Shown here: positions 1-64,000 of the stretch, piece by piece
How the letters are laid out: each line of letters begins with the position of its first letter
Position numbering within the stretch: position 1 is the stretch's first letter
NCBI RefSeq assembly: GCF_029633915.1
Contig: NZ_CP091092.1
Coordinates: forward strand, 1,302,001-1,366,000
Origin: Methanomicrobium antiquum
Lineage (GTDB): Archaea > Halobacteriota > Methanomicrobia > Methanomicrobiales > Methanomicrobiaceae
Reading direction: 5' to 3'
Length of the DNA stretch: 64,000 bases
Notes under the pieces: generated by a model
Databases searched by the model: none
Told to the model about the DNA's origin: nothing
Seen by the model: the letters and a program-made list of their open reading frames with translations, nothing else
Program-made: the position numbers and the translations under genes

Positions 1-429
1 GAGGATAAACGGTATGTCCAGATGGCAGGCAGAGTGTACAAACAAGTGCTTGATGAGGGATGGATTGAATGTGTCTGGAGTGGAAATACAATTAAAAGAA
101 TGTCTGAGATGTACATAGATCATGTTCTTCCCTTTGCCCGATGGAAAAACAATGATTTATGGAATCTTTTACCTGCAATAAGTTCTGTAAACAGTAAAAA
201 AAGAGACAAAATTCCTGAACCGGGTCTCCTTCTAAAACGTGAAGATGTTATCCTGGATTACTGGCAAAAACTTTATGAGTCATATCCGGATCAGTTTCTG
301 CATGAGATAACAAGATCATTGACAGGTAATAAACCCCAACAGCAATGGCAGGAAAATGCATTTGAAAGTCTTGTTGAGAAGGCTGATTATCTGATAAATA
401 CACGGGGGTATGCAGCATTCGTAATTTAA
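1..429 (+). CDS. HNH endonuclease domain protein, 5' end outside the window
   Basis: The frame is open from base 1, so the true start lies upstream; an internal ATG is at 22. The visible ~142 residues carry an HNH-type core: IDHVLPFARW followed by a NDLWNLLPA segment and an asparagine/lysine-rich stretch (SVNSKKRDKIP). This is the pattern of the D-H, N and N/H metal-binding positions of HNH nucleases. What remains is the C-terminal nuclease part of a protein whose N-terminal domain cannot be seen. It ends at TAA 427-429, directly in front of a MazG-like frame with which it probably formed an operon. The surroundings are decayed accessory genes. Family assignment is fairly safe; the biological role (restriction, defence or mobile element) is unknown. 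Confidence 0.6.
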   Translation, partial: EDKRYVQMAGRVYKQVLDEGWIECVWSGNTIKRMSEMYIDHVLPFARWKNNDLWNLLPAISSVNSKKRDKIPEPGLLLKREDVILDYWQKLYESYPDQFLHEITRSLTGNKPQQQWQENAFESLVEKADYLINTRGYAAFVI

Positions 430-431
430 AG

Positions 432-821
432 AATTATAATAAAGCAATCCGTGATTTAATCCCTGAGATAATCCGTTCACAGGGTAAGGACTGCGAAGTT
501 TTGGAATTAGAAGATTCTGCTTTTTTAAGTCAAATCGAATTTAAATTAATCGAGGAACTGGAAGAATATCTTGAATCAAAAGAACCGAAAGAGTTGGCTG
601 ATCTGATTGAAGTGATCTATAGAGTTGCCGAGCTAAGAGGAGTTTCACAAGAGGAGCTGGAAATAATCCGACAAAATAAAGCAGCTGAACGGGGCGTTTT
701 TATGAAAAACCTTGTTCTGGTTTCTGTTGAAGAAGAAAAAAGGGATGCGGAGGAAGAACCCGGGCGGGTGTCATCTCTTTGTACCTGTGAAAAAACAGAT
801 CATATTTTTGAAGAAGAATGA
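432..821 (+). pseudogene. MazG-like nucleotide pyrophosphohydrolase, start codon not visible
   Basis: The frame reads NYNKAIRDLIPEII from 432, the typical beginning of phosphoribosyl-ATP pyrophosphohydrolase-like MazG proteins, followed by a helical acidic core (EELEEYLES, ELADLIEVIY) with the metal-binding glutamates and aspartate, and an ERGVF motif. Members of this family hydrolyse nucleoside triphosphates to monophosphates. No ATG, GTG or TTG precedes the conserved N-terminus in this frame; a stop lies at 384-386, and the first usable start (TTG 501) would remove the conserved YNK.IRD segment. Either a rare start is used or the start was lost. It follows the HNH frame with no gap, and its TGA overlaps a downstream ATG (818-820, ATGA) that opens only a 22-codon frame. 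Confidence 0.55.
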
Positions 822-842
822 CTCAGGCATTTACGTTGACTT

Positions 843-1031
843 TTGTCAAAACTGAACTTCAAAGCCGTGAAAATAAATGGCAATAAACAAATAGTCCCGC
901 TTTACATCCCTTCAATAAAATTGACTTATGATTTAACAGATGATTCGGATTGGCTTAAATTTAAAGAAGAACTTAGGAATATAACCCGAAGCCTCACAAT
1001 TGATGATAATGCTGAGGGGGTATTTATGAAA
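843..1031 (+). pseudogene. Short unrecognised gene remnant
   Basis: An open stretch reads as an ordinary-looking protein (KAVKINGNKQIVPLYIPSI, then DWLKFKEELRNITRSL) up to about position 1031, after which the sequence turns into the antisense of an Orc1/Cdc6 remnant. A different frame begins at ATG 818, overlapping the MazG-like stop as ATGA, and ends at 886; the two frames together look like one gene broken by a frameshift and then truncated on the right. I do not recognise the family. It is probably the head of a gene that was once translationally coupled to the MazG-like gene. Confidence 0.3.
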
Positions 1032-1036
1032 CGGCA

Positions 1037-1394
1037 GCAGGTGTCTCACCCCCCTCACCTCCACATAACTCATCCTCCCGTGCACCCCATCCCTCCTCAC
1101 AAGATCAACAAGCCTGAGCTCCTCTAACTTTTTCATATACTCATAAAAGTAAGTATATCCGATATTCAGATCACTCTTCAGAGCGCCTGCCTGCAACTCT
1201 CCTGATGTAACGCCGGCAGCGTCTCCCTTATCTTCAGACTCCCTTGTCATCTGACCGATGAGCTCAAAGAGCTTCTTCTCACCGTTCTTTAAAGTCTTGA
1301 CAGTCTCATTAACATGAACATCCTTTGAGACAGAAAAGGACAGGGAATTCTCACTCGCCGATGTGGCATTAATCTCAGCAAGCGGAAAATGCAA
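1037..1394 (-). pseudogene. Orc1/Cdc6 C-terminal remnant, copy 1
   Basis: On the minus strand the frame reads SKDVHVNETVKTL, then a GEKKLFELI helix, and a winged-helix-like end with KLEELRLVDLVRRDGVHGRM and SYVEVR. This is the C-terminal winged-helix part of archaeal Orc1/Cdc6 replication initiators, which bind origin DNA. The AAA+ domain is missing altogether. One extra G in the run near 1050, compared with the second copy at 1972-2470, removes the natural stop, so the frame runs on into foreign sequence to 933. The two remnants are very similar in this region. This is a decayed duplicate, not a working initiator. Confidence 0.6.
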
Positions 1395-1442
1395 ACCTCA
1401 ATGAGTGTTTGTTTAGGGTTTTTATCTTCGATATTTTGCCCG

Positions 1443-1652
1443 TTATACCAAAACACAGGACGCAGATGATTTGCCTTCAGGAATTGGAAGCCGATCCTCC
1501 TTTAAACCCTCAATATGAAATGCAATGGCCTCGTGCATATTTGCCTCTGCTTCCTCACGGGTCTTACCTGTTGCGACACATCCTGCAATATCCGGGGAAT
1601 ATGCGGAATAGTTGTCATTCACCTTCTCAACAATAATCAAAAATCTAAACAT
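1443..1652 (-). CDS. hicB: HicB-type antitoxin
   Basis: The 69-residue protein has the partial RNase H-like fold signature of HicB: FLIIVEKVNDNYSAYSPDIAGC, then VATGKTREEAEANMHEAI and a short tail. HicB proteins neutralise the HicA mRNA interferase and usually repress their own operon. The gene directly follows hicA: the hicA TAG is at 1653-1655 and the hicB ATG at 1650-1652, with AGGAGA inside the end of hicA as ribosome binding site. It has only the short HicB core and no added DNA-binding domain, as in many archaeal HicBs. It lies between two Orc1/Cdc6 remnants in an accessory island. Family assignment is confident. Confidence 0.85.
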   Translation of the reverse strand: MFRFLIIVEKVNDNYSAYSPDIAGCVATGKTREEAEANMHEAIAFHIEGLKEDRLPIPEGKSSASCVLV

Positions 1653-1832
1653 CTATCTCCTCTCCTTAATTCCTGCCTGTTTTAATACGCTGTTCAAAGT
1701 ACCCGGCGCAAGTGTATCATTCATATTGCCCGGAATCGTTATTCTCCCTGCAATTTCAGGATTTTTGTACTGCCTGTGGCTTCGTTCAATTGTTACAACA
1801 ACATCCCATTTAAGCTCTTCTGGTCGCAGCAT
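1653..1832 (-). CDS. hicA: HicA-type mRNA interferase toxin, altered N-terminus
   Basis: The 59-residue frame has the HicA core: a catalytic-histidine motif SHRQYKNPE, then ITIPGNMNDTLAPGTLNSVLKQAGI. HicA is a double-stranded-RNA-binding-fold toxin that cleaves mRNA. The start is odd. A strong ribosome binding site (GGAGGTG) stands before an ATG ten bases upstream, but that frame stops after nine codons; the HicA frame starts only at the second ATG (1832-1830). The residues before the histidine also differ from the usual GW-x-x-VRQ-x-GSH pattern. A small frameshift at the head of the gene is possible, which would leave the toxin weakened. It is followed immediately by hicB. Confidence 0.75.
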   Translation of the reverse strand: MLRPEELKWDVVVTIERSHRQYKNPEIAGRITIPGNMNDTLAPGTLNSVLKQAGIKERR

Positions 1833-1971
1833 TGAACATAAGCACCTCCAATATTGTAGAATTCACTATACTCTTACAGGTATTTACTGCTTTAAAAGAA
1901 TTAGAATCTTATCAGATAAAATTAAAGAAAAACATTTTTCGGATTAATAAAAATCATTTTTATCTCCGCAC

Positions 1972-2470
1972 TCACCCCCGAACCTCCACATAACTCATCC
2001 TCCCATGAACACCATCCCTCCTCACAAGATCAACAAGCCTAAGCTCCTCTAATTTTTTAATATACTCAAAAAAGTAAGTATAACTGATATTCAGATCACT
2101 CTTCGGAACGCCTGCCTGCACCTGTCCTGATGTGACGCCCCGAAAAGAAGCACCGCTATAAAAAAATCTCCTGAAGAAACACCCACAAAGCCTTCTCCCC
2201 CCTCAAAAGAGCCGCACGCAGCATCACTGCTTTTTTGGCACATCTTTTCAATTAACAAAAACAGCTTCTTCTCACCGGGCTTAAGGGTATTTAGAGTCTC
2301 TGATGCATGAACATCCTTTGATACAAAAAATGCTTTTTTGACATCCTCATCACAAACACATCTCCTCGCATCGTTTTCAGCATTCATCACAGACCGCCTT
2401 ATAAGATCAAGGACGACTCTTATATCGCCTGACTTCATCGAGCACTCAACAATCAGATTTAAAATCTCAC
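1972..2470 (-). pseudogene. Orc1/Cdc6 C-terminal remnant, copy 2, frameshifted
   Basis: The minus-strand frame begins with SGDIRVVLDLIRRS, the end of the AAA+ lid region of Orc1/Cdc6, continues through SKDVHASETLNTLKPGEKKL, and then leaves the frame around 2130-2160. In the next frame the sequence continues as GVTSGQVQAG, KLEELRLVDLVRRDGVHGRM and SYVEVRG with a stop at 1972-1974. The gene is therefore frameshifted and lacks its N-terminal ATPase part, cut off at about 2470 where a Schlafen-type fragment in opposite orientation begins. It is highly similar to the remnant at 1037-1394; HicA-HicB lies between the two. Confidence 0.6.
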
Positions 2471-2493
2471 CTGAAATTACATTCGGATAAACG

Positions 2494-3114
2494 CCCTTAA
2501 CAATTCTTCGTGAAGCTGTGATTAACGCTATAGTTCATGCAGATTATTCACAGGAAGGGGCACCAATAAGGGTTTCTTTTTTTTATGACAGAATTGAGAT
2601 TGAAAACCCCGGAATTCTTCTCCCGGGAATGACAGTTGAGGATGTTAAGCAGGGTGTATCAAGGATAAGAAACCGTGTGATTGCCAGGGTTTTTAGTGAA
2701 CTTGATTTAATTGAGCAGTGGGGCAGCGGATTTCGCAGGATATTAAAGGTGGCTGAAAAACTGGGGCTTCCTGAGCCTGAGATTATAGAGATAGGAATGC
2801 GGATTCGTGTGACTGTTTATCTTGCTGAAAATATAGAAGTAAAGTCCTCCGGCAAAGTAACCGAACAAGTAACTCCGCAGGTAAAACGCCTTCTCTCATG
2901 TCTAAAGAAAAAACCACTCAGTGTTAAGGGTGCAATGGAAGTTCTCGGGCTTAATCACCGGCCTACTTTTGTATATGACTACTTAAAACCTGCAACCGAT
3001 GACGGATTTGTTGAGATGACACAGCCTGATTCACAAAAAAGCCCAACACAGAAATACAGACTGACAAAAAAAGGAAAGGCACTTCTTTTGAAAACAGATG
3101 GAGATGAGCAATGA
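2494..3114 (+). pseudogene. Truncated Schlafen/AlbA-type ATP-binding protein (C-terminal part)
   Basis: The frame opens after a stop at 2488 with TPLTILREAVINAIVHADYS, the conserved start of the GHKL-like HATPase domain (HATPase_c_4) of proteins otherwise described as RecG-like or AlbA_2/Schlafen-type putative regulators. It continues with IEIENPG, a GSGFRRI motif and a C-terminal winged helix ending at 3114. The N-terminal AlbA_2 domain that normally precedes this part is absent; upstream sequence belongs to an Orc1/Cdc6 remnant in the other orientation, so a rearrangement cut the gene. A GTG at 2518 could start a 198-residue product, but a function is unlikely. Confidence 0.6.
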
Positions 3115-3464
3115 TGACCCGGCTTTGTTTCGTAGCGATATACCGCTTTAGGAGTTATTATTCCTCTGACTGTACATAGGTGATCTTTTAAGATGGTATA
3201 ACCACCATTGTATCCCTGTTCTTTAATCTCTCTTAACAACCGTTTAGCGGAGATATTTGGGTATTCATCCAGTCTTTTGGAAATATATTCTTTGTATGGA
3301 TCAAGCTTGCTGCCTCAAATTCCCCGTTTCTTAGAGACAGGAATACTCTCCAGGTCAAGATATTTCCTCACTGTTCTTCTGTTATATCCGCTTCTTCTGG
3401 AAATTTCACTGATGTTTTTCCAGTCTTTTTTTAATTCCACTTCGTGTGCAATGTCCCGAATCAT
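3115..3464 (-). pseudogene. IS21-family IstA transposase fragment with internal stop
   Basis: From ATG 3464, behind a GGAGGA ribosome binding site, the frame reads MIRDIAHEVELKKDWKNISE and the helix-turn-helix ISRRSGYNRRTVRKYL, an IstA N-terminus. It meets an in-frame TGA after KKRGI, then continues as SKLDPYKEYISKRLDEYP, YNGGYTILKDHL and AVYRYETKPG, a signature of IS21 IstA proteins. The frame breaks off at about 3115, before the DDE catalytic core, where the Schlafen-type fragment ends. No IstB is present. This is a dead insertion-sequence remnant. Confidence 0.7.
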
Positions 3465-3831
3465 GAAAAAATCCTCCAATTTTAACATGTGACAACCCCG
3501 GTTTGCTTTTAACTGGAGTTTGATTTTTGAGCACTTTTAAACCGGCACACTTGAGCATTTTTAATACGGCTGTGACATTAAAGGATATCACAGGAAATCT
3601 TACACAGTAAAGGGGCATGACGTTAAGGCACATAGCAGAACCGGACCTAAAAAGAAAGTAAAAAAGACTGCAAATAAGACAGTAAAGAGAATATCAAAGG
3701 GAACCCGACAGGCTACCCTTTAACTTTTTGTAATCATATCTTAAGGTTAGATAAAATGACAGAAGTTGAGATAAAAAGAAATGCAGAAACATATCTTAAA
3801 AAAAATCCCTCAATTAAAAAGAACATTATTG

Positions 3832-5437
3832 CCTGACTTTGCCAGTGCAAAATAATAAGTGTGTTCTTAGTTAAGTTTGAATCGACAAAAATGCAGACAA
3901 AACTAAGAACTTATGAAATTGTGCCGAATGAAAATATATCCTTTCCTATTGGTACCATATCAGCAGTTGATAGATTATACAACATCCTGAATTTCTCTGA
4001 TATTATTGGAAAACATAAGCGCAATGGAATTGACATCAATAAATTAGTCAAAGCACTTGTTAGCTACAAGCTGAGTGAGAACTTCAGTATTAAAAAAGCT
4101 CATGAATGGATTAACAGGGACGAAGTTCTTGAAATATTTGATCTGGAATCATTTAGTGAAAGAACCCTTTACAGAGTACTTGAAGCAATTGGCGATAACA
4201 GGGAAGAAATCATATCAGATATTCAGGACGTTTTGTTTGAGAGATATAATTTTGAGCATACTGATATTAATCTGGATTGGACGAGCATTGTGCTTCATGG
4301 AAATGAAGCAAAACTAGGGAAATATGGTTACAGCCGGGATCACAGGCCTGATAAGAAGCAGATTACTGTTGGTGTGAGTGAACTTGCAGACCCGATTAAT
4401 ATTCCAATCGGCCTGACAATTGAACCTGGAAATACTAATGATCAGATTCATTTTTTGAAAACGTATTCACAGGTAGCATGGAAATTAAAATCAGATTCTC
4501 TTGTTATTTTTGATAAAGGAGCAAACAGCATTAAAAATGCTGCAATGATTCGGGCAGATAACATGCAGTACATAACTGCAAAGAAACTAAACAAAAGTGA
4601 TGATAGGATTATTGCAGAATTCTATTCATATAACCCTGAAGTAATAGATACTGAAAAGGGAGTTAAAGGAATTAAAATTATTAAACCTAACAGTATCAGT
4701 TATCTTTTCTTCTCAAAAAAGCTTCAGACTGAACAGCTTGAATCCAGAGCCAGAAAAGTCCTGAGGCAGATTAAAGAGGCAAAGGCAATACAGGAAAGCA
4801 TTGATAAACACAAAAAACTTCCAAAACGATTCCGGATTAACAATTTTTTAATAGAGGTAGATTATTCTATCCAGACAAAACTTGTTGATCTATCAGAAGA
4901 TGATGCGGTTAAACTGCTTGAAGAAAAGATAATAACTGGCAGGGAAGGATTTTTCTGCCTGAAATCAAGTAAGAATTTGACACTTTCTGAGGCTCTTTTG
5001 ACTTACCGAAAAAAAGATTCAATTGAGAAGATATTTCATTCACTGAAGAATGAAATTGAAATTAAACCGCTAAGAGTATGGACAGATAAAAGCATTTATG
5101 GAGCGTTAATCATAGGATTTATTGCCCAGTTGTTTGTTTCACTAATAAGATATGAAATACCTGAACTTAAGCATAAATCTACAAAATTCATCAAAAAATC
5201 ATTATCGAATTTGACAGTTACCATAGATTCATGGCAGCGAAAGACAAAAAAGTGCATTTACTCAAACTTTGATGCCATCAACACTCTGATTTTAAGGCTA
5301 AACTGGGCAGTTTCATAATTTGATGACGGAAAAATACTGAACTGTCAAATACGTTTTCCTGACAAAATTCTGAAAAAAAGTGATCAGGTATAGCTACCAG
5401 TCTGTTTATGGGTTTAGATCAAACTGGCAAACTTAGG
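3832..5437 (+). mobile_element. IS1634-like insertion sequence, copy 1
   Basis: The 1606-bp element has 16-bp imperfect terminal inverted repeats: left end CCTGACTTTGCCAGTG, right end (reverse complement) CCTAAGTTTGCCAGTT. It is flanked by an exact 6-bp target duplication TTATTG at 3826-3831 and 5438-5443. It carries one transposase gene. The same termini and gene order are found in a second copy at 57358-59018; the two transposases are clearly diverged, so neither is a very recent copy of the other. Element structure, single DDE gene and 6-bp duplication fit the IS1634/IS4 group. It interrupts a RelE-type toxin gene. Confidence 0.9.
3891..5318 (+). CDS. IS1634-like DDE transposase
   Basis: The 475-residue protein starts at ATG 3891 (MQTKLRTYE), matching the start of the second copy; a GTG at 3861 is an in-frame alternative. 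It has an N-terminal DUF4277-like region, then the catalytic pieces: the first aspartate in DWTSIVLHG followed by GYSRDHRPDKKQ, the second aspartate in VIFDKGANS, and the glutamate in YRKKDSIEKIFHSLKNEIE near residue 395. These are the D-D-E residues of IS4/IS1634-type cut-and-paste transposases with an inserted domain. The frame is intact, so the enzyme may be active. Family identification is strong; the exact IS name needs ISfinder. Confidence 0.9.
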   Translation: MQTKLRTYEIVPNENISFPIGTISAVDRLYNILNFSDIIGKHKRNGIDINKLVKALVSYKLSENFSIKKAHEWINRDEVLEIFDLESFSERTLYRVLEAIGDNREEIISDIQDVLFERYNFEHTDINLDWTSIVLHGNEAKLGKYGYSRDHRPDKKQITVGVSELADPINIPIGLTIEPGNTNDQIHFLKTYSQVAWKLKSDSLVIFDKGANSIKNAAMIRADNMQYITAKKLNKSDDRIIAEFYSYNPEVIDTEKGVKGIKIIKPNSISYLFFSKKLQTEQLESRARKVLRQIKEAKAIQESIDKHKKLPKRFRINNFLIEVDYSIQTKLVDLSEDDAVKLLEEKIITGREGFFCLKSSKNLTLSEALLTYRKKDSIEKIFHSLKNEIEIKPLRVWTDKSIYGALIIGFIAQLFVSLIRYEIPELKHKSTKFIKKSLSNLTVTIDSWQRKTKKCIYSNFDAINTLILRLNWAVS

Positions 5438-5657
5438 TTATTGATAAAATAAAAAAATGTCTTCAAGAATATTTGTTTGTCAATGTAAATTCTTGCAATA
5501 AACATGAGTTAAAAGGCAATTGTAAAGGTTATTGGCGTTTACATATTCCACATAACCATGTCGTGATTTATGCTATTGAAGGAACTAAACCAAACAGATC
5601 TGCAACAGTTCTTAAGATTATGACTGAAAAAGAGTATCACAATTGGATTAAGTCTTG

Positions 5658-5852
5658 TTAGAGACCTAATCTTTTTTCAACGACTGAAAGCTTAGAACCA
5701 GGCTCTTTCCTTAATCTTTCCAGCTCCTCGACGGCGGCACATTTTTTGACCGGTTTTAATTCCCGCTCTAAAGTCTTGCTTATTGATTCCCTGCCTTTTT
5801 TGCGGGAAAGTATTTCATTGTATATTGAATCTGAGATCTTTATTTCCTGCAT
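5658..5852 (-). CDS. Small antitoxin-like protein
   Basis: The 64-residue protein (MQEIKISDSIYNEILSRKKG..., ending ELERLRKEPG and VVEKRLGL) resembles VapB/RHH-type archaeal antitoxins: a short N-terminal beta strand and helix followed by a charged tail that would bind a toxin. The ATG at 5852 is preferred because the longer frame to 5981 runs back over the end of the neighbouring integrase remnant. Its stop overlaps the stop of the disrupted RelE-type gene by three bases in a tail-to-tail arrangement, so it is not the usual antitoxin partner of that gene. No PIN-domain toxin is adjacent. Function is inferred from shape only. Confidence 0.45.
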   Translation of the reverse strand: MQEIKISDSIYNEILSRKKGRESISKTLERELKPVKKCAAVEELERLRKEPGSKLSVVEKRLGL

Positions 5853-5977
5853 GTATATCTTATCTGTTATCTGAAAAGAAATAATTTTTGTGGTAGCTAC
5901 AATTTTTCCTTTTAAGGATAAAATTTTCAGCTGATGGGCAAGGGCCTTTAGTCGCATAAGACAAACAAAGTTTTGTA

Positions 5978-6789
5978 TCATTTAACCTTTAAAACCTGAA
6001 ATTCTTTTTTAGCGCTTAAAAAGTTTTGATATTCTGCATAAAATTCTTGAAACTCAGGATTTTCATTAATATAATCAATTGCCTCATTGATTTTTTTATT
6101 TGTTCCCAATTCATCTTCTTTTGTTAGAGGAAAGCCGCATTTAGAACAGAATACAGAATCCGGTGCATTGATATAATGACAATGACCACAGGCGATAACC
6201 GTTAAAGGATTTCTCTTTATGCTTTCTTTCTCTTTAATGCCTGCCCTTGCTAAAAATTCATGGTCTATATCTGTTTCAGACAAAGAAACATATGTTGCAA
6301 ACATTTCTGTATTGAGATTTCCCCACATTGATTTTTTTATAATTGATTCCTGGTAATTTTGCTGTATCAGATGTGTAATTCTGCTATGTCTGAAAATATG
6401 AGGATTCACATTTTTTTTAATGCCCGCTCTTTCTCCAAGTCTTTGAAGAATCCTTACAACAGCATCATATTTTATTGCTGTATAATCATGAAAGTCTGTA
6501 AAAACCGGCATTTCATCATTTAATTTTTTGGTGTAATTCCTTTTCCAGTTTGCCAGATATTCAACAGACATTGTTAAGCGGCTATATCTGTATTTTTTTG
6601 TTTTCTGGTCGTCAATATACAGTTTTGCTCCCAAATCATCAAAGACAATATCTTTCCACCTGAAGCGGCCAAGTTCACCGACTCTTACACCTGATTTATA
6701 TAATACCGTAATCAAAGCACGATCACGCGAATTAAACCACAATCAGCCTTTGTTAAGATGTTCTTTTCAAAAACACTTCGTATTGTTTT
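5978..6789 (-). pseudogene. Tyrosine integrase, truncated and frameshifted
   Basis: The main frame holds the catalytic domain of a tyrosine recombinase: the first arginine in SGVRVGELGRFRW, the H-x-x-R box in NPHIFRHSRITHL, a following histidine position replaced in SMWGNLN, and the nucleophile in FATYVSLS. A zinc ribbon follows (CGHCHYINAPDSVFCSKCG) before the C-terminal helix. Upstream of 6742 the frame is broken; in the next frame the sequence continues as SVFEKNILTKADC, part of the linker before the catalytic domain, but the core-binding domain is missing. The gene sits 190 bp from the 3' end of a tRNA-Met gene, as expected for an integrated element. It is probably inactive. Confidence 0.7.
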
Positions 6790-6856
6790 TTAATAATCAT
6801 AAATTATGCAATACTTGTAAAATAGCGGATTTTTAGTGTCAGACATATCAATCATT

Positions 6857-6927
6857 TGCCATGAAAATCACTTTGTGATTTACATGAAACTGTTGCATGA
6901 AAAATTAGTTTATGAACGTTTTTTTAA
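6857..6927 (+). repeat. Dispersed hairpin repeat
   Basis: A member of the dispersed ~70-bp family. It starts with GCCATGAAAATCAC, forms a stem ATCAC/GTGAT around TTT, continues with TACATGAAA and ends with TATGAACG and a T run. Other members have GTTAC/GTAAC in the same stem. It lies between the integrase remnant and the tRNA-Met gene. Confidence 0.7.
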
Positions 6928-6979
6928 AAAACCCATATATGCAGGAACTGCACAGGGCTTCAAAACAAAAATGACTTTA

Positions 6980-7094
6980 TGCTGTCGACGGGATCCGAAC
7001 CCGCGACCTCCAGATATCTCAGATATCAAAGCGCCCCGAAATGTGCTCAAAAACCCTATGAGTCTGGCGCCCTAACCGACTAGGCCACGACAGC
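6980..7094 (-). tRNA. tRNA-Met(CAT) with a 41-nt intron
   Basis: On the minus strand the acceptor stem GCTGTCG/CGACAGC with discriminator A, a D arm, a T arm GCGGGTTCGAATCCCGT and a five-base variable loop are all present. The anticodon stem CCAGA/TCTGG encloses loop CTCATA-A, giving anticodon CAT. An intron of about 41 nt (7016-7056) sits after position 37, the canonical archaeal site cut by the bulge-helix-bulge endonuclease. The exons add up to 74 nt without CCA. The lack of initiator-type GGG/CCC anticodon-stem pairs favours elongator Met; Ile2 with a modified C34 cannot be fully excluded. The 3' end faces a decayed mobile island. Confidence 0.88.
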
Positions 7095-7214
7095 ACTATT
7101 TTTTTTGTCAGCCGGTTTGGTGCACACAAAGTGCATAATTAAAACGACGGATTCTTTATTAAATCTTATGATATCAGTCTGGATTTTTCTCCACTTCTGC
7201 CAAAAATATTCATA

Positions 7215-8930
7215 TCATAATTTAAAATCACTATTCAGTTCAGCTTCAAGTTCCCCGGAAACATTTTTTAGAATCTCTTTTCTTTTTGAGTCAGATATAT
7301 TCTTTTCAGCTAAATTAAGCATTTTTAACCCCCGTTCACCACTTTTAAAAATGCCTCTCTTCGCTTCAGAACAAACCTCAGGGCTTTCATCAAAAAGAGC
7401 TGCTATTAATTCTAAAAGAGCCTTTTGAGAGTTAATATCTGAGAGGACCCTTACTGCATTAAGCCTTTTATTTGGATTTTTGCTCTTCATCAAAACCTTA
7501 AGGGCACCTAAAGCATTCTGCCCCTCATGTTTTAAGCCGGTCCAGTTTTCATTCACAATATACTTTTTAATCCTTTCATTCTGCTCAATTCTCATTATTA
7601 TCCAATCAACAGCATCTGCATCTTTTAAATCCGACATACTTTCATATTTTTTTTGCAGTTCTAAAAGTGCGCTCTCTCCGGACTTTATAAGATATGCTTT
7701 TGCAATATCAGACACAACACTGCTCTTATCAAAAAGAGCCTCAATTAAAAAGGGCACAGATTCAGGTGCATTTATCTTTCCAATAGTTCTTACAGCATTA
7801 ACTTTAATGTCCTGACTAATGTCTTCACCATTATCAGACAATAAATCGGACAGATAAGCAACAGCACCTGCACCTTTTCTTTCAAGCGCATCCCATTTCC
7901 CGTCTGCAATGAATGATTTAATCTGTTCTTTTTCCTCAATTTCAAAGATAATTTCATCAAGAATCTTTTTTTCGGATTCATCATCAGAATTATTGGATAT
8001 TTTTCTTAACTGCGGCAAAACAAAAGATCCTTTATTCATTAAAGCCTCTTGTGATTCAAGCGCAATTTCATCATCCATATCAAAAAGAGCAAAAGCAAGA
8101 GACTTTATTGATTTCTCACTGTTAATTTTGATTATACACCTTAAGGCATCCTTTCGTTTTACAGAAAATAAATCACCCAAAATCTCTTCAAGCGGTCTAA
8201 GTGCTGTTTCACCATCATCCAAAACTTTATCCCAGTCGTTTTTTGCGATATGGAAATATACAAGATCGGTTTTTTCTTTTGGAACAACGCCTGCCTGTTC
8301 AAGACACCTTGCCGCAGTCTCCTTGTATGAATCTTTCTTATCACTTTTTAAAGCCTCAATTAGAGGTTTTGAGGCGCTCTTTCCATAAGCCTTTACTGCC
8401 AAAACTGAGGCCTCACGGATATTTTCCTCAGGGTCTTCAAAAAGGGATATAAAAACATCAATAGCTCTTTTATCATTTAAACCGGAAAGGCCCTTTACTG
8501 CTTCAAAACGCACTTCCGGGTTTTTGTCAAGAATTGCATAATTTAATATGTCAAATACTCTCTTATCAGAAGTCTTTGTAAAAGACTTAACAAAGATTTT
8601 TTTAACCTCAGAGTCTTTTTCGGTGTATATCCTGTCATAAAGAGCATTAACTCCTTCTTTATCATCAATTTCAGCAATCTTTTCGGCAGACAAAATTTTA
8701 AGATCAGAACTTCCGTAATTTAAAAGTCTGATAAGACCACGAATTCCGGGTCTGCCGATTTTAATTAAAATATCAGCAATAATATCCCTAAATGCCCTGT
8801 CAGCATTTCCAAGATAGCTTATTAAAGGTTCAACTGCAGGATCACCAATCTTTACAATTTTTCCAAAGTTCTTCTTCCTCTCAGTCTTATCATCACTTTT
8901 AAGGCCGACAATAAGCCTCGACACCTCCAT
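7215..8930 (-). CDS. HEAT-repeat protein (probably the 3' half of a larger gene)
   Basis: The 571-residue protein is built of HEAT/PBS-lyase-type repeats, such as DPAVEPLISYLGNADRAFRD, KNPEVRFEAVKGLSGL and SVPFLIEALFDKSSVV. Such alpha-solenoids act as protein interaction scaffolds; no catalytic domain is seen. The first 26 codons overlap the end of the upstream HEAT gene in another frame. No ribosome binding site precedes ATG 8930, and the frame reads sensibly upstream of it (ELELKKKIA) to a TAA at a run of five A near 8958-8962. Together this suggests that both genes are one protein of about 1,390 residues joined by a -1 shift or split by loss of one base. Confidence 0.7.
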   Translation of the reverse strand: MEVSRLIVGLKSDDKTERKKNFGKIVKIGDPAVEPLISYLGNADRAFRDIIADILIKIGRPGIRGLIRLLNYGSSDLKILSAEKIAEIDDKEGVNALYDRIYTEKDSEVKKIFVKSFTKTSDKRVFDILNYAILDKNPEVRFEAVKGLSGLNDKRAIDVFISLFEDPEENIREASVLAVKAYGKSASKPLIEALKSDKKDSYKETAARCLEQAGVVPKEKTDLVYFHIAKNDWDKVLDDGETALRPLEEILGDLFSVKRKDALRCIIKINSEKSIKSLAFALFDMDDEIALESQEALMNKGSFVLPQLRKISNNSDDESEKKILDEIIFEIEEKEQIKSFIADGKWDALERKGAGAVAYLSDLLSDNGEDISQDIKVNAVRTIGKINAPESVPFLIEALFDKSSVVSDIAKAYLIKSGESALLELQKKYESMSDLKDADAVDWIIMRIEQNERIKKYIVNENWTGLKHEGQNALGALKVLMKSKNPNKRLNAVRVLSDINSQKALLELIAALFDESPEVCSEAKRGIFKSGERGLKMLNLAEKNISDSKRKEILKNVSGELEAELNSDFKL

Positions 8931-11356
8931 TGCAATCTTCTTTTTAAGCTCAAGTTCTTTTTAATGATATCATCAATTTCATTTTGAGTAAGCTGTTTTT
9001 TAATATCCTTTGCGACTTTCTCCTCCTTATCAGAAGATGCATGATTGATTAAAGAATCAATTTCATCCTGTGTAAGCTTTTTTCCAAGAAGCTGGGTTGT
9101 CTTTTTGTTTTCAACATAAACAGATTTATGTAAAAGCTCATCAATCTCTGCCTGTGACAGCTTTTTGCCAAGCAGTTTTGAAGTATCCTGCCCGCGGGCT
9201 GATCTTGAATTTCTGATTAACTCATCAATCTCTTTTTGATCTAACTTTTTATTTAATAATCCAAGTGCATCAGTGTCATTTGCATTAAGAATTCTGTCCA
9301 AAAGCCTGTCTATTTCATAAAGACTTAATTTTCTTCTTAAAAGCTCGGCTGTTTCATGACTATATTCACGAATTTTCTCCCGCCCTTTTTCTATCGTTCT
9401 TTCAGTGAATATATCAAGAACAGTCCTTGCATTTCTTACAATCTCCTCATCTTCGTCTGACAGAAATTCTTTTACAAACGGAACAATCTTCATATCCTTC
9501 GTTTTTGAAAGAACACTTAGCATACCAAGTTTTTCCATTTTTGTTCCCTGAATACTTACGCGATGAACCTCCATCATCAAAAAATTGAACATAAAATTTG
9601 TGAATTTTAAAAGTGCGGTCATGGACTCATTTCTGACTGCCTCGGAAGTGTCATTAAGCGACCTTGTCGCATATGGAATGCCGGATGGATCACTAATCTC
9701 TCCCAGTGCAGTTAAACAGGATATTCTTACCAATTCATTTGGATGAAAAATCATATTCTGAATATGAGGAATGGCCTGATTACCCATTTTTGCAACCGCA
9801 TCAGCGGATTCAAATCTTACATTTGCATCAGGGTCTGAAAAATGCCGGACCAAAACAGGAATTGTTGTTGCATCCCTGAGCTTTCCAAGTGAATAGGCAC
9901 AAGCACGCCTGATTAATTCATCTTCATCCTCTATCTTTTCAGTTAACTTTGAAACTGCATTTCTCTCGTATATCTCACCAAGTGCCTCTATTGCGGCTAT
10001 ACGAATACTTTCATTCTCATCATCGGTTAAAAGCAGAAAAATATCTGAGGATTTCCTTCCAAATTTTTTCAGACTGTCAATTGCAACCACTCTTACTACT
10101 GAATCCGTATTAGAAAGGGCTTTTGAGAAAACTTCAGCCATATCCAAACCAAATGATGACAATAAAAGTTTTTCTTTCCAGTAATCGGGAGAGTTTAATT
10201 CATAATTGCTTTTATCTCCATTTAAAAATTCATCTCCATTTTTCTCTTCACTCTTTGCCTTTTCTTCCCTGATATATGTCAGTGCCTCATATGCACCATT
10301 TCGAATTGCTTCATCTTTGTCCTTTGAAGCATTTTTTATAGCATCTATACCCGGCTCTCCAAGAGAATATAATAGTTTAAAAGCATTTTCACGTCTTTCG
10401 AAGAAATCATCACCAAGAAATTCAATTAAAGAGGGAATTGCCTTTTCGCCCAGCCTTTCAACTTCCCTGTAATTTCCGCGAAGCATCAGGGAAAATATTT
10501 TTTCAGTGTATTTTTGCGGTTTCCAGCCTGCTTTTTCAAGTGACCAGGCGGCTTCAACCCTTACATCAGGGTCAGGGTCATTCATGCACTGAACAAGAAC
10601 CGGATATAATGAAACTGCTCTTTTTTCTGCAATTGCTGATATGGCAGAAAGTCTGACACTGCTGTTTTTATCATTTAGGAGATGCATTAAAAGCGGTATT
10701 GTGCTCTCTCCCTCAATTTTGGCAAGAACAGAAGCTATTTTTGACTTCATGTCAGAATCTGCAATTTCTATTCCAAATTTGAGCGCTGGAACTGCAAAAG
10801 GCCCCAGTTTTCCAATTGCAGTCCAGTCTTCTTTTACCAGATAATAAAATGCCATCTCAGCATTGTTTGACGATTTCCAATTTACTGCATCCAGTGATTT
10901 TACAGCCTGTTCACGAACTTCTTTATCGGTGTCATTAAGAAGATTAAGAAGAATAACAGATGAATTTTTATCATTTCTGCCAATGTATTCCAATGCAAGA
11001 GCAACACCCAGCTTTGATTTTTTATTGTTGTCTCTGGCCAAAGCAGTCAGTGATTCATAAACAGGAACTCCCTGTCTTGCCATATGCCCGATGGTTCTTG
11101 CGGCTCCGTCTTTTGCGTTGTCACTGCCGGATTTTAGGAGATTTAAAAAAGTATTCAGACTTTCTTTGTTTTCTTTACTAATTGAGCCAAGTACTTCAGC
11201 CGCTCCTGCACGAACCTGTTCGCTACTGCTATTAAGAGCTTTTAGAAGCGGAACTGATGCTTTGTTTCCAGCCTGTTTAAGTTTTTTTATCGCCTCATTT
11301 CTTTCTTTTTTGCCGGAAGAATTAAGAGATGAGATTAAAAAATCAATTTCTTCCAC
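8852..11356 (-). CDS. Large HEAT-repeat protein with five FliM-like EID motifs
   Basis: The 834-residue protein starts MEEIDFLISSL and contains many HEAT repeats (for example DPDPDVRVEAAWSLEKAGW and DPDANVRFESADAVAKMG) through about residue 660. From about residue 670 to 800 it carries five copies, spaced about 31 residues, of a motif of the form LL-x-KKL-S/T-Q-x-EID-x-L-I/L, very like the N-terminal peptide LSQxEIDALL of bacterial FliM. The last 34 residues after KKN are basic and unlike the rest, and the neighbouring frame carries the natural continuation, so the end is probably a frameshift product. Role unknown; a scaffold that gathers several copies of one partner protein is a reasonable inference. 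Confidence 0.7.
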   Translation of the reverse strand: MEEIDFLISSLNSSGKKERNEAIKKLKQAGNKASVPLLKALNSSSEQVRAGAAEVLGSISKENKESLNTFLNLLKSGSDNAKDGAARTIGHMARQGVPVYESLTALARDNNKKSKLGVALALEYIGRNDKNSSVILLNLLNDTDKEVREQAVKSLDAVNWKSSNNAEMAFYYLVKEDWTAIGKLGPFAVPALKFGIEIADSDMKSKIASVLAKIEGESTIPLLMHLLNDKNSSVRLSAISAIAEKRAVSLYPVLVQCMNDPDPDVRVEAAWSLEKAGWKPQKYTEKIFSLMLRGNYREVERLGEKAIPSLIEFLGDDFFERRENAFKLLYSLGEPGIDAIKNASKDKDEAIRNGAYEALTYIREEKAKSEEKNGDEFLNGDKSNYELNSPDYWKEKLLLSSFGLDMAEVFSKALSNTDSVVRVVAIDSLKKFGRKSSDIFLLLTDDENESIRIAAIEALGEIYERNAVSKLTEKIEDEDELIRRACAYSLGKLRDATTIPVLVRHFSDPDANVRFESADAVAKMGNQAIPHIQNMIFHPNELVRISCLTALGEISDPSGIPYATRSLNDTSEAVRNESMTALLKFTNFMFNFLMMEVHRVSIQGTKMEKLGMLSVLSKTKDMKIVPFVKEFLSDEDEEIVRNARTVLDIFTERTIEKGREKIREYSHETAELLRRKLSLYEIDRLLDRILNANDTDALGLLNKKLDQKEIDELIRNSRSARGQDTSKLLGKKLSQAEIDELLHKSVYVENKKTTQLLGKKLTQDEIDSLINHASSDKEEKVAKDIKKQLTQNEIDDIIKKNLSLKRRLQWRCRGLLSALKVMIRLRGRRTLEKL

Positions 11357-11476
11357 GATTCATAAAACCTTCGACTTGTATTTTATCTAATTTGAGTCGT
11401 CTTTTTTATATATTTGTATTTATTCGTTATTTCCAAACTTTATTCTGCGAATCCAGCTTGAAAATCATATTTGATA

Positions 11477-11548
11477 TGCTATGAAAATTACTTCGTAACT
11501 TACATGAAACAGTTAGCATGAAACCTTTTTTTTCATGAACGTTTTTTT
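11477..11548 (+). repeat. Dispersed hairpin repeat
   Basis: A member of the ~70-bp family: GCTATGAAAATTACTTCG, stem GTTAC/GTAAC-type around TTC, TTACATGAAACAGTTAGCAT, then TTCATGAACG and a T run. It lies upstream of the HEAT-repeat gene start and just left of a MITE. Confidence 0.75.
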
Positions 11549-11602
11549 AAATCACCCTTATATTCACATGAAAGGTTTCATTAAAAGAAATATTAAAAAA
11601 AA

Positions 11603-11986
11603 TGACTCTTCGCCATATTTCTGATCACCCTAATTTGGAATTGATTTGTCGCGATGTACACAATATCCCCGGGAACCGGAGGGGCTTGCCCCCCTCCGGT
11701 GACCTATCGTAAGCGGGGTGGGTTTAAGGGAGGGGCCTGTCCCCTCCCTTGCTAATAATCGATTATCTTTGATTGTCTTCCAGTCAAGGCCAGTAACCTA
11801 AGAAACTGATGAAATCTTCCATATCAATAATCTTAAAAGCCCACAAATGAGAACATAGATGTGAATGCAGAAATGCATTCCCTCCATTTGTAATGTTTAT
11901 TGGACATATCATCACAATTTGAGGTTATTCTCTAAGTTGTTTTCTTTTTGGATAGTCCTAACTTTCAGAAAGATGGAGAAGAACCA
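11603..11986. mobile_element. 384-bp MITE-like element, copy 1
   Basis: This non-coding element is nearly identical to 56962-57347. The left end GACTCTTCGCCATATTTCTG and the reverse complement of the right end (TGGTTCTTCTCCATCTTTCT) form an imperfect terminal inverted repeat of about 23 bp. It is flanked by A runs compatible with a 6-bp duplication AAAAAA (11597-11602 and 11987-11992). The interior holds two GC-rich hairpins (about 11680-11700 and 11728-11750), conspicuous in AT-rich DNA. No ORF is present, so movement would need a transposase from elsewhere. The remaining intergenic sequence to 12146 is T-rich with nothing else recognisable. Confidence 0.75.
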
Positions 11987-12146
11987 AAAAAATATAAAAA
12001 AATTAAAAACAGATTTTAAATGAGATTTTTCAGGTTTTTTATTCATTTAACCTGTATCCTTTTTTTACTTGTTTTTTGTACAATTTTCTTTTTTATATTT
12101 ATTTTTGAGAACTCTTATTTTTTTAACTTTTATTTTTTTCTTAATT

Positions 12147-13154
12147 TTACATTCCAATGTATTTACTTGGAACTTTTATCTCAATCTTATAGGACTTGAG
12201 CATATTTGGATTGATAATAAAGTAATAATTTCCTGAACCCTCATAGAACCTGTGCTTCCAGATGTATTCGTTTAGGTTTTCACGTGATATTACATCTTCA
12301 TCCAAAACCAATTCTTTTTCTGTTCCAAATTCAACATCTTCAGGTTCATCCTCACTAAGACCTCCTGTTACAGGCAGGACTTTGGGAATCGGCCCTTCAG
12401 TTCTGGAATTTAAGATATATATAAGGCCACTTGGTTTATCGGCATCCATCACCTGGATATTTATCGAAGGAACAATATAATACTGATTTTCAACATCAAC
12501 TCCAGTGCTTTCACCCTGACTTGAGACAATTCCTTCAACATCTCCACCGCCTCCGTCACTTCCATAAAGCTCTTCTGCACGCTTCAGTGCTTTAAGACCC
12601 TCATTATATTCCTGAAGAGAGATTAGTCCGATATTGTACCGGTTTTTAAGATCATCCATCGCGGCTGTGTAGTTATAGCTTGGCTCAGAATCAGTTCCGC
12701 CAACATCACCAATACTCTCAAGACTTACCTCTATTTCCCAATACGGGAATGGAATATTGATAACCTGTGTCGTAGCATCCCACTGCCCGTCTATTACTGC
12801 ATAAGTTGTAAAGGAATTATCTTCTGCCTCTTCATATCCGGGCATTCTGAATCCATAATCCTTCAACTCCGGTGACCACTGTATGTTGTATGTGGATGGA
12901 TCAACAAATAAGACATTTTTTGGAGAGCCGTCCCATGCAGGAGTTGGCTGTGGAGTGGCAGATGATTTTGATAAAACCGGCGAATAAGGTGCAACAGGTG
13001 CTCCGGATGGCACAGGTATATTTGATATTGTATCTGGTTTTGATTCCGGAAGAATTGCAACAGTCTCTCCGTTAAGAATTGGTTTTACAACAACTGCAAG
13101 AATAATAACGATAGCAACTGCTGCAATGAAGAATATGAGATCCTGTTTTTGCAT
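12147..13154 (-). CDS. Membrane-anchored extracellular protein
   Basis: The 335-residue protein begins with a short cytoplasmic head and one membrane segment (IFFIAAVAIVIILAVVV, residues about 8-25), then a Pro/Ser/Thr-rich linker (residues about 40-75) and a large acidic outer domain with aromatic and beta-rich character and a poly-Gly stretch (DGGGGDVEG). It therefore looks anchored in the membrane and facing the outside. I recognise no catalytic motif. No operon partner is close: 280 bp separate it from nrdD, and 616 bp including a MITE from the HEAT gene. Confidence 0.6.
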   Translation of the reverse strand: MQKQDLIFFIAAVAIVIILAVVVKPILNGETVAILPESKPDTISNIPVPSGAPVAPYSPVLSKSSATPQPTPAWDGSPKNVLFVDPSTYNIQWSPELKDYGFRMPGYEEAEDNSFTTYAVIDGQWDATTQVINIPFPYWEIEVSLESIGDVGGTDSEPSYNYTAAMDDLKNRYNIGLISLQEYNEGLKALKRAEELYGSDGGGGDVEGIVSSQGESTGVDVENQYYIVPSINIQVMDADKPSGLIYILNSRTEGPIPKVLPVTGGLSEDEPEDVEFGTEKELVLDEDVISRENLNEYIWKHRFYEGSGNYYFIINPNMLKSYKIEIKVPSKYIGM

Positions 13155-13434
13155 GAAGTTAATTAGTTAATGTTTATTTATATAGAGTTTGTTTTTGCAA
13201 AAAAGATGAAAATATTATTTCTTTAAGATGTAAAAATAAGAAATATAATAAATAAAAATTTTGATTAAAGAAAAATTAACCCATTCCTTAAGGATAGTAA
13301 AAAATCAATTTTTTAAAACCAGAAAATCTACATGAAAATCTCACTTGAAAACACATTCATCATTCATGAAATACATGTTTTATGAAAAAAACGTCATAAA
13401 AAAGATGAAGATTTTATAATTTTTATTTATCAGA

Positions 13435-15636
13435 TCAGGTCTGAATTTTGCCTTTTACAATCGAAATTCCGGACGAGGCAGCAGAGTTGTCGGTATTGAA
13501 TTCCCTAAACTGTCTCAAAGAGACTGTCAAATCTCTTGTGAATGCAAAATAACCAATTTGTGAATTTTTGCACAAATTCATAGCCATATCCATAAGTCCT
13601 CTTGGATCAGGCCGTGCTTCCCCAAGCCAGATATGGAAAATATTTCCTCCGTCAACAATAGGGAAAAAGACATGCTCAATATCCATTCTTTTCGTAAGAG
13701 AAATATCAGCGCCGGGAGTTACATGAGTCCCGTTTGTATAATAAATCGGAAGATCAAAAGTTGTTCCAATTTTCTCAAAGGCAGATTCAAGATCACCTTT
13801 TATGACCGCTTTTGCATAATTTGTAAATCTTGAGTCAATAAGATCTGCGACACTAAAACGCTGTCCGGTAGTCTCTGCAGGTGTTCTTGCAAGAGCAATT
13901 GTCATATGATGCTTTCTTGAAATCTCTTTAGCATACATTTCAAGTTCAGTCATTGCACGAACTGCCAGAACAAATGCTTCACGGCTTTCATGAATCTGAG
14001 AACCTGTGTGATGTTGAACCATCTCATTTACACCGACAATTCCGATTGTATAGACAAGCCCTTCAAGATCGACTGCTACCGGCCCTCTTTCTTCTCCGTT
14101 TGGAGAATTTGGATCTTTTGGACACTGCATTGCAAAAGGCATTCTTCCCTTTGCACGAATATTATCCATCCACCTTCTCTTTATCTTAAAGACCTCGGTT
14201 GCAACATCCATCAATTTTTTAAGCTCTGCAAAAAGCCTTTCATCATCTCCTTCGGCTTTATATGCAGCTCTTGGACAGTTGATTGAGATAACCTGCCATG
14301 AACCCATGGAGAAATGTTTTCCATCTTTGAAGTACATTTTTTCGTCAAAGTAGTCATCATCATCAGCCATTGATGAAAACTGGTACGCACAACACTGATA
14401 GCAGGAAATACCCTCACCTGCACCTCTGTATGCAGGAATCTGGTTGTCATAATATGGTGTTCCAAACTTAGATGCAAGTTCAAAGGTCATCAGATACAAA
14501 TCACGATATGTCGGAATGTCCGGATTTTGCCTGTTAAAATCCTCATCCTCGTCCATAAAGTCCGGTTCAATGCTGATTTCAGGTTTTGGGAAATTAAAAG
14601 GCTTTCCCCAGTAATCCCCCTGAAGCATAACATCCATTAACGCCTTGAATAAAAGTCGGACTTCCTTTTCAAATTCTCCATATTGCCTTAAAGGCGCCTG
14701 CTTTCCATCCCAGACTTTCCCTTTGTAAACGCAGGGTTTATCACGCCAGAGCTTTGGAACTCCGGGAGATAACTGAACAGAAGAGAAGACTACCTGACCT
14801 CCGCGTGCAACCATCATCTGTGTCATTTCATAGACAAACATCTGCATATGCTGTTTTATACACTCGTAGTCTTTCCCTTCAAAATAAGGAGCAAGGAAGG
14901 TCAAAAAATTATAATATCCCTGACCACCGGCAAAGTTTGTCTGTGCACTTCCAAGAGCCTTTACAGCATGTAAAATTGCAACCTCCGGCCTTTTTGCAGG
15001 TCCAGCTACAGATGCCTTTGTTCCATTTCCATCCGGCATCAGCCCATAATAAAAGAAATACCTGAGATCCCAGTCCTGACAGAAAGGACGGGTACCAAAG
15101 TATTCAAGATCATGTATATGCATATCGCCTGATAAATGAAAATCTGCAAGTTCGGGCGGCATCTGGAGGAGATATTGTTCTTTGCTTATCTTGTCAGCCT
15201 TTTTCTTATGGGACGTTTCAGCATTTTCCTGAAGATTTGCATTGTCCTTTGCTTCAAAACCTCTTCCAACATCTATTAAATGAGCATCATAAACAGGTGT
15301 TCCAACTCTTGTTGACACATTTCTGTATGGAATTAGATCTTTCTCAAGAAGAGAGGTATTTACAATTTCACGAATCAGAGGGCCTGATAAAAATTTTAAA
15401 TTTAATTTTAGTATTTTTTGTTCAACACTGAATGCGATACTTCTTGCAGTCTCCTCATCAATCGGATCTCCGCCATAAAACTCTTCAACAAGTTTTGTCT
15501 CTTCAAGAAGCTGGCGGACAATTCTGTCCCTGTCCCATTCAAGAATCAGTCCGCGTGATGTGCGGACTTTTGGGAGAGGAGATACAGTAAAGCCTTCGAG
15601 AGTCTGCTGCAGGGATTTTTTATCTTCCCGAACCAT
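13435..15636 (-). CDS. nrdD: Anaerobic ribonucleoside-triphosphate reductase without the usual glycyl-radical tail
   Basis: The 733-residue protein has an N-terminal ATP-cone (VRTSRGLILEWDRDRIVRQL) and the class III reductase barrel (MHIHDLEYF, GGQGYYNFLTF, RGAGEGISCYQCC, SINCPRAAY, GSQIHESREAF). Class III enzymes reduce NTPs to dNTPs under anoxia. It ends with IGYFAFTRDLTV, where relatives continue with a four-cysteine zinc site and an RxxGY glycyl-radical motif. Here the sequence turns to SLRQFREFNTDNSAASSG and stops, and no cysteine-rich continuation is visible downstream in another frame. It is one codon from a glutaredoxin-like gene upstream, so reduction by that protein is likely. No nrdG activase lies in the window. 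Confidence 0.85.
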   Translation of the reverse strand: MVREDKKSLQQTLEGFTVSPLPKVRTSRGLILEWDRDRIVRQLLEETKLVEEFYGGDPIDEETARSIAFSVEQKILKLNLKFLSGPLIREIVNTSLLEKDLIPYRNVSTRVGTPVYDAHLIDVGRGFEAKDNANLQENAETSHKKKADKISKEQYLLQMPPELADFHLSGDMHIHDLEYFGTRPFCQDWDLRYFFYYGLMPDGNGTKASVAGPAKRPEVAILHAVKALGSAQTNFAGGQGYYNFLTFLAPYFEGKDYECIKQHMQMFVYEMTQMMVARGGQVVFSSVQLSPGVPKLWRDKPCVYKGKVWDGKQAPLRQYGEFEKEVRLLFKALMDVMLQGDYWGKPFNFPKPEISIEPDFMDEDEDFNRQNPDIPTYRDLYLMTFELASKFGTPYYDNQIPAYRGAGEGISCYQCCAYQFSSMADDDDYFDEKMYFKDGKHFSMGSWQVISINCPRAAYKAEGDDERLFAELKKLMDVATEVFKIKRRWMDNIRAKGRMPFAMQCPKDPNSPNGEERGPVAVDLEGLVYTIGIVGVNEMVQHHTGSQIHESREAFVLAVRAMTELEMYAKEISRKHHMTIALARTPAETTGQRFSVADLIDSRFTNYAKAVIKGDLESAFEKIGTTFDLPIYYTNGTHVTPGADISLTKRMDIEHVFFPIVDGGNIFHIWLGEARPDPRGLMDMAMNLCKNSQIGYFAFTRDLTVSLRQFREFNTDNSAASSGISIVKGKIQT

Positions 15637-15639
15637 TTA

Positions 15640-15906
15640 TCATTCACCCTTGCACAAGGTGAGGACTTCGTCTTTTACACAACCGCTTTGGAAAAGCTCT
15701 TTTGATGTAAGAAATGTTTCATTCACCTGAAGGACAGGTGCCTCTCTTACAAAGACGTTGTTTAATCGAAGTTCTGTCATATTTGCCGGTTCTGCAAGGT
15801 CAAGCTCGTCATAAGAAAAACCGTTTTCCTTAAGATAATCCTTAAGCAATTCACAGTTCGGGCAGTTTTCAAGAGAATATACAACTATTTTCAGATTATT
15901 GGACAC
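15640..15906 (-). CDS. Glutaredoxin-like redox protein, partner of NrdD
   Basis: The 88-residue protein has a thioredoxin fold beginning VVYSLENCPNCELLKDYL with a CPNC active site at the usual place, and the cis-proline region EAPVLQV. It ends three bases before the nrdD start, so the two genes form one transcript. In some archaeal class III ribonucleotide reductases a glutaredoxin of this kind delivers electrons, itself reduced by a ferredoxin-dependent disulfide reductase; this is known of the family and inferred here from the gene pair. A further CVKDEVLTLC cysteine pair near the C-terminus is not part of the canonical site. Confidence 0.8.
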   Translation of the reverse strand: MSNNLKIVVYSLENCPNCELLKDYLKENGFSYDELDLAEPANMTELRLNNVFVREAPVLQVNETFLTSKELFQSGCVKDEVLTLCKGE

Positions 15907-16108
15907 TAAAAAAATCCCCCAATCGGTGATTGTAACTTAGTTGGTTTTGGAAAATAAAAAGTCTGTTGTTTGGACAGGATGTTTATCAATTATTCTTTTA
16001 TTCAAAAGCAATTATTCTGATTTATTGAAAAATCATATCATATCAAGTGTTTTTTCCTAAATTTCAAGGTATTATTCTTCACATTTCATTCAAAAGTCAT
16101 TAATAACT

Positions 16109-16183
16109 GCCATAAAAACGTTCATGAAATTATATTTCATGCTAACTGTTTCATGTAAGTTACGAAATTACCTTTCATAGCAA
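16109..16183 (-). repeat. Dispersed hairpin repeat
   Basis: A member of the ~70-bp family in minus orientation: AACGTTCATGAAATTATATT, TTCATGCTAACTGTTTCATG, then the GTTAC-type stem and CTTTCATAGC. It sits between the divergent starts of the glutaredoxin gene and thpR, so it cannot simply be a terminator. Confidence 0.75.
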
Positions 16184-16237
16184 TCAGACAATAACCTGAG
16201 GCAAAATTTAGATTGAAAAGTGACAATATAATAGTTA

Positions 16238-16777
16238 ATGACAAGGGTTTTTGTTGCAATTGAACTTCCGGAATTGGCAAAGGAAAAAATATCAAAGATA
16301 GAAAAGTGCCTTTTAGATACAGATTCGCGAATAAACCCGGTAAATCCTGATTATGCACACATTACACTAAAGTTCATCGGCGATGTTGAAGATAAACAAT
16401 TAGAGTCGATTAAAAAAAGTCTCTTTTTGATAAAATATTCAAAATATCATATCAATCTTAAGGGGCTTAAACTAAACAGCAAAAAATCTCCACGTATTGT
16501 ATGGATTGAAGGATATGACAATAAAGAAACAACAATGCTTGTTGAAATAATAGAAGATGCTCTTTATCCTCTTGGAATAGAAAAAGAAAACCGCTCCTAT
16601 AAGCTCCATGCAACTGTTGCCAGAATTAAAAGATGGCACAACTCTCTTATGCCTGCCATTAAATTGTTTGAAGACGAAGAGATATGTGATTTTGAGGTTT
16701 GCGGCTTTAAGCTTAAAAAAAGCACACTTACACCAAAAGGACCAGTATATGAAGACATCCTGGAGGTTTCATTTTAA
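16238..16777 (+). CDS. thpR: RNA 2',3'-cyclic phosphodiesterase (ThpR/LigT family)
   Basis: The 179-residue protein starts MTRVFVAIELPELAK and carries two H-x-T-x motifs of the 2H phosphoesterases: AHITLKFIGDV near residue 45 and LHATVARIKR near residue 128. These enzymes open 2',3'-cyclic phosphates in RNA and have been linked to tRNA-half joining in vitro. Length is typical. Its TAA overlaps the ATG of cca by one base (TAATG), so translation is coupled to the CCA-adding enzyme, which suggests a joint role in tRNA 3'-end metabolism. The same gene pair is common in euryarchaeota. Confidence 0.9.
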   Translation: MTRVFVAIELPELAKEKISKIEKCLLDTDSRINPVNPDYAHITLKFIGDVEDKQLESIKKSLFLIKYSKYHINLKGLKLNSKKSPRIVWIEGYDNKETTMLVEIIEDALYPLGIEKENRSYKLHATVARIKRWHNSLMPAIKLFEDEEICDFEVCGFKLKKSTLTPKGPVYEDILEVSF

Positions 16778-18150
16778 TGCACCGTGAATGTGAAGAGAAA
16801 ATACTTGCCAAAATCCGGCCAGAATCGGAAGAAAAGGATCAAATTTTTAAAATTGCAGATGACTTAGTCTCTGCAGTTGATAAAAGCGGGATTGCAAAAG
16901 GAATGGTTGCAGGTTCTGTTGCCAGAGATACATGGGTTTCCGGAGACCGCGATCTCGACATATTCATGCTTTTTTCACCTTCACTTCCAAGAGAAGAGCT
17001 TGAAGAAAAGGGCCTTTTTCTTGCAAGAGAGATTGCACTTTCTTTTAATGGAAAAATTGTTGAAAAGTATGCGGAACATCCATATATAAACGCAAACATC
17101 CGCGGATATGATGTTGACCTTGTTCCCTGCTACGCTGTATCAGACGCTTCTAAAATCCAGAGTGCAGTTGACAGAACTCCATTTCACACCCGCTATATGA
17201 AAGAGAAAATAGTCAGTCTTTCAGACGATGTTTTGCTGCTAAAACAATTTTCAAAATCATGCGGAGTATATGGTTCTGATCAGATGACAGGCGGATTTGC
17301 AGGATATCTGTGTGAAATTTTAATTGCATATTATGGAGGGTTTTTTGAGTGTATTAATGCCGCTTCAAAATGGCATCCGGGAATTGTAATTGATATTGAA
17401 AAACATCAGGCAAAAGAATTTGATGATCCGCTTGTTGTAATAGACCCGGTAGATCCAAAAAGAAATGTCGCCGCCTCTCTTTCAGCTACAAGAATGTATG
17501 AATTTTCAGAATATGCAAGAGGATATCTGAAAAATCCGTCATGTGAATTTTTCAGGGCAAAAAAGAGAGAGATATTCTTAAGATCTGAGTTTTCAGAAAA
17601 AATAAATGAAAGAGAAACAATTTTTTATGGAATTTCATTTGACACCCCGGGAGTTATCCCGGACGTCATTGTTCCCCAGCTTAAAAAAAGTGCCTCATCT
17701 GTAACTGCGCTTTTGGAGAGAAACAATTTTGCAATTAACCGTTCCGGCTATTTTATGGGGAATAAAAAAAGTTTATTATTATTTGAACTATTGTATGACA
17801 CTCTTCCGGTAATTGAAAGGCGCCAGGGCCCTCCGGTCTGGGAAGAGGAAAATTCAGAGAAATTTATCTCAAAACACCTTGGACAGACATTTTCAGGCCC
17901 GTACATAAGAGAAGGGAAATACTATGTTGAAATAAAACGCAGACATTCAACCGCTGAAAGCCTCTTTAATTCAGATGATTTTAAGCAATCTGGACTTGGA
18001 AAGCATGTAAAAAAGTCAATACTGGATGAGTATCAGATTCTTAAAAATTCAGACTGCTGGACTGAGGAGTTTTCTGAATTTCTCTATGAGTTCATAACCA
18101 AAATCTCACCATTATCAGAGATTCTTTTAGATGCAGATAAAAAAAGATAA
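16777..18150 (+). CDS. cca: CCA-adding tRNA nucleotidyltransferase, archaeal class I
   Basis: The 457-residue protein adds or repairs the CCA end of tRNAs with CTP and ATP. The nucleotidyltransferase signature GSVARDTWVSGDRDLDIFM near residue 45-65 contains the GS and two metal-binding aspartates; the third acidic residue is in VDLVPCYAV. Typical archaeal central and tail domains follow (KQFSKSCGVYGSDQMTGGFA, PPVWEEENSEKF). Length is as expected for the archaeal class. It begins inside the last codon of thpR, and no gene follows for 326 bp. No oddities are seen. Confidence 0.93.
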   Translation: MHRECEEKILAKIRPESEEKDQIFKIADDLVSAVDKSGIAKGMVAGSVARDTWVSGDRDLDIFMLFSPSLPREELEEKGLFLAREIALSFNGKIVEKYAEHPYINANIRGYDVDLVPCYAVSDASKIQSAVDRTPFHTRYMKEKIVSLSDDVLLLKQFSKSCGVYGSDQMTGGFAGYLCEILIAYYGGFFECINAASKWHPGIVIDIEKHQAKEFDDPLVVIDPVDPKRNVAASLSATRMYEFSEYARGYLKNPSCEFFRAKKREIFLRSEFSEKINERETIFYGISFDTPGVIPDVIVPQLKKSASSVTALLERNNFAINRSGYFMGNKKSLLLFELLYDTLPVIERRQGPPVWEEENSEKFISKHLGQTFSGPYIREGKYYVEIKRRHSTAESLFNSDDFKQSGLGKHVKKSILDEYQILKNSDCWTEEFSEFLYEFITKISPLSEILLDADKKR

Positions 18151-18476
18151 AAAAAAGATAATATAATATTTTGTAATTTATTAAATCAAGAATTCCCGGT
18201 TATTTTTTCATTTTTAAGGCATTCATTGGACAAATGTTTCAATGCACATTAAATTGCCATGAAAGTAAAAAATCCAGAAATAATTATCAGGTTTTTTGTG
18301 TGATGAAAAACGATATCAGTAAATGTATAGTTCCAAAGTTGTATAGTATCAAAGCCGAGATCTATATTATCTATATAGATTCTGTAGAGTAAATATATAT
18401 ATTAATAAAGTCTGATTTTAACTATATTCTGCAGAGATAAAATTTTAATGCAGGTTATTTAAGGTGATTTATTCAT
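18151..18476. other. Intergenic region with promoter of the PhoU-like gene
   Basis: The 326-bp gap after cca has AT-rich sequence without a frame of note. The right half contains the 12-bp palindrome at 18369-18380, a TATA-like AAATATATATATT shortly after it, and AAGGTGATTT before the ATG as ribosome binding site. Confidence 0.5.
18369..18380. promoter_or_regulatory. Palindrome ATCTATATAGAT upstream of the PhoU-like gene
   Basis: This is a perfect 12-bp palindrome about 100 bp before the ATG, close to a TATA-like stretch. A related AT-rich palindrome (ATATAGATCTATAT) lies before glnA at 19668. A shared operator is possible but unproven. Confidence 0.3.
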
Positions 18477-19490
18477 ATGGAGATTAGGAAAGTCCAGGTA
18501 ACAGGCGGTTCATCATATATTATTTCTCTTCCAAAGGAGTGGGTCAAAAATTCAGGCATACAGAAAAATGATCCTCTTGGATTAATTGTACAGTCTGACG
18601 GATCACTTACAATAACACCTGAAATAACCGGTAGAATGATTGAAAGAGTGAAAATATTCAACCTAAAAGATATTGACGATTCAGAAATTTTATACCGCCT
18701 TTTAATTGGTGCATATGTCACAGGTTTTAATACAATAAAAATTATAACCCCGACAAGAATTCCCACTTTTGCGCATAAAGCCGTAAGACAGTTTATTCAG
18801 GCATCTGTCGGACAGGAAGTGTCAGAAGAAACCGAAAAAAGCATCACAATAAAGGATTTACTAAATCCCGGAGAGATGCCATTTGAAAATGTAATTTCAC
18901 GAATGTTTGTGATAATAGACGGGATGTTAAGAGACGCTGTATTCGCCTTAAAAACACGCGACAGCTTCCTGATAGAGGATGTAATTTCAAGAGACAGAGA
19001 TGTTAACAAGCTTTACTGGCTGATTTCAAGACAATACAACCTGCTTTTAAGAAACGTCTCATTATCCCGCGAAATGGGGATGAATGTTGAGATGGCGCTT
19101 CATTACCTCCAGGTTTCAAGAGTCATGGAACGTGCGGGAGATCAGGTTGTAAAAGTCGCAGAAAACGTTGAATCACTTCTTTTCGTTTCAATTGAAAAAA
19201 AAATAATGGACGAAATTCAATCTCTGACCACCGAAGTCATGGATATTTTCAACTCAGGCATCAATTCATTCTTCAAATGTGATTTGAAAAAATCCAATGA
19301 AGTTCTTTTGAATGTGAAAAAATACAACAAAAAATGCGATGAAGCGAGCCACGACCTTTTTGATATGGGAAGAAGCGGTGTAGTTTCCATAGGATACATC
19401 TTCGAAAACCTAAAAAGAATCGGAGAATACACAGGAGTCATCTGCGAGACATCAATTAACCATATTGTAATGGAAAACAATACAGATTAG
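18477..19490 (+). CDS. Phosphate uptake regulator, AbrB plus PhoU domains
   Basis: The 337-residue protein starts with a SpoVT/AbrB-type swapped-hairpin DNA-binding domain (MEIRKVQVTGGSSYIISLPK, residues 1-45), followed by two PhoU-like helical domains (EMGMNVEMALHYLQVSRVME and CDEASHDLFDMGRSG). The E/D-x-x-x-D pattern of PhoU metal binding is partly present. Archaeal proteins of this build are taken as regulators of phosphate transport; here no pst genes are adjacent, so the target is open. The gene stands alone with its own promoter region and is followed by glnA in the same direction 257 bp on. Confidence 0.85.
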   Translation: MEIRKVQVTGGSSYIISLPKEWVKNSGIQKNDPLGLIVQSDGSLTITPEITGRMIERVKIFNLKDIDDSEILYRLLIGAYVTGFNTIKIITPTRIPTFAHKAVRQFIQASVGQEVSEETEKSITIKDLLNPGEMPFENVISRMFVIIDGMLRDAVFALKTRDSFLIEDVISRDRDVNKLYWLISRQYNLLLRNVSLSREMGMNVEMALHYLQVSRVMERAGDQVVKVAENVESLLFVSIEKKIMDEIQSLTTEVMDIFNSGINSFFKCDLKKSNEVLLNVKKYNKKCDEASHDLFDMGRSGVVSIGYIFENLKRIGEYTGVICETSINHIVMENNTD

Positions 19491-19667
19491 AACCAAACAA
19501 TTTGATTCTTATCACTCAATTTGATCCAAATCGTTTTTATCCAGATAATTTTGAAACGTACCTGATTTTACCAGACTATTATTTTAGTGATAAGTCCAAA
19601 AAATCCTCAACTATAGTCAAACCCTGTCTTTTTCAGAGAAAAACCTGATTTGTTATAAAGATTTACT

Positions 19668-19681
19668 ATATAGATCTATAT
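19668..19681. promoter_or_regulatory. Perfect 14-bp palindrome upstream of glnA
   Basis: ATATAGATCTATAT stands 66 bp before the glnA ATG, at or near the place expected for a TATA box and an overlapping operator. It does not match the GGAA-N6-TTCC operator described for NrpR in methanogens. A role in nitrogen control is therefore only a possibility. Confidence 0.35.
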
Positions 19682-19747
19682 TGATTATAGTGAATCTAAA
19701 TTAAAAATAGGGTGAACTATAAATATAGAATCCTTCTACTTATGATC

Positions 19748-21067
19748 ATGACAGACGTTTCTACAATGCTACAGAGAATAAAAGATGATAAAGTAAAATT
19801 CATTCGTCTTCAGTTCTCTGACATTCAGGGACAAATAAAGAATGTTGCTATTCCTGAAGCACAGGCTGAAAAAGCAATGACTGACGGAATCTCGTTTGAC
19901 GGATCGTCAATTGAAGGTTTTGCACGAATCGAAGAGTCTGATATGGTATTAAAGCCGGACCTTGAAACCTATGCTGTTCTTCCATGGAGAAAAGATATTG
20001 TTGCGGCACGATTCATCTGTGATGTATATATGCCGGATGGAACACCTTTTGAAGGCGACCCACGCTATATTCTAAAAAAGGTGCTTAAAGAAGCGGCTGA
20101 CATGGGTTATACCTTCAACACAGGACCTGAACTTGAGTTCTTCCTCTTTAAGATGATTGACGGAAAACCCTCAACAGAGTTCAAAGATCAGGGGGGATAC
20201 TTTGACCTTGCACCAACAGATCTTGCAGAGGATGTCAGACGCGACATTGTTCTTGCTCTGACTGACATGGGTTTTGATGTGGAAGCATCCCACCACGAAG
20301 TTGCACAATCACAGCATGAGATTGATTTCAAATACGGTGATGCTCTTAAAATGGCAGACAACGTCATTACATTCAGATTTGTTGCAAAAACAATTGCCCT
20401 TCTAAACAACCTTAATGCAACATTCATGGCAAAGCCGGTATTTGGCATAAACGGAAGCGGAATGCATACAAACTGTTCTCTTTCAAAGAATGGTGAAAAC
20501 GCATTCTATGATCCTGATACACCTCTTCAGTTATCAGATGTTGCAATGCACTTTATAGCAGGTGTCTTAAGCCACTCAAAAAGCATCACACGTATTGCAA
20601 ACCCGACAATAAATTCATACAAACGTTTAGTCCCGGGGTATGAGGCACCGGTTTATATATCATGGAGTGCTTCTAACAGGACGGCATTAATCCGTGTTCC
20701 GGCTCCCCGCGGCAAATCGACACGTGTTGAATTAAGAAGCCCCGATCCCACATGCAATCCTTATCTTACATTTGCCGCAATTCTGGCCGCAGGTCTTGAA
20801 GGCATGAAAAAAGAGATGCAGCCTCCGGCAGGCGCAAAACAAAACATCTTTGCACTCTCCGAAGAAGAAAGAAATCTCGCACATATCGACACTCTTCCGG
20901 GCGATCTCATAACCGCAAACAAATATTTCATGGAAGATGAACTTCTCTGTAATCTGTTTGGAAAACATGTAGTATCCGGAATTGATGATTTAGCCAGAAT
21001 CGAATGGGACAACTTCAGAACAACTGTACACCCATGGGAAGTAGAACAGTATCTTTCCAGATACTAA
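19748..21067 (+). CDS. glnA: Glutamine synthetase, type I
   Basis: The 439-residue enzyme makes glutamine from glutamate, ammonia and ATP. The start is taken at ATG 19748 (MTDVSTMLQRIKDDKVKFIR), matching the family; an in-frame ATG lies at 19712. Visible motifs are FDGSSIEGFARIEESDM (beta-grasp domain), FNTGPELEFFLF, the ATP/ammonium site GSGMHTNCSLS, NRTALIRVPAPRGKSTRVEL and DPTCNPYLTFAA. The adenylylation-type loop of enteric enzymes (a tyrosine in NLYDLP) is not present, so control by adenylylation is unlikely; archaeal enzymes are usually controlled by transcription, 2-oxoglutarate and GlnK. A 14-bp palindrome lies upstream. Confidence 0.96.
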   Translation: MTDVSTMLQRIKDDKVKFIRLQFSDIQGQIKNVAIPEAQAEKAMTDGISFDGSSIEGFARIEESDMVLKPDLETYAVLPWRKDIVAARFICDVYMPDGTPFEGDPRYILKKVLKEAADMGYTFNTGPELEFFLFKMIDGKPSTEFKDQGGYFDLAPTDLAEDVRRDIVLALTDMGFDVEASHHEVAQSQHEIDFKYGDALKMADNVITFRFVAKTIALLNNLNATFMAKPVFGINGSGMHTNCSLSKNGENAFYDPDTPLQLSDVAMHFIAGVLSHSKSITRIANPTINSYKRLVPGYEAPVYISWSASNRTALIRVPAPRGKSTRVELRSPDPTCNPYLTFAAILAAGLEGMKKEMQPPAGAKQNIFALSEEERNLAHIDTLPGDLITANKYFMEDELLCNLFGKHVVSGIDDLARIEWDNFRTTVHPWEVEQYLSRY

Positions 21068-21104
21068 AAAAAACCCAATATCTTTTCTTCACAATAACTC
21101 TTCT

Positions 21105-22889
21105 TCAAAACATCTCTTTTTTAAGACTCCAGGTCTGAACATCATAGCCCTCTGGTGATAAGCTCAAAAATGCTCTTTTATCAATGAAATTCTCACCATA
21201 TAGATCTTTTTTTATCGGAAATACTAAAACTGATTCAAATACTTCCATCCTGCCAAGCTTTTTTGAATAATATGGAACACCAACATTCTGCATATAATCA
21301 GTGACAGCAAAAGGACTGTACTCATCGCCGTTATAATACAATTTAAATGAGTTCAAAGAAGGAGTCTTTACACCGTCAACTCCAAAACCGCGATAGCCAA
21401 GATGGGCAAATCTGAGTGTTACCAAAAGAAAAATCTCATCATAATCTGCCTTAATCTGCTTCACCTCACCAGTTAAAACATTCTTTGCCAGAATGCCGGA
21501 TGCAAGCGTCCAGTCCTCAACTTTAAAAGAGAGATCATTGCCTCCTGATTTATCCTTATAAAAAAAGCTGTCACAAAGACTGTGTGTATCTACAAAATGA
21601 TAATCATTTGAATTAATTACAGTATCAACTTCATAAGGTACAATATTCATAGTGGCGGCAAGAGAATTTAATTTTTCAAGACCCTTTCTGGCACCTTCTG
21701 ATGCTCTTAGAAGTGCTTCACTATCAGAATACTCTCCAAAATACCAATAGTCAGACATTGCATCAGAAATCAGAAAAATTACATCCATCAATTCATTTTT
21801 TTTATCTTTATAGTCTTTTGATACAGAGATCTTTTTTAGTTCATTTTTAATTGTAAAAAGCCGGTTATTTAGTGCCGCCGCCGATTTTATTACGTTTTTG
21901 TAATCCCCGTCTTTGCTGAATTTGTCAATTTCATTTAGATTTTCAGCAATTTCTGTATAGGTTTTTGGAACATAATCTTTGAAATATGCATCATTTTCTA
22001 TTGATTCGGTGTTCTTTTCATCATATGCCAGAGAACTGCATAATGAAGCGTCATTTTTTTCATAGAATATAATTTTGCTTTCTTTTGGTATCAATAATTC
22101 AGACCAGCCAAGACTGCAGATGTAACTGTCTTCATCATTCCATTTATCCTCATATTTTCTTTCATCTGCGGCATTAAGAGTCAATAAAATCAAATCCTCA
22201 TCTGTCGTAGCATCAATAAAAAGTACAGAGACAAATCCAACATTCTCACCAAACCCACTCTTGTAAATACGGCGGATAATGTCTGTTGCAAAGGCTTCAT
22301 GTGCCCAGATAGTATTTCCAAGGCGGTTTTTGTTATCCAAAAGAATTGTTATTTTTATTCCGTTTTTACGGGACAGATAATCAGGATTTCCAAGATTTGA
22401 GTCAATAATAAGAGGAAAAATTCTGGACTCAAATCCCTCAATATTATTTCCGGTTTTATTGCCTGTGGGAATTGATTCAACAAGAATTGCATAAATTTCT
22501 TTTTTTATCTCAGATTCAGAATCAGCGGATTCAACAATAACAGAGCTGTTTATCTCTTTTGAAATAAATTCTCTTATTGATTCTTCCTTTTTTGGATTTT
22601 CATCTTTTACGAGTGATAATTCATCGACTTTTGAGGATATATTAACAGGAGCATTTTTCAAACTCTGATTTCCAGTTAAAAAAAGACAAATTCTGTCTAT
22701 TGTCGCATTAAAAAATTCTGAAACAGATGAATTATCAGTATTGTTTGTGACAGTATTGTAAGAATTGGATTTATTATTTGTATCATCTACATTTGTAAAG
22801 TTATTTTCTCCAATACAGCCGGCGCTGTTTGTAAATATGAATAAAATAATTATACAGATTATTCCGGATGCTAATACTTTTCTTTGTAT
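21105..22889 (-). CDS. Secreted lipoprotein of unknown function, unusual start codon
   Basis: The frame encodes about 594 residues. Its N-terminus, QRKVLASGIICIIILF and then IFTNSAGC, is a clean lipoprotein signal with lipobox SAGC, but in place of ATG there is ATA (22889-22887), seven bases after a run of seven G that could serve as ribosome binding site. No ATG, GTG or TTG in frame precedes the signal; the first is TTG 22661, after it. Downstream comes an Asn/Thr-rich linker (about residues 28-60) and a large acidic domain without known motifs (FGVDGVKTPSLNSFKLYYNG near the end). Either ATA is used or the start was recently mutated. Membrane-anchored outside the cell; function not recognised. 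Confidence 0.6.
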   Translation of the reverse strand: MQRKVLASGIICIIILFIFTNSAGCIGENNFTNVDDTNNKSNSYNTVTNNTDNSSVSEFFNATIDRICLFLTGNQSLKNAPVNISSKVDELSLVKDENPKKEESIREFISKEINSSVIVESADSESEIKKEIYAILVESIPTGNKTGNNIEGFESRIFPLIIDSNLGNPDYLSRKNGIKITILLDNKNRLGNTIWAHEAFATDIIRRIYKSGFGENVGFVSVLFIDATTDEDLILLTLNAADERKYEDKWNDEDSYICSLGWSELLIPKESKIIFYEKNDASLCSSLAYDEKNTESIENDAYFKDYVPKTYTEIAENLNEIDKFSKDGDYKNVIKSAAALNNRLFTIKNELKKISVSKDYKDKKNELMDVIFLISDAMSDYWYFGEYSDSEALLRASEGARKGLEKLNSLAATMNIVPYEVDTVINSNDYHFVDTHSLCDSFFYKDKSGGNDLSFKVEDWTLASGILAKNVLTGEVKQIKADYDEIFLLVTLRFAHLGYRGFGVDGVKTPSLNSFKLYYNGDEYSPFAVTDYMQNVGVPYYSKKLGRMEVFESVLVFPIKKDLYGENFIDKRAFLSLSPEGYDVQTWSLKKEMF

Positions 22890-22933
22890 CCAAACCCCCC
22901 CTGTTCAGATTAATTAATTCCTGATATTTACCT

Positions 22934-23003
22934 TTGTAAAATCACATTGTGATTTACATGGACTTTTTTACATGAAACATTTGTTTCATAAATGTTTTTT
23001 AAA
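22934..23003 (+). repeat. Dispersed hairpin repeat, diverged
   Basis: Stem AAATCAC/GTGATTT around ATT, then TACATGGACTTTTTTACATG, TTTCATAAATG and a T run. It shows the ATCAC/GTGAT version of the first stem, as at 6857. Confidence 0.6.
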
Positions 23004-23066
23004 TTTAAGGTTTTTAAAAGGATAAAATTTATGCTTAGCCCTTATGTGACTCTTTGACTGCTTTTT

Positions 23067-23212
23067 TGTTCTTACCTTATTTTTTCATAACTTATTTGTT
23101 CTTAGCTTATTTTTCCTTTTAGCTAATTTTTGTTCTTAACCTATTTTTTCATAACTTATTTGTTCTTAGCTTATTTTTCCTTTTAGCTAATTTTTGTTCT
23201 TAACCTATTATT
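23067..23212. repeat. AT-rich tandem repeat, about 64 bp, 2.3 copies
   Basis: The unit starts TTGTTCTTAACCTATTTTTT and is repeated at 23067, 23130 and 23194 with few changes; within it TTGTTCTTAGCTTATTTTTC is a half-length variant. It fills part of the 690-bp gap between the lipoprotein gene and the small membrane protein. Nothing else is recognised in that gap apart from the hairpin repeat at its left. Confidence 0.75.
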
Positions 23213-23580
23213 TTAATTAATTTTGTTCTTGGCCCCACATAAAAAATTTCAGATGATCTTAAATTATTAATCAAAACATTGACAATAGAATCATTGGATT
23301 AGCTAAATATATCTTTTTCTCTCTGACTCACCTGGTTTTGAGGTCTTTTTTAATCTCCCAATTAGAAATACCTGCGTATGTACTTGAGAGCCTGTATATA
23401 TTTGCAAAAAATTTAATTCTGAAAGGTCTTGCCCCCTGCCTGCAAAGAGGTATTTAACATGAGCATAGATTTAAAAAAAAGTAAAAGAGCAAAGATAAAA
23501 AAATAACAATTACAGAGCATCAGGATAAAAATCATCTGACAATGAGATAACAATAAATTGTATTAATTTCATGATTAAAA

Positions 23581-23766
23581 ATGGAAAACAGAATGAAATT
23601 TGATCACAAAGAAATTTTTATACTTTTCATCGCAGTAATGGCCGGATACATTGCCAGAAATATTTACAGCGAATTTCCATACTCACTGATAATAATGGTA
23701 ATTGCAATAATTGTTGTTTATTACCTTCTTGAATATTTCCTTAAAAAATTCCATAGTACAGAATAA
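23581..23766 (+). CDS. Small membrane protein
   Basis: The 61-residue product has two hydrophobic segments (IFILFIAVMAGYIARNI and YSLIIMVIAIIVVYYLLEYF) joined by a short loop, with a charged head and a lysine-rich tail. It is likely a two-helix membrane protein. I recognise no family. It precedes an aldehyde dehydrogenase gene by 39 bp in the same direction and may share its transcript. Confidence 0.5.
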   Translation: MENRMKFDHKEIFILFIAVMAGYIARNIYSEFPYSLIIMVIAIIVVYYLLEYFLKKFHSTE

Positions 23767-23805
23767 CAGAAAGTTATTTTGTAATATTTGCATTAATAAA
23801 GTATT

Positions 23806-25302
23806 ATGCCTGAAAATAATTTCCTTAAAGATTTTAGCCGGATTTTTGAAGAAAAATCAAAAATAGATGAAAATAGTTTATTAGATCCTTTAGGATTTAT
23901 CATCGGCGGTGAAATCAAAAAAAGCAGTGATTTTATTGATGTCATCTATCCCTATACAGATGAGAGATTTGCATCAGTATATTCTGCATCAGAATCAGAC
24001 GCAGAAGATGCTATTATTTCATCCCAAAAAGGTTTTTTGAAGACAAAAAAATTAAAATCCTATCAAAAACGCCGAATTCTGGAGAAGCTGTCTGATTTAA
24101 TCTGTGAGCACAAAGATTTATTTGTCGAAATTTTAATAAAAGAAGGAGGAAAAGTCCGTGATCTTTCATCAGCAGAAGTTGAAAGGGCAGTTGAGACAAT
24201 AAAAATATCAGCTGAAGAATCTGTACGAATGGACGGTGATATTATCTCACTTGACAGAACAATTCAGGGAGAAGATCACACAGGACTAATAAGACGGTTT
24301 CCAATCGGAACTGTACTTGCGATAACTCCGTTTAACTATCCCTTAAATCTTGCATGCCACAAAATAGGCCCGGCAATTGCCGCCGGAAATTCATTTATTC
24401 TAAAACCGGCTTCAAAGACACCACTATCTGCACTTCTTCTGGGGCATCTTTTAATAAAAACCGGATACCCAAAAGATGCTGTTAATGTTATTCCATGCAG
24501 TTCGAAAACTGCTGAAAATATGGTAACTGATGACAGAATTTCATATTTAAGCTTCACCGGCAGTCCTGCTGTCGGGTGGCATTTAAAATCGGTTGCAGGA
24601 AGAAAAAAGGCAGGTCTTGAATTAGGTGGAAATGCGGCTGTAATAGTCCATTCTGATGCAGATTTAAATTACGCCGCAGAAAAAATCACAACCGGTGCTC
24701 TTGCAAACGCAGGTCAGGTATGCATCTCCGTTCAGAGAATATTTGCGCATAAAAAAATCTATGAAGAGCTTCTTAAAAGCTTAAAAGAGAGATTTGAAAA
24801 AGTAATTCCGGGCGACCCAGAGAGATCAGGAGTGATGCTTGGACCGCTAATTTCAAAAGATGCATTAAAAGAAGCCTTATCTAAGATTGATGAAGCAGAA
24901 CAAAATGGTGCAAAGATTTTGTGCGGAAAAAAATTTGAGAATAATTTCTTATATCCCACACTTATATCAGATGCATCTATTGAATTGGCTGTCAGCCAAA
25001 CAGAGATATTTGCACCTGCAGCAACAATTTCGCCCTACAATACCCTTGAAGAGGCAATTGAGAAGATAAATAACTCACCCTTTGGCCTTCAGGCCGGAAT
25101 TTTTACAAAAGATATTGGAAACATCAGATTTTTTTATGAAGAAACATATGCCGGCGGGATCATAGTCAATGATATTCCTACATACCGTGTTGACTGTATG
25201 CCCTATGGAGGTGTGAAAATGTCAGGTTCAGGCAGGGAAGGTCCGCGCTATGCAATCAGGGAAATGACTGAAGAAAAACTTCTTGTGATTAATAATCCCT
25301 AA
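23806..25302 (+). CDS. NAD(P)-dependent aldehyde dehydrogenase
   Basis: The 498-residue protein oxidises an aldehyde to an acid, or acts on glyceraldehyde 3-phosphate without phosphorylation. Family motifs are all present: TPFNYPLNLACHKIGPAIAA with the conserved Asn, FTGSPAVGWHL (cofactor loop), the general-base glutamate in LELGGNAAVIV, the nucleophile in NAGQVCISVQR, and EIFAPAATI. In methanogens related enzymes are the lactaldehyde dehydrogenase of F420 synthesis (CofA, about 460 residues) and GapN-type enzymes; the N-terminal 35 residues here are extra. The sequence alone does not settle the substrate. Confidence 0.85.
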   Translation: MPENNFLKDFSRIFEEKSKIDENSLLDPLGFIIGGEIKKSSDFIDVIYPYTDERFASVYSASESDAEDAIISSQKGFLKTKKLKSYQKRRILEKLSDLICEHKDLFVEILIKEGGKVRDLSSAEVERAVETIKISAEESVRMDGDIISLDRTIQGEDHTGLIRRFPIGTVLAITPFNYPLNLACHKIGPAIAAGNSFILKPASKTPLSALLLGHLLIKTGYPKDAVNVIPCSSKTAENMVTDDRISYLSFTGSPAVGWHLKSVAGRKKAGLELGGNAAVIVHSDADLNYAAEKITTGALANAGQVCISVQRIFAHKKIYEELLKSLKERFEKVIPGDPERSGVMLGPLISKDALKEALSKIDEAEQNGAKILCGKKFENNFLYPTLISDASIELAVSQTEIFAPAATISPYNTLEEAIEKINNSPFGLQAGIFTKDIGNIRFFYEETYAGGIIVNDIPTYRVDCMPYGGVKMSGSGREGPRYAIREMTEEKLLVINNP

Positions 25303-25339
25303 ATTAATGCCTGAACACTTTAATAAATAATACCTGAAT

Positions 25340-25612
25340 TTAAGGTTCAGATGTCTTTACAAGTATTTCTGATGCGACATCGTTTAAAAGGACAATTTCA
25401 TTTTTTTCATCTTTTTTATTGCTGAGGGAAATAACTGTAATTTTTTCATCCCTTCCGGATATAGATTTTATCTCTGTTCCAACTGCAATTCCCATACACT
25501 CAAGCTCATTTTTAAATCCATAAATGCTCTCTATTATTCCACATTCATATTTTTCAAGCTCTGATACTTTTTTTTTCATAGATATACCTAAAAGTTCATC
25601 AAAATTCATCAA
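25340..25612 (-). CDS. FeoA-domain protein
   Basis: The 90-residue protein resembles the SH3-like FeoA domain: SELEKYECGIIESIYG, then ELECMGIAVGTEIKSIS and NEIVLLNDVASEILV, which matches the usual R-L-x-x-M-G-x-x-P-G-x-x-I pattern with changes. FeoA domains assist ferrous iron transport by FeoB or act in metal-dependent regulators. No feoB is nearby. Two in-frame ATG (25612 and 25579) could be the start. It ends ten bases from the next gene in the same direction but shares no clear function with it. Confidence 0.65.
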   Translation of the reverse strand: MMNFDELLGISMKKKVSELEKYECGIIESIYGFKNELECMGIAVGTEIKSISGRDEKITVISLSNKKDEKNEIVLLNDVASEILVKTSEP

Positions 25613-25622
25613 AGTTCAGATA

Positions 25623-26162
25623 TCAGTTTATGGTGTCCTCAATAACAACAATTGCTCCATAGTTGTATGGCTTGTCAGGCGAAAAAGAGCCCTGTGTTGA
25701 ATCTGTTGGAAGTTTGGCGACTGCTGATTTCTTGTTGTTTGGATAAACAGTTGTCAGAACATTCTTATAGGGTATTTTTGCCGCAATTACGTCCTCCTTT
25801 GTCCTGGGATTGAATGATGCAGAAACATCTGCGTAATTGTATGCAAATATTGTTGACATTAAGACCATACCAGAACCTGTGGCTCCAAATTGATTTGTGC
25901 TGTCATACTTTACTGTAACCACAAGGGTGTTGCTTATAGGATCCGATGCATTAACAGTAATTTTTGTTGAATAAATTCCATCACCAGTTACAAGTACAGG
26001 CTCAGTTACTGCATACTGCTCTTCTGTAGGTGTCAGAGTCTGCGTGTATGCGGGTGTTTGTGATTGTGTTTCAGGAACAATTTTAGTACTGTCAGATGTA
26101 CAGCCTGAGAGAAATACAAGTCCTGTTGCCAACAACAGTATCAGGAAAAATGAATGTTTCAT
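25623..26162 (-). CDS. Lipoprotein, paralogue of the upstream gene
   Basis: The 179-residue protein has a signal sequence and lipobox LVFLSGC (cysteine near residue 21), a Thr/Pro-rich linker and a beta-rich domain (ISNTLVVTVKYDST, TIFAYNYADVSASFNPRTKE, NKPYNYGA-like ending PYNYGAIVVI). It is clearly related to the neighbouring product at 26214-26744, with shared FAYN, FNP and PYNYG segments, so the pair arose by tandem duplication. It is expected on the outer face of the cytoplasmic membrane. Function unknown. Confidence 0.7.
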   Translation of the reverse strand: MKHSFFLILLLATGLVFLSGCTSDSTKIVPETQSQTPAYTQTLTPTEEQYAVTEPVLVTGDGIYSTKITVNASDPISNTLVVTVKYDSTNQFGATGSGMVLMSTIFAYNYADVSASFNPRTKEDVIAAKIPYKNVLTTVYPNNKKSAVAKLPTDSTQGSFSPDKPYNYGAIVVIEDTIN

Positions 26163-26213
26163 ATATGTAAAAATGAATTGAAATTTAAAAAAATTATCGG
26201 ATTGCCTGCATCA

Positions 26214-26744
26214 TCACTGACGCGTAAACAGGATTCCATAATTATACGGTTTGTTTAAATCGATTATCTGCCCGGATGGTGATTTTGAGATCTCAATTTT
26301 GTCAGGATACACATTTTTTGGATATAAGTGGATGTTTCTTGACTGATACGGCACACCTGAGTTTATTATGTCCTGGATACTTTTTGGATTGAAATCAGAT
26401 ACTTTGTCAGTGTTGTATGCAAATGCTGTAACAATAAATTTCCATCCATCCTGATTTGATTTTGAATCTGTCGCTTTTGAATCAAGAGTGTAGTAAACAA
26501 GAACTGCTGTGTTTTCATTAACAGGCTTTGCTTCATGTGTTATGATGATTTCATCCGGCATTTCACCTGCTTTTAAAATTAAAGGTTCTGATATAACCTT
26601 TAGGGTCTCAGTCGGAGTAATTGTCGTTACAGTTGTAGCCGGCTCTGCAATATATGTGCTGTCAGTAGACGTACAACCCGTTAGAACTACAAAAAATGTC
26701 ATTACTGCGAGCAGTAATATAAATTTTAGATGTTTCATTTTCAA
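26214..26744 (-). CDS. Lipoprotein, paralogue of the downstream gene
   Basis: The 176-residue protein has a lipoprotein signal (FFVVLTGC, cysteine near residue 24), a Thr-rich linker and the same C-terminal domain type as its neighbour (VTAFAYNTDKVSDFNPKSIQ, PYNYGILF). The gene is preceded by GGAGGC close to the ATG and transcribed away from nifB; the two starts are about 80 bp apart. No enzyme motif is seen. Confidence 0.7.
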   Translation of the reverse strand: MKMKHLKFILLLAVMTFFVVLTGCTSTDSTYIAEPATTVTTITPTETLKVISEPLILKAGEMPDEIIITHEAKPVNENTAVLVYYTLDSKATDSKSNQDGWKFIVTAFAYNTDKVSDFNPKSIQDIINSGVPYQSRNIHLYPKNVYPDKIEISKSPSGQIIDLNKPYNYGILFTRQ

Positions 26745-26825
26745 GCCTCCTTTAAGTACTATTATTGTTAGTCATTTTGGTTATATTTTTTAGTTATTAG
26801 GTTAATCTACATTGTAAGGTTAAGT

Positions 26826-27722
26826 ATGAGCAAAAATGAATATCCAACAGCCAAAATTGACGGCAAAGATGTACCATATGATCCCGAACAGCTTAGAAAA
26901 ATAAATGAACATCCCTGCTATAGTGAAAAAGCCTGCCACACCTCCGGCAGAATGCACCTTCCTGTAGCACCAAAATGCAACATCCAGTGTAATTATTGTG
27001 TTCGTGATTTTGATTGTGTAAATGAAAGCCGCCCCGGTGTTTGCAGTACTGTATTAAAGCCTGAAGAGACGCTTGAACTGGTAGAAAAGGCCTTAAAGCA
27101 GTTTCCATATATAAAAGTTATAGGTATCGCAGGTCCGGGAGAACCTCTTGCAAATGAAGAAACCTTTGATACATTAAAACTCTTAAAAGAAAATTACCCG
27201 ACACCAATTAAATGCCTGAGTACCAACGGCCTTCTTCTTCCTGAAAAGATTGATGAACTTGAAAAATATGGTGTTGGCAATCTGACAATTACGCTAAATG
27301 CAATTGACCCTGCTATCGGAGAAAAGATTTATTCATTTGTTGAATGGGAAGGAAAAAAGCTTCATGGAAGAGAAGCGGCAGAAAAACTTCTTTCGCAACA
27401 GCTTAAAGGCATAAAAATGGCTATAGACAAAAAGATGCTTGTAAAGATAAATACAGTCTATATCCCCGGCATTAATGATCACCATATTGTTGACATTGCA
27501 AGAAAAGCAGGAGAGATGGGAGTTTTCACATACAATCTTATTCCCGTAATACCGCAGTACAAATTCAAGGATATTGTACCTCCTACTCTTGCAGAGAAAA
27601 AGAATATGCAGGATAAATGCTCGCCTTATGTCAAACAGATGAGACATTGTCAGCGGTGCAGATCAGATGCAATTGGAAAACTGGGCCAGGATGTTCAGGG
27701 TTGCCTTTACAGTAAAGAATAA
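26826..27722 (+). CDS. nifB: NifB-type radical SAM protein (metallocluster assembly)
   Basis: The 298-residue protein starts with the NifB hallmark HPCYSEKACHTSGRMHLPVA and the radical SAM motif CNIQCNYC, then RDFDCVNESRPGVCS; a C-terminal CQRCRSDAIG adds cluster-binding cysteines. NifB fuses two 4Fe-4S clusters and inserts carbide to make the 8Fe-9S-C precursor of nitrogenase cofactor. It lacks the NifX-like domain of many bacterial forms, as in other methanogens. No nif structural genes are visible here. NifB is widespread in methanogens that do not fix nitrogen, and related clusters have been reported in the methyl-coenzyme M reductase activation complex, whose marker genes lie at the right end of this window. 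Confidence 0.92.
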   Translation: MSKNEYPTAKIDGKDVPYDPEQLRKINEHPCYSEKACHTSGRMHLPVAPKCNIQCNYCVRDFDCVNESRPGVCSTVLKPEETLELVEKALKQFPYIKVIGIAGPGEPLANEETFDTLKLLKENYPTPIKCLSTNGLLLPEKIDELEKYGVGNLTITLNAIDPAIGEKIYSFVEWEGKKLHGREAAEKLLSQQLKGIKMAIDKKMLVKINTVYIPGINDHHIVDIARKAGEMGVFTYNLIPVIPQYKFKDIVPPTLAEKKNMQDKCSPYVKQMRHCQRCRSDAIGKLGQDVQGCLYSKE

Positions 27723-27780
27723 AAAAAATATGAAACAATTATCTTATGCATAAATTTCATATAAATCACAACGTGATTTT

Positions 27781-27850
27781 AATGAAAACGTTCATGAAAT
27801 TATATTTCATGTAACTTTTTATGTATGATACGAAGTAACTTTCATAGCAA
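27781..27850 (-). repeat. Dispersed hairpin repeat
   Basis: A minus-orientation member: AACGTTCATGAAATTATATT, TTCATGTAAC, then TACGAAGTAACTTTCATAGC. Immediately left (27763-27780) is a stem AAATCACAACGTGATTTT of the other stem type, so two first-stem variants lie together here. Confidence 0.65.
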
Positions 27851-27976
27851 CTTAAATTTTTATACAATCATCAATTATTTTAGACAGATTTTTTATTATT
27901 GCCGGAAATTTCAGATATTTTAAAATCAGAAACGGATTTTTATTATTTTAAACCAGAACTGATAACTATGTCGTTT

Positions 27977-29143
27977 TTAAATCTGGAATAAAAGAACGGC
28001 AATTCCAATAAAAATCAATATTGCCCCCATTGCAATCTTCATTATTTTTTTATTAGTTATACGGAATCTGTCGATGACTTTTGGTGACATGCCAAAATAT
28101 ACTGCGACTGTTATCAGAATCAGCGGAAGAATAAAAAAGAAATTGTACAATATAAGATATGGCAACCCCTGGTATAATGTCATCTCTGACGAAATCAGGC
28201 TGATAACTGCAAGATATATTCCCCCGGTGCATGGAAGCTCAAATATTCCAACCATCAATCCAAGAATGAAAGCTACAGGAATTGAAATATTCCTGCTTGT
28301 TTTTCCTAATTTATCTTTGAAATTTTTTGGTATTGAAAGTGAAAGAGAAGAATTTTTTAAAATTCCATCAGAGATATTTATGATACCTGCAAATATTGCA
28401 ATAATTCCGGCAAATATTCCAAAGTAATATGTAATTCCGGAAATCCGGACAAAACTCATAAGTCCGACACCGGCCAGGATATAAAACAAAAAAACAGCAA
28501 ATATGTAGAAAACGCCCGTCACCAGCAGATTTATTCGTGATTTTGCTGATAAAAGTGATATTAAAAGAAATATTAAAACGGCAAAAGCGCATGGGTTAAT
28601 TCCATCAATCAGACCTGCAACTGCAACTATTAATATAGTTATTTCATCTGAATTTTTTGATTTAATTTCTTCCTTCTCTTCACCATTGTCTGTCCATTTT
28701 TTTTCATATTCAATGTCAGGTATGGCACCGGAGTCAAGCGCTTTTAGGACATCTTCTAAGTTTTCATTTATAGAAAAGGTGCCTTGCAGGACAACACTGT
28801 CTCCTGCAAAAACTATAGGGTATGCAGGATATGAAATCCCATAATAGTCCGCATAATCATATAAGAGCGTTAGATTTGCGGTTGAATCATACGTATCATA
28901 GAACTCTGTCGTAACTTTTGGGTACTTCTTATTAATCTCTTCAATTGTTGGAATTGCCCTGTGGCATGCACTGCAGTATTTATTGTAAAAAACAGTAATT
29001 GTTGTATTTGAAACGCCTGAATATTCATGACCGGAAAAAAATTCATCATCTGCAGAATCAGCAGATCCTAAAGCAGGCATTAATCCGGCAAGGAAAAAAA
29101 GGCAAATAATCGCAATTGTTGCTCTTTTACAATTGAAAAGCAT
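27977..29143 (-). CDS. Thioredoxin-CcdA fusion membrane protein
   Basis: The 388-residue protein has a signal segment (residues about 8-27), an outer thioredoxin-like domain with CSACH redox site (FYNKYCSACHRAIPTI) near residue 60, and from about residue 165 a CcdA/DsbD-type membrane domain with six segments (IDGINPCAFAVLIFLLISLL and ELPCTGGIYLAVISLI hold the conserved paired cysteines NPC and PC). Such proteins pass electrons from cytoplasmic thioredoxin across the membrane to outer disulfides. Having substrate domain and transporter in one chain suggests a self-contained reducing relay. No cytochrome c genes are nearby. Confidence 0.85.
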   Translation of the reverse strand: MLFNCKRATIAIICLFFLAGLMPALGSADSADDEFFSGHEYSGVSNTTITVFYNKYCSACHRAIPTIEEINKKYPKVTTEFYDTYDSTANLTLLYDYADYYGISYPAYPIVFAGDSVVLQGTFSINENLEDVLKALDSGAIPDIEYEKKWTDNGEEKEEIKSKNSDEITILIVAVAGLIDGINPCAFAVLIFLLISLLSAKSRINLLVTGVFYIFAVFLFYILAGVGLMSFVRISGITYYFGIFAGIIAIFAGIINISDGILKNSSLSLSIPKNFKDKLGKTSRNISIPVAFILGLMVGIFELPCTGGIYLAVISLISSEMTLYQGLPYLILYNFFFILPLILITVAVYFGMSPKVIDRFRITNKKIMKIAMGAILIFIGIAVLLFQI

Positions 29144-29212
29144 TTTGTTAATATTTGTTCGACTTTTATTTAAGCATTGATTATTTTATAACTACAGTCT
29201 GAGAGTATGCTT

Positions 29213-29361
29213 TTTGCTATAAAAGTCAAAATTCCTGATAGACTTATCATCACTTTTTGTGTGATGAAAAAAGCTCATCATGTGCGTTTGCTATGAAAGT
29301 CAAAAATTCCTGATAGACTTATCATCACTTTTTGTGTGATGAAAAAAGCTCATCATGCGGG
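29213..29361 (+). repeat. Two tandem 74-bp units
   Basis: Two nearly identical units start at 29213 and 29287 with TTTGCTATGAAAGTCAAAAA, followed by TCCTGATAGACTTATCATCA, a hairpin CATCAC/GTGATG and a second one around AAAAAAGC. The same unit occurs twice in reverse orientation at 55991-56141. Each unit shares its beginning with the dispersed hairpin family, one member of which follows directly here. Confidence 0.85.
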
Positions 29362-29434
29362 TTTTACATGAAAGTTACTTCGTAACTTACATGAAACCGG
29401 TGCATGAAATATATTTTTCATGGACGTTTTTAGA
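29361..29434 (+). repeat. Dispersed hairpin repeat
   Basis: TTTTACATGAAAGTTACTTC, GTTAC/GTAAC stem, TTACATGAAACCGGTGCATG, then TTTTTCATGGACG and a T run. It directly follows the two 74-bp units. Fragments of the same sequence (ATTACGAAATAACTTTCATA) lie at 29509-29530; nothing coding is seen to 29736. Confidence 0.75.
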
Positions 29435-29736
29435 GAAAATTATCCATGAATTGATATCTCATGCAACATTTTCATAGCAGATCATGTTTAATGAAAAAAA
29501 ATTCATAGCAATTACGAAATAACTTTCATAGAAAGACTAAAATTAAATTCTGTTTCATTGAATATTTATTGTCAAAATTGTCAGATAATAAGCTTCATTA
29601 GTCACTTTAATCTTCAATCCTTCACAATTTTTAGCAGTTTAAAATAGTCAATCGCTTAAAAAATCGTTAGTTATAAAAAAAAGTCAATCGTTTAAAACCG
29701 GAAAAAAATTAAAATTTTGAATCTTTAAATTCTTCT

Positions 29737-30417
29737 TTAATCTTTGGCTTCGTAGACATTTTTCAGGTAATATGCAATGAATACCCAGACCAGTGGTGTA
29801 ACAATAATTCCTACTATCATTCCAAGGAACGGGATAAAGTTCAGTGCTGAAACAATAAGAATATAGAGAACAAGGAGAATCCATAAAAGAACACAGTAGC
29901 CTATATATCCAAGCCATCCTGCGCCACTGCCAATCGTTTTTGTAATTTCACCAAAGTTGAACGCTTCTCCAATCTTGTTTGTTTTTCCAAGGCGCACAAG
30001 ACCCATGAACATGAAAAGAGCCATAATAAGCATTACAACACCGGTTATTGCAATACCGGTGAAAATGCCGAATAATGCCATTAACTCTTCGGGATTTCCC
30101 AAAGCCACGGCTCCCAAAACAGGAACCAGTGCAAAAAGACCAAATACAACTGCAATGATTATTGCCGGAATCATATAAAGCAGGCAGACAATGTTGAACT
30201 TCCAGCCATCAACAAACATTTTGCCCCAGCTGTCAATTTCAGGCGCTTTATTATCTGCTGAAAAAATTCTTAGAATATAACCGTTTAGAAGTGGAACAAT
30301 TCCAAATGTAATGCTCTGAATAAGAGAGCATACAATCAATAAAATCCACTTTGTCCATTCTCCTACAAAGCCCTCACCAGTGCTGGAAAATGCTTTGCCA
30401 ATAATATCTTTACCCAT
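29737..30417 (-). CDS. DUF4013 membrane protein
   Basis: The 226-residue protein is mostly hydrophobic, with about five to six membrane segments (ILLIVCSLIQSITFGIVPLL, IVCLLYMIPAIIIAVVFGLF, ITGVVMLIMALFMFMGLV and two more). N-terminal features GEGFVGEWTKWILLI and LLNGYILRIF are typical of the archaeal DUF4013 family. A paralogue is at 59278-59913. Function is unknown; it stands alone, with repeat-rich DNA downstream. Confidence 0.75.
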   Translation of the reverse strand: MGKDIIGKAFSSTGEGFVGEWTKWILLIVCSLIQSITFGIVPLLNGYILRIFSADNKAPEIDSWGKMFVDGWKFNIVCLLYMIPAIIIAVVFGLFALVPVLGAVALGNPEELMALFGIFTGIAITGVVMLIMALFMFMGLVRLGKTNKIGEAFNFGEITKTIGSGAGWLGYIGYCVLLWILLVLYILIVSALNFIPFLGMIVGIIVTPLVWVFIAYYLKNVYEAKD

Positions 30418-30601
30418 AATTTCACCAATCTATAAATTAGATTTTTAAACATGCATCTTCTTTAGATTTAAGATAATCGGCTTGTATCTGAAAAAAATAT
30501 CTGGAAAAAAGAAAAAATTTTATTTTTTGATAATTTACCATGAAAAAAAAAATTCTGATTTTCATGATATCCTCATGAAATTATTGTTTAATAAACGCAC
30601 T

Positions 30602-32437
30602 TTAGATAAATCTTGGTTTCATAGAAAGTTTCTTTGGAGTGTAAAGAGCCCTTACAGGATATCCCCTGCATTCATCTTTTAAACGACTAATAAGCTCTTC
30701 TGCACTGCATTCAATTTTAACCGGCTTTTTGGGTTCAGATTCTTTTCTTATCGTAACTGTGAGTTTTTTTGATTCGGTTTCACTATCGCCAATAACTGCG
30801 ACATACGGAACCCAGTCCATTCCTGCTTCCCTTACCTTTTTGCCAACACTTTCCTCACGATCATCAATATCACATCTTATATCAGAAGCATTGATTTCTG
30901 TGCAGACTTTTTCAGCAAAATCAAGGTGACGCTCTGCAACAGGTACAACTCTCACCTGGGTTGGTGAAAGCCAGACAGGAAGCATTGGAACAGTTTGTGA
31001 TGCGGTGTTCTCTAAAAGAGCGCATATTACACGCTCTATTGAACCGGTAGGTGAACAGTGTATAATAGGCGGATACACAAGTTCATTTTGGGTGTTGTAA
31101 TAGCTGATATCAAAGCGTTTTGCACTCTCAACATCGATCTGGACTGTCGGGTTTTCAATCGGTCTTCCCTGACCGTCAATTGCCGCCAGATCAACTTTTG
31201 CAATCCAGTAGTGAACCCTGTCAGATAAAGTTTCGATAAGCATCGGAGCATCAGACATTTGAACAATCTTTTTGACCCATCCCTCATTTTCCTTATAGAA
31301 GTCCTCTGTACAGCGGAAGACTCCGGCGAGCGGATATTCAAAGTCTTTTCCGGTCTGCCATCCGATTACAAGCTGTTCTTCAAAGCATTTCAGCGTCTGT
31401 GCCATATCAGCACACATTGAGTGCATATCAGGCATTGTAAAGGCACGAAGACGTTTAAGTCCGATGCACTCACCTTTTTGTTCGTGACGGAAGGAGTATG
31501 TTGAGAGTTCATACATCTTCATTGGCAGATTGTTTGGAGAAATGTGCATATCATGCATTATCGAAAACATTCCAAAACAGGCGGCAAAACGAAGCATCAT
31601 ATTGCGGTTTCCGGATTTGAACCTATACTGTCTCTCTCCGAATTTGGCGGCATGCTCATTTATTGCAGAGTTTCCAAGGTCATACATAACCGGAGTCTCA
31701 ACCGGCATTCCGCCATAATCCAAAACAAGATTTAAGACATAATCAGAGAGGAGATCCCTCACAATTTTTCCGCGTGGCATCCAGCGGTGATGACCAACAT
31801 CAGATAAAGGTTCATAGTCTACAAGTTCTTTGGAGCGCATAAGTTCGACATGAAGCGGATCCCCTCCCTGTTCTACACCCATACCGGTTTCTTTTTTGAT
31901 GAGTTTTCCAAGAGGAGAATCATCGACAAAATCCCTGTAGTCTTTCTTCTCTCCTTTTGGAGTAAGAACAAAGAAATTATGAATGATATTCTTTTTTTCG
32001 GTTTTTTCTGCTTCTTCTTCAGGAACGATTGTCTTTGAAAGCTCAGATAGCGGATGACCCTTGCAGGATAGTGTAAATGCCTTATACCAGCCAAAAGGTG
32101 CGCGTCTTACATTTAAGGACTTATCCTGCTTACATGCCTCTTCAATGCCTTTTAAAACTTCAATCGCAGTCTTTGGTGCAGAAAGATCACTTGACAGATG
32201 AGCATACGGGTAAATCATCACATTTTTTACTCCAAGCTTCTCAACCGTACCCAGAATTTCTTCTTTTGTCTTTGAAATAATATATGGAATATTTTCTTCA
32301 TCGACTGACTCAACAGCGCAAAAAACAGTCAGCGCTTCATCAAGTGAATCCTCAAGTATTACTTCTTCCTCAGCAACAGGGGTTTTTTTCTGTGCTATGT
32401 ATTTTATATTGTCAGAATGAATCAACAAAAGTCGCAT
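30602..32437 (-). CDS. thrS: Threonyl-tRNA synthetase, archaeal type
   Basis: The 611-residue enzyme charges tRNA-Thr. The first 140 residues ([20 protein letters not shown], then [16 protein letters not shown]) form the archaeal D-aminoacyl-tRNA-deacylase-like editing domain that removes misattached serine. The class II core follows with [20 protein letters not shown], motif 2 [36 protein letters not shown], and motif 3 [17 protein letters not shown]; the anticodon domain starts at about residue 500 ([12 protein letters not shown]). All key parts are present and the length is typical for archaea. The gene is 54 bp from dcd in the same direction. Confidence 0.95.
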
Positions 32438-32491
32438 TTTTAGTTTCTCCAGTGTCCTTAAAAATTGGTTTTTTTGGTATTTAGGTTATCG

Positions 32492-33058
32492 TTATAGTAC
32501 GGCATCCTGTTTTTTGTTTTCATAATAGCGCGACAGGGTGGCATTTTTCTGATGCAGATATTTTGCATCGCCTTTGGAACCATATGGATTTAATGACCGC
32601 TCTGTTGTATAAAAGACAAGCTGGCCGACAGGCATTCCTGCATAAAGACGTACCGGCCTTTGATTGACATTTGCAATCTCTAAAGTTATTGTACCTGAAA
32701 AACCGGCATCAATCCATCCGCCAGTCTGATGAAGTGTGATGCCAAGACGTGCAATACTGCTTTTTCCCTCAATAGTAGAGACAATATTATCAGGAAGTGT
32801 GATTGTCTCAAGTGTTTCTGCAAGAACAAACATTCCGGGATGTATATCAATATAATCAGCGGTCTTTTCAGAAACACCGGACTTTATTGAATCCCCGTCA
32901 TATGGATCAATTATTTCGTCACTTTTTTCGTACCAGACAAAATGTCTGCCAAGACGTATATCAAGGGAATTGGGCTGTATGAATTTTGAATCATACGGAC
33001 TTATGCCAATAAAACCCCTTTCGATACGATCTTTAATCTGCCAGTCAACAAGGATCAT
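32492..33058 (-). CDS. dcd: dCTP deaminase
   Basis: The 188-residue protein belongs to the dUTPase/dCTP deaminase family: [19 protein letters not shown], then [16 protein letters not shown], the substrate loop [20 protein letters not shown] with the catalytic glutamate shortly after ([10 protein letters not shown]). It deaminates dCTP to dUTP for dTTP synthesis; some archaeal forms also cleave dUTP, and the sequence does not tell which. It lies upstream of thrS on the same strand. Confidence 0.93.
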
Positions 33059-33397
33059 ATTTAACCATCAGATATTGGAGTGATAATCGGTTAAAATTTC
33101 CTGAAAACTTCCATGAAATTTTTTTGCAACAGTTATTAAAAAAAGTCGGTTCTTATTTTTTTGGGAAGGAAATTCTTTAATTTTAATTGCAGATTCCATG
33201 AAATAGTTAATTTTTTAATTCGTTTTTACAAACCATAACCTAAATATCACACAAATATGTATCACAAAAAACAGAATCTAATCAGAATAATCAAAATCTA
33301 ATCAGAATATAACCGGAATGAAAGTAATCAGAATATCTTTTTTTCTGACAATACAATTTATTTTGCATTTAAACGCTAAAAAATTGAGAAAACAAAA
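33059..33397. other. Intergenic region, 339 bp, AT-rich
   Basis: No gene is seen. It holds a direct repeat of AATCTAATCAGAAT (near 33268 and 33294) and must contain the dcd promoter on the minus strand. Nothing further is recognised. Confidence 0.4.
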
Positions 33398-34138
33398 TTA
33401 TTCTTTTTTATTATCGGTTTTAAAATTTTTCAAATCTCTTTCTTTTAAATCTATTAAGTTTTCAGCACGCCTCAGCAGACCATGCAGTGTTGATGCCTCA
33501 CGTGTTGTAAGCGCGGTTCTTCCAAAAATTCTTCTTATCATGTTTCGGGTATTCTCCCGTTTATAGTCAGGATGACTGATTATGTCAAGGAAATTGTCGA
33601 AATGGTCATACAATGAGTCCATCTCAATCCTTGAAGCAACACTATAATCACCCCTTGGAAGATTTGCAAGCTCATATGCCAGAATTCCGACAGCATGTGA
33701 GATATTGACAATCGGATATATATGAGATGTTGGAATTGTGCAGATTATATCGCACTTTTCAATTTCTTCGTTTGAAAGGCCCCAGTTTTCGCGCCCGAAA
33801 ATTATTGAAACGCGCCCGTTTATTTTTGAAACAATATCTCTTAATTCAGAAGGAGTGTAGTAAGGCATGCGCATAGATGTTGTTACACTTTTTGAAATTT
33901 CACCTGTTGTTGCGACAAGAGCATTGCTTTTTTTTATCACGTCATCAAGTGATGCCACATGATTTGCATTTTCCAAAACATCTCTTGCATGTGATGACCG
34001 TGCGATGGCCTCATCACCAATTTCAGGAGGATTAATAAGAGTCAGGTTAGAAAAACCGAAGTTTTTCATTACCCTTGCTGTAAAACCAATATTTCCCTCA
34101 TAAAGAGGTTCACAAAGAACAATTTCAATTTCAGGCAT
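33398..34138 (-). CDS. trmJ: tRNA/rRNA 2'-O-methyltransferase, TrmJ type
   Basis: The product of about 246 residues starts best at ATG 34138 (MPEIEIVLCEPLYEGNIGFT), eight bases after the upstream stop. It is a SPOUT-class enzyme with the knotted AdoMet site: ARVMKNFGFSNLTLINPP at the start, IIFGRENWGLSNEEIEKCD (motif 2) and IPIVN-like IYPIVNISHAVGILAYEL (motif 3). TrmJ methylates the ribose at position 32 of tRNA. A C-terminal helical extension follows. It is downstream of the GGGP synthase gene in one dense minus-strand group. Confidence 0.85.
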   Translation of the reverse strand: MPEIEIVLCEPLYEGNIGFTARVMKNFGFSNLTLINPPEIGDEAIARSSHARDVLENANHVASLDDVIKKSNALVATTGEISKSVTTSMRMPYYTPSELRDIVSKINGRVSIIFGRENWGLSNEEIEKCDIICTIPTSHIYPIVNISHAVGILAYELANLPRGDYSVASRIEMDSLYDHFDNFLDIISHPDYKRENTRNMIRRIFGRTALTTREASTLHGLLRRAENLIDLKERDLKNFKTDNKKE

Positions 34139-34145
34139 TTTGAAT

Positions 34146-34835
34146 TTATAAAACGGCATCTACTGTTTCTTTAAGAGTCTTTGCTCCTTTATCATAAACA
34201 GCGTTTCCAACTACAATTGTATCTGCATATTTTGCCATTTCAGAGGCTTTCTCTTTTGAATCAATACCGCCGCCATAATAAAGAACCGAATCTTCGACAG
34301 TTTCTGAGACTGCCTTTACAATTTCAGGTTTTCCGTATGTTCCTGAATATTCAAGATATACAACAGGGAATCTGAAATATTTATCAGCAACTTTAGCAAA
34401 TGCACAGACGTCTTCAACACTAAGGTCGCATAAAGCTTTTGTTACCCTACCAACAGACGAGTCAGGATTCAATACAATATATGCTTCAGGAACAACCATA
34501 TCCCACTTTATTGCCTTATCTTTTTTAACCCAGTATTCATGTTTTCCAACAATCCATGTTGTATCAGGAGTGTTTAGAACACTTGGAACAAAAAGACCCT
34601 CGACACCATCAAAAATAGCTCCGCTTGGATCTGCAGGTTCTATCACCATTGGGACACCGTATTCTTTTACCTGCTCTCTAAGATGAGTCAGATTTTCTTT
34701 TGTGACATTTAATGTTCCAGACAGCATAAGTGCATCAGTACCGCTTGTAACAATATCCTCAACAGATTCTTTTGGCATTTCCTTATCAGGATCAAGCTTT
34801 GTTATATGCTTCCAGTTTTTCCAGTCGTTTTTCAT
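34146..34835 (-). CDS. Geranylgeranylglyceryl phosphate synthase
   Basis: The 229-residue TIM-barrel protein makes the first ether bond of archaeal lipids from sn-glycerol 1-phosphate and geranylgeranyl diphosphate. Signature parts: WKHITKLDPDKEMP, GTDALMLSGTLNVT, VIEPADPSGAIFDGVEGLFV, VVYLEYSGTYGKPE and the phosphate loop YYGGGIDSKEKA followed by TIVVGNAVY. Length fits the archaeal group. It ends eight bases before trmJ and starts 17 bases after topA, so it belongs to the same dense transcription unit. Confidence 0.92.
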   Translation of the reverse strand: MKNDWKNWKHITKLDPDKEMPKESVEDIVTSGTDALMLSGTLNVTKENLTHLREQVKEYGVPMVIEPADPSGAIFDGVEGLFVPSVLNTPDTTWIVGKHEYWVKKDKAIKWDMVVPEAYIVLNPDSSVGRVTKALCDLSVEDVCAFAKVADKYFRFPVVYLEYSGTYGKPEIVKAVSETVEDSVLYYGGGIDSKEKASEMAKYADTIVVGNAVYDKGAKTLKETVDAVL

Positions 34836-34851
34836 TGTGCCTCTGTAAATT

Positions 34852-37647
34852 TTAGCATTCTGCCTGAATTTTTTGTATTTTTTCCTCTGACAATCCTGTT
34901 TTTTGTGTCAGAACAGAAGAATCAGCATTTTTCAGCATATTAATGTCTGTAATTCCAGCGAAAAAAAGCTTTTCAATCATTGATTCACCGATTCCATTGA
35001 TAGAAAGAAGTTCTTCTTTACCACTTTCAAATGCTTTTTTGCTAATTTTTTCAGGAGTTTTGACTCCCATATTTGAACAGACCAAATTAACATGTTTGAA
35101 GACAGTTTCAATATTTAGTCCGGTCTTTAGGCTTAGATAAGCGGGATGAATATTGCAGAAATCATCAGGTGAGATAAAGCCTGCTTCAAAGTATTTTTTA
35201 AGACTTACCGCCGGAACACCATAATTTCTTAAAAGCTCTTTGTTTGTGACGCTCTTTGCCTCATAAAGCAGTGTTTCTGCCTCCTGCTCGCTTAAATGCA
35301 TCTTTAAAAGAATTTTTTCGTTTGATTTTGAAAGATCTTCTATACTATTGATTCCAGAATCAATGACAGCGTTTAGGACTTTTGCATGGCTTCTTCCTTT
35401 TCTTGGCGGAATTATTTTCCTTACAAATTTTCTAAGCTCTGATCTTTTTCTTAAAAGTTCAAGAATGTCTTCTGCATCTTTTTTAAGCATTTCAGAAATT
35501 TGCGAGTTTATTTCAAGTTTTTCTTCAAGAATGGATTTATCCATATTTGCAATTTCATAAACAGAATAGATATGGACAGAATGAAGTTTATCGATTAACT
35601 TTTCTGTGATACTCGGCATCAGCCTTAAAGACTCCAGATTTGAGCTGATATGGTTGCAAAGAGGACATCCTATATCCCATGGCCTTGAACCTTTCCGAAT
35701 CAGTCTTACATAATTCAAACCATGTGTTTCACAGACATTGTCTTCTTTTATTGCCTTTCCCCACTGGGCAGATGGAAGACCAATGTTAAACGAGCAGTCC
35801 GGATATGCAGTACAGCCTATAAACTGAGCCATTCCTTTTGAGCTTCTGATCATAAGGCTGTGTCCACAGACAGGGCATTTGCCAATTATACGCTCTTCGG
35901 CTGTCCTGTCCATGATCTCGTTGCCTATGTTTTCTTCGTTTGCTTCAAGTTCATCGAATATTTCATGAAGCATCTTTTTTGACTCTTCGACAACGATTTC
36001 CTTGCTTCTCGTACCCTTTTTTATGTCTTCCATATGAGACTCAAGAGTCTGGGTCATATCCGGTTTTGTTATGTGTGCTGCAAACTCCTCAAGAGTATCT
36101 GTAACTGCCTTTCCGACAAGTGTCGGTTTTAGAGGAGATTCTTCAACATAGCGTCTTGAAACAAGTTTTCCGATAACATCGTGGCGTGTTGATTTAGTAC
36201 CAAGGCCAAGTTCTTCCATCTGCTGAATCAGCCTGCTTTGTGAGTAGCGTGGCGGCGGCTGAGTTTCTTTCTCCTCAAGGACAATCTCTTTTATTGGCAG
36301 AGTCTCTCCTTTTGACAGGTCAGGAAGAATTTGATCCTTTGCCTGACTGTAGGTATACACATGTCTGTAACCTTCAGTTTCAAGTTTCTGTCCTGTTGAT
36401 GTGTACTCTTCACCGCCGGCGTCAAACAAAATTTTCATAGTTTTCCAGCGTGCATCAGGAGATAATGTGGCAAGAAAACGTCTTACAACAAGCTCATATA
36501 CTTTCCATGCCTGTTCATTCATCTGTGAAGGCTTTGCCGCACCTGCAGGATGAATCGGAGGGTGATCTGTGCTTGATTTCTTGCCCCGTGTCGGCTCTTT
36601 TCTTCTGTTTTCAGATATCCATTCAACATCTTTTACAAAAGGAGTTCTTTTAAGCTCGGATAATATCTCATTTAAATCAAGGGATGGAGGATATATTGTA
36701 TTATCAGTTCTTGGATATGAGATAAAACCGTTCATGTAAAGCTCTTCTGCAATCCTCATTGCATTAGATGCACTAAGTCCAATCCGGCCTGCCGCTACAA
36801 TAAAAGCTGTTGTATCAAATGGTGTAGGAGCAGAATCATTCTTTGTTCCCTCACGTACTTCTTTTACCAAAAGAGGCTCTTTGGTAGCTGACTTTGCAGT
36901 TTTGGCTTCATCATAAACCCAGAATTTGCCATTAGTGTGCCTTGCCTCTATTTCGATACTGTTTTTTTCCGTTATTAGCCCAAGCATCCAGTATGGCTGT
37001 GGGATAAAAGAATCAATTTCCCTTTCCCTTTCAACTATCATACTAAGAGTAGGACTTTGCACACGGCCGACACTTAATATGTTGTTACCGCCCCTTTTTG
37101 CGGCAATGCTGATAAAACGGGTTAGTGACGCACCCCATACAAGATCAATTTCCTGTCTTGTCTCACCTGCGGATGCAAGATTGAAATCTATTTCAGTTGG
37201 ATTGTCAAATGCACTCAAAATTTCCTGTCTTGTGATTGCACTAAAAATCGCTCTGTTTATTCTTACATCTTTGTTTGCAGATCTTACAATCTCATATGCC
37301 TCTTTTCCGATCAACTCTCCTTCACGATCATAATCGGTTGCAATTGTAACAAGAGTCGCTTTTTTTGCGTATTTTTTAATTAAAGAGATTATTTTTTTCT
37401 CTGTCGGTTTTTTAATCATTCCGGCATCGATAAGAGTTCTTGGAGTATGCACCTCAGATCGCCAGTTAGAGTAGCCCTCTTCAAAATCCACCTCTACAAC
37501 ATGGCCGCGGAGACCTATTGCAACTGAATCATTGAAATGATATGAGTTTACACCGCCTGTTTTGTCAGAAGTTAACTTGCTGGTGCCGGCCAAAAAACCG
37601 GCGATTCTCTGTGCCGCAATATTCTTTTCAGCTATGATAAGGTGCAT
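34852..37647 (-). CDS. topA: DNA topoisomerase I, type IA
   Basis: The protein of about 931 residues starts best at ATG 37647 (MHLIIAEKNIAAQRIAGFL), eight bases after gatB; an upstream in-frame start at 37659 would overlap gatB. The Toprim domain comes first, with the acidic triad in DYDREGELIGKEAYE; the catalytic tyrosine is in NGFISYPRTDN near residue 310. A zinc finger follows near residue 610 (CPVCGHSLM...CTAYPDC), with further cysteine pairs, and a long helix-hairpin-helix tail of about 230 residues (INGIGESMIEKLFFAGITDI). It relaxes negative supercoils by single-strand passage. The archaeal length and repeated HhH units are normal. Confidence 0.93.
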   Translation of the reverse strand: MHLIIAEKNIAAQRIAGFLAGTSKLTSDKTGGVNSYHFNDSVAIGLRGHVVEVDFEEGYSNWRSEVHTPRTLIDAGMIKKPTEKKIISLIKKYAKKATLVTIATDYDREGELIGKEAYEIVRSANKDVRINRAIFSAITRQEILSAFDNPTEIDFNLASAGETRQEIDLVWGASLTRFISIAAKRGGNNILSVGRVQSPTLSMIVEREREIDSFIPQPYWMLGLITEKNSIEIEARHTNGKFWVYDEAKTAKSATKEPLLVKEVREGTKNDSAPTPFDTTAFIVAAGRIGLSASNAMRIAEELYMNGFISYPRTDNTIYPPSLDLNEILSELKRTPFVKDVEWISENRRKEPTRGKKSSTDHPPIHPAGAAKPSQMNEQAWKVYELVVRRFLATLSPDARWKTMKILFDAGGEEYTSTGQKLETEGYRHVYTYSQAKDQILPDLSKGETLPIKEIVLEEKETQPPPRYSQSRLIQQMEELGLGTKSTRHDVIGKLVSRRYVEESPLKPTLVGKAVTDTLEEFAAHITKPDMTQTLESHMEDIKKGTRSKEIVVEESKKMLHEIFDELEANEENIGNEIMDRTAEERIIGKCPVCGHSLMIRSSKGMAQFIGCTAYPDCSFNIGLPSAQWGKAIKEDNVCETHGLNYVRLIRKGSRPWDIGCPLCNHISSNLESLRLMPSITEKLIDKLHSVHIYSVYEIANMDKSILEEKLEINSQISEMLKKDAEDILELLRKRSELRKFVRKIIPPRKGRSHAKVLNAVIDSGINSIEDLSKSNEKILLKMHLSEQEAETLLYEAKSVTNKELLRNYGVPAVSLKKYFEAGFISPDDFCNIHPAYLSLKTGLNIETVFKHVNLVCSNMGVKTPEKISKKAFESGKEELLSINGIGESMIEKLFFAGITDINMLKNADSSVLTQKTGLSEEKIQKIQAEC

Positions 37648-37655
37648 TTTAAAGG

Positions 37656-39101
37656 TCACTCCATTTTGGATATATAATCTGTTATTAATTTGTTCAGGCT
37701 TTTTGGATCGGCACGGCCTTTTGTCTCTCTCATTACCTGACCGACAAGGAAATTTAATGCATTGCCTTTGCCGCTGTGAAAGTCAGAAACAGCCTGAGGA
37801 TTGGCTGAAACGACTGCTTTTATTATTTCAGAAAATTCGTCATCTTTTCCTTTTGAAAGGCCAAGCCTTAAAACAATATCAGAAGGCATCTCACATTCTT
37901 CATTGTTTTTTATCTGATCAAGCATTATCCGAAGAACATCTACTCCTACTCTGTCTGTAATTTCTTTGTCCTTTAAAAGAACAATCAAATCCTTAAAGTT
38001 CTCTTCTAAAACAGAGTCTATCTTCATATCACGGTAATAAAGCTCTCCCAAAAGCGTATCTGCAATCCATGTCGCAGAAAGCTGAGGATCTAAAGATGCA
38101 ATGTTTTCATAAAATACTGCAACTCTGATATCGCCTGTAAGTGTTTTTGCATGATTAACCGAGATATTATATTGAGTGATAAATCTCTCACGCCTTGCAT
38201 CAGGAAGTTCTGGCAGTGCAATTTCATCTGCCCAGTCCTTAACTCTCAGAGGCGGCAAATCAGGTTCAGGGAAGTAGCGATAGTCATTTTCATCCTCTTT
38301 GCTTCTTGAACCTGTTGTAATTCCCCTTCCTTCAAGAAAATGCCTTGTTTCCTGAACAATTTCCTGACCACGCCTTAATAAGTTCCTTTGTCGTGTTATC
38401 TCAAAGGTAAGCGCCTTTTCAACACCTTTGTATGAAGAGATGTTTTTACACTCGACACGCTTGTGTCCTTCAAGTGAGATATTTGCATCAACACGAATTG
38501 CTCCTTCTTTTTCGCCGTCGAAAACATCCAGATATTCAAGAGTTGCACGAAGTTTGTTTAAGAATCTCCTTGCTTCTTTTGGAGATGAGATATCAGGCTC
38601 TGTTACAATTTCAATTAATGGAATTGACGATCTGTTATAATCAACAAGAGTGTATCCTGCTCTGTCGCGTGAAATCTTGTGAACAAGCCTGCCTGGATCT
38701 TCTTCCAGATGAATTCTTGTAATTCTAATCTCTTTGTCATGTCCCTCATCATCATCGACTATCATCTTTCCCTTTTCTGCAACAGGCTTGTCATACTGAC
38801 TTATCTGATACCCTTTTGGAAGGTCGGGATAGAAGTAATTCTTCCTTGAAAACTCGGAATAATCGGATATCTGAAGGTTTAATGCTTTTGCAACCTTAAG
38901 TGCATAGATTACTGCCTGCCTGTTTAGTTTTGGAAGAGCTCCTGGAAGTCCAAGACAAATCGGGCATACATGAGTGTTTGGCTCATCATCACGGTAATCA
39001 GTGGAGCACCCGCAAAAAAGTTTAGTCTTTGTGTTGAGCTGACAGTGAATTTCAAGACCAATGATGACTTTTAGGTCTTTTACATCCTTTGTTTCAGCCA
39101 T
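37656..39101 (-). CDS. gatB: Aspartyl/glutamyl-tRNA amidotransferase subunit B
   Basis: The product of about 481 residues starts at ATG 39101 (MAETKDVKDLKVIIGLEIHC) behind AGGAGGTG, one base after the gatA stop. GatB binds the mischarged tRNA and phosphorylates the Asp or Glu side chain. Hallmarks are IGLEIHCQLNTKTKLFCGCS, the zinc cysteines in HVCPICLGLPGALP, FSRKNYFYPDLPKGYQISQY, HLEEDPGRL and RVECKNISSYK. The C-terminal YqeY/GatB domain ends LNKLITDYISKME. With gatA and gatC it makes a full GatCAB for Asn-tRNA (and possibly Gln-tRNA, which archaea usually make with GatDE). Confidence 0.96.
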   Translation of the reverse strand: MAETKDVKDLKVIIGLEIHCQLNTKTKLFCGCSTDYRDDEPNTHVCPICLGLPGALPKLNRQAVIYALKVAKALNLQISDYSEFSRKNYFYPDLPKGYQISQYDKPVAEKGKMIVDDDEGHDKEIRITRIHLEEDPGRLVHKISRDRAGYTLVDYNRSSIPLIEIVTEPDISSPKEARRFLNKLRATLEYLDVFDGEKEGAIRVDANISLEGHKRVECKNISSYKGVEKALTFEITRQRNLLRRGQEIVQETRHFLEGRGITTGSRSKEDENDYRYFPEPDLPPLRVKDWADEIALPELPDARRERFITQYNISVNHAKTLTGDIRVAVFYENIASLDPQLSATWIADTLLGELYYRDMKIDSVLEENFKDLIVLLKDKEITDRVGVDVLRIMLDQIKNNEECEMPSDIVLRLGLSKGKDDEFSEIIKAVVSANPQAVSDFHSGKGNALNFLVGQVMRETKGRADPKSLNKLITDYISKME

Positions 39102-39102
39102 A

Positions 39103-40404
39103 TCACTGCACCTCCTGTTCAAATGCAAATGCGGCATCAATTACTGATTCTTCGTCAAAGTGTCTTCCAATTATCTGAAGACCTACAGGCATCTTTTCTA
39201 CATAGCCGCATGGGACAGATATTGCAGGAACGCCTGCCAGGTTTGCCGGGACTGTTAAGATGTCGCTTAAGTACATCTCAAGTGGATCGCTTTTCTCACC
39301 GATTTTAAAGGCAATGTTTGGCATTGTCGGCCCTGCTATAAGATCTGCATCTTTTAAGACTCTTATGAAGTCTTTTTTGATGTTTTCCTTTGCAACTTTT
39401 GCCTTTGCATAATATTTGCCGTAATAACCTGCAGAAAGTGCAAATGTTCCAAGAAGAATTCTTCGTTTTACTTCTTCTCCGAATTTATCCTTTCGGTATT
39501 CGCGGTATTCGTCATGCCATTTCTTAAGCATTCCAACTTTTGGACCAAAGCGGACACCATCAAATCTGGAAAGGTTGGATGAAGCCTCGCTTGTGCAGGT
39601 TACATAATAGGCCGCAAGAGCATAGCTCATGGATGGAATTGAGCATTCAGATATTGTCGCTCCCATATCCTCAAATTTTAAGATGGCATTCATAACACAC
39701 TTTGAGACCTCTTCATCAACACCCTCTCCAAAGTACTCCTTTGGAACTGCTATTTTTTTGCCCTTTATTTCAGGTGATGGTGTATGAAGATATGGTTTTT
39801 CAACTGCTGTTGAATCATATATGTCAGGCTTTGATATAACTTCAAAAAGTCTTGATACATCTGTGACATTTTTTGCCATCGGGCCTATTTGTTCCAGTGA
39901 ATTTGAATATGCAATAAGACCGTACCTCGAAACACGGCCATATGTTGGTTTCAAACCTACAATTCCACAAAAGGATGCAGGACATCTGATTGAACCGCCG
40001 GTATCTGTTCCAAGTGCCATAGGAACCATCCCGCAAGCAACTGCCGCCGCACTTCCTCCTGAAGAGCCGCCGGGAACCCTTGTCTCATCACAGGGATTTG
40101 TTGTAATGCCATATGCTGAACTTTCGGTTGTTGTTCCCATACCAAATTCGTCCATGTTGGTTTTTCCAACAATAACTGCTCCCTGCTTTTTCAGAAGAGT
40201 GACTACATGCGCATCATATGGAGGAATGTATCCTTTGAGTATTTTTGATCCGCATGTTGTCTCAATGCCTTTTGTTGAGATATTATCTTTTACTGCAACA
40301 GGTATTCCGGAAAGGTTTCCCTCTCCATATTCCGAATTTTTTACAGTCGTTATAAAGGCGTTGTTTTTATCCTCTGCATCAAAGATGAATTTCTTCAATT
40401 TCAC
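39103..40404 (-). CDS. gatA: Aspartyl/glutamyl-tRNA amidotransferase subunit A
   Basis: The 433-residue amidase releases ammonia from glutamine for the GatB reaction. The Ser-cisSer-Lys triad is visible: Lys in GIPVAVKDNISTKG, cis-Ser in GTDTGGSIRCPASFCG, and the nucleophile Ser in GGSSGGSAAAVACG. Length is slightly below the bacterial norm (about 480) because the N-terminus is short, as in archaea. The start overlaps the end of gatC by four bases, and gatB follows after one base, so the three subunits are translated together. Confidence 0.96.
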   Translation of the reverse strand: MKLKKFIFDAEDKNNAFITTVKNSEYGEGNLSGIPVAVKDNISTKGIETTCGSKILKGYIPPYDAHVVTLLKKQGAVIVGKTNMDEFGMGTTTESSAYGITTNPCDETRVPGGSSGGSAAAVACGMVPMALGTDTGGSIRCPASFCGIVGLKPTYGRVSRYGLIAYSNSLEQIGPMAKNVTDVSRLFEVISKPDIYDSTAVEKPYLHTPSPEIKGKKIAVPKEYFGEGVDEEVSKCVMNAILKFEDMGATISECSIPSMSYALAAYYVTCTSEASSNLSRFDGVRFGPKVGMLKKWHDEYREYRKDKFGEEVKRRILLGTFALSAGYYGKYYAKAKVAKENIKKDFIRVLKDADLIAGPTMPNIAFKIGEKSDPLEMYLSDILTVPANLAGVPAISVPCGYVEKMPVGLQIIGRHFDEESVIDAAFAFEQEVQ

Positions 40405-40670
40405 ATCACCTTCGGTGATTTTATGTATCCGTCTTCAGTTTCATCAGCATTAGACAGTGCATCGGCCTGTGAAAGAGATGGCATCACCTCATCTTCACGC
40501 AGAATATTTAGGATTTCATCATCCTTTGTTTCTTCATATTCGACCGTATCCAAAATGTCAAAATAACCAAGAATATTGTTGAACTGACTGGTAAATCCGG
40601 CCAGTTCATCTTTATCTATTGAGATGTCGGCAAGTTTTGCTATGCCTTCCACTTCTTCTTCAGAGACCAT
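40401..40670 (-). CDS. gatC: Aspartyl/glutamyl-tRNA amidotransferase subunit C
   Basis: The 89-residue protein starts MVSEEEVEGIAKLADISIDK and continues with FTSQFNNILGYFDILDTVEY, the two helices by which GatC clasps GatA, then a belt region with DVMPSLSQADALSNAD-type sequence (EDEVMPSLSQADALSNADET). It stabilises the GatA-GatB interface. It overlaps gatA by four bases and is the first gene of the gatCAB unit, 13 bp after an AsnB-like gene. Confidence 0.92.
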   Translation of the reverse strand: MVSEEEVEGIAKLADISIDKDELAGFTSQFNNILGYFDILDTVEYEETKDDEILNILREDEVMPSLSQADALSNADETEDGYIKSPKVM

Positions 40671-40683
40671 TATTCCAAGAACC

Positions 40684-41664
40684 TCAATTTAAGTGATCTA
40701 TGTACCGTTGCACGGAGTTTTTATAACCATTATCCCGTGCAAGTTTTTGTATTTCCTTCATGACACCACTCCCGTATTGCATGGCTTTTTTGCCATAAAA
40801 GGCAATTTCATCGCCTAAATACAGGGAAGCAACCTCTCTTAAGGGGTATTTTCTGATACTTCCTGCCAGCATTTCAGAAGGCGGGATTTCACCTGCAGCG
40901 CGCACCACTCTAACATCAAGGTACGGGCATGATATATATGTGTTGTTTTTCGCCGCAACTGCCTGATCACGTTTTCCCTGCATAGAAAGACCTTCAAAGT
41001 CTTTTTTCAGTGTTTTTTCTATATCATCTGTTTCAAGATAACGTGCATATCCTCCGAATAATTCATCCGCACCCTGCCCAGCAACAATTTTCTCATAGCC
41101 GTTTTCCTGCGCCCATTTTGTAATGAAATACTGCGTTGTAGCAATTGAGGCTTCAACCGGCGTTTTTAAAGGAATCAACGGAAGCACAATCTTCAACGCT
41201 CTTTTAACTTCAGAAGGCATGATTTCTATGAAGTTTGTATCTTTAAGGCCAATCTCTTTAGAAACTTCTTTTGCATGAATTAAATCATGAGAACCTGAAA
41301 TTCCGACAGTTACACTGGGTCTTTGTGCTATTTTTGCAATGAGGGCTGAGTCAACTCCGCCGGAGAATGCAACAACACAATCTTTTTTTCGCAGAACAAC
41401 TGCTTTTTCTATAGCTTTTTCAAGAGACAAAAGATCAGGAGCAGGAGAAATATCCCCTTTAATAACACCTGAGCAGACAATTTTTCCTGCAGGGCAATCC
41501 CCGGGCATTATTCCAAGACAGTCTCTTGCCATGCAGTCATCCCACTGCAGAAAAAATTCTCCACCACAATCTGATAATATTTCAGGAAAATTTTTGATAA
41601 TATCCTCAATTTCTGAATTGGTAAGAATTTTTCCGTCTTTTTCCATCCACCCACGAATTTTCAA
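40684..41664 (-). CDS. Asparagine synthase-like ATP-pyrophosphatase without amidase domain
   Basis: The protein of about 326 residues has the PP-loop VAFSGGVDSALIAKIA near residue 100 and the synthetase segment GQGADELFGGYARYLETDD, as in asparagine synthetase B. Instead of the full glutaminase domain it has only a short N-terminal part (GGEFFLQWDDCMARDCLGIM) that looks like the end of one, without the catalytic Cys1. Ammonia would have to come from elsewhere, or another adenylated substrate is used. The start is unclear: TTG 41664 (KIRGWMEKDGK) directly after the polB stop, ATG 41646, or ATG 41718 inside polB. It sits between polB and gatCAB, close to Asn-tRNA formation. Confidence 0.75.
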   Translation of the reverse strand: MKIRGWMEKDGKILTNSEIEDIIKNFPEILSDCGGEFFLQWDDCMARDCLGIMPGDCPAGKIVCSGVIKGDISPAPDLLSLEKAIEKAVVLRKKDCVVAFSGGVDSALIAKIAQRPSVTVGISGSHDLIHAKEVSKEIGLKDTNFIEIMPSEVKRALKIVLPLIPLKTPVEASIATTQYFITKWAQENGYEKIVAGQGADELFGGYARYLETDDIEKTLKKDFEGLSMQGKRDQAVAAKNNTYISCPYLDVRVVRAAGEIPPSEMLAGSIRKYPLREVASLYLGDEIAFYGKKAMQYGSGVMKEIQKLARDNGYKNSVQRYIDHLN

Positions 41665-41671
41665 AATGTTT

Positions 41672-44056
41672 TCACATCCCAAAATCAAAAAGAGTTGTTC
41701 TTGAGGGATCAACATCATTCCAGTTCATCCCAATTGCTTCTATTATACGTGAAATTGGCTGTTTGATACTTTTTTCCATCATTACCTCCCAGTCAACTAT
41801 AAATTCAGGAGGCACCTGGTCTGCATATTCAAAGTCCAAAACATCAGTCTGCGGATACTTTGAAGTGACGCTTTTTATGTACACTCTTTTAGGCTTGCTT
41901 CCCCTTTTAAAATCAGTTCCAAGATATTTGTTGGAATAAATTGCTCCTCTTACATGTGCATCGGGACTTTCATATGACTTAAGTTCTTTTCCAATACCTC
42001 CTGGTATTCCAATATCTTCAAGAGAATATTCGCCTTTTCTGTAACTTTTGATTACATCTCCCAGATACTTCTTAAGCTCGGATTTTTCAGCGCCTTTTAG
42101 TATAAGCTCCATCACTTTGTGCTGGACTTCCTTTGTCATATGGGGCGAATCACTTCTCTTCATTTCAAAGCCGACAATATCAATCTGTTCTGTATCTTTT
42201 CCCTCTTTCCAGACAAGATATCCGGCATATCTCTTCTTCTTTCCTGCCTGGAAAAACCGCCTGTAAATTTTTTCAAATTTAATGGAAAAGTAATGCTCCT
42301 CTGCACCAAGCTTATCTAAAGCAAATTCTGAGTAACTCTGATTCAGTGCTTTTTCAATCTCAAATGCTGTCTTTATTGTATCATCCCTCTCCATTTTAGG
42401 AAGCATTATCATACATGAATCAGTATCGCCGTAGATCACAGAGTAACCCATATTTTCGATAACCTTTCTTGTATGCTCAATTATTGCTCTTCCAACCGAT
42501 GTTACAGCAGAACCAATTTCTCTATCATAAAGCCTGAATCTTGCATAACCACTTACGCCATAATATGTGTTCATAATAACTTTCAACACGTTTTGCTGAA
42601 GATCATAGAGAACATATTCATATGAGCCATATTCAAATGAATTTCGAAGGGCTTTTTTCTCATCTCTTTCCTTTAAAAGATCGCTTATAATGCTTCTTGT
42701 AAGCCCGTCAGGCTCTTTTTTAAACCGGATTCCATTTGGTGCATGAAGTTCGCCGCTGACATCCTTGGTCTCTGGTGATGCATTAATCGTCATCATGCAC
42801 ATAGGATAGAGGGATTTTAAATCAAGCACTACAACGTTCTCTTTAACGCCAAGTGACGGGTCAAATACAGTTGCTCCTTCAAATTCTTCTGCATCTGCAA
42901 AACCTTTTGATGGAAGAATATATTTCCCAAAAGCCTTTCTTAAGACAAAAATATCAATTACATTTGAAGAGTTGAGTGTTCTGTCAAGAGGACAGCCGAC
43001 ATAGCGTGCAATTTCTCTGTAGAATTCAACAATGTTATTCTTTTTGTTGATGCCTACGCATAATAAAACATCTTTTACATTATATTCTATTAGCTTTTGA
43101 GGGTCTTTTTCCCAAAGTTCGGAGATAGTTCCTGTATAACGGATTTTTCCTTCACCAATTTCATCCTCTGCAACCGCATCAAGCCTGTATGACTCTTTTC
43201 TTGCGCCCTGCATCTTCTTATAAGCCGTTAATAGATCAAAAAGAGCGCGTCCACGTGTTGGATTTCTTGCACCGGCGCCAGGTATTCTTGAAAGAGCGTC
43301 TTCACGGATTTTAAGAATCTCCATTCTTTTAAGAATATACGGAATGTCAAAATCAACAAAATTCCAGCCTGATAAAACATCAGGATCTTTTTCTGTTACA
43401 TATTCAGAAAGACTTAGGAGAAGGTCTCTTTCACAGGAGAAAATCTTTATCTCATGCTTTTCTGACACAGGTTTTATTTGAATATCGCAATTTCTGTCTT
43501 TTGGCCAGAAAAAAGTTGTATATGTGTCATCAAATGAATCCCAGCAGGTTATGCAGTTTATCATTTCCCTGTTTGCATCTGGAAATCCGTTTTCATCTTC
43601 ACACTCGATATCCATGAAACAGATTCTTGCAGGAGCATTAACTTCTTCAGCTCTTATATCATGAAAATCCACAATCTCTGACGGGGTAAATATGCCTCCT
43701 GTAAGACCCATATCTATCATAAAACGGGTTGCAAAAGGAATATCTGCTTCAAAGTGTGTGAAACCCTCACGCATGTCCCTGACATCTCCGGGCTTTGGAG
43801 TATATATCCGTGTTAATTCTTCTCCCCTTATTGATACAAATTTATTTGAAAATTCAGCCTCTGTTCCATCAGGAATTCTTCTGGTTTTTGCTTCTTTTGC
43901 TGTTGTATAAAAATAGGGTCGAAATCCGGTTACAATTATCTGATGTGCATCGCCGGATTCTTCCCTTCCAAAGATATGAATTATTGTTCCTTCAGGACTG
44001 TTTGAGTACTCAACCTGATTTATTGCAAGTTTGAGAGGTTTACTTTCCACCTGCAT
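41672..44056 (-). CDS. polB: DNA polymerase, family B
   Basis: The 794-residue replicative polymerase has the 3'-5' exonuclease motifs (FMDIECEDENGFPD for Exo I, SGWNFVDFDIPYI for Exo II) and polymerase motifs A (VVLDLKSLYPMCMMT), B (KVIMNTYYGVSGY) and C (VIYGDTDSCMI). The Exo III region lies at IEYNVKDVLLC. No intein interrupts motifs A to C, although such insertions are frequent in archaeal polB. Length is normal for euryarchaeal PolB. It overlaps the end of mdh by 17 bases, and the AsnB-like gene follows. Confidence 0.96.
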   Translation of the reverse strand: MQVESKPLKLAINQVEYSNSPEGTIIHIFGREESGDAHQIIVTGFRPYFYTTAKEAKTRRIPDGTEAEFSNKFVSIRGEELTRIYTPKPGDVRDMREGFTHFEADIPFATRFMIDMGLTGGIFTPSEIVDFHDIRAEEVNAPARICFMDIECEDENGFPDANREMINCITCWDSFDDTYTTFFWPKDRNCDIQIKPVSEKHEIKIFSCERDLLLSLSEYVTEKDPDVLSGWNFVDFDIPYILKRMEILKIREDALSRIPGAGARNPTRGRALFDLLTAYKKMQGARKESYRLDAVAEDEIGEGKIRYTGTISELWEKDPQKLIEYNVKDVLLCVGINKKNNIVEFYREIARYVGCPLDRTLNSSNVIDIFVLRKAFGKYILPSKGFADAEEFEGATVFDPSLGVKENVVVLDLKSLYPMCMMTINASPETKDVSGELHAPNGIRFKKEPDGLTRSIISDLLKERDEKKALRNSFEYGSYEYVLYDLQQNVLKVIMNTYYGVSGYARFRLYDREIGSAVTSVGRAIIEHTRKVIENMGYSVIYGDTDSCMIMLPKMERDDTIKTAFEIEKALNQSYSEFALDKLGAEEHYFSIKFEKIYRRFFQAGKKKRYAGYLVWKEGKDTEQIDIVGFEMKRSDSPHMTKEVQHKVMELILKGAEKSELKKYLGDVIKSYRKGEYSLEDIGIPGGIGKELKSYESPDAHVRGAIYSNKYLGTDFKRGSKPKRVYIKSVTSKYPQTDVLDFEYADQVPPEFIVDWEVMMEKSIKQPISRIIEAIGMNWNDVDPSRTTLFDFGM

Positions 44057-44921
44057 CTTCTGCCCTCCTGCACAAATTTTTTAAGTGTACAGATGCTTCT
44101 TTTAATTTATCCAGTTCCCAGTCGTCAAGCTGTTTTTCAATTATCTCTTCGACACCTTCTTTTCCAATTCTTGCAGGAACTCCGATTGAGAGGTTAAATA
44201 AGCCATATTCACCTTCAAGTATACATGAGCACGGCAAAATTTCTTTTTTATCTTCTTTTATTGCAGAAACAAGTCTGATTATATTAAATGCCGGCCCAAA
44301 AACAGTGCCACCTTTTCCTTTTATCACCGGCATGCTTGCATTTTTCATATCAGAGAGTATCTCTTCTCTTATTTCAGAGTCTGTTTTTTCCAGCAGATCT
44401 GAAAATACAGGGACCTGATGTTCACCATGCTCACCCATCACAAAAGAGCCCTTGCTGTCAAATCCTCTTATATTTAAAAAATTTTCAAATCTTGCAAGAT
44501 CAACAAGTCCTCCAAATCCAATACATCTGCGTCTGTTAAGACCTGCCTTTTTACAAATATAATAATTCAATGCATCAACAGGATTTGTTACATTGATTAC
44601 GATTCCTTTAAAGCCGTTAATATTTGAGCAGAATTCATCTGCAACAGGTATATTTGAATTAAGAAGATCAGCCCTTGTCTTAACTGTAGGATTTCTCGGC
44701 AGTCCTGCTGTAAAAACAATTATATCTGAGTTTTTAAGATCACTCAGATCTGTTGTTATATCCAAATCAAGTCCTGTGTGTATTATGTCCAGTTTTTGAG
44801 CATGAAGAAGGGAAGAGTTGCAGTCGGTTATTGTGATTTTATCAGCGATTCCCAAAACTGCTGAGAGGTATGCAACTTCTCCGCCAATCTTTCCGGCTCC
44901 TATTATGGAGAGATGTGTCAT
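44040..44921 (-). CDS. mdh: Malate dehydrogenase (lactate/malate family)
   Basis: The 293-residue protein has the Rossmann start LSIIGAGKIGGEVAYLSAVL, the substrate-binding arginines in AGLPRNPTVKTRADLL and LVDLARFENFL, and the catalytic histidine in VMGEHGEHQVPVFSDL. An aspartate in ITITDCNSSLL at the cofactor site suggests NAD rather than NADP preference. It interconverts malate and oxaloacetate, a step of the incomplete reductive TCA pathway in methanogens. It overlaps polB by 17 bases and its start faces pyrD about 60 bp away. Confidence 0.9.
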   Translation of the reverse strand: MTHLSIIGAGKIGGEVAYLSAVLGIADKITITDCNSSLLHAQKLDIIHTGLDLDITTDLSDLKNSDIIVFTAGLPRNPTVKTRADLLNSNIPVADEFCSNINGFKGIVINVTNPVDALNYYICKKAGLNRRRCIGFGGLVDLARFENFLNIRGFDSKGSFVMGEHGEHQVPVFSDLLEKTDSEIREEILSDMKNASMPVIKGKGGTVFGPAFNIIRLVSAIKEDKKEILPCSCILEGEYGLFNLSIGVPARIGKEGVEEIIEKQLDDWELDKLKEASVHLKNLCRRAEDAGGK

Positions 44922-44981
44922 TGTTGATCAAGTTTAGGCGAATGCTAATAATAAAATAGCTCTAAAGTATCCACAATCCAA

Positions 44982-45872
44982 ATGGTGACTTTAATAAGAG
45001 AAGATAATATCACGGCAGGCGGGATTTTAATGGACAATCATCTAATCCTGGCCGCAGGCATTCTTGGGACAACCGGTGCATCTCTCAACAGAATGCTAAG
45101 TAATGGTGCCGGCGCTGTTGTTACAAAATCTATCGGGCCATCTCCAAAAGAAGGCCATAAAGGCCCGTGTGTTTATGTTATGGACGGCGCGGTCTTAAAT
45201 GCGATGGGACTTCCAAATCCCTCATCAGACTTTATTGAAGAGCTTAATGTTTTAAAAGACAAGCCTGTTATTGCAAGTATTTTTGGCGCAGACCCGGATG
45301 AATTCCATGAGGTTGCCAGCTGGTTTAAGGGAAAGGTCAGAGGGTTTGAGCTGAATGTATCATGTCCGCATGCACAGGGTTATGGTGCACAGATTGGATG
45401 CAATCCGGGTCTTGTTTTAGAGTGTACACGTGCTGTTTCAAGAACAGGGCTTCCGGTCTGGGTTAAACTGACACCCAATGTGACCGATATAAAAGAATCT
45501 GGAATTGCCGCGGAGAGGGGTGGTGCATCAGCGGTTGTTGCAATTAACACTTTGAAGGCAATGAGAATATCAACTGATCTCAGGCGTCCAGTACTTGGAA
45601 ATCTGACCGGCGGCCTTTCAGGTCCTGCAATATTTCCTGTTGCTCTCCGCTGTGTTTTTGAACTTTACAAGGCGCTTAACATCCCGGTTATCGGATGCGG
45701 CGGCGTGTCATCTGCCGATAATGTAATTGAGATGATGATGGCAGGCGCATCTGCTGTTGAAATTGGAAGTGCGGTTTTGGACAGAAATGATATTTTTGAA
45801 AAGATTGCCGGTGATTTGTACTCTGAAGAAGGAGAAAAAGCATCAGATATTATTGGGTGTGCACATGAATGA
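44982..45872 (+). CDS. pyrD: Dihydroorotate dehydrogenase, catalytic subunit (PyrDB type)
   Basis: The 296-residue FMN enzyme oxidises dihydroorotate to orotate in pyrimidine synthesis. Motifs: LAAGILGTTGASLNRMLSNG, KSIGPSPKEGHKGP, GFELNVSCPHAQGYGAQIG with the conserved Asn and the active-site cysteine in this segment, VWVKLTPNVTDI, AVVAINTLKAMRIS and the phosphate site IGCGGVSSADNVIEMMMAGA. A shorter N-terminus would be possible at ATG 45030. It overlaps pyrK by eight bases, which is the expected partner of the class 1B enzyme. Confidence 0.94.
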   Translation: MVTLIREDNITAGGILMDNHLILAAGILGTTGASLNRMLSNGAGAVVTKSIGPSPKEGHKGPCVYVMDGAVLNAMGLPNPSSDFIEELNVLKDKPVIASIFGADPDEFHEVASWFKGKVRGFELNVSCPHAQGYGAQIGCNPGLVLECTRAVSRTGLPVWVKLTPNVTDIKESGIAAERGGASAVVAINTLKAMRISTDLRRPVLGNLTGGLSGPAIFPVALRCVFELYKALNIPVIGCGGVSSADNVIEMMMAGASAVEIGSAVLDRNDIFEKIAGDLYSEEGEKASDIIGCAHE

Positions 45873-46644
45873 AATACCATCAGTTGCAGTTAAAATAAAA
45901 GAAATAATTGACGAAACTCCAACAATAAAAACATTTGTATTTGACAGGGAATTTGAATTCAGCGCAGGACAGTTCTGCATGGTATGGATTTTAGGAGTAG
46001 ATGAAATTCCAATGGGTCTTTCGTCATCAGATTCTATTACTGTTCAGAAAGTCGGAGATGCAACATCAAAACTTTTTATGATGAAACCCGGTGATAAACT
46101 TGGTATTAAAGCGCCGCTTGGAAACGGGTTTTCTCCGGGGAAAAAAGTTTTGGCAATCGCCGGAGGGGTTGGTGCGGCGCCTCTTCGTCCTCTGGCACAA
46201 AAAGGTCAGTGTGACACCTTTTTGCTTGGCTGTAGAAACCGCTCAGAGCTTTTATATGAAAAGGAATTGTCAGAGCTTACAAATCTTCATATTGCAACAG
46301 ATGACGGGTCATATGGCCATCATGGTTTTGTAACGGACTTAATGGGGGATATCGACCTGAAATCATTTGATACAATATGTGTATGCGGCCCTGAGATAAT
46401 GATGGCAGGTGTTTTAAAAGTATTAAATGAGGCAGGAATTGCAAAAAGAGGGCAGTTCTCGCTGGTCCGTTATATGAAATGCGGCGTTGGAATATGTGGT
46501 TCATGCTGTCTTGACCCTGACGGGCTCAGAGTCTGCCGTGACGGCCCTGTATTTTTCGGAGACATCCTTTTAAAAAGCAGTGAATTTTCAAAATATTCCC
46601 GTGATGCATCCGGAAGAAAGGTATCTGCATCAAATGTTCATTAA
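45865..46644 (+). CDS. pyrK: Dihydroorotate dehydrogenase electron transfer subunit
   Basis: The 259-residue flavoprotein starts at ATG 45865 (MNEIPSVAVKIKEIIDETPT) inside the end of pyrD. It has an FAD-binding barrel (FEFSAGQFCMVWI), an NAD-binding domain (AIAGGVGAAPLRPLAQ) and a C-terminal 2Fe-2S motif with four cysteines (MKCGVGICGSCCLDPDGLRV). It passes electrons from the FMN of PyrD to NAD. An apparent longer frame from 45757 lies inside pyrD and is not the gene start. Confidence 0.93.
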   Translation: MNEIPSVAVKIKEIIDETPTIKTFVFDREFEFSAGQFCMVWILGVDEIPMGLSSSDSITVQKVGDATSKLFMMKPGDKLGIKAPLGNGFSPGKKVLAIAGGVGAAPLRPLAQKGQCDTFLLGCRNRSELLYEKELSELTNLHIATDDGSYGHHGFVTDLMGDIDLKSFDTICVCGPEIMMAGVLKVLNEAGIAKRGQFSLVRYMKCGVGICGSCCLDPDGLRVCRDGPVFFGDILLKSSEFSKYSRDASGRKVSASNVH

Positions 46645-46682
46645 ATATTAACTTCTTTTTTTTAATTTAAATTTCATCAGGA

Positions 46683-46820
46683 TTTTTTATTAACTGTGAT
46701 ATTTTTTTATTAACTGTGATATTTTTTTATTAACTGTGATATTTTTTTATTAACTGTGATATTTTTTTATTAACTGTGATATTTTTTTATTAACTGTGAT
46801 ATTTTTTATTTTTCTGTGAT
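46683..46820. repeat. 20-bp tandem repeat, six copies
   Basis: The unit TAACTGTGATATTTTTTTAT is repeated six times without interruption and then decays into variants (TTTCTGTGATTTTTCTTATT). It fills the tail-to-tail gap between pyrK and rlmH. There are no spacers, so it is a minisatellite and not a CRISPR array. A minus-strand open frame through it (46750-46932) is a result of the repeat. Confidence 0.9.
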
Positions 46821-46876
46821 TTTTCTTATTATCCGGGGTATTTTTTTGGTAATTTTTCTTATTATATGTTATTCTG

Positions 46877-47362
46877 TTATCTGTGGTATTTTCCGCCGCG
46901 ATTAATGTTGTATGCTCTGTAAATCTGTTCAATCAAAATGAATCTTGCAATCTGATGAGTAAATGTTAATTTTGAAAGACAAAGTCTGAAATCCGCTCTT
47001 TTAATAAGATTTTCAGAAACTCCAAGACTGCCTCCGACTACAAAAACAATCCTGCTTATTCCGGAAAGTTCAAGATCTTTTAACTTTAAAGCTAAAGATT
47101 CAGAATCTGTCATTTCACCTTTCAAGTCAAGTAAAATAAGATAATCGCCGGTTTTTAAAGAAGAAATAACTTTTTCTCCTTCTTTGTCAAGTATTTTTTT
47201 TTGAAGGTTTAATGACGGATTTTCAGGAATACTTTCATCGGAAATTTCTGTTATTTCAAGATTTATGTACTGCTTTAAACGTTTTGAATATTCTAAAATG
47301 CCTTCGTGCAGGTATTTCTCCTTTATTTTTCCAATTGCAATAATCCTGACAGCAGTAACCAT
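46877..47362 (-). CDS. rlmH: 23S rRNA pseudouridine-1915 N3-methyltransferase
   Basis: The 161-residue SPOUT enzyme starts MVTAVRIIAIGKIKEKYLHE and contains YSKRLKQYINLEITEIS, the AdoMet knot (VFVVGGSLGVSENLIKRAD) and the C-terminal end LTHQI-like TFTHQIARFILIEQIYRAY followed by NINRGGKYHR, which is the usual RlmH terminus. It methylates pseudouridine 1915 of helix 69 of the large-subunit rRNA. It starts at the base where the MobA-like gene ends, so the two are cotranscribed. Confidence 0.95.
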   Translation of the reverse strand: MVTAVRIIAIGKIKEKYLHEGILEYSKRLKQYINLEITEISDESIPENPSLNLQKKILDKEGEKVISSLKTGDYLILLDLKGEMTDSESLALKLKDLELSGISRIVFVVGGSLGVSENLIKRADFRLCLSKLTFTHQIARFILIEQIYRAYNINRGGKYHR

Positions 47363-47967
47363 TAAAGAAAATCACCCATTTTTAATCTCTCCAAATCCTC
47401 AAGATGGTTGATATTAACAAAAGTCATCAGTTTTGGGTCAATATCTCTTAGCATATCCACATTCAGATAATATGACCGGATGCTTTTTACCATCTCCCTA
47501 AGTGACAGAGATTTATGAGATGCCAGATATTTTTCAAGAGCTTCTTTTTTGTAAACCGCATGGAGAGGTTCGATCATATCTTTTTCAGAGTTGTTCCAGC
47601 AGGGAATGACCGCCTCATAATCATTTATCAGCTCAAACAGCCTGTCTATAACATTTTTGTTTACAAATGGCATATCACATGCAACAGCAAACAAAGTATC
47701 TCCTGAGGCGGCCTTAATTCCTGCGTGGAGTCCGCCAACGGGACCTGTTCCTTTTCTGATATCAGATACAATTTTTACTCCCTGTATATCCACAAATCTC
47801 TGGCAGTGTGATTCATCCCTTGCAACGATGATTATTTCATCAACGGACTCTTTTAGTGTAAACAGTAGTCTGTCGATAAAAGTCTCTCCATTGTAAGAGA
47901 AATGGTATTTCTCCATCCCTCCTGCCCTTTTTGCCTCGCCGCCTGCAAGAATTATTCCGGACTTCAA
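47362..47967 (-). CDS. mobA: MobA-like nucleotidyltransferase
   Basis: The 201-residue protein has the MobA/GlmU-like signature SGIILAGGEAKRAGGMEKYH near its start, the metal-binding aspartate in FAVACDMPFVNK and the segment GPVGGLHAGIKAA. MobA joins GMP to molybdopterin; methanogens need this cofactor for formylmethanofuran and formate dehydrogenases. The usual GxSxRMGxDK loop is altered (GEAKRAGGMEKYHF), so a related nucleotidyl transfer is possible. It overlaps rlmH by one base. Confidence 0.8.
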   Translation of the reverse strand: MKSGIILAGGEAKRAGGMEKYHFSYNGETFIDRLLFTLKESVDEIIIVARDESHCQRFVDIQGVKIVSDIRKGTGPVGGLHAGIKAASGDTLFAVACDMPFVNKNVIDRLFELINDYEAVIPCWNNSEKDMIEPLHAVYKKEALEKYLASHKSLSLREMVKSIRSYYLNVDMLRDIDPKLMTFVNINHLEDLERLKMGDFL

Positions 47968-48011
47968 AAAATATTCCTCCAGTATTTTCCATCAAAAACG
48001 TTCATGAAAAA

Positions 48012-48947
48012 TTAGTTTTCATGCGCTGTTTTATCCAAAATCAAATTCTCTTTTAGTTTAATCAGATTAACAACTGTACTGTTAACAGGCGTTTTAATTC
48101 CGTAATTTTTGCCTGTTTTTACAATATAGCCGTTTATGAAATCAATTTCTGTTTTTTTGCCGATTGAAAGATCCTGATACATTGAGGAGTGATGCTCTGC
48201 TGTAGACGGAATTTGATTGTTTTTCAAATAATACATGTATTCCTCTGCAGTTTTCCAATCCATAGTGACTTTTTCTGCCTTACTGACCTCAAAAGCCTCT
48301 TTTACAATTTCGGATATTATTTCCATTGCATTGTTGTCGAGCAGTTTTCCATAAGGAACTTTCATAACTGCACCAAGAGGGTTTAAAGCGGCGTTATAAA
48401 GGGTTTTTCCCCAAATCGCACCACTTATATTTGTCTCTTCCAAAATATCAAGACCTGCCTTCTGAAAAATGCTGACTATTGTTTTTACTTTTTCATTTGT
48501 TCCTTTTGGATATAATCCAAGTTTTATTGGAGATGCCTGTACAGATACATGAACATATCCGTCATCCTGCCATTCAAAACCGGTGATTATCATTCCGCCA
48601 ATTACACAGTCTGTAAATTCTTTAATTATATCCTCATTCCCAATACCGTTTTGAAGACTGATAACAGGAGTATCTTTAATGAAGTCTTTAAACTGCTCAC
48701 AGATTTCTCTTGTGGCATTGGATTTGGATGTAATTATTATAAAGTCAAATTTTTCATCTTCGGCAGGCATTTCAGAACATTTAAAAGAGTAATTGCTCTC
48801 ACCCCATATGCCGGTCATGACAAATCCACGTTTTTCTATTGCTTTAGCGTGCTTCTGTCTGCATACAGCATGAACTTCACATATTTTTGAGAGTTTTGCA
48901 GAAATGCACAGTCCTACCGCACCTGCTCCAAGGATTGCAATTTTCAT
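48012..48947 (-). CDS. panE: 2-dehydropantoate 2-reductase
   Basis: The product of about 311 residues begins at ATG 48947 (MKIAILGAGAVGLCISAKLS) with a Rossmann GxGxxG for NADPH. The catalytic lysine is in GAIWGKTLYNAALNPLGAV, followed by the C-terminal helical domain with the conserved glutamate and serine region (IPSTAEHHSSMYQDLSIGKK, TEIDFINGYIV). It reduces ketopantoate to pantoate on the way to coenzyme A. A longer frame to 49013 would overlap ogt. Confidence 0.9.
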   Translation of the reverse strand: MKIAILGAGAVGLCISAKLSKICEVHAVCRQKHAKAIEKRGFVMTGIWGESNYSFKCSEMPAEDEKFDFIIITSKSNATREICEQFKDFIKDTPVISLQNGIGNEDIIKEFTDCVIGGMIITGFEWQDDGYVHVSVQASPIKLGLYPKGTNEKVKTIVSIFQKAGLDILEETNISGAIWGKTLYNAALNPLGAVMKVPYGKLLDNNAMEIISEIVKEAFEVSKAEKVTMDWKTAEEYMYYLKNNQIPSTAEHHSSMYQDLSIGKKTEIDFINGYIVKTGKNYGIKTPVNSTVVNLIKLKENLILDKTAHEN

Positions 48948-48975
48948 CGGTATCTTAAATTTATTTTGATTTAAT

Positions 48976-49428
48976 CTATGATAAACCTGCGAGATTTCTT
49001 TTTTTCTTTTCAATCTCTAAAAGTGACTTTTTTATCATAATATCAGGAGTGAATCCACCAAGACTGTTTTTGGATACAACCCTGTGGCATGGAATTATAA
49101 GAGGAGTCGGATTTCTCTTCATTGCAATTCCAACAGTTCTGTGATGAGTCCCGCAGATTTCAGCAACTTCAGAGTATGTTTTTGTCTCCCCGTATGGTAT
49201 TTCAAAAACTGCCCTGTAAATGTTATTGTATGGATGACCGTCTGTTAGCGCAACTGATGTGAGAGGTGAAAGAGTGTCTTTTTTTCCGCTTAAGAAAAGT
49301 TTTATCTGGGGCGGTACATATGATTCCTCTCCAAACCGCTCAAATGATACTTTGTGAACTAGGTTTTCAGACCATAAAATCCTGATTCTCCAAAGTCCAA
49401 AGCGGCAGACCCCGCTTCTTATCTCCAT
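48976..49428 (-). CDS. ogt: Methylated-DNA-protein cysteine methyltransferase
   Basis: The 150-residue protein repairs O6-alkylguanine by moving the alkyl group to its own cysteine. The active site is IIPCHRVVSKNSLGGFTPD, preceded by the DNA-binding helix VAEICGTHHRTVGIAMKRNP with the arginine finger and PYGETKTYSEVA. The N-terminal domain is shortened, as in many archaeal enzymes. It stands between panE and the XPD-type helicase, all on the minus strand. Confidence 0.92.
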   Translation of the reverse strand: MEIRSGVCRFGLWRIRILWSENLVHKVSFERFGEESYVPPQIKLFLSGKKDTLSPLTSVALTDGHPYNNIYRAVFEIPYGETKTYSEVAEICGTHHRTVGIAMKRNPTPLIIPCHRVVSKNSLGGFTPDIMIKKSLLEIEKKKRNLAGLS

Positions 49429-49461
49429 TTTTTACTACCTGTCTTTATTGAATTACCTAAG

Positions 49462-49514
49462 TTTTATTTTATTACCGATCTTTTATTTTATTACCGATCT
49501 TTTATTTTATTAAC
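49462..49514. repeat. 19-bp tandem repeat, nearly three copies
   Basis: TTTTATTTTATTACCGATC is repeated at 49462 and 49481, and a partial third copy starts at 49500 and runs into the end of the helicase gene (stop at 49514). Confidence 0.8.
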
Positions 49515-51517
49515 TATCTCCATTTGGAAATACCGGATTTAAATTCGTTTATTGTACATTCAGTTAATTCATCCTGCATCCATGGAGGAAGCCCTTTTTT
49601 TACAGAATCATCCAAAAATCGCTCTTCGCCAAGCAAAAGAACTCCTCTGTCCTCAGGAGTTCTCAATACCCTTCCAAGCGCCTGTATTGCCTTGTTTATA
49701 GCAGGGAGTGTATATGATAAAAATTCTCCTTCTTTTCCAAATTTGTTTTTGAAATAATCATTAATCATTTTTCTTACATCATTAAAAGGTGCAAGTGGAA
49801 GGCCGATTACAATAGCGCCGTTTAACATCTCACCTCTATAATCAAGACCTTCACTCCATTTCCCACCACATACTCCAAAAATTATTCCGGAACGGTTTAC
49901 CTCCGGAAGTGACATGAAAACTTTCAGATCACTTGTTGCCTGTGCAGAATCCTGCGACTCGATGAATACATCCTTTCCTTTCAGCTTTTTAGGTATGTTT
50001 GCTGTAAAGGTCTTTAGCATATCATATGACGGAAAATATACTGCAAGATTTCCTTTTAGGCCTGCAAATGTGTTGATATAATCAAGTATTCTGTTTTGGT
50101 TATCCCTGTCACGTCTCATGCTGAATGCGGATGTAATGTCTTTTGCACAGAAAATAAGTCTGTTTTCTTTTGGAAAAGCATTTGGAAGCGATAATGTTTT
50201 TACATCCAATTCTCCAAAATAAAGCAGTTTATAACTTTCAACAGGAGACAGCGTGCCGGATATCATAATACATGAACGATGGGATTTGGCTATTTCGGAA
50301 AGCGTCTTTGAAGGATCGATATTTCTGACCTCAAGAGATATCTGATCGTCTGTTTTTTTGTATATTGTAAGGTATGAATCATCACCTGAGGACTGAAGAA
50401 TTTTTATAAAAAATTCTGTAAGCTTCTCTACAGGACTTTCCTTAAAATCTCCTTTTTCAAGCTTTGCTTCACGTATCGCTTCTGCAATTCTTAAGAGATC
50501 ATCTGATATTTCATCGGTTTTCTGATATAAAGTGCCGTTAAGGATGTATCTTGTAAATATTGATGGATCAAACCAGTCCTCCTGTTTGATTGAGCGTTTA
50601 AGACTCACCATGAAATTCTGAATCTGGGGAATTAGGTTTAACACTGCTTCAACTCCGCCAATCCTCCCTCTCATATGTGAAAGTTCATTTTGGGCAAGTT
50701 CAAGTGAGGACTCACTAAGTGTAACCGTCTGAATGCTCTGTACAGTTTCTCCACAGTTGTGGGCTTCATCAATCAGAAGAATTGTATTTTCCGGTTCTAT
50801 TCCAATTGTCTGATACATCTGCTCTCTTATTGTTTCATCAAAGAGATGGTGGAAGTTTAACAAAATTACATCTGCATCACGTGCCGCCTGAAGCATAACT
50901 TCATAGGGGCAGATTTCCCCACAGATTTCATGTATCTTTTCAGGCGAAACAATTCTTCTTGAGGCCTGTTCTGCTTTTGTTTTCAGAGAGTTTGAAGGAA
51001 CCATTTTAAGTCCTTCTCCTCCCTCGACATATATTTTTGAGCGGATGAAATACGGGCATAACAAAGGATGTTCAGAATCCTGGTGGCGAAGCTGTGTTTT
51101 AAGCACAGGATCATTTGCAGGAATGAGTGAACCTCTATGCGCGCGATCTCGCATGAGAGATGTTGAAAAAGCTTTTAATCCCTCACACATCCGGTAAATA
51201 TCGCCTTCTCCGCCCATCATACACATTTTGCGTTTCCCAACAAGATATGCAACTTTAAGATGGCCTTTCTTTCTTTTAATTAGTTCAAGCTCTCTGATGA
51301 AGGTATTAAGCTGGCTTACTGTTCTTACTGCAACAAGTATCTTTTTTCCTTTTGCTTTTGGAATAAGGGCTGAAAGAATACTTGATTTGCCGCTTCCGGT
51401 GGGTGCATCTATCATACATATCTGATTATTTGAGACACATTCCGAGGCTAAATCCAGCATTTCCTTCTGGTGTGGTCTGTATGTTTCATATGGAAACCAG
51501 TCATCAGGACAATCCAT
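49514..51517 (-). CDS. xpd: XPD/Rad3-type ATP-dependent DNA helicase with Fe-S cluster
   Basis: The 667-residue superfamily 2 helicase opens DNA 5' to 3' in repair. Walker A is IDAPTGSGKSSILSALIP, Walker B (DEAH) is ILLIDEAHNCGETV, and C-terminal motifs are seen in VFGVCGGKWSEGLDYRGEML-like sequence (IIFGVCGGKWSEGLDY) and QALGRVLRTPEDRGVLLLG (motif VI). Cysteines in GKRKMCMMG, RMCEGL, LLCPYF and ICPYEV fit the 4Fe-4S cluster domain typical of XPD. Length is normal for archaea. Confidence 0.9.
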   Translation of the reverse strand: MDCPDDWFPYETYRPHQKEMLDLASECVSNNQICMIDAPTGSGKSSILSALIPKAKGKKILVAVRTVSQLNTFIRELELIKRKKGHLKVAYLVGKRKMCMMGGEGDIYRMCEGLKAFSTSLMRDRAHRGSLIPANDPVLKTQLRHQDSEHPLLCPYFIRSKIYVEGGEGLKMVPSNSLKTKAEQASRRIVSPEKIHEICGEICPYEVMLQAARDADVILLNFHHLFDETIREQMYQTIGIEPENTILLIDEAHNCGETVQSIQTVTLSESSLELAQNELSHMRGRIGGVEAVLNLIPQIQNFMVSLKRSIKQEDWFDPSIFTRYILNGTLYQKTDEISDDLLRIAEAIREAKLEKGDFKESPVEKLTEFFIKILQSSGDDSYLTIYKKTDDQISLEVRNIDPSKTLSEIAKSHRSCIMISGTLSPVESYKLLYFGELDVKTLSLPNAFPKENRLIFCAKDITSAFSMRRDRDNQNRILDYINTFAGLKGNLAVYFPSYDMLKTFTANIPKKLKGKDVFIESQDSAQATSDLKVFMSLPEVNRSGIIFGVCGGKWSEGLDYRGEMLNGAIVIGLPLAPFNDVRKMINDYFKNKFGKEGEFLSYTLPAINKAIQALGRVLRTPEDRGVLLLGEERFLDDSVKKGLPPWMQDELTECTINEFKSGISKWR

Positions 51518-51607
51518 TAATTACATATTGGTTGAAGAAACATTTTGTAATATCGCACCGCGTTGTTTGGAAAAGAAGTTTAAAATTAAAAACATTCAGG
51601 GAGAATA

Positions 51608-51832
51608 ATGGATAAATTCTATAGATCAAAAGATGATTGCGTAATTGCAGGCGTATGCGGAGGTCTGGGTAAAAAACTTGATATTGACCCAAATATATTA
51701 AGAATTCTCTGGGTGCTTTTTTGTCTTTTTTATGGCACAGGATTGATAATATATATTCTTGCATGGATTTTTTTGCCTGAGGAAGAGGAAAGCACGATAA
51801 TAAACGCCGAATACAAAATGAAAGATAATTGA
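51608..51832 (+). CDS. PspC-domain membrane protein
   Basis: The 74-residue protein starts DKFYRSKDDCVIAGVCGGLG, the PspC hallmark, continues with LDIDPNILRILWVLFCLFYG and one membrane helix (GTGLIIYILAWIFLP), then an acidic tail. PspC proteins sense or respond to membrane stress in bacteria; in archaea the role is undetermined. GGGAGA precedes the ATG. It is divergent from the XPD gene. Confidence 0.85.
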   Translation: MDKFYRSKDDCVIAGVCGGLGKKLDIDPNILRILWVLFCLFYGTGLIIYILAWIFLPEEEESTIINAEYKMKDN

Positions 51833-52112
51833 GTGATTAATTGTCATTTGCAAAATTAATATTTACAAAATTGTCATTTAAAAAATTATTATCTACAATA
51901 ATATTCTTTTTCAAAATTCTGTTTTTAAAATTTCTTATATTCTTCAGATTTCAGATATTTTTGAGATTAAAGATAATATAATTGATTAAATAATTATAAG
52001 GTTTTAAGTAATTTTAAAATTTTTATACAGTTTTAAGAAATTCTCTTCCGACATCTATTCATATCAGATACCGGTACAGTTTTACTAATAAAACAACAAA
52101 TAAATAAACACT

Positions 52113-53453
52113 ATGGCAATCCACCCCATTGACTACCGGTATGGAACGACTGAGATGCGAAGCATCTGGGACGAAAATAACAGATTTTTTTCTATTGTTA
52201 AGACTGAAATAGCCCTGGCAAAGGCTGAAGGTGAAAACGGCCTCATTCCAAAAGATGCTGCAGAAGAAATTGCACAAAAGGGAATGAATGCCTCCAAAAA
52301 AAGGGCTGATGAAATTGAAGCTTTGATTAACCATGATATGATGGCGGTTGTAAAGGCAATAACCGAAGCTACCGGGGATTCCGGGCGCTGGATTCACTAT
52401 GGTGCAACATCAAATGATATCCTCGATACTGCAACAGGGCTTCAGATAAGAGACAGCCTTTTTTTAATTGAGGAAAAGTTAAAAAAACTGCTCGGACTTT
52501 TACTAAAAAAAGCAGAAGAGACTCAAAAACTTGTCTGCGCAGGAAGAACACACGGGCAGATAGGTGTTCCTACAACATATGGTCTTAGATTTTCTATATG
52601 GGCCGCAGAGACTGCAAGACACATTGAAAGACTTCAGCAGATGCTTCCCCGTGTTGCTGTAGGCCAGATGACAGGCGCTGTTGGCACACAGGCATCTCTT
52701 GGCAACAAAGGTCATGAAGTTATGATCTCAATGATGAATCACCTTGAATTATCTCCTGTTGAGGTTTCAAATCAGTTGATACAACGTGACCGTTATGCGG
52801 AATATTTTATGTTCCTTGCAAATATGGCAACAACGCTTGATAAAATAGGCATTGAAATCCGGATGATGCAGAGATCAGAAATTGGCGAGATGGAAGAAGC
52901 TTTTGGTAAAAACCAGGTAGGATCATCTACAATGCCGCATAAGAGAAATCCGATAAAATCCGAACAGGTATGTGGTCTGGCAAGAGTTGTCCGCTCATTT
53001 GTAGAACCTGCACTTTTAAACAATACTCTCTGGGATGAGCGTGATCTTACAAACTCTTCATGTGAAAGAGTAATATTCCCGGAAGCATCAATTCTTGCAG
53101 ATCACATCTTAAATGTGATGATCAAGGTGATTGAAGGTCTTACATTAAAGCCTGAAAATATAAAAAGAAATCTTGAGATTCTCCAGGGTGTTAATATGGC
53201 AGAATCAGTCATGATTGAATTAACAAAAAAGGGAATGGACAGGCAGGAGGCTCACGAAATCGTAAGAGTTGCAAGCATGCAGGCTCTTGAAACAAAAAAC
53301 CCGGTATCAGAGATACTTTCAGAAAATAAGAATGTATCAGTTTATCTTTCAAAAGAAGAGATTGAATCTTTGCTTAATGCTGACAATTATATAGGAACTG
53401 CCGAATGGCAGGTTGAAAATATAATCAAAAATCTGCGTCCAATGGTAAATTAA
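52113..53453 (+). CDS. purB: Adenylosuccinate lyase
   Basis: The 446-residue enzyme of the fumarase superfamily cleaves SAICAR and adenylosuccinate in purine synthesis. Motifs: MAIHPIDYRYGTTEMRSIWD, the histidine loop CAGRTHGQIGVPTTYG, GAVGTQASLG, and the flexible signature loop QVGSSTMPHKRNPIKSE with the catalytic serine. The start is at ATG 52113 after a long AT-rich leader. It ends seven bases from the oppositely transcribed flavodoxin-type gene. Confidence 0.96.
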   Translation: MAIHPIDYRYGTTEMRSIWDENNRFFSIVKTEIALAKAEGENGLIPKDAAEEIAQKGMNASKKRADEIEALINHDMMAVVKAITEATGDSGRWIHYGATSNDILDTATGLQIRDSLFLIEEKLKKLLGLLLKKAEETQKLVCAGRTHGQIGVPTTYGLRFSIWAAETARHIERLQQMLPRVAVGQMTGAVGTQASLGNKGHEVMISMMNHLELSPVEVSNQLIQRDRYAEYFMFLANMATTLDKIGIEIRMMQRSEIGEMEEAFGKNQVGSSTMPHKRNPIKSEQVCGLARVVRSFVEPALLNNTLWDERDLTNSSCERVIFPEASILADHILNVMIKVIEGLTLKPENIKRNLEILQGVNMAESVMIELTKKGMDRQEAHEIVRVASMQALETKNPVSEILSENKNVSVYLSKEEIESLLNADNYIGTAEWQVENIIKNLRPMVN

Positions 53454-53460
53454 AGGTAAA

Positions 53461-54684
53461 TTAAATTATTTTGGACAGATATAATTTTTTCATTTTATCT
53501 GCCCACTCACCAATATCCTGCCAGTTTCTGAAATCTCCGGTTGCCTCTTTATTAAATATTTTATTAAGCCGCTTTCTGAAAGGCAGGTTCTCAGGCGATA
53601 TTTTACCGGCAAACATTCCGACATCCAAAAGATCAATCAGCTTTCCAATTTCATCAGATATCCTGGACATATTTAAGATGTTTTCATCGTTTTTTTCTTT
53701 CAATGATATTCCGACAATAAAAAGTGCAGTCATCCTTTTTAAAAGCCAGTTTCTGTGAAGCCTTACAAATTCAACTGTTTCAGGGAGGAGTTTATTGTCA
53801 TAAACAGGTGTTCCAATAATTACAAGATTATATTTTCTGACATCATCAATATCCTGAATTCTTTTAACATCTGTTATAATTCCTTCATCCAGAAATGAAT
53901 TTTTGATTGACCATGCAATATCTGCGGTTGATCCGTGTTTGGTTGAGTATGCTATCAAAACATGCCCTAAATCTTTATTTATAGACTGGGAAACATACCT
54001 GACAGGTATATTCTGTTTTTTTTCATTATCTGGTGTACCTTTGGCATCATCATCGTTCTCATGACCACCGTGTTCATCAGGGTCATTATTCTTCACTGCA
54101 TCTTCAGGTTCTATCGGTTCTTTTGAATCTTTTGAATCTTTTGTTTCTTTTGGTTCATTTTGTTTGTTTGAATCATTTGAGTCGTCTGATTCTTTTGGTT
54201 CAGCAGTTTTTATATTTTCATCATTCGCGGTCTGCTTTTTATGCTTTTTTTCTGCAATAGCTATAGCCGCAAATTTATCTCCTGTTCCCGATTTGGCCCA
54301 GCCATATGCTCCAAAACCAAAAAGAACAATCAGATCCAGAATGTATGGAACAATTTTTATATTAAGAATAGTATTATCTGTACCTGACTGCCAGATTTTT
54401 AAGTGCTCCTCTGCTGAAAGTATGTTGTCTGATGATTTAACAGGATATATTGGCAGAATTTCCTTATCTTCAAGAAGAAGGACTGCTTCTTCAATCAATC
54501 TGTATTTTATTACAATTTTCTGATTATTTTCAAGTTTCAAAGAAATTTCTTCAGTTTCGCTTCCTGCATTTTCTATTGTAAATAATTCCTCCTCGCCTTT
54601 CCCAAAAAGTGCCCGTGGCGATGAAAATATCTGTCCTTCATTTTCCGAGACAAAATCCAGCAGATTTTTAAAATTAGTATTCAT
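53461..54684 (-). CDS. Membrane protein with C-terminal flavodoxin domain
   Basis: The 407-residue protein has a soluble N-terminal part (about 100 residues), one membrane segment (IVPYILDLIVLFGFGAYGWA, about residues 109-130), a charged low-complexity linker with repeated DSN/DSK/EPK units (about 150-225), and from about residue 240 a flavodoxin-like domain (GHVLIAYSTKHGSTADIAWS, NLVIIGTPVYDNKLLPE, and FRNWQDIGEWADKM at the end) of the HemG/protoporphyrinogen-oxidase type. The FMN-phosphate loop T-x-x-G-S-T is present. It is related to the stand-alone flavodoxin at 55316-55825. Electron transfer at the membrane is a fair inference; the partner is unknown. Confidence 0.7.
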   Translation of the reverse strand: MNTNFKNLLDFVSENEGQIFSSPRALFGKGEEELFTIENAGSETEEISLKLENNQKIVIKYRLIEEAVLLLEDKEILPIYPVKSSDNILSAEEHLKIWQSGTDNTILNIKIVPYILDLIVLFGFGAYGWAKSGTGDKFAAIAIAEKKHKKQTANDENIKTAEPKESDDSNDSNKQNEPKETKDSKDSKEPIEPEDAVKNNDPDEHGGHENDDDAKGTPDNEKKQNIPVRYVSQSINKDLGHVLIAYSTKHGSTADIAWSIKNSFLDEGIITDVKRIQDIDDVRKYNLVIIGTPVYDNKLLPETVEFVRLHRNWLLKRMTALFIVGISLKEKNDENILNMSRISDEIGKLIDLLDVGMFAGKISPENLPFRKRLNKIFNKEATGDFRNWQDIGEWADKMKKLYLSKII

Positions 54685-55106
54685 TTTCTTGTATCATTCC
54701 TATTATTGTTTCATTAGCTGAATAAGTAAAGGTTGGTTTATTAATATATTGAATATATTAAAACCAATAACAATTCTTTTACTGATAATTTTTCATTCAG
54801 GAGGTGATGAATCAAATTTTTTATGTACTACTCAATAAACTTGTCCACAAGTCTCCATTAGTAATTAGATGTATGTTACTGTAAAAGAATAATTAATCCT
54901 TTGCTGATAAAGTCAGGAAGCAGATTTAAAAAAGTGAATTGTAAAAAATAAAAACCATTTATTTTTTTGCATAAAACAGGCAGAATTAAACCCCGAAAAA
55001 CATTATTAGGTTGTAAAAAGTTAAAAAAATCTTTTTTTCAGATAATCCCTAATTTTTTTATCTTAATTTCTCAATAAATTATCATATTTTAATTTATAAG
55101 CTTAAT
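54685..55106. other. Intergenic region, 422 bp
   Basis: AT-rich sequence without a recognised gene. GGAGGTGATGAATC at 54801-54814 looks like a strong ribosome binding site fused to an ATG; the frame it opens (54808) ends after 25 codons with no recognisable content. Confidence 0.4.
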
Positions 55107-55319
55107 TTAGCCTTTATTATCATTTTTGCTTTTATTATCAGTTTTAATTTTATTATCAGTTTTAATTTTATTATCAGTTTTAATTTTATTATCAGTTTTA
55201 ATTTTATTATCAGTTTTAATTTTATTATCAGTTTTAATTTTATTATCAGTTTTAATTTTATTATCAGTTTTGCCTTTGTTATCGTTAATCCCGGACTTCT
55301 TAAATTCTGTTTTTTTCAT
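55107..55319 (-). CDS. Lysine-rich hexapeptide-repeat ORF coupled to the flavodoxin gene
   Basis: ATG 55319 overlaps the flavodoxin TGA as ATGA. The 70-residue frame starts MKKTEFKKSGINDNKGKTDN and continues with about eight copies of KTDNKI, ending NKSKNDNKG. The DNA below it is an 18-bp minisatellite, a multiple of three, so the frame stays open. The product would be a soluble, strongly basic and disordered peptide. It may be a real C-terminal partner peptide, or a chance frame through a repeat; the coupled start argues mildly for translation. Confidence 0.4.
   Translation of the reverse strand: MKKTEFKKSGINDNKGKTDNKIKTDNKIKTDNKIKTDNKIKTDNKIKTDNKIKTDNKIKTDNKSKNDNKG
55123..55270. repeat. 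18-bp tandem repeat, about eight copies
   Basis: The unit TTATTATCAGTTTTAATT is repeated with almost no changes between about 55133 and 55270, with diverged units at both ends. On the minus strand it encodes KTDNKI repeats. Confidence 0.9.
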
Positions 55320-55825
55320 CTCAGATATTCGGATTCTATTTTTAATACCCATTTTTTTACTTCATCATAATCCCTGAAGTCGCCACATTCGGGTTTTGCA
55401 AGGACAACCAAATCTTTATCGGAATCTGAAAGAAGACTTGTGTCAAGTTTCCCTGCAAAAAGACCTGTTTCTTTAGGGCTTACATACTGCTTTATTTCAT
55501 CAGTTGAAAAATAGGCCTTTCTTATGACATTTTCATCAGGTTTATTTAATGTAATTCCGCATGAAAAAACAAAGAGAGGCACTCTGTTCAAATGACTTTT
55601 AAAGGTCTGCATAAAATCCTTAGCTTCAGGAAGCCATTTTCCCATCTGAATGGCACTTCCGGCAATAACAGCCCCATATTCATCTGTTTGTGTAATATCA
55701 AGAATATTTTTTGAATCAGCATCATAACCATCTTCGGTCAGTATCTGCGCAATTTTATCAGCTATGTCTTTTGTAGAACCATAACGTGTTGCATATGCAA
55801 CAAGAACTTTCTTAGTCATTTTCAT
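55316..55825 (-). CDS. Flavodoxin-domain protein (HemG type)
   Basis: The 169-residue protein starts KKVLVAYATRYGSTKDIADK, with the FMN-binding T-x-x-G-S-T loop, and has YGAVIAGSAIQMGKWLPEAKDF (second flavin loop), VFSCGITLNKPDE and a C-terminal GDFRDYDEVKKWV. This is the protoporphyrinogen-oxidase/flavodoxin group, often of unknown physiological partner in methanogens. Two ATG (55825 and 55819) could be the start. It is paralogous to the C-terminal half of the protein at 53461-54684, and a repeat ORF follows it. Confidence 0.8.
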   Translation of the reverse strand: MKMTKKVLVAYATRYGSTKDIADKIAQILTEDGYDADSKNILDITQTDEYGAVIAGSAIQMGKWLPEAKDFMQTFKSHLNRVPLFVFSCGITLNKPDENVIRKAYFSTDEIKQYVSPKETGLFAGKLDTSLLSDSDKDLVVLAKPECGDFRDYDEVKKWVLKIESEYLR

Positions 55826-55922
55826 ATTCTTTTATTCTTAAGTCTTATAAATACGTTCATAAATTTTTAATTTGTGAATTTTTGCATGTAAAAGTCCAAA
55901 AAATATTCTTCTGTGTCCTTTA

Positions 55923-55994
55923 TCATAAAAACGTTTATGAAATTATATTTCATGCTAACTGTTTCATGTAAGTTACGAAGTAACTTTCATAGCA
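55923..55994 (-). repeat. Dispersed hairpin repeat
   Basis: A minus-orientation member: AACGTTTATGAAATTATATT, TTCATGCTAACTGTTTCATG, GTTACGAAGTAAC stem, CTTTCATAGC. It joins directly to two reverse-oriented tandem units, the mirror image of the arrangement at 29213-29434. Confidence 0.8.
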
Positions 55995-56141
55995 AACGCA
56001 CATGATGAGCTTTTTTCATCACACAAAAAAGTGATGATAAGTCTATCAGGGATTTTAGACTTTCATAGCAAACGCACATGATGAGCTTTTTTCATCACAC
56101 AAAAAAGTGATGATAAGTCTATCAGGAATTTTGACTTTCAT
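55991..56141 (-). repeat. Two tandem 75-76-bp units
   Basis: Two units begin (plus strand) at 55991 and 56067 with AGCAAACGCACATGATGAGC, continue TTTTTTCATCACACAAAAAA, and end GACTTTCAT. They are the reverse complement of the units at 29213-29361 with few differences. The remaining gap to the gene at 56293 shows nothing else. Confidence 0.85.
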
Positions 56142-56292
56142 AACAAATCAAATCTGATTGGAAAAAAAGTGATTTAAACGAAATAAGATTTAAAAAAGCC
56201 GGATGTCATAGAAAAAATCATTAAGTTGATTGAAATATATTTTTTATTATTCATATGATAACTATAAATTGTATTTCTGCATAAATTATGAT

Positions 56293-56955
56293 ATGTTGAG
56301 TAAAACCAGATTTATATTGGTAACTTTATCTGCCCTTATGGCAATTACTGCAATATTTTCAGCACCGGTTTTTGCATTAACAGCATATCCCGGAGAAACT
56401 ATCAGTTTATCAGGTGGAGCTTCAGGAACTGATTATGTATATCTTTTTTTGACAGGCCCTAATCTTGCGTCAAACGGTGTTTCTCCTGAAGATCTTTCAA
56501 CAGCAGTTGTGACAGGTGATTCTTCAACCTTTACACGCGTTAGTGTCGGCAATAACAACAAATGGGATTATAAATGGGATACTGTTTTCTCAGGCGGTTC
56601 TCTTGATACTGGAACATATGTTATGTATGCGGTAAACACACCTTCAGGAAAAAATGATCTTTCAGGTAAAGAATTTTCATACACTGTGATAACACTCTCT
56701 GATCCTACAATAAGTGCATATGTCAGTACAGAATCGAAAGAAAAAACCAAAACACCTTCACCTTTGGAAACAGAAGATAGGATTTTAACAGCAGATGAAA
56801 CTGAAAAAGAAGTTTTTATTGAGGATACTAATAAATCTCAGATAACTCCTGTTGCACAAAAAACTCAGGAATCAGGAGGATTTATGGGATTTTTATTATT
56901 ATCAGTTGCTGTTTCTTTTGCCTTAGTCGTTTTAACCAAATCTAAAAAAGAATAA
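56293..56955 (+). CDS. Secreted S-layer-type domain protein, membrane-anchored
   Basis: The product of about 220 residues starts best at ATG 56293 (MLSKTRFILVTLSALMAITA), a signal peptide cut after VFA. The mature part (YPGETISLSGGASGTDYVYL, FLTGPNLASNGVSPEDLS, VVTGDSSTFTRVSVG) is a beta-domain found in surface proteins of Methanomicrobiales. A linker rich in Glu/Thr follows, then a C-terminal membrane helix (MGFLLLSVAVSFALVVLT) with a lysine tail. It is likely displayed at the cell surface. A MITE lies seven bases behind the stop. Confidence 0.7.
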   Translation: MLSKTRFILVTLSALMAITAIFSAPVFALTAYPGETISLSGGASGTDYVYLFLTGPNLASNGVSPEDLSTAVVTGDSSTFTRVSVGNNNKWDYKWDTVFSGGSLDTGTYVMYAVNTPSGKNDLSGKEFSYTVITLSDPTISAYVSTESKEKTKTPSPLETEDRILTADETEKEVFIEDTNKSQITPVAQKTQESGGFMGFLLLSVAVSFALVVLTKSKKE

Positions 56956-56961
56956 TATTTA

Positions 56962-57347
56962 AGACTCTTCGCCATATTTCTGATCACCCTAATTTGGAAT
57001 TGATTTGTCGCGATGTACACAACATCCCCGGGAACAGGAGGGGCCTAGCCCCCCTCCGGTGACCTATCGTAAGCGGGGTGGGTTTAAGGGAGGGGCCTGT
57101 CCCCTCCCTTGCTAATAATCGATTAGCTTTGATTGTTTTCCAGTCAAGGCCAGTAACCTAAGAAACTGATGAAATCTTCCATATCAATAATCTTAAAAGC
57201 CCACAAATGAGAACATAGATGTGAATGCAGAAATGCATTCCCTCCATTTGTAATGTTTATTGGACATATCATCAGATTTGGAGGTTATTCTCTAAGTTGT
57301 TTCTCTTTTTGGATAGTCCTAACTTTCAGAAAAATGGAGAAGAACCA
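56962..57347. mobile_element. 386-bp MITE-like element, copy 2
   Basis: Near-identical to 11603-11986, with the same imperfect inverted-repeat ends. It is flanked by an exact 6-bp duplication TATTTA at 56956-56961 and 57348-57353, which fixes the element boundaries. GC-rich hairpins lie at about 57040-57060 and 57088-57110. The right-hand duplication overlaps by two bases the target duplication of the adjoining IS, so the two insertions occurred one beside the other. Confidence 0.85.
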
Positions 57348-57357
57348 TATTTAATAA

Positions 57358-59018
57358 CCTAAGTTTGCCACTTACGTATAAAGTACCAATCAAATGATTT
57401 GAATAAATAGCTCAAAAATCCAATTAAAAAGAAATAAGACTGTTCTTAGTGATGTTACAAATGATCAAACATGCAAACAAAACTAAGAACCTATGTAGTT
57501 GAGCCTAATGACAATATATCCTTTCCTATTGGCATCATCCTGCTTGTCAAAACACTATATGAAATACTTAATTTTTCAGAAATTTTTGGCAAGCATAAGA
57601 AAAAAGGAATAAGTATCGATGATTTACTTATCGCGCTTATCAGTTACAAGCTGACTGATAATTTCAGCATCAAGCGCTCACATGGATGGATAAATCGCTT
57701 AGAGGTTTTGCAGATATTTAACCTGATTTCTTTCAGTGAAAGAACGATTTATCGTCTTCTTGAAACAATCGGAGCAAACAGAGAAGAAATCATCTCAGAT
57801 ATTCAGGATAGAATCTTTGATAGGTATGATTTTGATCTCACCGACATCAACATGGACTGGACCAGTATAGTTCTTCACGGAAATAAAGCAGAACTTGGTA
57901 AATATGGATATAGTCGGGATCACAGACCTGACAAAAAACAGATAACTATTGGATTGGCTGAACTGGCTAATCCAATCAATATTCCGATAGGAATGACTGT
58001 TGAACCCGGAAATCTCAACGATCAGAAACATTTCAAAAAGACGTATCTTCAGGTAAAAGATAGATTAAAAGAAGATTCTCTAGTAATATTTGACAAAGGT
58101 GCAAACAGCATTGATAATACTCAGATGATTCGCTCCGATAACCTGCAGTATATCACAGGAAAGAAGCTTAACAAAAGTGATGATAAGATAATTGCAAAAT
58201 TCGAAGAATATAGTCCTGAAATTATTGATGATGAAGCCGGCATTCGCGGCATTAAAATTGTGAAACCAAACAGCATCAATTACTTCTATTTTTCAAAGAA
58301 ACTTCAGAAAGAACAACTTGAATCCAGGGCGAGAAAAGTTGTGAAACAGATTAAGGAAGCAAAAACGATTCAGGAATGTATTGAAAAAAATAAAAAACTC
58401 CCTAAGAAGTTTCGTATAAATAATTTGCTTGTTGATGTTGATTATTCCATCCAGACAAAACTTGTTCAAATTTCAGAGGATGAAGCTGTAAAACTCCTTG
58501 AAGATAAATTAATCACTGGCAGAGAAGGATTTTTCTGTCTGAAATCAAGTAAGAATTTGACACTTGTTGAGGCCCTAAATACATATCGAAAAAAAGACTC
58601 GATTGAGAAGATATTCCACTCTTTAAAGAATGAAATTGAAATTAAACCATTGAGAGTCTGGACAGATAACAGCATTTATGGTGCGTTAATCATCGGATTT
58701 ATTGCACAGCTTTTTATTTCACTGATTCGATTTGAAATCCCGGAAATGAAGCATACATCTACAAAATTCATAAAAAAATCATTATCGAATTTGACAGTTA
58801 CCATTGATTTGTGGAAAAGAAAGACAAAAAAGTACATTCACTCGAATTTTGACTCCATAAATACGAAGATTTTACTCTATGACTGGGGCATTTCATGATT
58901 TTAAAGTAGTAAAATAGCCAACTGTCAAATTCTATTTCCTGACAAAAATTTGAAAAAATCGAATAGAGATAGTGGACAGTATCTTGAGGGGGATTGAACT
59001 CTAACTGGCAAAGTTAGG
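57358..59018 (+). mobile_element. IS1634-like insertion sequence, copy 2
   Basis: The 1661-bp element has ends CCTAAGTTTGCCACTT (left) and CCTAACTTTGCCAGTT (reverse complement of the right end) and an exact 6-bp target duplication TAATAA at 57352-57357 and 59019-59024. It carries one complete transposase gene and is of the same kind as 3832-5437. Confidence 0.92.
57471..58898 (+). CDS. IS1634-like DDE transposase
   Basis: The 475-residue protein starts MQTKLRTYVVEPNDNISFPI and matches the transposase at 3891 over its full length with many substitutions. Catalytic pieces: DWTSIVLHGNKAELGKYGYS (first Asp), VIFDKGANSIDN (second Asp) and YRKKDSIEKIFHSLKNEIE (Glu). The frame is intact. The middle region differs most between the copies, whereas the last third is nearly the same, so the copies diverged some time ago. 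Confidence 0.9.
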   Translation: MQTKLRTYVVEPNDNISFPIGIILLVKTLYEILNFSEIFGKHKKKGISIDDLLIALISYKLTDNFSIKRSHGWINRLEVLQIFNLISFSERTIYRLLETIGANREEIISDIQDRIFDRYDFDLTDINMDWTSIVLHGNKAELGKYGYSRDHRPDKKQITIGLAELANPINIPIGMTVEPGNLNDQKHFKKTYLQVKDRLKEDSLVIFDKGANSIDNTQMIRSDNLQYITGKKLNKSDDKIIAKFEEYSPEIIDDEAGIRGIKIVKPNSINYFYFSKKLQKEQLESRARKVVKQIKEAKTIQECIEKNKKLPKKFRINNLLVDVDYSIQTKLVQISEDEAVKLLEDKLITGREGFFCLKSSKNLTLVEALNTYRKKDSIEKIFHSLKNEIEIKPLRVWTDNSIYGALIIGFIAQLFISLIRFEIPEMKHTSTKFIKKSLSNLTVTIDLWKRKTKKYIHSNFDSINTKILLYDWGIS

Positions 59019-59082
59019 TAATAACTTTTTTTTTAGAAGAAAACTTTCAAAAACTCTCAGAGATAGTAAATCAGCCTGATTT

Positions 59083-59150
59083 AGATGAAAGCTACTTCGT
59101 AACTTACATGAAACAGAAAGTATGAAATATATTTTAATCAACGTTTTTTA
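59083..59150 (+). repeat. Dispersed hairpin repeat
   Basis: AGATGAAAGCTACTTCGTAA, TTACATGAAACAGAAAGTAT, then a diverged second half ending ACG plus a T run. It lies just right of IS copy 2; the rest of the gap to 59277 shows nothing else. Confidence 0.65.
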
Positions 59151-59277
59151 AACAAAATTTAAGGACTTTTCCTGTATTAATTCAATTCATATCAGATTTC
59201 ATAAGATAGCAGGTTAAATTCTGATTGGATTATAGAAAAAAAATAGATTTACCTGAATTTTTCAGGCACTGTCTTTT

Positions 59278-59913
59278 TCAGGCACTGTCATAGATAAGAC
59301 AGATGTACCTTGCTGAAAAGATTGCAATAACCGGTAATAAGATGAAGTAAATTATCTGACCAATGAAAGGAATCATGTTAATGATTGTAGCAAAGATTCC
59401 TATTACAATTATCATTACAAGAATCTGTATAAAGTAGTTTACCCATCCAATACTTTTGATTTTTCCAAGAATTTCACTGAAGTTAAAAGCTTCGCCAAAC
59501 TTTCCTGTACGCGCAAATCTTACACTTGCAATTGCTACAACAAGTGATATTATGATAGCAACAATGAAAGTTAGGATTAAACCGATTGCCATTGCACCAA
59601 ATCCTGCAACTGCCGCTGAAGGATCACCTGCAAGTGCAAAGAATCCTGCTCCGATTGTAAGAGTTGCCACAATTATAATCGGTATGGAATAGATTAAACT
59701 AATAATAAAATACAATAAACCGTCAATAAACAGTTTTACCCAGTTTCCAAGTTCAGGAGCTGGTTTTTCTCCACGCAGTACCATTAGTTCATATCCCAGC
59801 AGAAGCGGGAATATTATGGCTGAAACGATCAAAAGGATCCATTTCACCCATTTTCCAACTACAGCCTCTTTGGCATAGTTGAAAGAGTCACTAAAAAGCA
59901 TACCAATATCCAT
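59278..59913 (-). CDS. DUF4013 membrane protein
   Basis: The 211-residue, highly hydrophobic protein is related to the one at 29737-30417: VVGKWVKWILLIVSAIIFPL, LLGYELMVLRGEKPAPELGN (compare APEIDSW there) and several further membrane segments. The AxxF-FSEI segment (GEAFNFSEILGKI) is shared as well. Function is unknown. AGGAGTGA precedes the ATG. Both members of the family are surrounded by repeat-rich DNA. Confidence 0.75.
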   Translation of the reverse strand: MDIGMLFSDSFNYAKEAVVGKWVKWILLIVSAIIFPLLLGYELMVLRGEKPAPELGNWVKLFIDGLLYFIISLIYSIPIIIVATLTIGAGFFALAGDPSAAVAGFGAMAIGLILTFIVAIIISLVVAIASVRFARTGKFGEAFNFSEILGKIKSIGWVNYFIQILVMIIVIGIFATIINMIPFIGQIIYFILLPVIAIFSARYICLIYDSA

Positions 59914-60031
59914 GATACCAAATCACTCCTTTCAGGAAATTAACATAATTTCCCTTAAGGAATTTAATTATATTCAATTATTTAAAAGGATATTGTTTAA
60001 AATTGAAAATTTTCATCAAAAAAAGTTATGT

Positions 60032-60472
60032 TCAGTGTTTTTTATAGCTAAATCCGTTAATATCACATGATGCGTTGCATGAATTTTCACCTGCATCAAT
60101 AACCCTGTATGCATCCGCAAGAACCGATGCCTGCGCAAGAGAGCCTGCAAGAAGGATAACTTCGAGTATTTCGTCCTTTGTTGCACCTTTTTTAAGTGCA
60201 CCTCTCATATGATACTCAGTACAATGCCTGCAGTTAAGCGCCGCACCTATTGCAAGGCTTATTAACTCAACAATTTTTGGATCAAGAGTACTTGTTTCTG
60301 AAACTGAACTCTTATAAAGAAGATGTGATAGCAACACCTCAGGCCTCTGTGACATTCTTTTAAAAATAAGAGGAACAGATCCATCCTCTTTTTCTACTTT
60401 TTCAAGCCATTCCTGAGTGCTTTTTTCTTTACCTTTATTTGCAATATCTTTTAAAAGATCCTCATAATCCAT
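60032..60472 (-). CDS. Carboxymuconolactone decarboxylase/AhpD-like protein
   Basis: The 146-residue protein has the AhpD-fold pattern: LSLAIGAALNCRHCTEYHMR-type segment (ISLAIGAALNCRHCTEYHM) with a CxxC and following histidine, then ALKKGATKDEILEVILLAGS. Such proteins are disulfide reductases or peroxidase partners; in archaea substrates are mostly unknown. A C-terminal SCNASCD adds another cysteine pair. It stands alone between the DUF4013 gene and the methanogenesis marker operon. Confidence 0.8.
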   Translation of the reverse strand: MDYEDLLKDIANKGKEKSTQEWLEKVEKEDGSVPLIFKRMSQRPEVLLSHLLYKSSVSETSTLDPKIVELISLAIGAALNCRHCTEYHMRGALKKGATKDEILEVILLAGSLAQASVLADAYRVIDAGENSCNASCDINGFSYKKH

Positions 60473-60524
60473 TTAAAACACCTGTATTTAAGATAAATAT
60501 TGATATTTTAGTATGCTTATTTAA

Positions 60525-61466
60525 TCATACCATAATATTTGTTTCAGAAAAATGTTTTATTTTAATCCATATGTAATTGCGCATTCTTGAAGGAAGAATT
60601 TCTGCAACATCATTTATTGTTACATTATCTTCTATCTTTATCGAGCCGACATAATCAGAATAATCATCATAGGGAATTTTTACTCTCAGTCCGGCGATCT
60701 GAACAGTAACCGGTGTTGGATGAGTAGAAGTTTTGGAGACTTCAAGGTCTTCTTCAATAACAGACATTAATCTGGCTGGAGAAATTGACAATGAATCTTT
60801 TGCAATATCATCCCGCTTCTCATCTAATACGCGGGAAATTTCTGCAATTAAATCGTCAAGATACTCAATCTCTCCTTCCTGCTTTTTCATACGATGACCA
60901 ATTCTTCCAATGCATCCGACATAGCCTTCAACAGGAGGATTGGTTATCTTTTTTAAGGCCTCTGTCTCAGGTCCGCCTGTAAGAATAATTGGAACAGTTA
61001 TTCCTCTCCTAAGTGCAGGAAGCTTGTGTTGTATACATTCCTCAAAATTTCCAAGGAGAAATACGGCGCAGTCATGCTCATTTATGACATCTCTTTCCTC
61101 GACATTTAAATTGGCTATTCTTTTCCCAAATCCTCTTGAAAGACCAATCATATTTGTTTTTGCACCTGATCTTCGCATATACTCGGCCGCATCGCAGGAT
61201 GTATGCGGGAGATGGTGTATGTCCAGACTTGGCGACACAACAGCAATCTCAGTGCCAACAAGAGGGGATCTGATAACTTCTCCTCCCAGTGGCCGTCCTG
61301 TTTTTTGCAGAAGCTCAATATCCTCTTTTGGAACAAGTGACTGAAGGACAACATCCTGTGCAATTGTATGTTTCTGGATAATATAACCGCCCAGATCATC
61401 AATCAGGTCAACGATAATATCATGCCTGAAGATTCCCCCTTTATATGTTATCGGAACAAGAGTCAT
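60525..61466 (-). CDS. mmp7: Methanogenesis marker protein 7
   Basis: The 313-residue protein begins MTLVPITYKGGIFRHDIIVD and contains DIHHLPHTSCDAAEYMRRSG, MIGLSRGFGKRIANLN and GYVGCIGRIGHRMKKQEG, sequences specific to marker 7 (TIGR03274). It occurs only in organisms with methyl-coenzyme M reductase. Recent structural work places marker proteins 3, 7 and 17 with McrC in the ATP-driven complex that activates the nickel cofactor F430. It is the last gene of the operon and overlaps marker 17 by one base. Confidence 0.9.
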   Translation of the reverse strand: MTLVPITYKGGIFRHDIIVDLIDDLGGYIIQKHTIAQDVVLQSLVPKEDIELLQKTGRPLGGEVIRSPLVGTEIAVVSPSLDIHHLPHTSCDAAEYMRRSGAKTNMIGLSRGFGKRIANLNVEERDVINEHDCAVFLLGNFEECIQHKLPALRRGITVPIILTGGPETEALKKITNPPVEGYVGCIGRIGHRMKKQEGEIEYLDDLIAEISRVLDEKRDDIAKDSLSISPARLMSVIEEDLEVSKTSTHPTPVTVQIAGLRVKIPYDDYSDYVGSIKIEDNVTINDVAEILPSRMRNYIWIKIKHFSETNIMV

Positions 61467-62047
61467 CAGGATGCCTCCTTTAGGAGTTTAATTTTTTCTT
61501 CTATTATTGGATCAATAATCTCTTTTTGCAGAGTGTTCTCGCTTGCCACATAGAAAAATTTCCCTTTGTCAATCCATTCACGTCTCACACGAAATCCTTC
61601 CGGTGCTATCCACTGAAGAGCATAGATTAAGTCTTTATACATGGAGATGCTTGGATCGTAGACTGTCAGTTCTTCAATTTCTTTTGTGTTTGTAAATTCA
61701 GAACTGATAGTAACTGTAAATCTGTCCGGTTGTATTACAACATCCCTGCCGAATTTATCCCAGAGAATTGTAAGCATCTGTGACAGATAAGTCTCTTCAC
61801 CAATATCCAAAACAACTTTTCCTTCAGATTCCATCACATTTGCAAAATCCCTGATTTTTACCGGCGGCGGAAGTTTTCGTGTCTCTCCGACAGCCAGAAA
61901 AAACGGAAAATCAAGGTCGATTAATATATGGATTTTTCTGACTATTTTTATTAGGTCAAGGTCCTGCAAAACATTTGATGCAATATCAATATATGCTCTC
62001 CTGCCTGATTCCTCTCTGCATTCAACCTCAAAATAATCAATAGCCAT
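61466..62047 (-). CDS. mmp17: Methanogenesis marker protein 17
   Basis: The 193-residue protein (MAIDYFEVECREESGRRAYI, then VETRKLPPPVKIRDFANVME-like sequence AVGETRKLPPPVKIRDFANV and DKFGRDVVIQPDRFTVTI) matches marker 17 (TIGR03291). It has no recognised enzyme motif. It is regarded as a component of the methyl-coenzyme M reductase activation complex together with marker 7. It lies two bases after marker 15 and overlaps marker 7 by one base. Confidence 0.9.
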   Translation of the reverse strand: MAIDYFEVECREESGRRAYIDIASNVLQDLDLIKIVRKIHILIDLDFPFFLAVGETRKLPPPVKIRDFANVMESEGKVVLDIGEETYLSQMLTILWDKFGRDVVIQPDRFTVTISSEFTNTKEIEELTVYDPSISMYKDLIYALQWIAPEGFRVRREWIDKGKFFYVASENTLQKEIIDPIIEEKIKLLKEAS

Positions 62048-62049
62048 GT

Positions 62050-63294
62050 TTATTTTTCTCCGATAAATCCTGACGAAAGAAGACCTGCACCAACAGAGCC
62101 AATATACTGTGAATATGGTGGAACAACAACATCAGTCTTAAGAAGTTTTCCCATCTCAATTACAAGACCTTCTATAAGCGAGGAGCCTCCAACCATTATC
62201 ACAGGCTCTTTTATATCGACTTCCTGGAGCTGTTGTTCATATACCTGTTCTGAAACACTTCTACAGGCCGCTGCCGCAACATCTTCTTTTGAATGACCTT
62301 CAGCAAGTGCATTTACAAGACTCTGTGTTCCAAAGACTATACAGTAACTGTTCATTGGAACCTCCTTTGAACTGCCTTTTGCCGCCAGAGGGCCAAGTTC
62401 TGTAATATCAACTCCAAGACGTTTGGCAGTCATCTCAAGAAAACGCCCTGATGCACCGGCACAGATACCGCCCATTGTAAACGAACCCGGAATTCCGTCC
62501 TGAACAGATATCGCTTTGTTGTCCATTCCGCCAATATCAATAACGGTCGCCTCACCATGTTGCCTGTCAGCAAGATATACAGCTCCTTTTGAATTAACAG
62601 TCAGTTCTTCCTGTATGAGATCTGCTTTGAATTTATCCCCAACAAGATATCTTCCATAACCTGTTGTTCCAATAGCCTCAATATCTGACATTTTAAGTCC
62701 TGACTGTTCAAAGGCAGTTTTAACAGCACTTTCAGCACTTTCAATTACTCCCGTGGTAGGATTCCATCCAACACCTATTATTTCGTTGTCTTTCATGACA
62801 ACCGCTTTTGTTGTGGATGAACCTGAATCTATACCAAGGGTTGTTCCGGTCTGTTCTTCACGTGCAAGAAGTGCTCTTCGTCTTGCAACTGTTGTCAGAG
62901 CCTCCATTCTTGTAAGAAGCGTTCCGGAAGTGGTTCTTTCTGTAAAAGAATAACTTACAACAGGAAGAGTTGACTTATTGTGTATGTACCTTCTAAGTTC
63001 GTTTCTTACAATTGCCGCTTCGGAACATCTGAAACATGTCGCAATAAAAACAGCATCTGCTTCAACAGCTCCGTCAACAAGTGCTTTTGCCCGTGCTATA
63101 GCGAGTTTCAAATCCGCAGATTTTGCCTCAAGGCCAAATTCAGAATATGCTTTTTTGATATCTGCTAAAGTTACGTCAGGGAAAAACATCTCAGCATTTA
63201 CCATTGCCGCTGCGTCATAGATCTCTTTTTGAACTCCGCTGTGTTCAGGTCCGCAGGACAGCTGTACAACTCTTACAGGCTGTTCTTTTTTCAT
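62050..63294 (-). CDS. mmp15: Methanogenesis marker protein 15, BadF/HgdC-type ATPase
   Basis: The 414-residue protein has an N-terminal part specific to marker 15 ([20 protein letters not shown], cysteines in [13 protein letters not shown]) and from about residue 150 an ASKHA ATPase domain: [64 protein letters not shown] and [13 protein letters not shown]. The cysteine in GGICAGAS is the position that binds a 4Fe-4S cluster between subunits in 2-hydroxyacyl-CoA dehydratase activators. ATP-driven electron delivery in metallocofactor activation is therefore a sound inference. It overlaps marker 5 by four bases. Confidence 0.92.
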
Positions 63295-63773
63295 TTTACA
63301 TTCTCCCCGGACTTTTCTGATTTCTCCATATTACCTGGAATACCGGCTAAAAATTCTTTTATTCTTTGAATGAATGCTAAACCTTCATCCTCATCAGATG
63401 GATATGTCAACTCAAGAATAGGTATTTCTGTTCTTTGACGGGTCAAAAATTTCACAAGTTCATTTGTCCTTGAACACCCCATACAACCAAAAGCAAGATC
63501 AGAATCATTGATTATAATTGCGGCCTCTGCTGATTCAATAAGAGGTCCAAAAAGCGACATTCTCCCCCGGACTCCTGAAGGAACTTCTACAGCGGCATAT
63601 TTGAGACCTTTTTTTGGATCTTCAGGCGTCATTTGAAGCGGTGGTGAATCAAAGCCTGGTGTCTGTATCTTCTCACGTATTGCAATTGCCACTCCAAGCG
63701 GTTCGTGCCCAAATCTTTCAACCAGATCTGAAAGAATCAGACTTGTTGAAGGATAAATAAAAACTTTAGACAT
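63291..63773 (-). CDS. mmp5: Methanogenesis marker protein 5
   Basis: The 160-residue protein starts [20 protein letters not shown] and contains [20 protein letters not shown] and [20 protein letters not shown], the marker 5 pattern (TIGR03271) with a CMGC motif that could hold a metal or disulfide. Function is unknown. It overlaps marker 15 by four bases and follows the next marker gene after five bases. Confidence 0.88.
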
Positions 63774-63778
63774 TTTTT

Positions 63779-64000
63779 TCAGCTCTCCTCTGATTTTATT
63801 ATTTTTAGAAGTTTATCGACAGGTAATTTTTCAGCCTCATCTTTCCCAATTCCCTTTATTGCATCGGGGGTTGCTCTTTCTCCTGCATAATCCTTTAAAA
63901 ATCCCTTTGATATATACCTTAAAAGTTTCATTTCAAACTCATGTCCGTAGTATCCGGGACGTGCACCACCAAGATTTGCCCTGCAGCGTCTTGGATCTCC
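63779..64000 (-). CDS. mmp6: Probable methanogenesis marker protein 6, cut by the window edge
   Basis: The last 73 residues are visible: GDPRRCRANLGGARPGYYGH, then EFEMKLLRYISKGFLKDYAG and an end IKGIGKDEAEKLPVDKLLKI followed by IKSEES. The frame is open to the right edge. Its place directly before marker 5 in a tight operon fits the usual order marker 6 - marker 5 - marker 15 - marker 17 - marker 7. I identify it by context and general appearance and not by a certain motif. Confidence 0.55.
   Translation of the reverse strand, partial: GDPRRCRANLGGARPGYYGHEFEMKLLRYISKGFLKDYAGERATPDAIKGIGKDEAEKLPVDKLLKIIKSEES

Follow-up and report, generated by a model that had tools for sequence, protein, structure and literature searches.

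What might an archaeal protein bind through five tandem copies of a segment resembling the CheY-binding peptide of bacterial FliM, and do these copies form a functional array at all? The question is raised by a minus-strand gene of Methanomicrobium antiquum in the window, the whole stretch of 64,000 nucleotides that was analysed. Five EID segments within a HEAT-repeat protein had been reported in a first-pass annotation, and their letters and coordinates in the minus-strand ORF 8852–11356 are right; with the preceding residue they read KLSLYEIDRLL, KLDQKEIDELI, KLSQAEIDELL, KLTQDEIDSLI and QLTQNEIDDII. The spacing, given there as about 31 residues, is instead exactly 28 residues when counted from the core starts, a period that holds in eight genomes except for one gap of 27 in two relatives. 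An LL-x-KK stretch said to precede each motif is present in four units (LLRRK, LLNKK, LLGKK, LLGKK) but not in the last, which has DIKKQ. The consensus core of the unit is ten residues long, L-[ST]-Q-x-E-I-D-x-L-[IL], and the features are as follows.

8852..11356, minus strand: 5' part of the EID-array gene, encoding the N-terminal HEAT block (amino acids 1 to ~650) and the array; 834 amino acids
7215..8930, minus strand: 3' part of the same gene, encoding the C-terminal HEAT block; a separate ORF of 571 amino acids
8948..9388, minus strand: EID array of five units with a period of 28 amino acids, between the two HEAT blocks
9299..9328, minus strand: motif 1, LSLYEIDRLL, core from amino acid 677
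9215..9244, minus strand: motif 2, LDQKEIDELI, core from amino acid 705
9131..9160, minus strand: motif 3, LSQAEIDELL, core from amino acid 733
9047..9076, minus strand: motif 4, LTQDEIDSLI, core from amino acid 761
8963..8992, minus strand: motif 5, LTQNEIDDII, core from amino acid 789
8956..8957, minus strand: one-base deletion, after 8957, by DNA comparison with seven relatives

The interrupted gene and its locus

Both flanking blocks score above cut-off with HEAT models (PF13646/PF03130) and have alphaRep/HEAT proteins as their top structural matches, ORF 8852–11356 matching HEAT_2 at E = 5.6e-68 and ORF 7215–8930 at E = 1.4e-36. The latter is joined to the array ORF in all seven relatives, where the intact homologue is a single ORF of 1,368–1,423 amino acids in the order HEAT block, array, HEAT block. 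Because one base is missing from the sequence analysed here, the last ~27 codons of ORF 8852–11356 are out of frame and the C-terminal block appears as an ORF of its own; the deletion is either a mutation or a sequencing error, and the gene may be broken in the sequenced strain. Programmed frameshifting at AAAAAG was considered and rejected: a −1 slip would bring translation back into frame, but no frameshift occurs in the relatives, so that a deletion or sequencing error is the simpler explanation.

A DDE transposase gene (3861–5318) and a gene for a zinc-ribbon phage-type integrase (5978–6742) lie just downstream, marking window positions 3861–6742 as a stretch rich in mobile elements. On the other side, positions 12147–13154 encode a protein of 335 residues, next to an anaerobic ribonucleotide reductase, that matches no Pfam family and has a hydrophobic stretch near its N-terminus; in three genomes of the genus (the window, L039 and L040) its gene is the immediate upstream neighbour of the array gene. 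Neither operon nor neighbours of the array gene gave any hint of a partner.

Distribution and conservation of the array

Array-bearing genomes number eight and are confined to three genera of a single family, the Methanomicrobiaceae. A concern at the outset was that such motif repeats might be common in unrelated proteins; when the order was searched with the strict motif pattern (40 genomes), the array protein of each of the eight array genomes was hit and only one other place, with no match for the reversed control. A profile of the unit detected no array outside the three genera at E ≤ 1e-4 among 394 genomes of the phylum, the sole additional match among 150 genomes of the order was marginal (E = 0.09), and a contig search for further arrays returned only two MAG contigs, the same as G019 and G004. 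Diverged paralogues of the N-terminal HEAT block are widespread, but the array is not. Chance was rejected as the origin of the array, since at least two strict motifs occurred in none of 20,000 shuffles of the segment, in addition to the zero matches of the reversed pattern noted above.

Recent tandem duplication or slippage was likewise rejected, the units being diverged from one another and orthologous by position. A unit in one position is 53–83% identical across species, whereas differing units share only 25–47%, which indicates that the five units are older than the three genera and that each has been kept in its own form. Over 40 units, the core positions are occupied by L in 39, S/T in 33, Q in 32, E in 39, I in 38 and D in 36, and the core ends in L/I (40) followed by I/L (39); at motif 5, AKDIKKQLTQNEID is without variation across the eight genomes. 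Pairwise identities are 70% for the array, 55% for the N-terminal block and 43% for the C-terminal block, and in diverged pairs dN is roughly twofold lower in the array than in the N-terminal HEAT block (0.18 vs 0.31, 0.10 vs 0.22 and 0.26 vs 0.44). The array is thus real, selected and lineage-specific.

Fold of the array and its likeness to FliM

The array is not made of HEAT repeats as defined by PF13646/PF03130: at E-values up to 10, no HEAT model appears among the families matched by the representative array or among the 25 families listed for the eight arrays, and when the array profile is compared with those of the two HEAT blocks the probability is 0.2% or less. In an AlphaFold2 model of 440 residues the HEAT flanks mostly reach pLDDT 72–93 and the array only 26–41, while two units modelled alone adopt a helix-turn-helix-loop arrangement twice over (pLDDT 55–77, pTM 0.29, packing not confident). 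These models were built on shallow alignments of 8 and 16 sequences, respectively, and a low-confidence array is therefore not necessarily a disordered one; on the same shallow alignments, burial of the EID residues in a regular repeat fold, which had been named beforehand as an outcome that would count against docking, is not predicted. A worn continuation of the solenoid, with the EID helix as helix 1 of each degenerate HEAT unit, draws on an LG-x-x-x-S/D-x-x-x-I-x-x-L-I register that looks HEAT_PBS-like by eye and on the alternation of helices; given the profile comparison, the silence of the HEAT models and flanks that model well where the array does not, this reading was dismissed as very improbable.

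Resemblance to the FliM peptide is real, as determined by comparison with nine bacterial FliM N-termini, which read L/M-S/D-Q-x-E-I/V-D-x-L-L/V; motif 3 and the E. coli FliM sequence LSQAEIDALL agree at all but one of their ten residues, and the LSQxEIDxLL core pattern of the FliM model TIGR01397 is matched by units 2–5, unit 1 lacking the Q. Of 18,950 NCBIfam models used in a scan of the arrays, FliM (best E = 1.7e-4) and likewise FliY (best E = 4.1e-5) were matched by all eight, every match lying below cut-off and a Plasmodium domain obtaining a lower E-value than either. The representative array aligns to positions 2–30 of the FliM model and 3–42 of the FliY model, in each case the model N-terminus. 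Shared with FliM and FliY, then, are the ten-residue core L-S/T-Q-x-E-I-D-x-L-L/I, an S/T-capped helix and strong conservation of the motif residues. The differences concern context: FliM and FliY carry one N-terminal copy, whereas the array protein has five internal ones, without the middle CheC-like or the C-terminal domain of FliM and in an archaeon without FliM. No full-length FliM (TIGR01397) scores above cut-off in the eight array genomes, in agreement, for these eight, with the earlier statement that Archaea lack FliM. The residue preceding the core also differs, being K/R/Q in 40 of 40 array units vs hydrophobic or T in the nine FliMs.

The motif L-S/T-x-x-E-I/L is the usual capping box with a hydrophobic staple at the start of a helix, and the same core occurs in unrelated proteins, including the DnaK encoded in this genome (LSEDEIDEMIKK), calmodulin (LGEKLTDEEVDEMI) and the essential light chain of myosin (KLSQDEIDDL). 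In a serious rival reading, somewhat less likely than docking, the units would be short helical hairpins that pack on one another or on the HEAT blocks and fix how far apart the two solenoids lie, with the likeness to FliM a convergence. The regular period in eight genomes and the helix-turn-helix form of the two-unit model accord with such a structural repeat, as do these unrelated cores, but a capping box requires neither the Q at position 3 nor the D that follows I, which are nevertheless kept in 32 and 36, respectively, of the 40 units, the array varies less than the HEAT fold around it, and no packing is predicted.

Candidate partners

Low dN, the lack of HEAT similarity and of a predicted solenoid, and the rarity of the motif support a selected, flexible, multivalent docking segment between HEAT solenoids. 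We infer docking, multivalency and partner alike, and judge the chance of this preferred reading to be close to even. The gene product would be a cytoplasmic scaffold of ~1,400 residues arranged as HEAT solenoid, hinge and HEAT solenoid, in which the hinge would have become, in the three genera, an array composed of five helix-turn-helix units of 28 residues. Each unit would display a short amphipathic helix, with L-S/T-Q-x-E-I-D as its cap, that could hold one partner molecule, and the HEAT blocks might hold other cargo or provide an anchor. The most likely class of partner would be a receiver domain, CheY or another of those encoded in the genome, accommodated in the α4-β5-α5 groove in the manner of FliM–CheY; CheY or another receiver is the leading candidate, and only a candidate.

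Gathering of several CheY-like or other response-regulator molecules, as the first-pass annotation had proposed, is thus partly upheld: it is favoured by the likeness to FliM, by conservation and by motifs that are predicted not to be buried, and disfavoured by the unlinked che and archaellum genes, by genomes that have the chemotaxis components and no array, and by a helix-cap core that unrelated proteins share. A specific form of the docking reading, in which the units bind phosphorylated chemotaxis CheY in the FliM groove and so gather or buffer it, is unlikely. In its favour, the core pattern of the units is identical to that of FliM, and the CheY of this genome shows 57% identity across 115 residues with T. 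maritima CheY (PDB 4IGA), the one co-crystallised with the FliM peptide, which also speaks for receiver gathering in general; genes for CheF and for CheY, CheB, CheA, CheC and CheD, so named from sequence, are clustered with the archaellum genes, and CheF and CheW are confirmed by models. Against it, 11 of 19 tested genomes have CheF, CheW and receiver domains but no array; within this genus G002, G003 and G005 lack it and possess CheF, CheW and a receiver adjoining cheF; and the array gene lies outside the che region. A further difficulty, for receiver gathering as well, is that the genome's CheY, when aligned to the E. coli sequence, has Glu at the Lys119 position, which would give a Glu–Asp pair. 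T. maritima CheY has no Lys there either. In E. coli, a salt bridge joins CheY Lys119 to FliM Asp12 (PMC7012829).

The FliM peptide sits between α4 and α5 of CheY, whereas the site occupied by archaeal CheF is close to that of phosphorylation (PMC9126983, whose reference list gives, as reference 25, a co-crystal structure of T. maritima CheY with the FliM peptide). Since CheF sits there, the FliM groove would be free. A bolder extension, which we regard as rather improbable, is a response-regulator 'comb': a HEAT scaffold with five FliM-like helices, evolved apart from FliM, that would hold several CheY-type receivers in the CheF-free groove and so couple or buffer chemotaxis and other two-component signals.

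Receiver domains number 25–46 in array genomes vs 5–27 in those without (p = 0.0009; per Mb p = 0.0008), a contrast that tracks genome size and amounts phylogenetically to roughly one or two events. The genome analysed here has 25 in all; within the genus, the larger genomes G000, G001 and G004 combine 25–38 receivers with the array, and the small G002, G003 and G005 have 5 and no array. Because the genomes are related and the receiver-poor ones small, the difference is weak evidence.

If the array binds receivers, it would be, to our knowledge, the first archaeal example of a FliM-type peptide for docking CheY, in the form of a multivalent comb, and it would raise afresh the question of how archaea share CheY among the motor, through CheF, and other outputs. 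If it does not, it serves as a warning that the LSQxEIDxLL pattern alone is no proof of CheY binding.

A documented link of a HEAT scaffold to CheD and CheF comes from another archaeal HEAT-repeat protein, Halobacterium OE2401F (HEAT_PBS), which binds CheD and a CheF protein and whose loss abolishes switching (PMC2666748). The same study left open whether, in other archaea, HEAT proteins with genes outside che regions take part in taxis, a question on which the array bears. OE2401F differs in that its gene has che genes on one side and archaellum genes on the other and in that nothing but HEAT-like repeats was detected in the protein, whereas the array gene has no che or archaellum genes near it, being located at 1.31 Mb and not in the che/archaellum region beside cheF (1.43 Mb). 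Orthology of the two proteins cannot be shown from HEAT repeats.

Closer at hand is a paralogue of 1,022–1,083 amino acids (G000:C1:1629362 and syntenic copies), which like the array protein has two HEAT blocks, with 34–37% identity in the N-terminal block, but has a short unrelated linker at the place of the array. It is encoded beside a peptidase-like gene and not at the array-gene locus; the paralogue is conserved, lying at 5309–8422 of L046 and at the syntenic loci L047–L052, the adjoining peptidase-like gene product starts with 'ELLAPAGS', and the arrangement occupies the same place in seven genomes.

Follow-up and report, generated by a model that had tools for sequence, protein, structure and literature searches.

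A putative split class III ribonucleotide reductase, with its glycyl-radical domain on a separate small protein, in Methanomicrobium antiquum and its order

The window nrdD gene encodes a reductase core that stops short of the glycyl-radical domain

We analyzed a stretch of 64,000 nucleotides of the Methanomicrobium antiquum chromosome (NZ_CP091092.1, positions 1,302,001 to 1,366,000; G000:C1:1302001-1366000; hereafter, the window). The genome is a single contig of 2,438,126 bases and is 99.7% complete. The window carries an nrdD gene with the following features (coordinates are those of the window):

13435..15636, minus strand: nrdD, 733 aa, lacking a glycyl-radical domain; putative large subunit (core) of a split class III ribonucleotide reductase (NRDD, 448.6 bits; NCBIfam NrdD, 480 bits)
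15334..15570, minus strand: weak ATP-cone-like N-terminal region, residues 23-101 (PF03477, 12.5 bits, below the cut-off of 25.8)
15079..15081, minus strand: invariant Cys186, aligned with the cysteine of TKSLTC in Prevotella copri NrdD
14389..14403, minus strand: CYQCC, residues 412-416, with invariant cysteines (29 of 29 aligned rows); likely the finger-loop double-cysteine motif
13438..13521, minus strand: short C-terminal extension, residues 706-733, which in alignments occupies the start of the radical domain of fused relatives (low model confidence there)
15640..15906, minus strand: glutaredoxin/NrdH-like protein directly upstream of nrdD, likely the reductant (PF00462, 31.2 bits, cut-off 22.9)

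The NrdD scores compare with cut-offs of 26.2 (NRDD, PF13597, Pfam scan) and 326 (NCBIfam), and by the NRDD match the protein has the catalytic core of a class III reductase. The matches end at positions 510 of 562 and 529 of 581, respectively, both starting at position 1, and the last ~52 profile positions, which hold the zinc site and the radical glycine, are missing. The first-pass annotation, made from the sequence, had reported a protein without the zinc site and the glycyl-radical motif that terminates within 30 residues of YFAFTRDLTV. The profile coverage bears out the former, and the distance from that motif to the C-terminus is 28 residues. The ATP-cone profile scores 38.3 bits in a viral split homologue (L247, described below). 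The role of Cys186 we take from what is known of the family. The NrdH match of the glutaredoxin-like protein is weak (28.1 bits against an NCBIfam cut-off of 85.75); a glutaredoxin adjoins nrdD in L247 as well. A structure model of NrdD, of middling quality (pLDDT 64.2, built from six rows), superimposes on residues 120-675 of P. copri NrdD (8p2s) with a Z score of 27.0 and an rmsd of 3.0 over 454 aligned residues.

Elsewhere in the window are a gene for an 834-aa HEAT-repeat protein (8852-11356) and, by eye, a G+C-rich stretch resembling an inverted repeat within an A+T-rich intergenic region (11660-11760).

The short NrdD is shared across the order

All 49 NrdD loci that we read from the order of M. 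antiquum (L001, L003-L031, and L125-L143) encode a protein that ends 21-31 residues past the FTRDL/IT motif, and none of them has a glycyl-radical domain in the same chain as the core (8 of the 49 endings, which lay outside the pattern match, were read by hand). The first-pass annotation was correct that the 280 bp downstream of the window gene hold no sign of the missing domain: R[VI][TS]GY is absent from the NrdD tail and from up to 900 nt downstream, in three forward frames, at all 49 loci. Because the ending is the same everywhere, a sequencing error or frameshift is ruled out as the cause of the short protein. In a sample of 40 genomes, M. antiquum included, an NrdD match was present in 39, the exception being an assembly of 82% completeness (G014); three matches (G002, G003, and G009) were partial only. 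Full-length matches across the order are 76-90% identical to the window protein. Given these identities and the common ending, the short NrdD is, as judged from sequence conservation, a conserved form and not a decaying or broken gene.

In some relatives, NrdD open frames reach about 1,170-1,727 aa owing to long in-frame insertions at two sites (window NrdD residues about 185-189 and 409-418); one of these begins at the conserved Cys186 (L030:1-3144, G011). LAGLIDADG_3 scored over its Pfam cut-off and Intein_splicing just below, and the insertions are likely inteins. The two insertion-bearing loci among the 49 (L030 and L031) retain the usual ending. One genome has two NrdD copies ~15 kb apart (G138:C1:285049-302895).

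A 120-residue protein encoded elsewhere carries the missing domain

A further good match to the NrdD profile in the M. antiquum genome covers profile positions 540-580 (G000:C1:2089907-2090050, plus strand, E = 1.4e−13) and lies in the following gene:

G000:C1:2089703-2090065, plus strand (outside the window): small radical-domain protein, 120 aa (NrdD-profile match)

This gene is located on the same chromosome, 772 kb from nrdD. Its product matches PF13597 at positions 503-562 of 562 (54.3 bits, cut-off 26.2, 1.3e−14), which complements the coverage of positions 1-510 by the window protein, and NCBIfam NrdD at positions 527-580 (7.3e−14). The genome therefore encodes an NrdD-type glycyl-radical domain in trans. 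The C-terminal half of the small protein contains CPLCG, CPECG, and SRVTGYLADVAGWNQGKQQELKDR, which resemble the NrdD zinc site and radical loop: four cysteines (C71, C74, C79, and C82) are followed by S91-R-V-T-G95-Y (SRVTGY). The additional N-terminal half is Cys-rich and ribbon-like, with CHTC, CPCCG, and further cysteines. Across an alignment of 35 sequences (28 cellular and 7 viral), cysteines 29, 32, 41, 44, 53, 60, 71, 74, 79, and 82 are invariant, as are S91, R92, T94, G95, and Y96.

By sequence, the small protein matches residues 697-736 of P. copri NrdD (8p23). The study of that enzyme places its core at residues 123-671 and its radical domain, with Gly711, at 676-739 (PMC11226230). 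Since our core model corresponds to residues 120-675, the break between NrdD and the small protein is at the domain boundary between the catalytic core and the glycyl-radical domain. A structure model of the small protein, made from the 91% identical Methanomicrobium mobile copy (L165; 120 residues, pLDDT 77.6), retrieved nothing at E < 0.001 with Foldseek (lowest E 1.6; at rank 22, an NrdD chain with E 3.7) and nothing above Z 2.6 with VIA-align, so that the modeled fold speaks neither for nor against the assignment.

The Pfam matches of the small protein do not include the glycyl-radical family PF01228, which has no hit over its cut-off anywhere in the genome. Two candidates were rejected: a PF01228 match below the cut-off (12.2 bits, G000:C1:1709006-1709170) in a 264-aa open reading frame (ORF) that lacks the motif, and a third, weak NrdD-profile match (14.8 bits, 1369135-1369230) in a 542-aa ORF that by eye encodes an ABC-transporter-like ATP-binding protein.

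The ~5-kb surroundings of the small gene hold a common gene set, at varying distances, in 21 of 21 loci (M. antiquum and 20 relatives). With domains assigned from the M. antiquum genome, these neighbors are deoxyhypusine synthase, orotidine-phosphate decarboxylase, CbiZ, an OB-fold protein (presumably replication protein A-like), and another small protein. The proximity of a pyrimidine gene and of a probable DNA-binding protein is weakly in keeping with a role in DNA precursor supply. A 185-aa ORF, HEAT-like by eye, also lies near the small gene in M. antiquum.

The two halves are kept and lost together

The small protein is present in all 40 genomes of the sample described above (best match in each, 64-100% identity). 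In a phylum-wide sample of 295 genomes at least 90% complete, 75 belong to the order; 67 of these have both genes and 8 have neither, NrdD being found in M. antiquum and in all 66 relatives with the small protein. Another 99 genomes without a match fell outside the listing and were taken as outside the order, because the listing is sorted by kinship and had already reached phylum level. The 8 genomes without either half all belong to one genus (g21, in the same family, f6, as g14), so the joint absence counts as one loss event; it is the pattern expected of a two-part enzyme. All 8 retain a class I/II-type reductase (PF02867).

A PF02867 reductase, which we infer to be class II, is also encoded in the M. 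antiquum genome, and therefore NrdD is not the only route to deoxyribonucleotides there. The family was detected in 36 of 40 genomes of one sample and 48 of 58 of another. Of the 67 genomes that have both halves, 8 yielded no match to it (G038, G150, G172, G218, G250, G275, G284, and G290), and neither did G005 or the less complete G002 (89%) and G003 (74%). Some PF02867-negative genomes are metagenome assemblies, and single absences may therefore be gaps; G275 is a complete chromosome (one contig, 1,949,073 bases). Where both halves are present and no class I/II reductase is found, deoxyribonucleotides should come solely from the split enzyme, as far as gene content indicates.

Some PF02867 open frames are about 1,050-1,123 aa long (e.g., G025, G030, G168, G206, G226, and G230) and probably also carry inteins. 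At two loci, a stand-alone radical-domain gene adjoins a PF02867 gene (L122:4834-5163 in G082, and G009:C112:3552-3908).

A candidate activase and electron supply

Only one radical-SAM protein of M. antiquum scores over the cut-off of the NrdG2 model TIGR02495 (L068:1489-2247; 153.5 bits, cut-off 131.15), and it probably acts on the split NrdD. This assignment is supported by viral contig L245, in which a fused NrdD is followed by an activase of the same NrdG2 kind and a glutaredoxin. Ferredoxin:thioredoxin-reductase-like proteins (PF02943), which may be an electron source, are encoded in L247, overlapping the end of the viral nrdD, and in G258, near a radical-domain gene that stands alone (L119:3944-4228).

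Viral contigs carry the putative split enzyme or only its small protein

Using the window NrdD as query, we found five loci in viral contigs, four with a fused tail and a fifth, L247 (IMGVR_UViG_3300044712_001062), in which the enzyme is split and both halves lie in one gene string:

2502-2795: small radical-domain protein (NRDD positions 508-562)
2795-3013: glutaredoxin
3010-5022: truncated NrdD, ending YFAFTKDFTVCNNAYRKY (NRDD positions 1-513)
5006-5275: ferredoxin:thioredoxin-reductase-like protein (PF02943; ferredoxin:disulfide-reductase-like)

In a tree of the cores (29 rows), the viral split NrdD sits on a very long branch as the sister of the 17 split NrdDs from cells (90/95, not starred). 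The tree allows a single origin of the split, viral form included, through one fission that would have occurred before the order diversified.

Scanning with the small-protein alignment gave 10 viral loci, of which 3 are fused NrdDs and 7 are stand-alone ORFs (L249-L255; L254 and L255 encode an identical small protein). In L251, L253, and L254, the small gene has terminase or portal genes nearby. No NrdD was found in these 7 contigs, two of which were covered whole (7.6 kb) and the others in part. A narrow-pattern alignment scan (A1) returned 4 viral loci, none of them a contig with only the small protein, where a distant NrdD is possible. The phage and plasmid collections contain no stand-alone small protein annotated as such; one match in a Prevotella record (H25) has 27.5% identity over 93% of the query and no annotated feature.

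Fused NrdD and extra radical-domain proteins outside the order

Among the matches listed from the phylum sample, fused NrdD is the common state. Ten genomes outside the order (seven of genus g51, G190, G283, and G082) encode a separate small radical protein (open frame of 88-131 aa) in addition to a fused NrdD, and these small proteins, five of which were read (L119-L123), are candidates for a spare part of the YfiD type. In G082, the end of the small protein's domain appears by eye to be lost. The small gene of G283 adjoins a Prim-Pol primase gene, which suggests that it resides on a mobile element. The fused nrdD of G298 has an internal stop. In g51 genomes (L108-L110 and L112-L114), the fused NrdD is accompanied by another, distantly related NrdD (610-624 aa; 32-38% identity in aligned stretches) whose own tail is intact.

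Proposed explanation and its alternatives

We propose that the window NrdD and the 120-aa protein are the core and radical subunits of one class III reductase, with the glycyl radical carried by a chain of its own, a reading to which we assign a probability of about 0.9. The escape clause of the first-pass annotation, in which a small protein of its own provides the radical domain, matches what the genome encodes. The searches that it suggested reveal no second nrdD in the genome, the same NrdD ending in close relatives, the stand-alone glycyl-radical protein, and an nrdG-type activase. Its expectation that the enzyme should be inactive is unsupported, because the short NrdD is kept throughout the order and is, in some genomes, the only reductase found. 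From these data we infer a physical complex of the two proteins, a radical on G95, and an active split enzyme. The core would contribute the barrel and active site, and the small subunit would dock at the usual place of the fused domain. The NrdG2-like activase, encoded elsewhere in the genome, would set the radical on G95; during catalysis, the radical would pass to a core cysteine and back, the CYQCC cysteines being invariant, and the neighboring glutaredoxin would re-reduce the core. A detachable domain is plausible because the radical domain of P. copri NrdD is itself mobile in the presence of dATP, its ordering following ATP or dATP (PMC11226230). Several observations weigh against the two-subunit proposal: the core and small genes are far apart in M. 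antiquum and are not co-transcribed, the joint absence of the halves amounts to a single event, the model of the small protein retrieved no significant fold match, and a class I/II-type reductase gives most genomes another route besides the split enzyme.

That reductase also underlies the view that the truncated NrdD is an inactive remnant, with class II NrdJ making all deoxyribonucleotides and the small protein doing another job. Its presence in M. antiquum and most relatives agrees with this view, but full-length NrdD matches are 76-90% identical across the order with invariant cysteines, and PF02867 is missing from G005 and from 8 of the 67 genomes in which both halves occur, the complete chromosome of G275 among these 8; we regard a remnant as very improbable. 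We give an equally small chance to the idea that the small protein, like YfiD of pyruvate formate-lyase, repairs an oxygen-damaged enzyme and is not a standing subunit. A stand-alone protein consisting only of a radical domain is the form of YfiD and Y06I (PMC8683613), and the small proteins beside fused NrdD in 10 genomes outside the order are in line with it; within the order, however, it is contradicted, as there is no intact NrdD to repair at any of the 49 loci. Least probable of all, we think, is that the small protein partners another radical enzyme such as NrdJ. The adjacency of small and PF02867 genes in G009 and G082 speaks for such a pairing, but 8 genomes have PF02867 without the small protein, 8 of 67 have the small protein without PF02867, and M. 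antiquum has no PF01228 match over the cut-off.

Beyond the two-subunit enzyme itself, we conjecture, at somewhat less than even odds, that the radical subunit is mobile and can be exchanged: methanogen viruses would carry the small subunit only and drive the host's core NrdD in infection, and some Methanosarcinaceae would keep an extra copy as a spare for their fused NrdD.

Relation to known systems and implications

The putative split enzyme shares the core fold and profile, the radical-domain sequence, and an activase-type gene with canonical class III NrdD and NrdG (phage T4, Thermotoga maritima, P. copri, and the fused NrdD of Methanosarcinales). It differs in that the core terminates past the final strand of the barrel and the radical domain, with an extra Cys-rich stretch, is on a separate chain encoded at a distant locus. 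In class I NrdA/NrdB, the radical is likewise on a separate subunit, where a ferritin-like protein bears a tyrosyl/metal radical; NrdB is unrelated to the small protein described here. YfiD/GrcA and T4 Y06I, the spare parts of pyruvate formate-lyase, are also small, stand-alone radical-domain duplicates and also virus-borne, but the sequence of the M. antiquum protein is of the NrdD kind. Moreover, according to PMC8683613, the enzyme they repair has a radical domain itself, whereas NrdD in the order has none; the same source speculates on a spare-part role for other glycyl-radical enzymes. The split class II NrdJa/NrdJb of Pseudomonas similarly has the C-terminal part of the reductase on its own chain, but it is class II, in one operon, and its small chain serves disulfide exchange and not radical storage (PMC4520616). 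That 2015 paper describes NrdJ as the sole ribonucleotide reductase that is split in a non-viral organism, and PMC4390871 and PMC2795772 tabulate the class III radical glycine within the catalytic enzyme. In the open-licence PMC literature, as far as its texts were accessible and with subscription journals mostly outside it, we found no description of a split class III reductase.

These comparisons correct an easy misreading, as nrdD genes of this type would be called truncated. The split enzyme would offer a natural system, controllable in stoichiometry, for radical-domain docking and activase recognition, and would let one ask whether dATP regulation acts on the binding of the radical domain. 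If the radical subunit is indeed exchangeable, class III reductase would be modular, with a radical subunit that is shared and can be traded. Throughout an archaeal order, the radical of the class III reductase seems to reside on a small subunit of its own, and in some members this enzyme seems to be the sole reductase.
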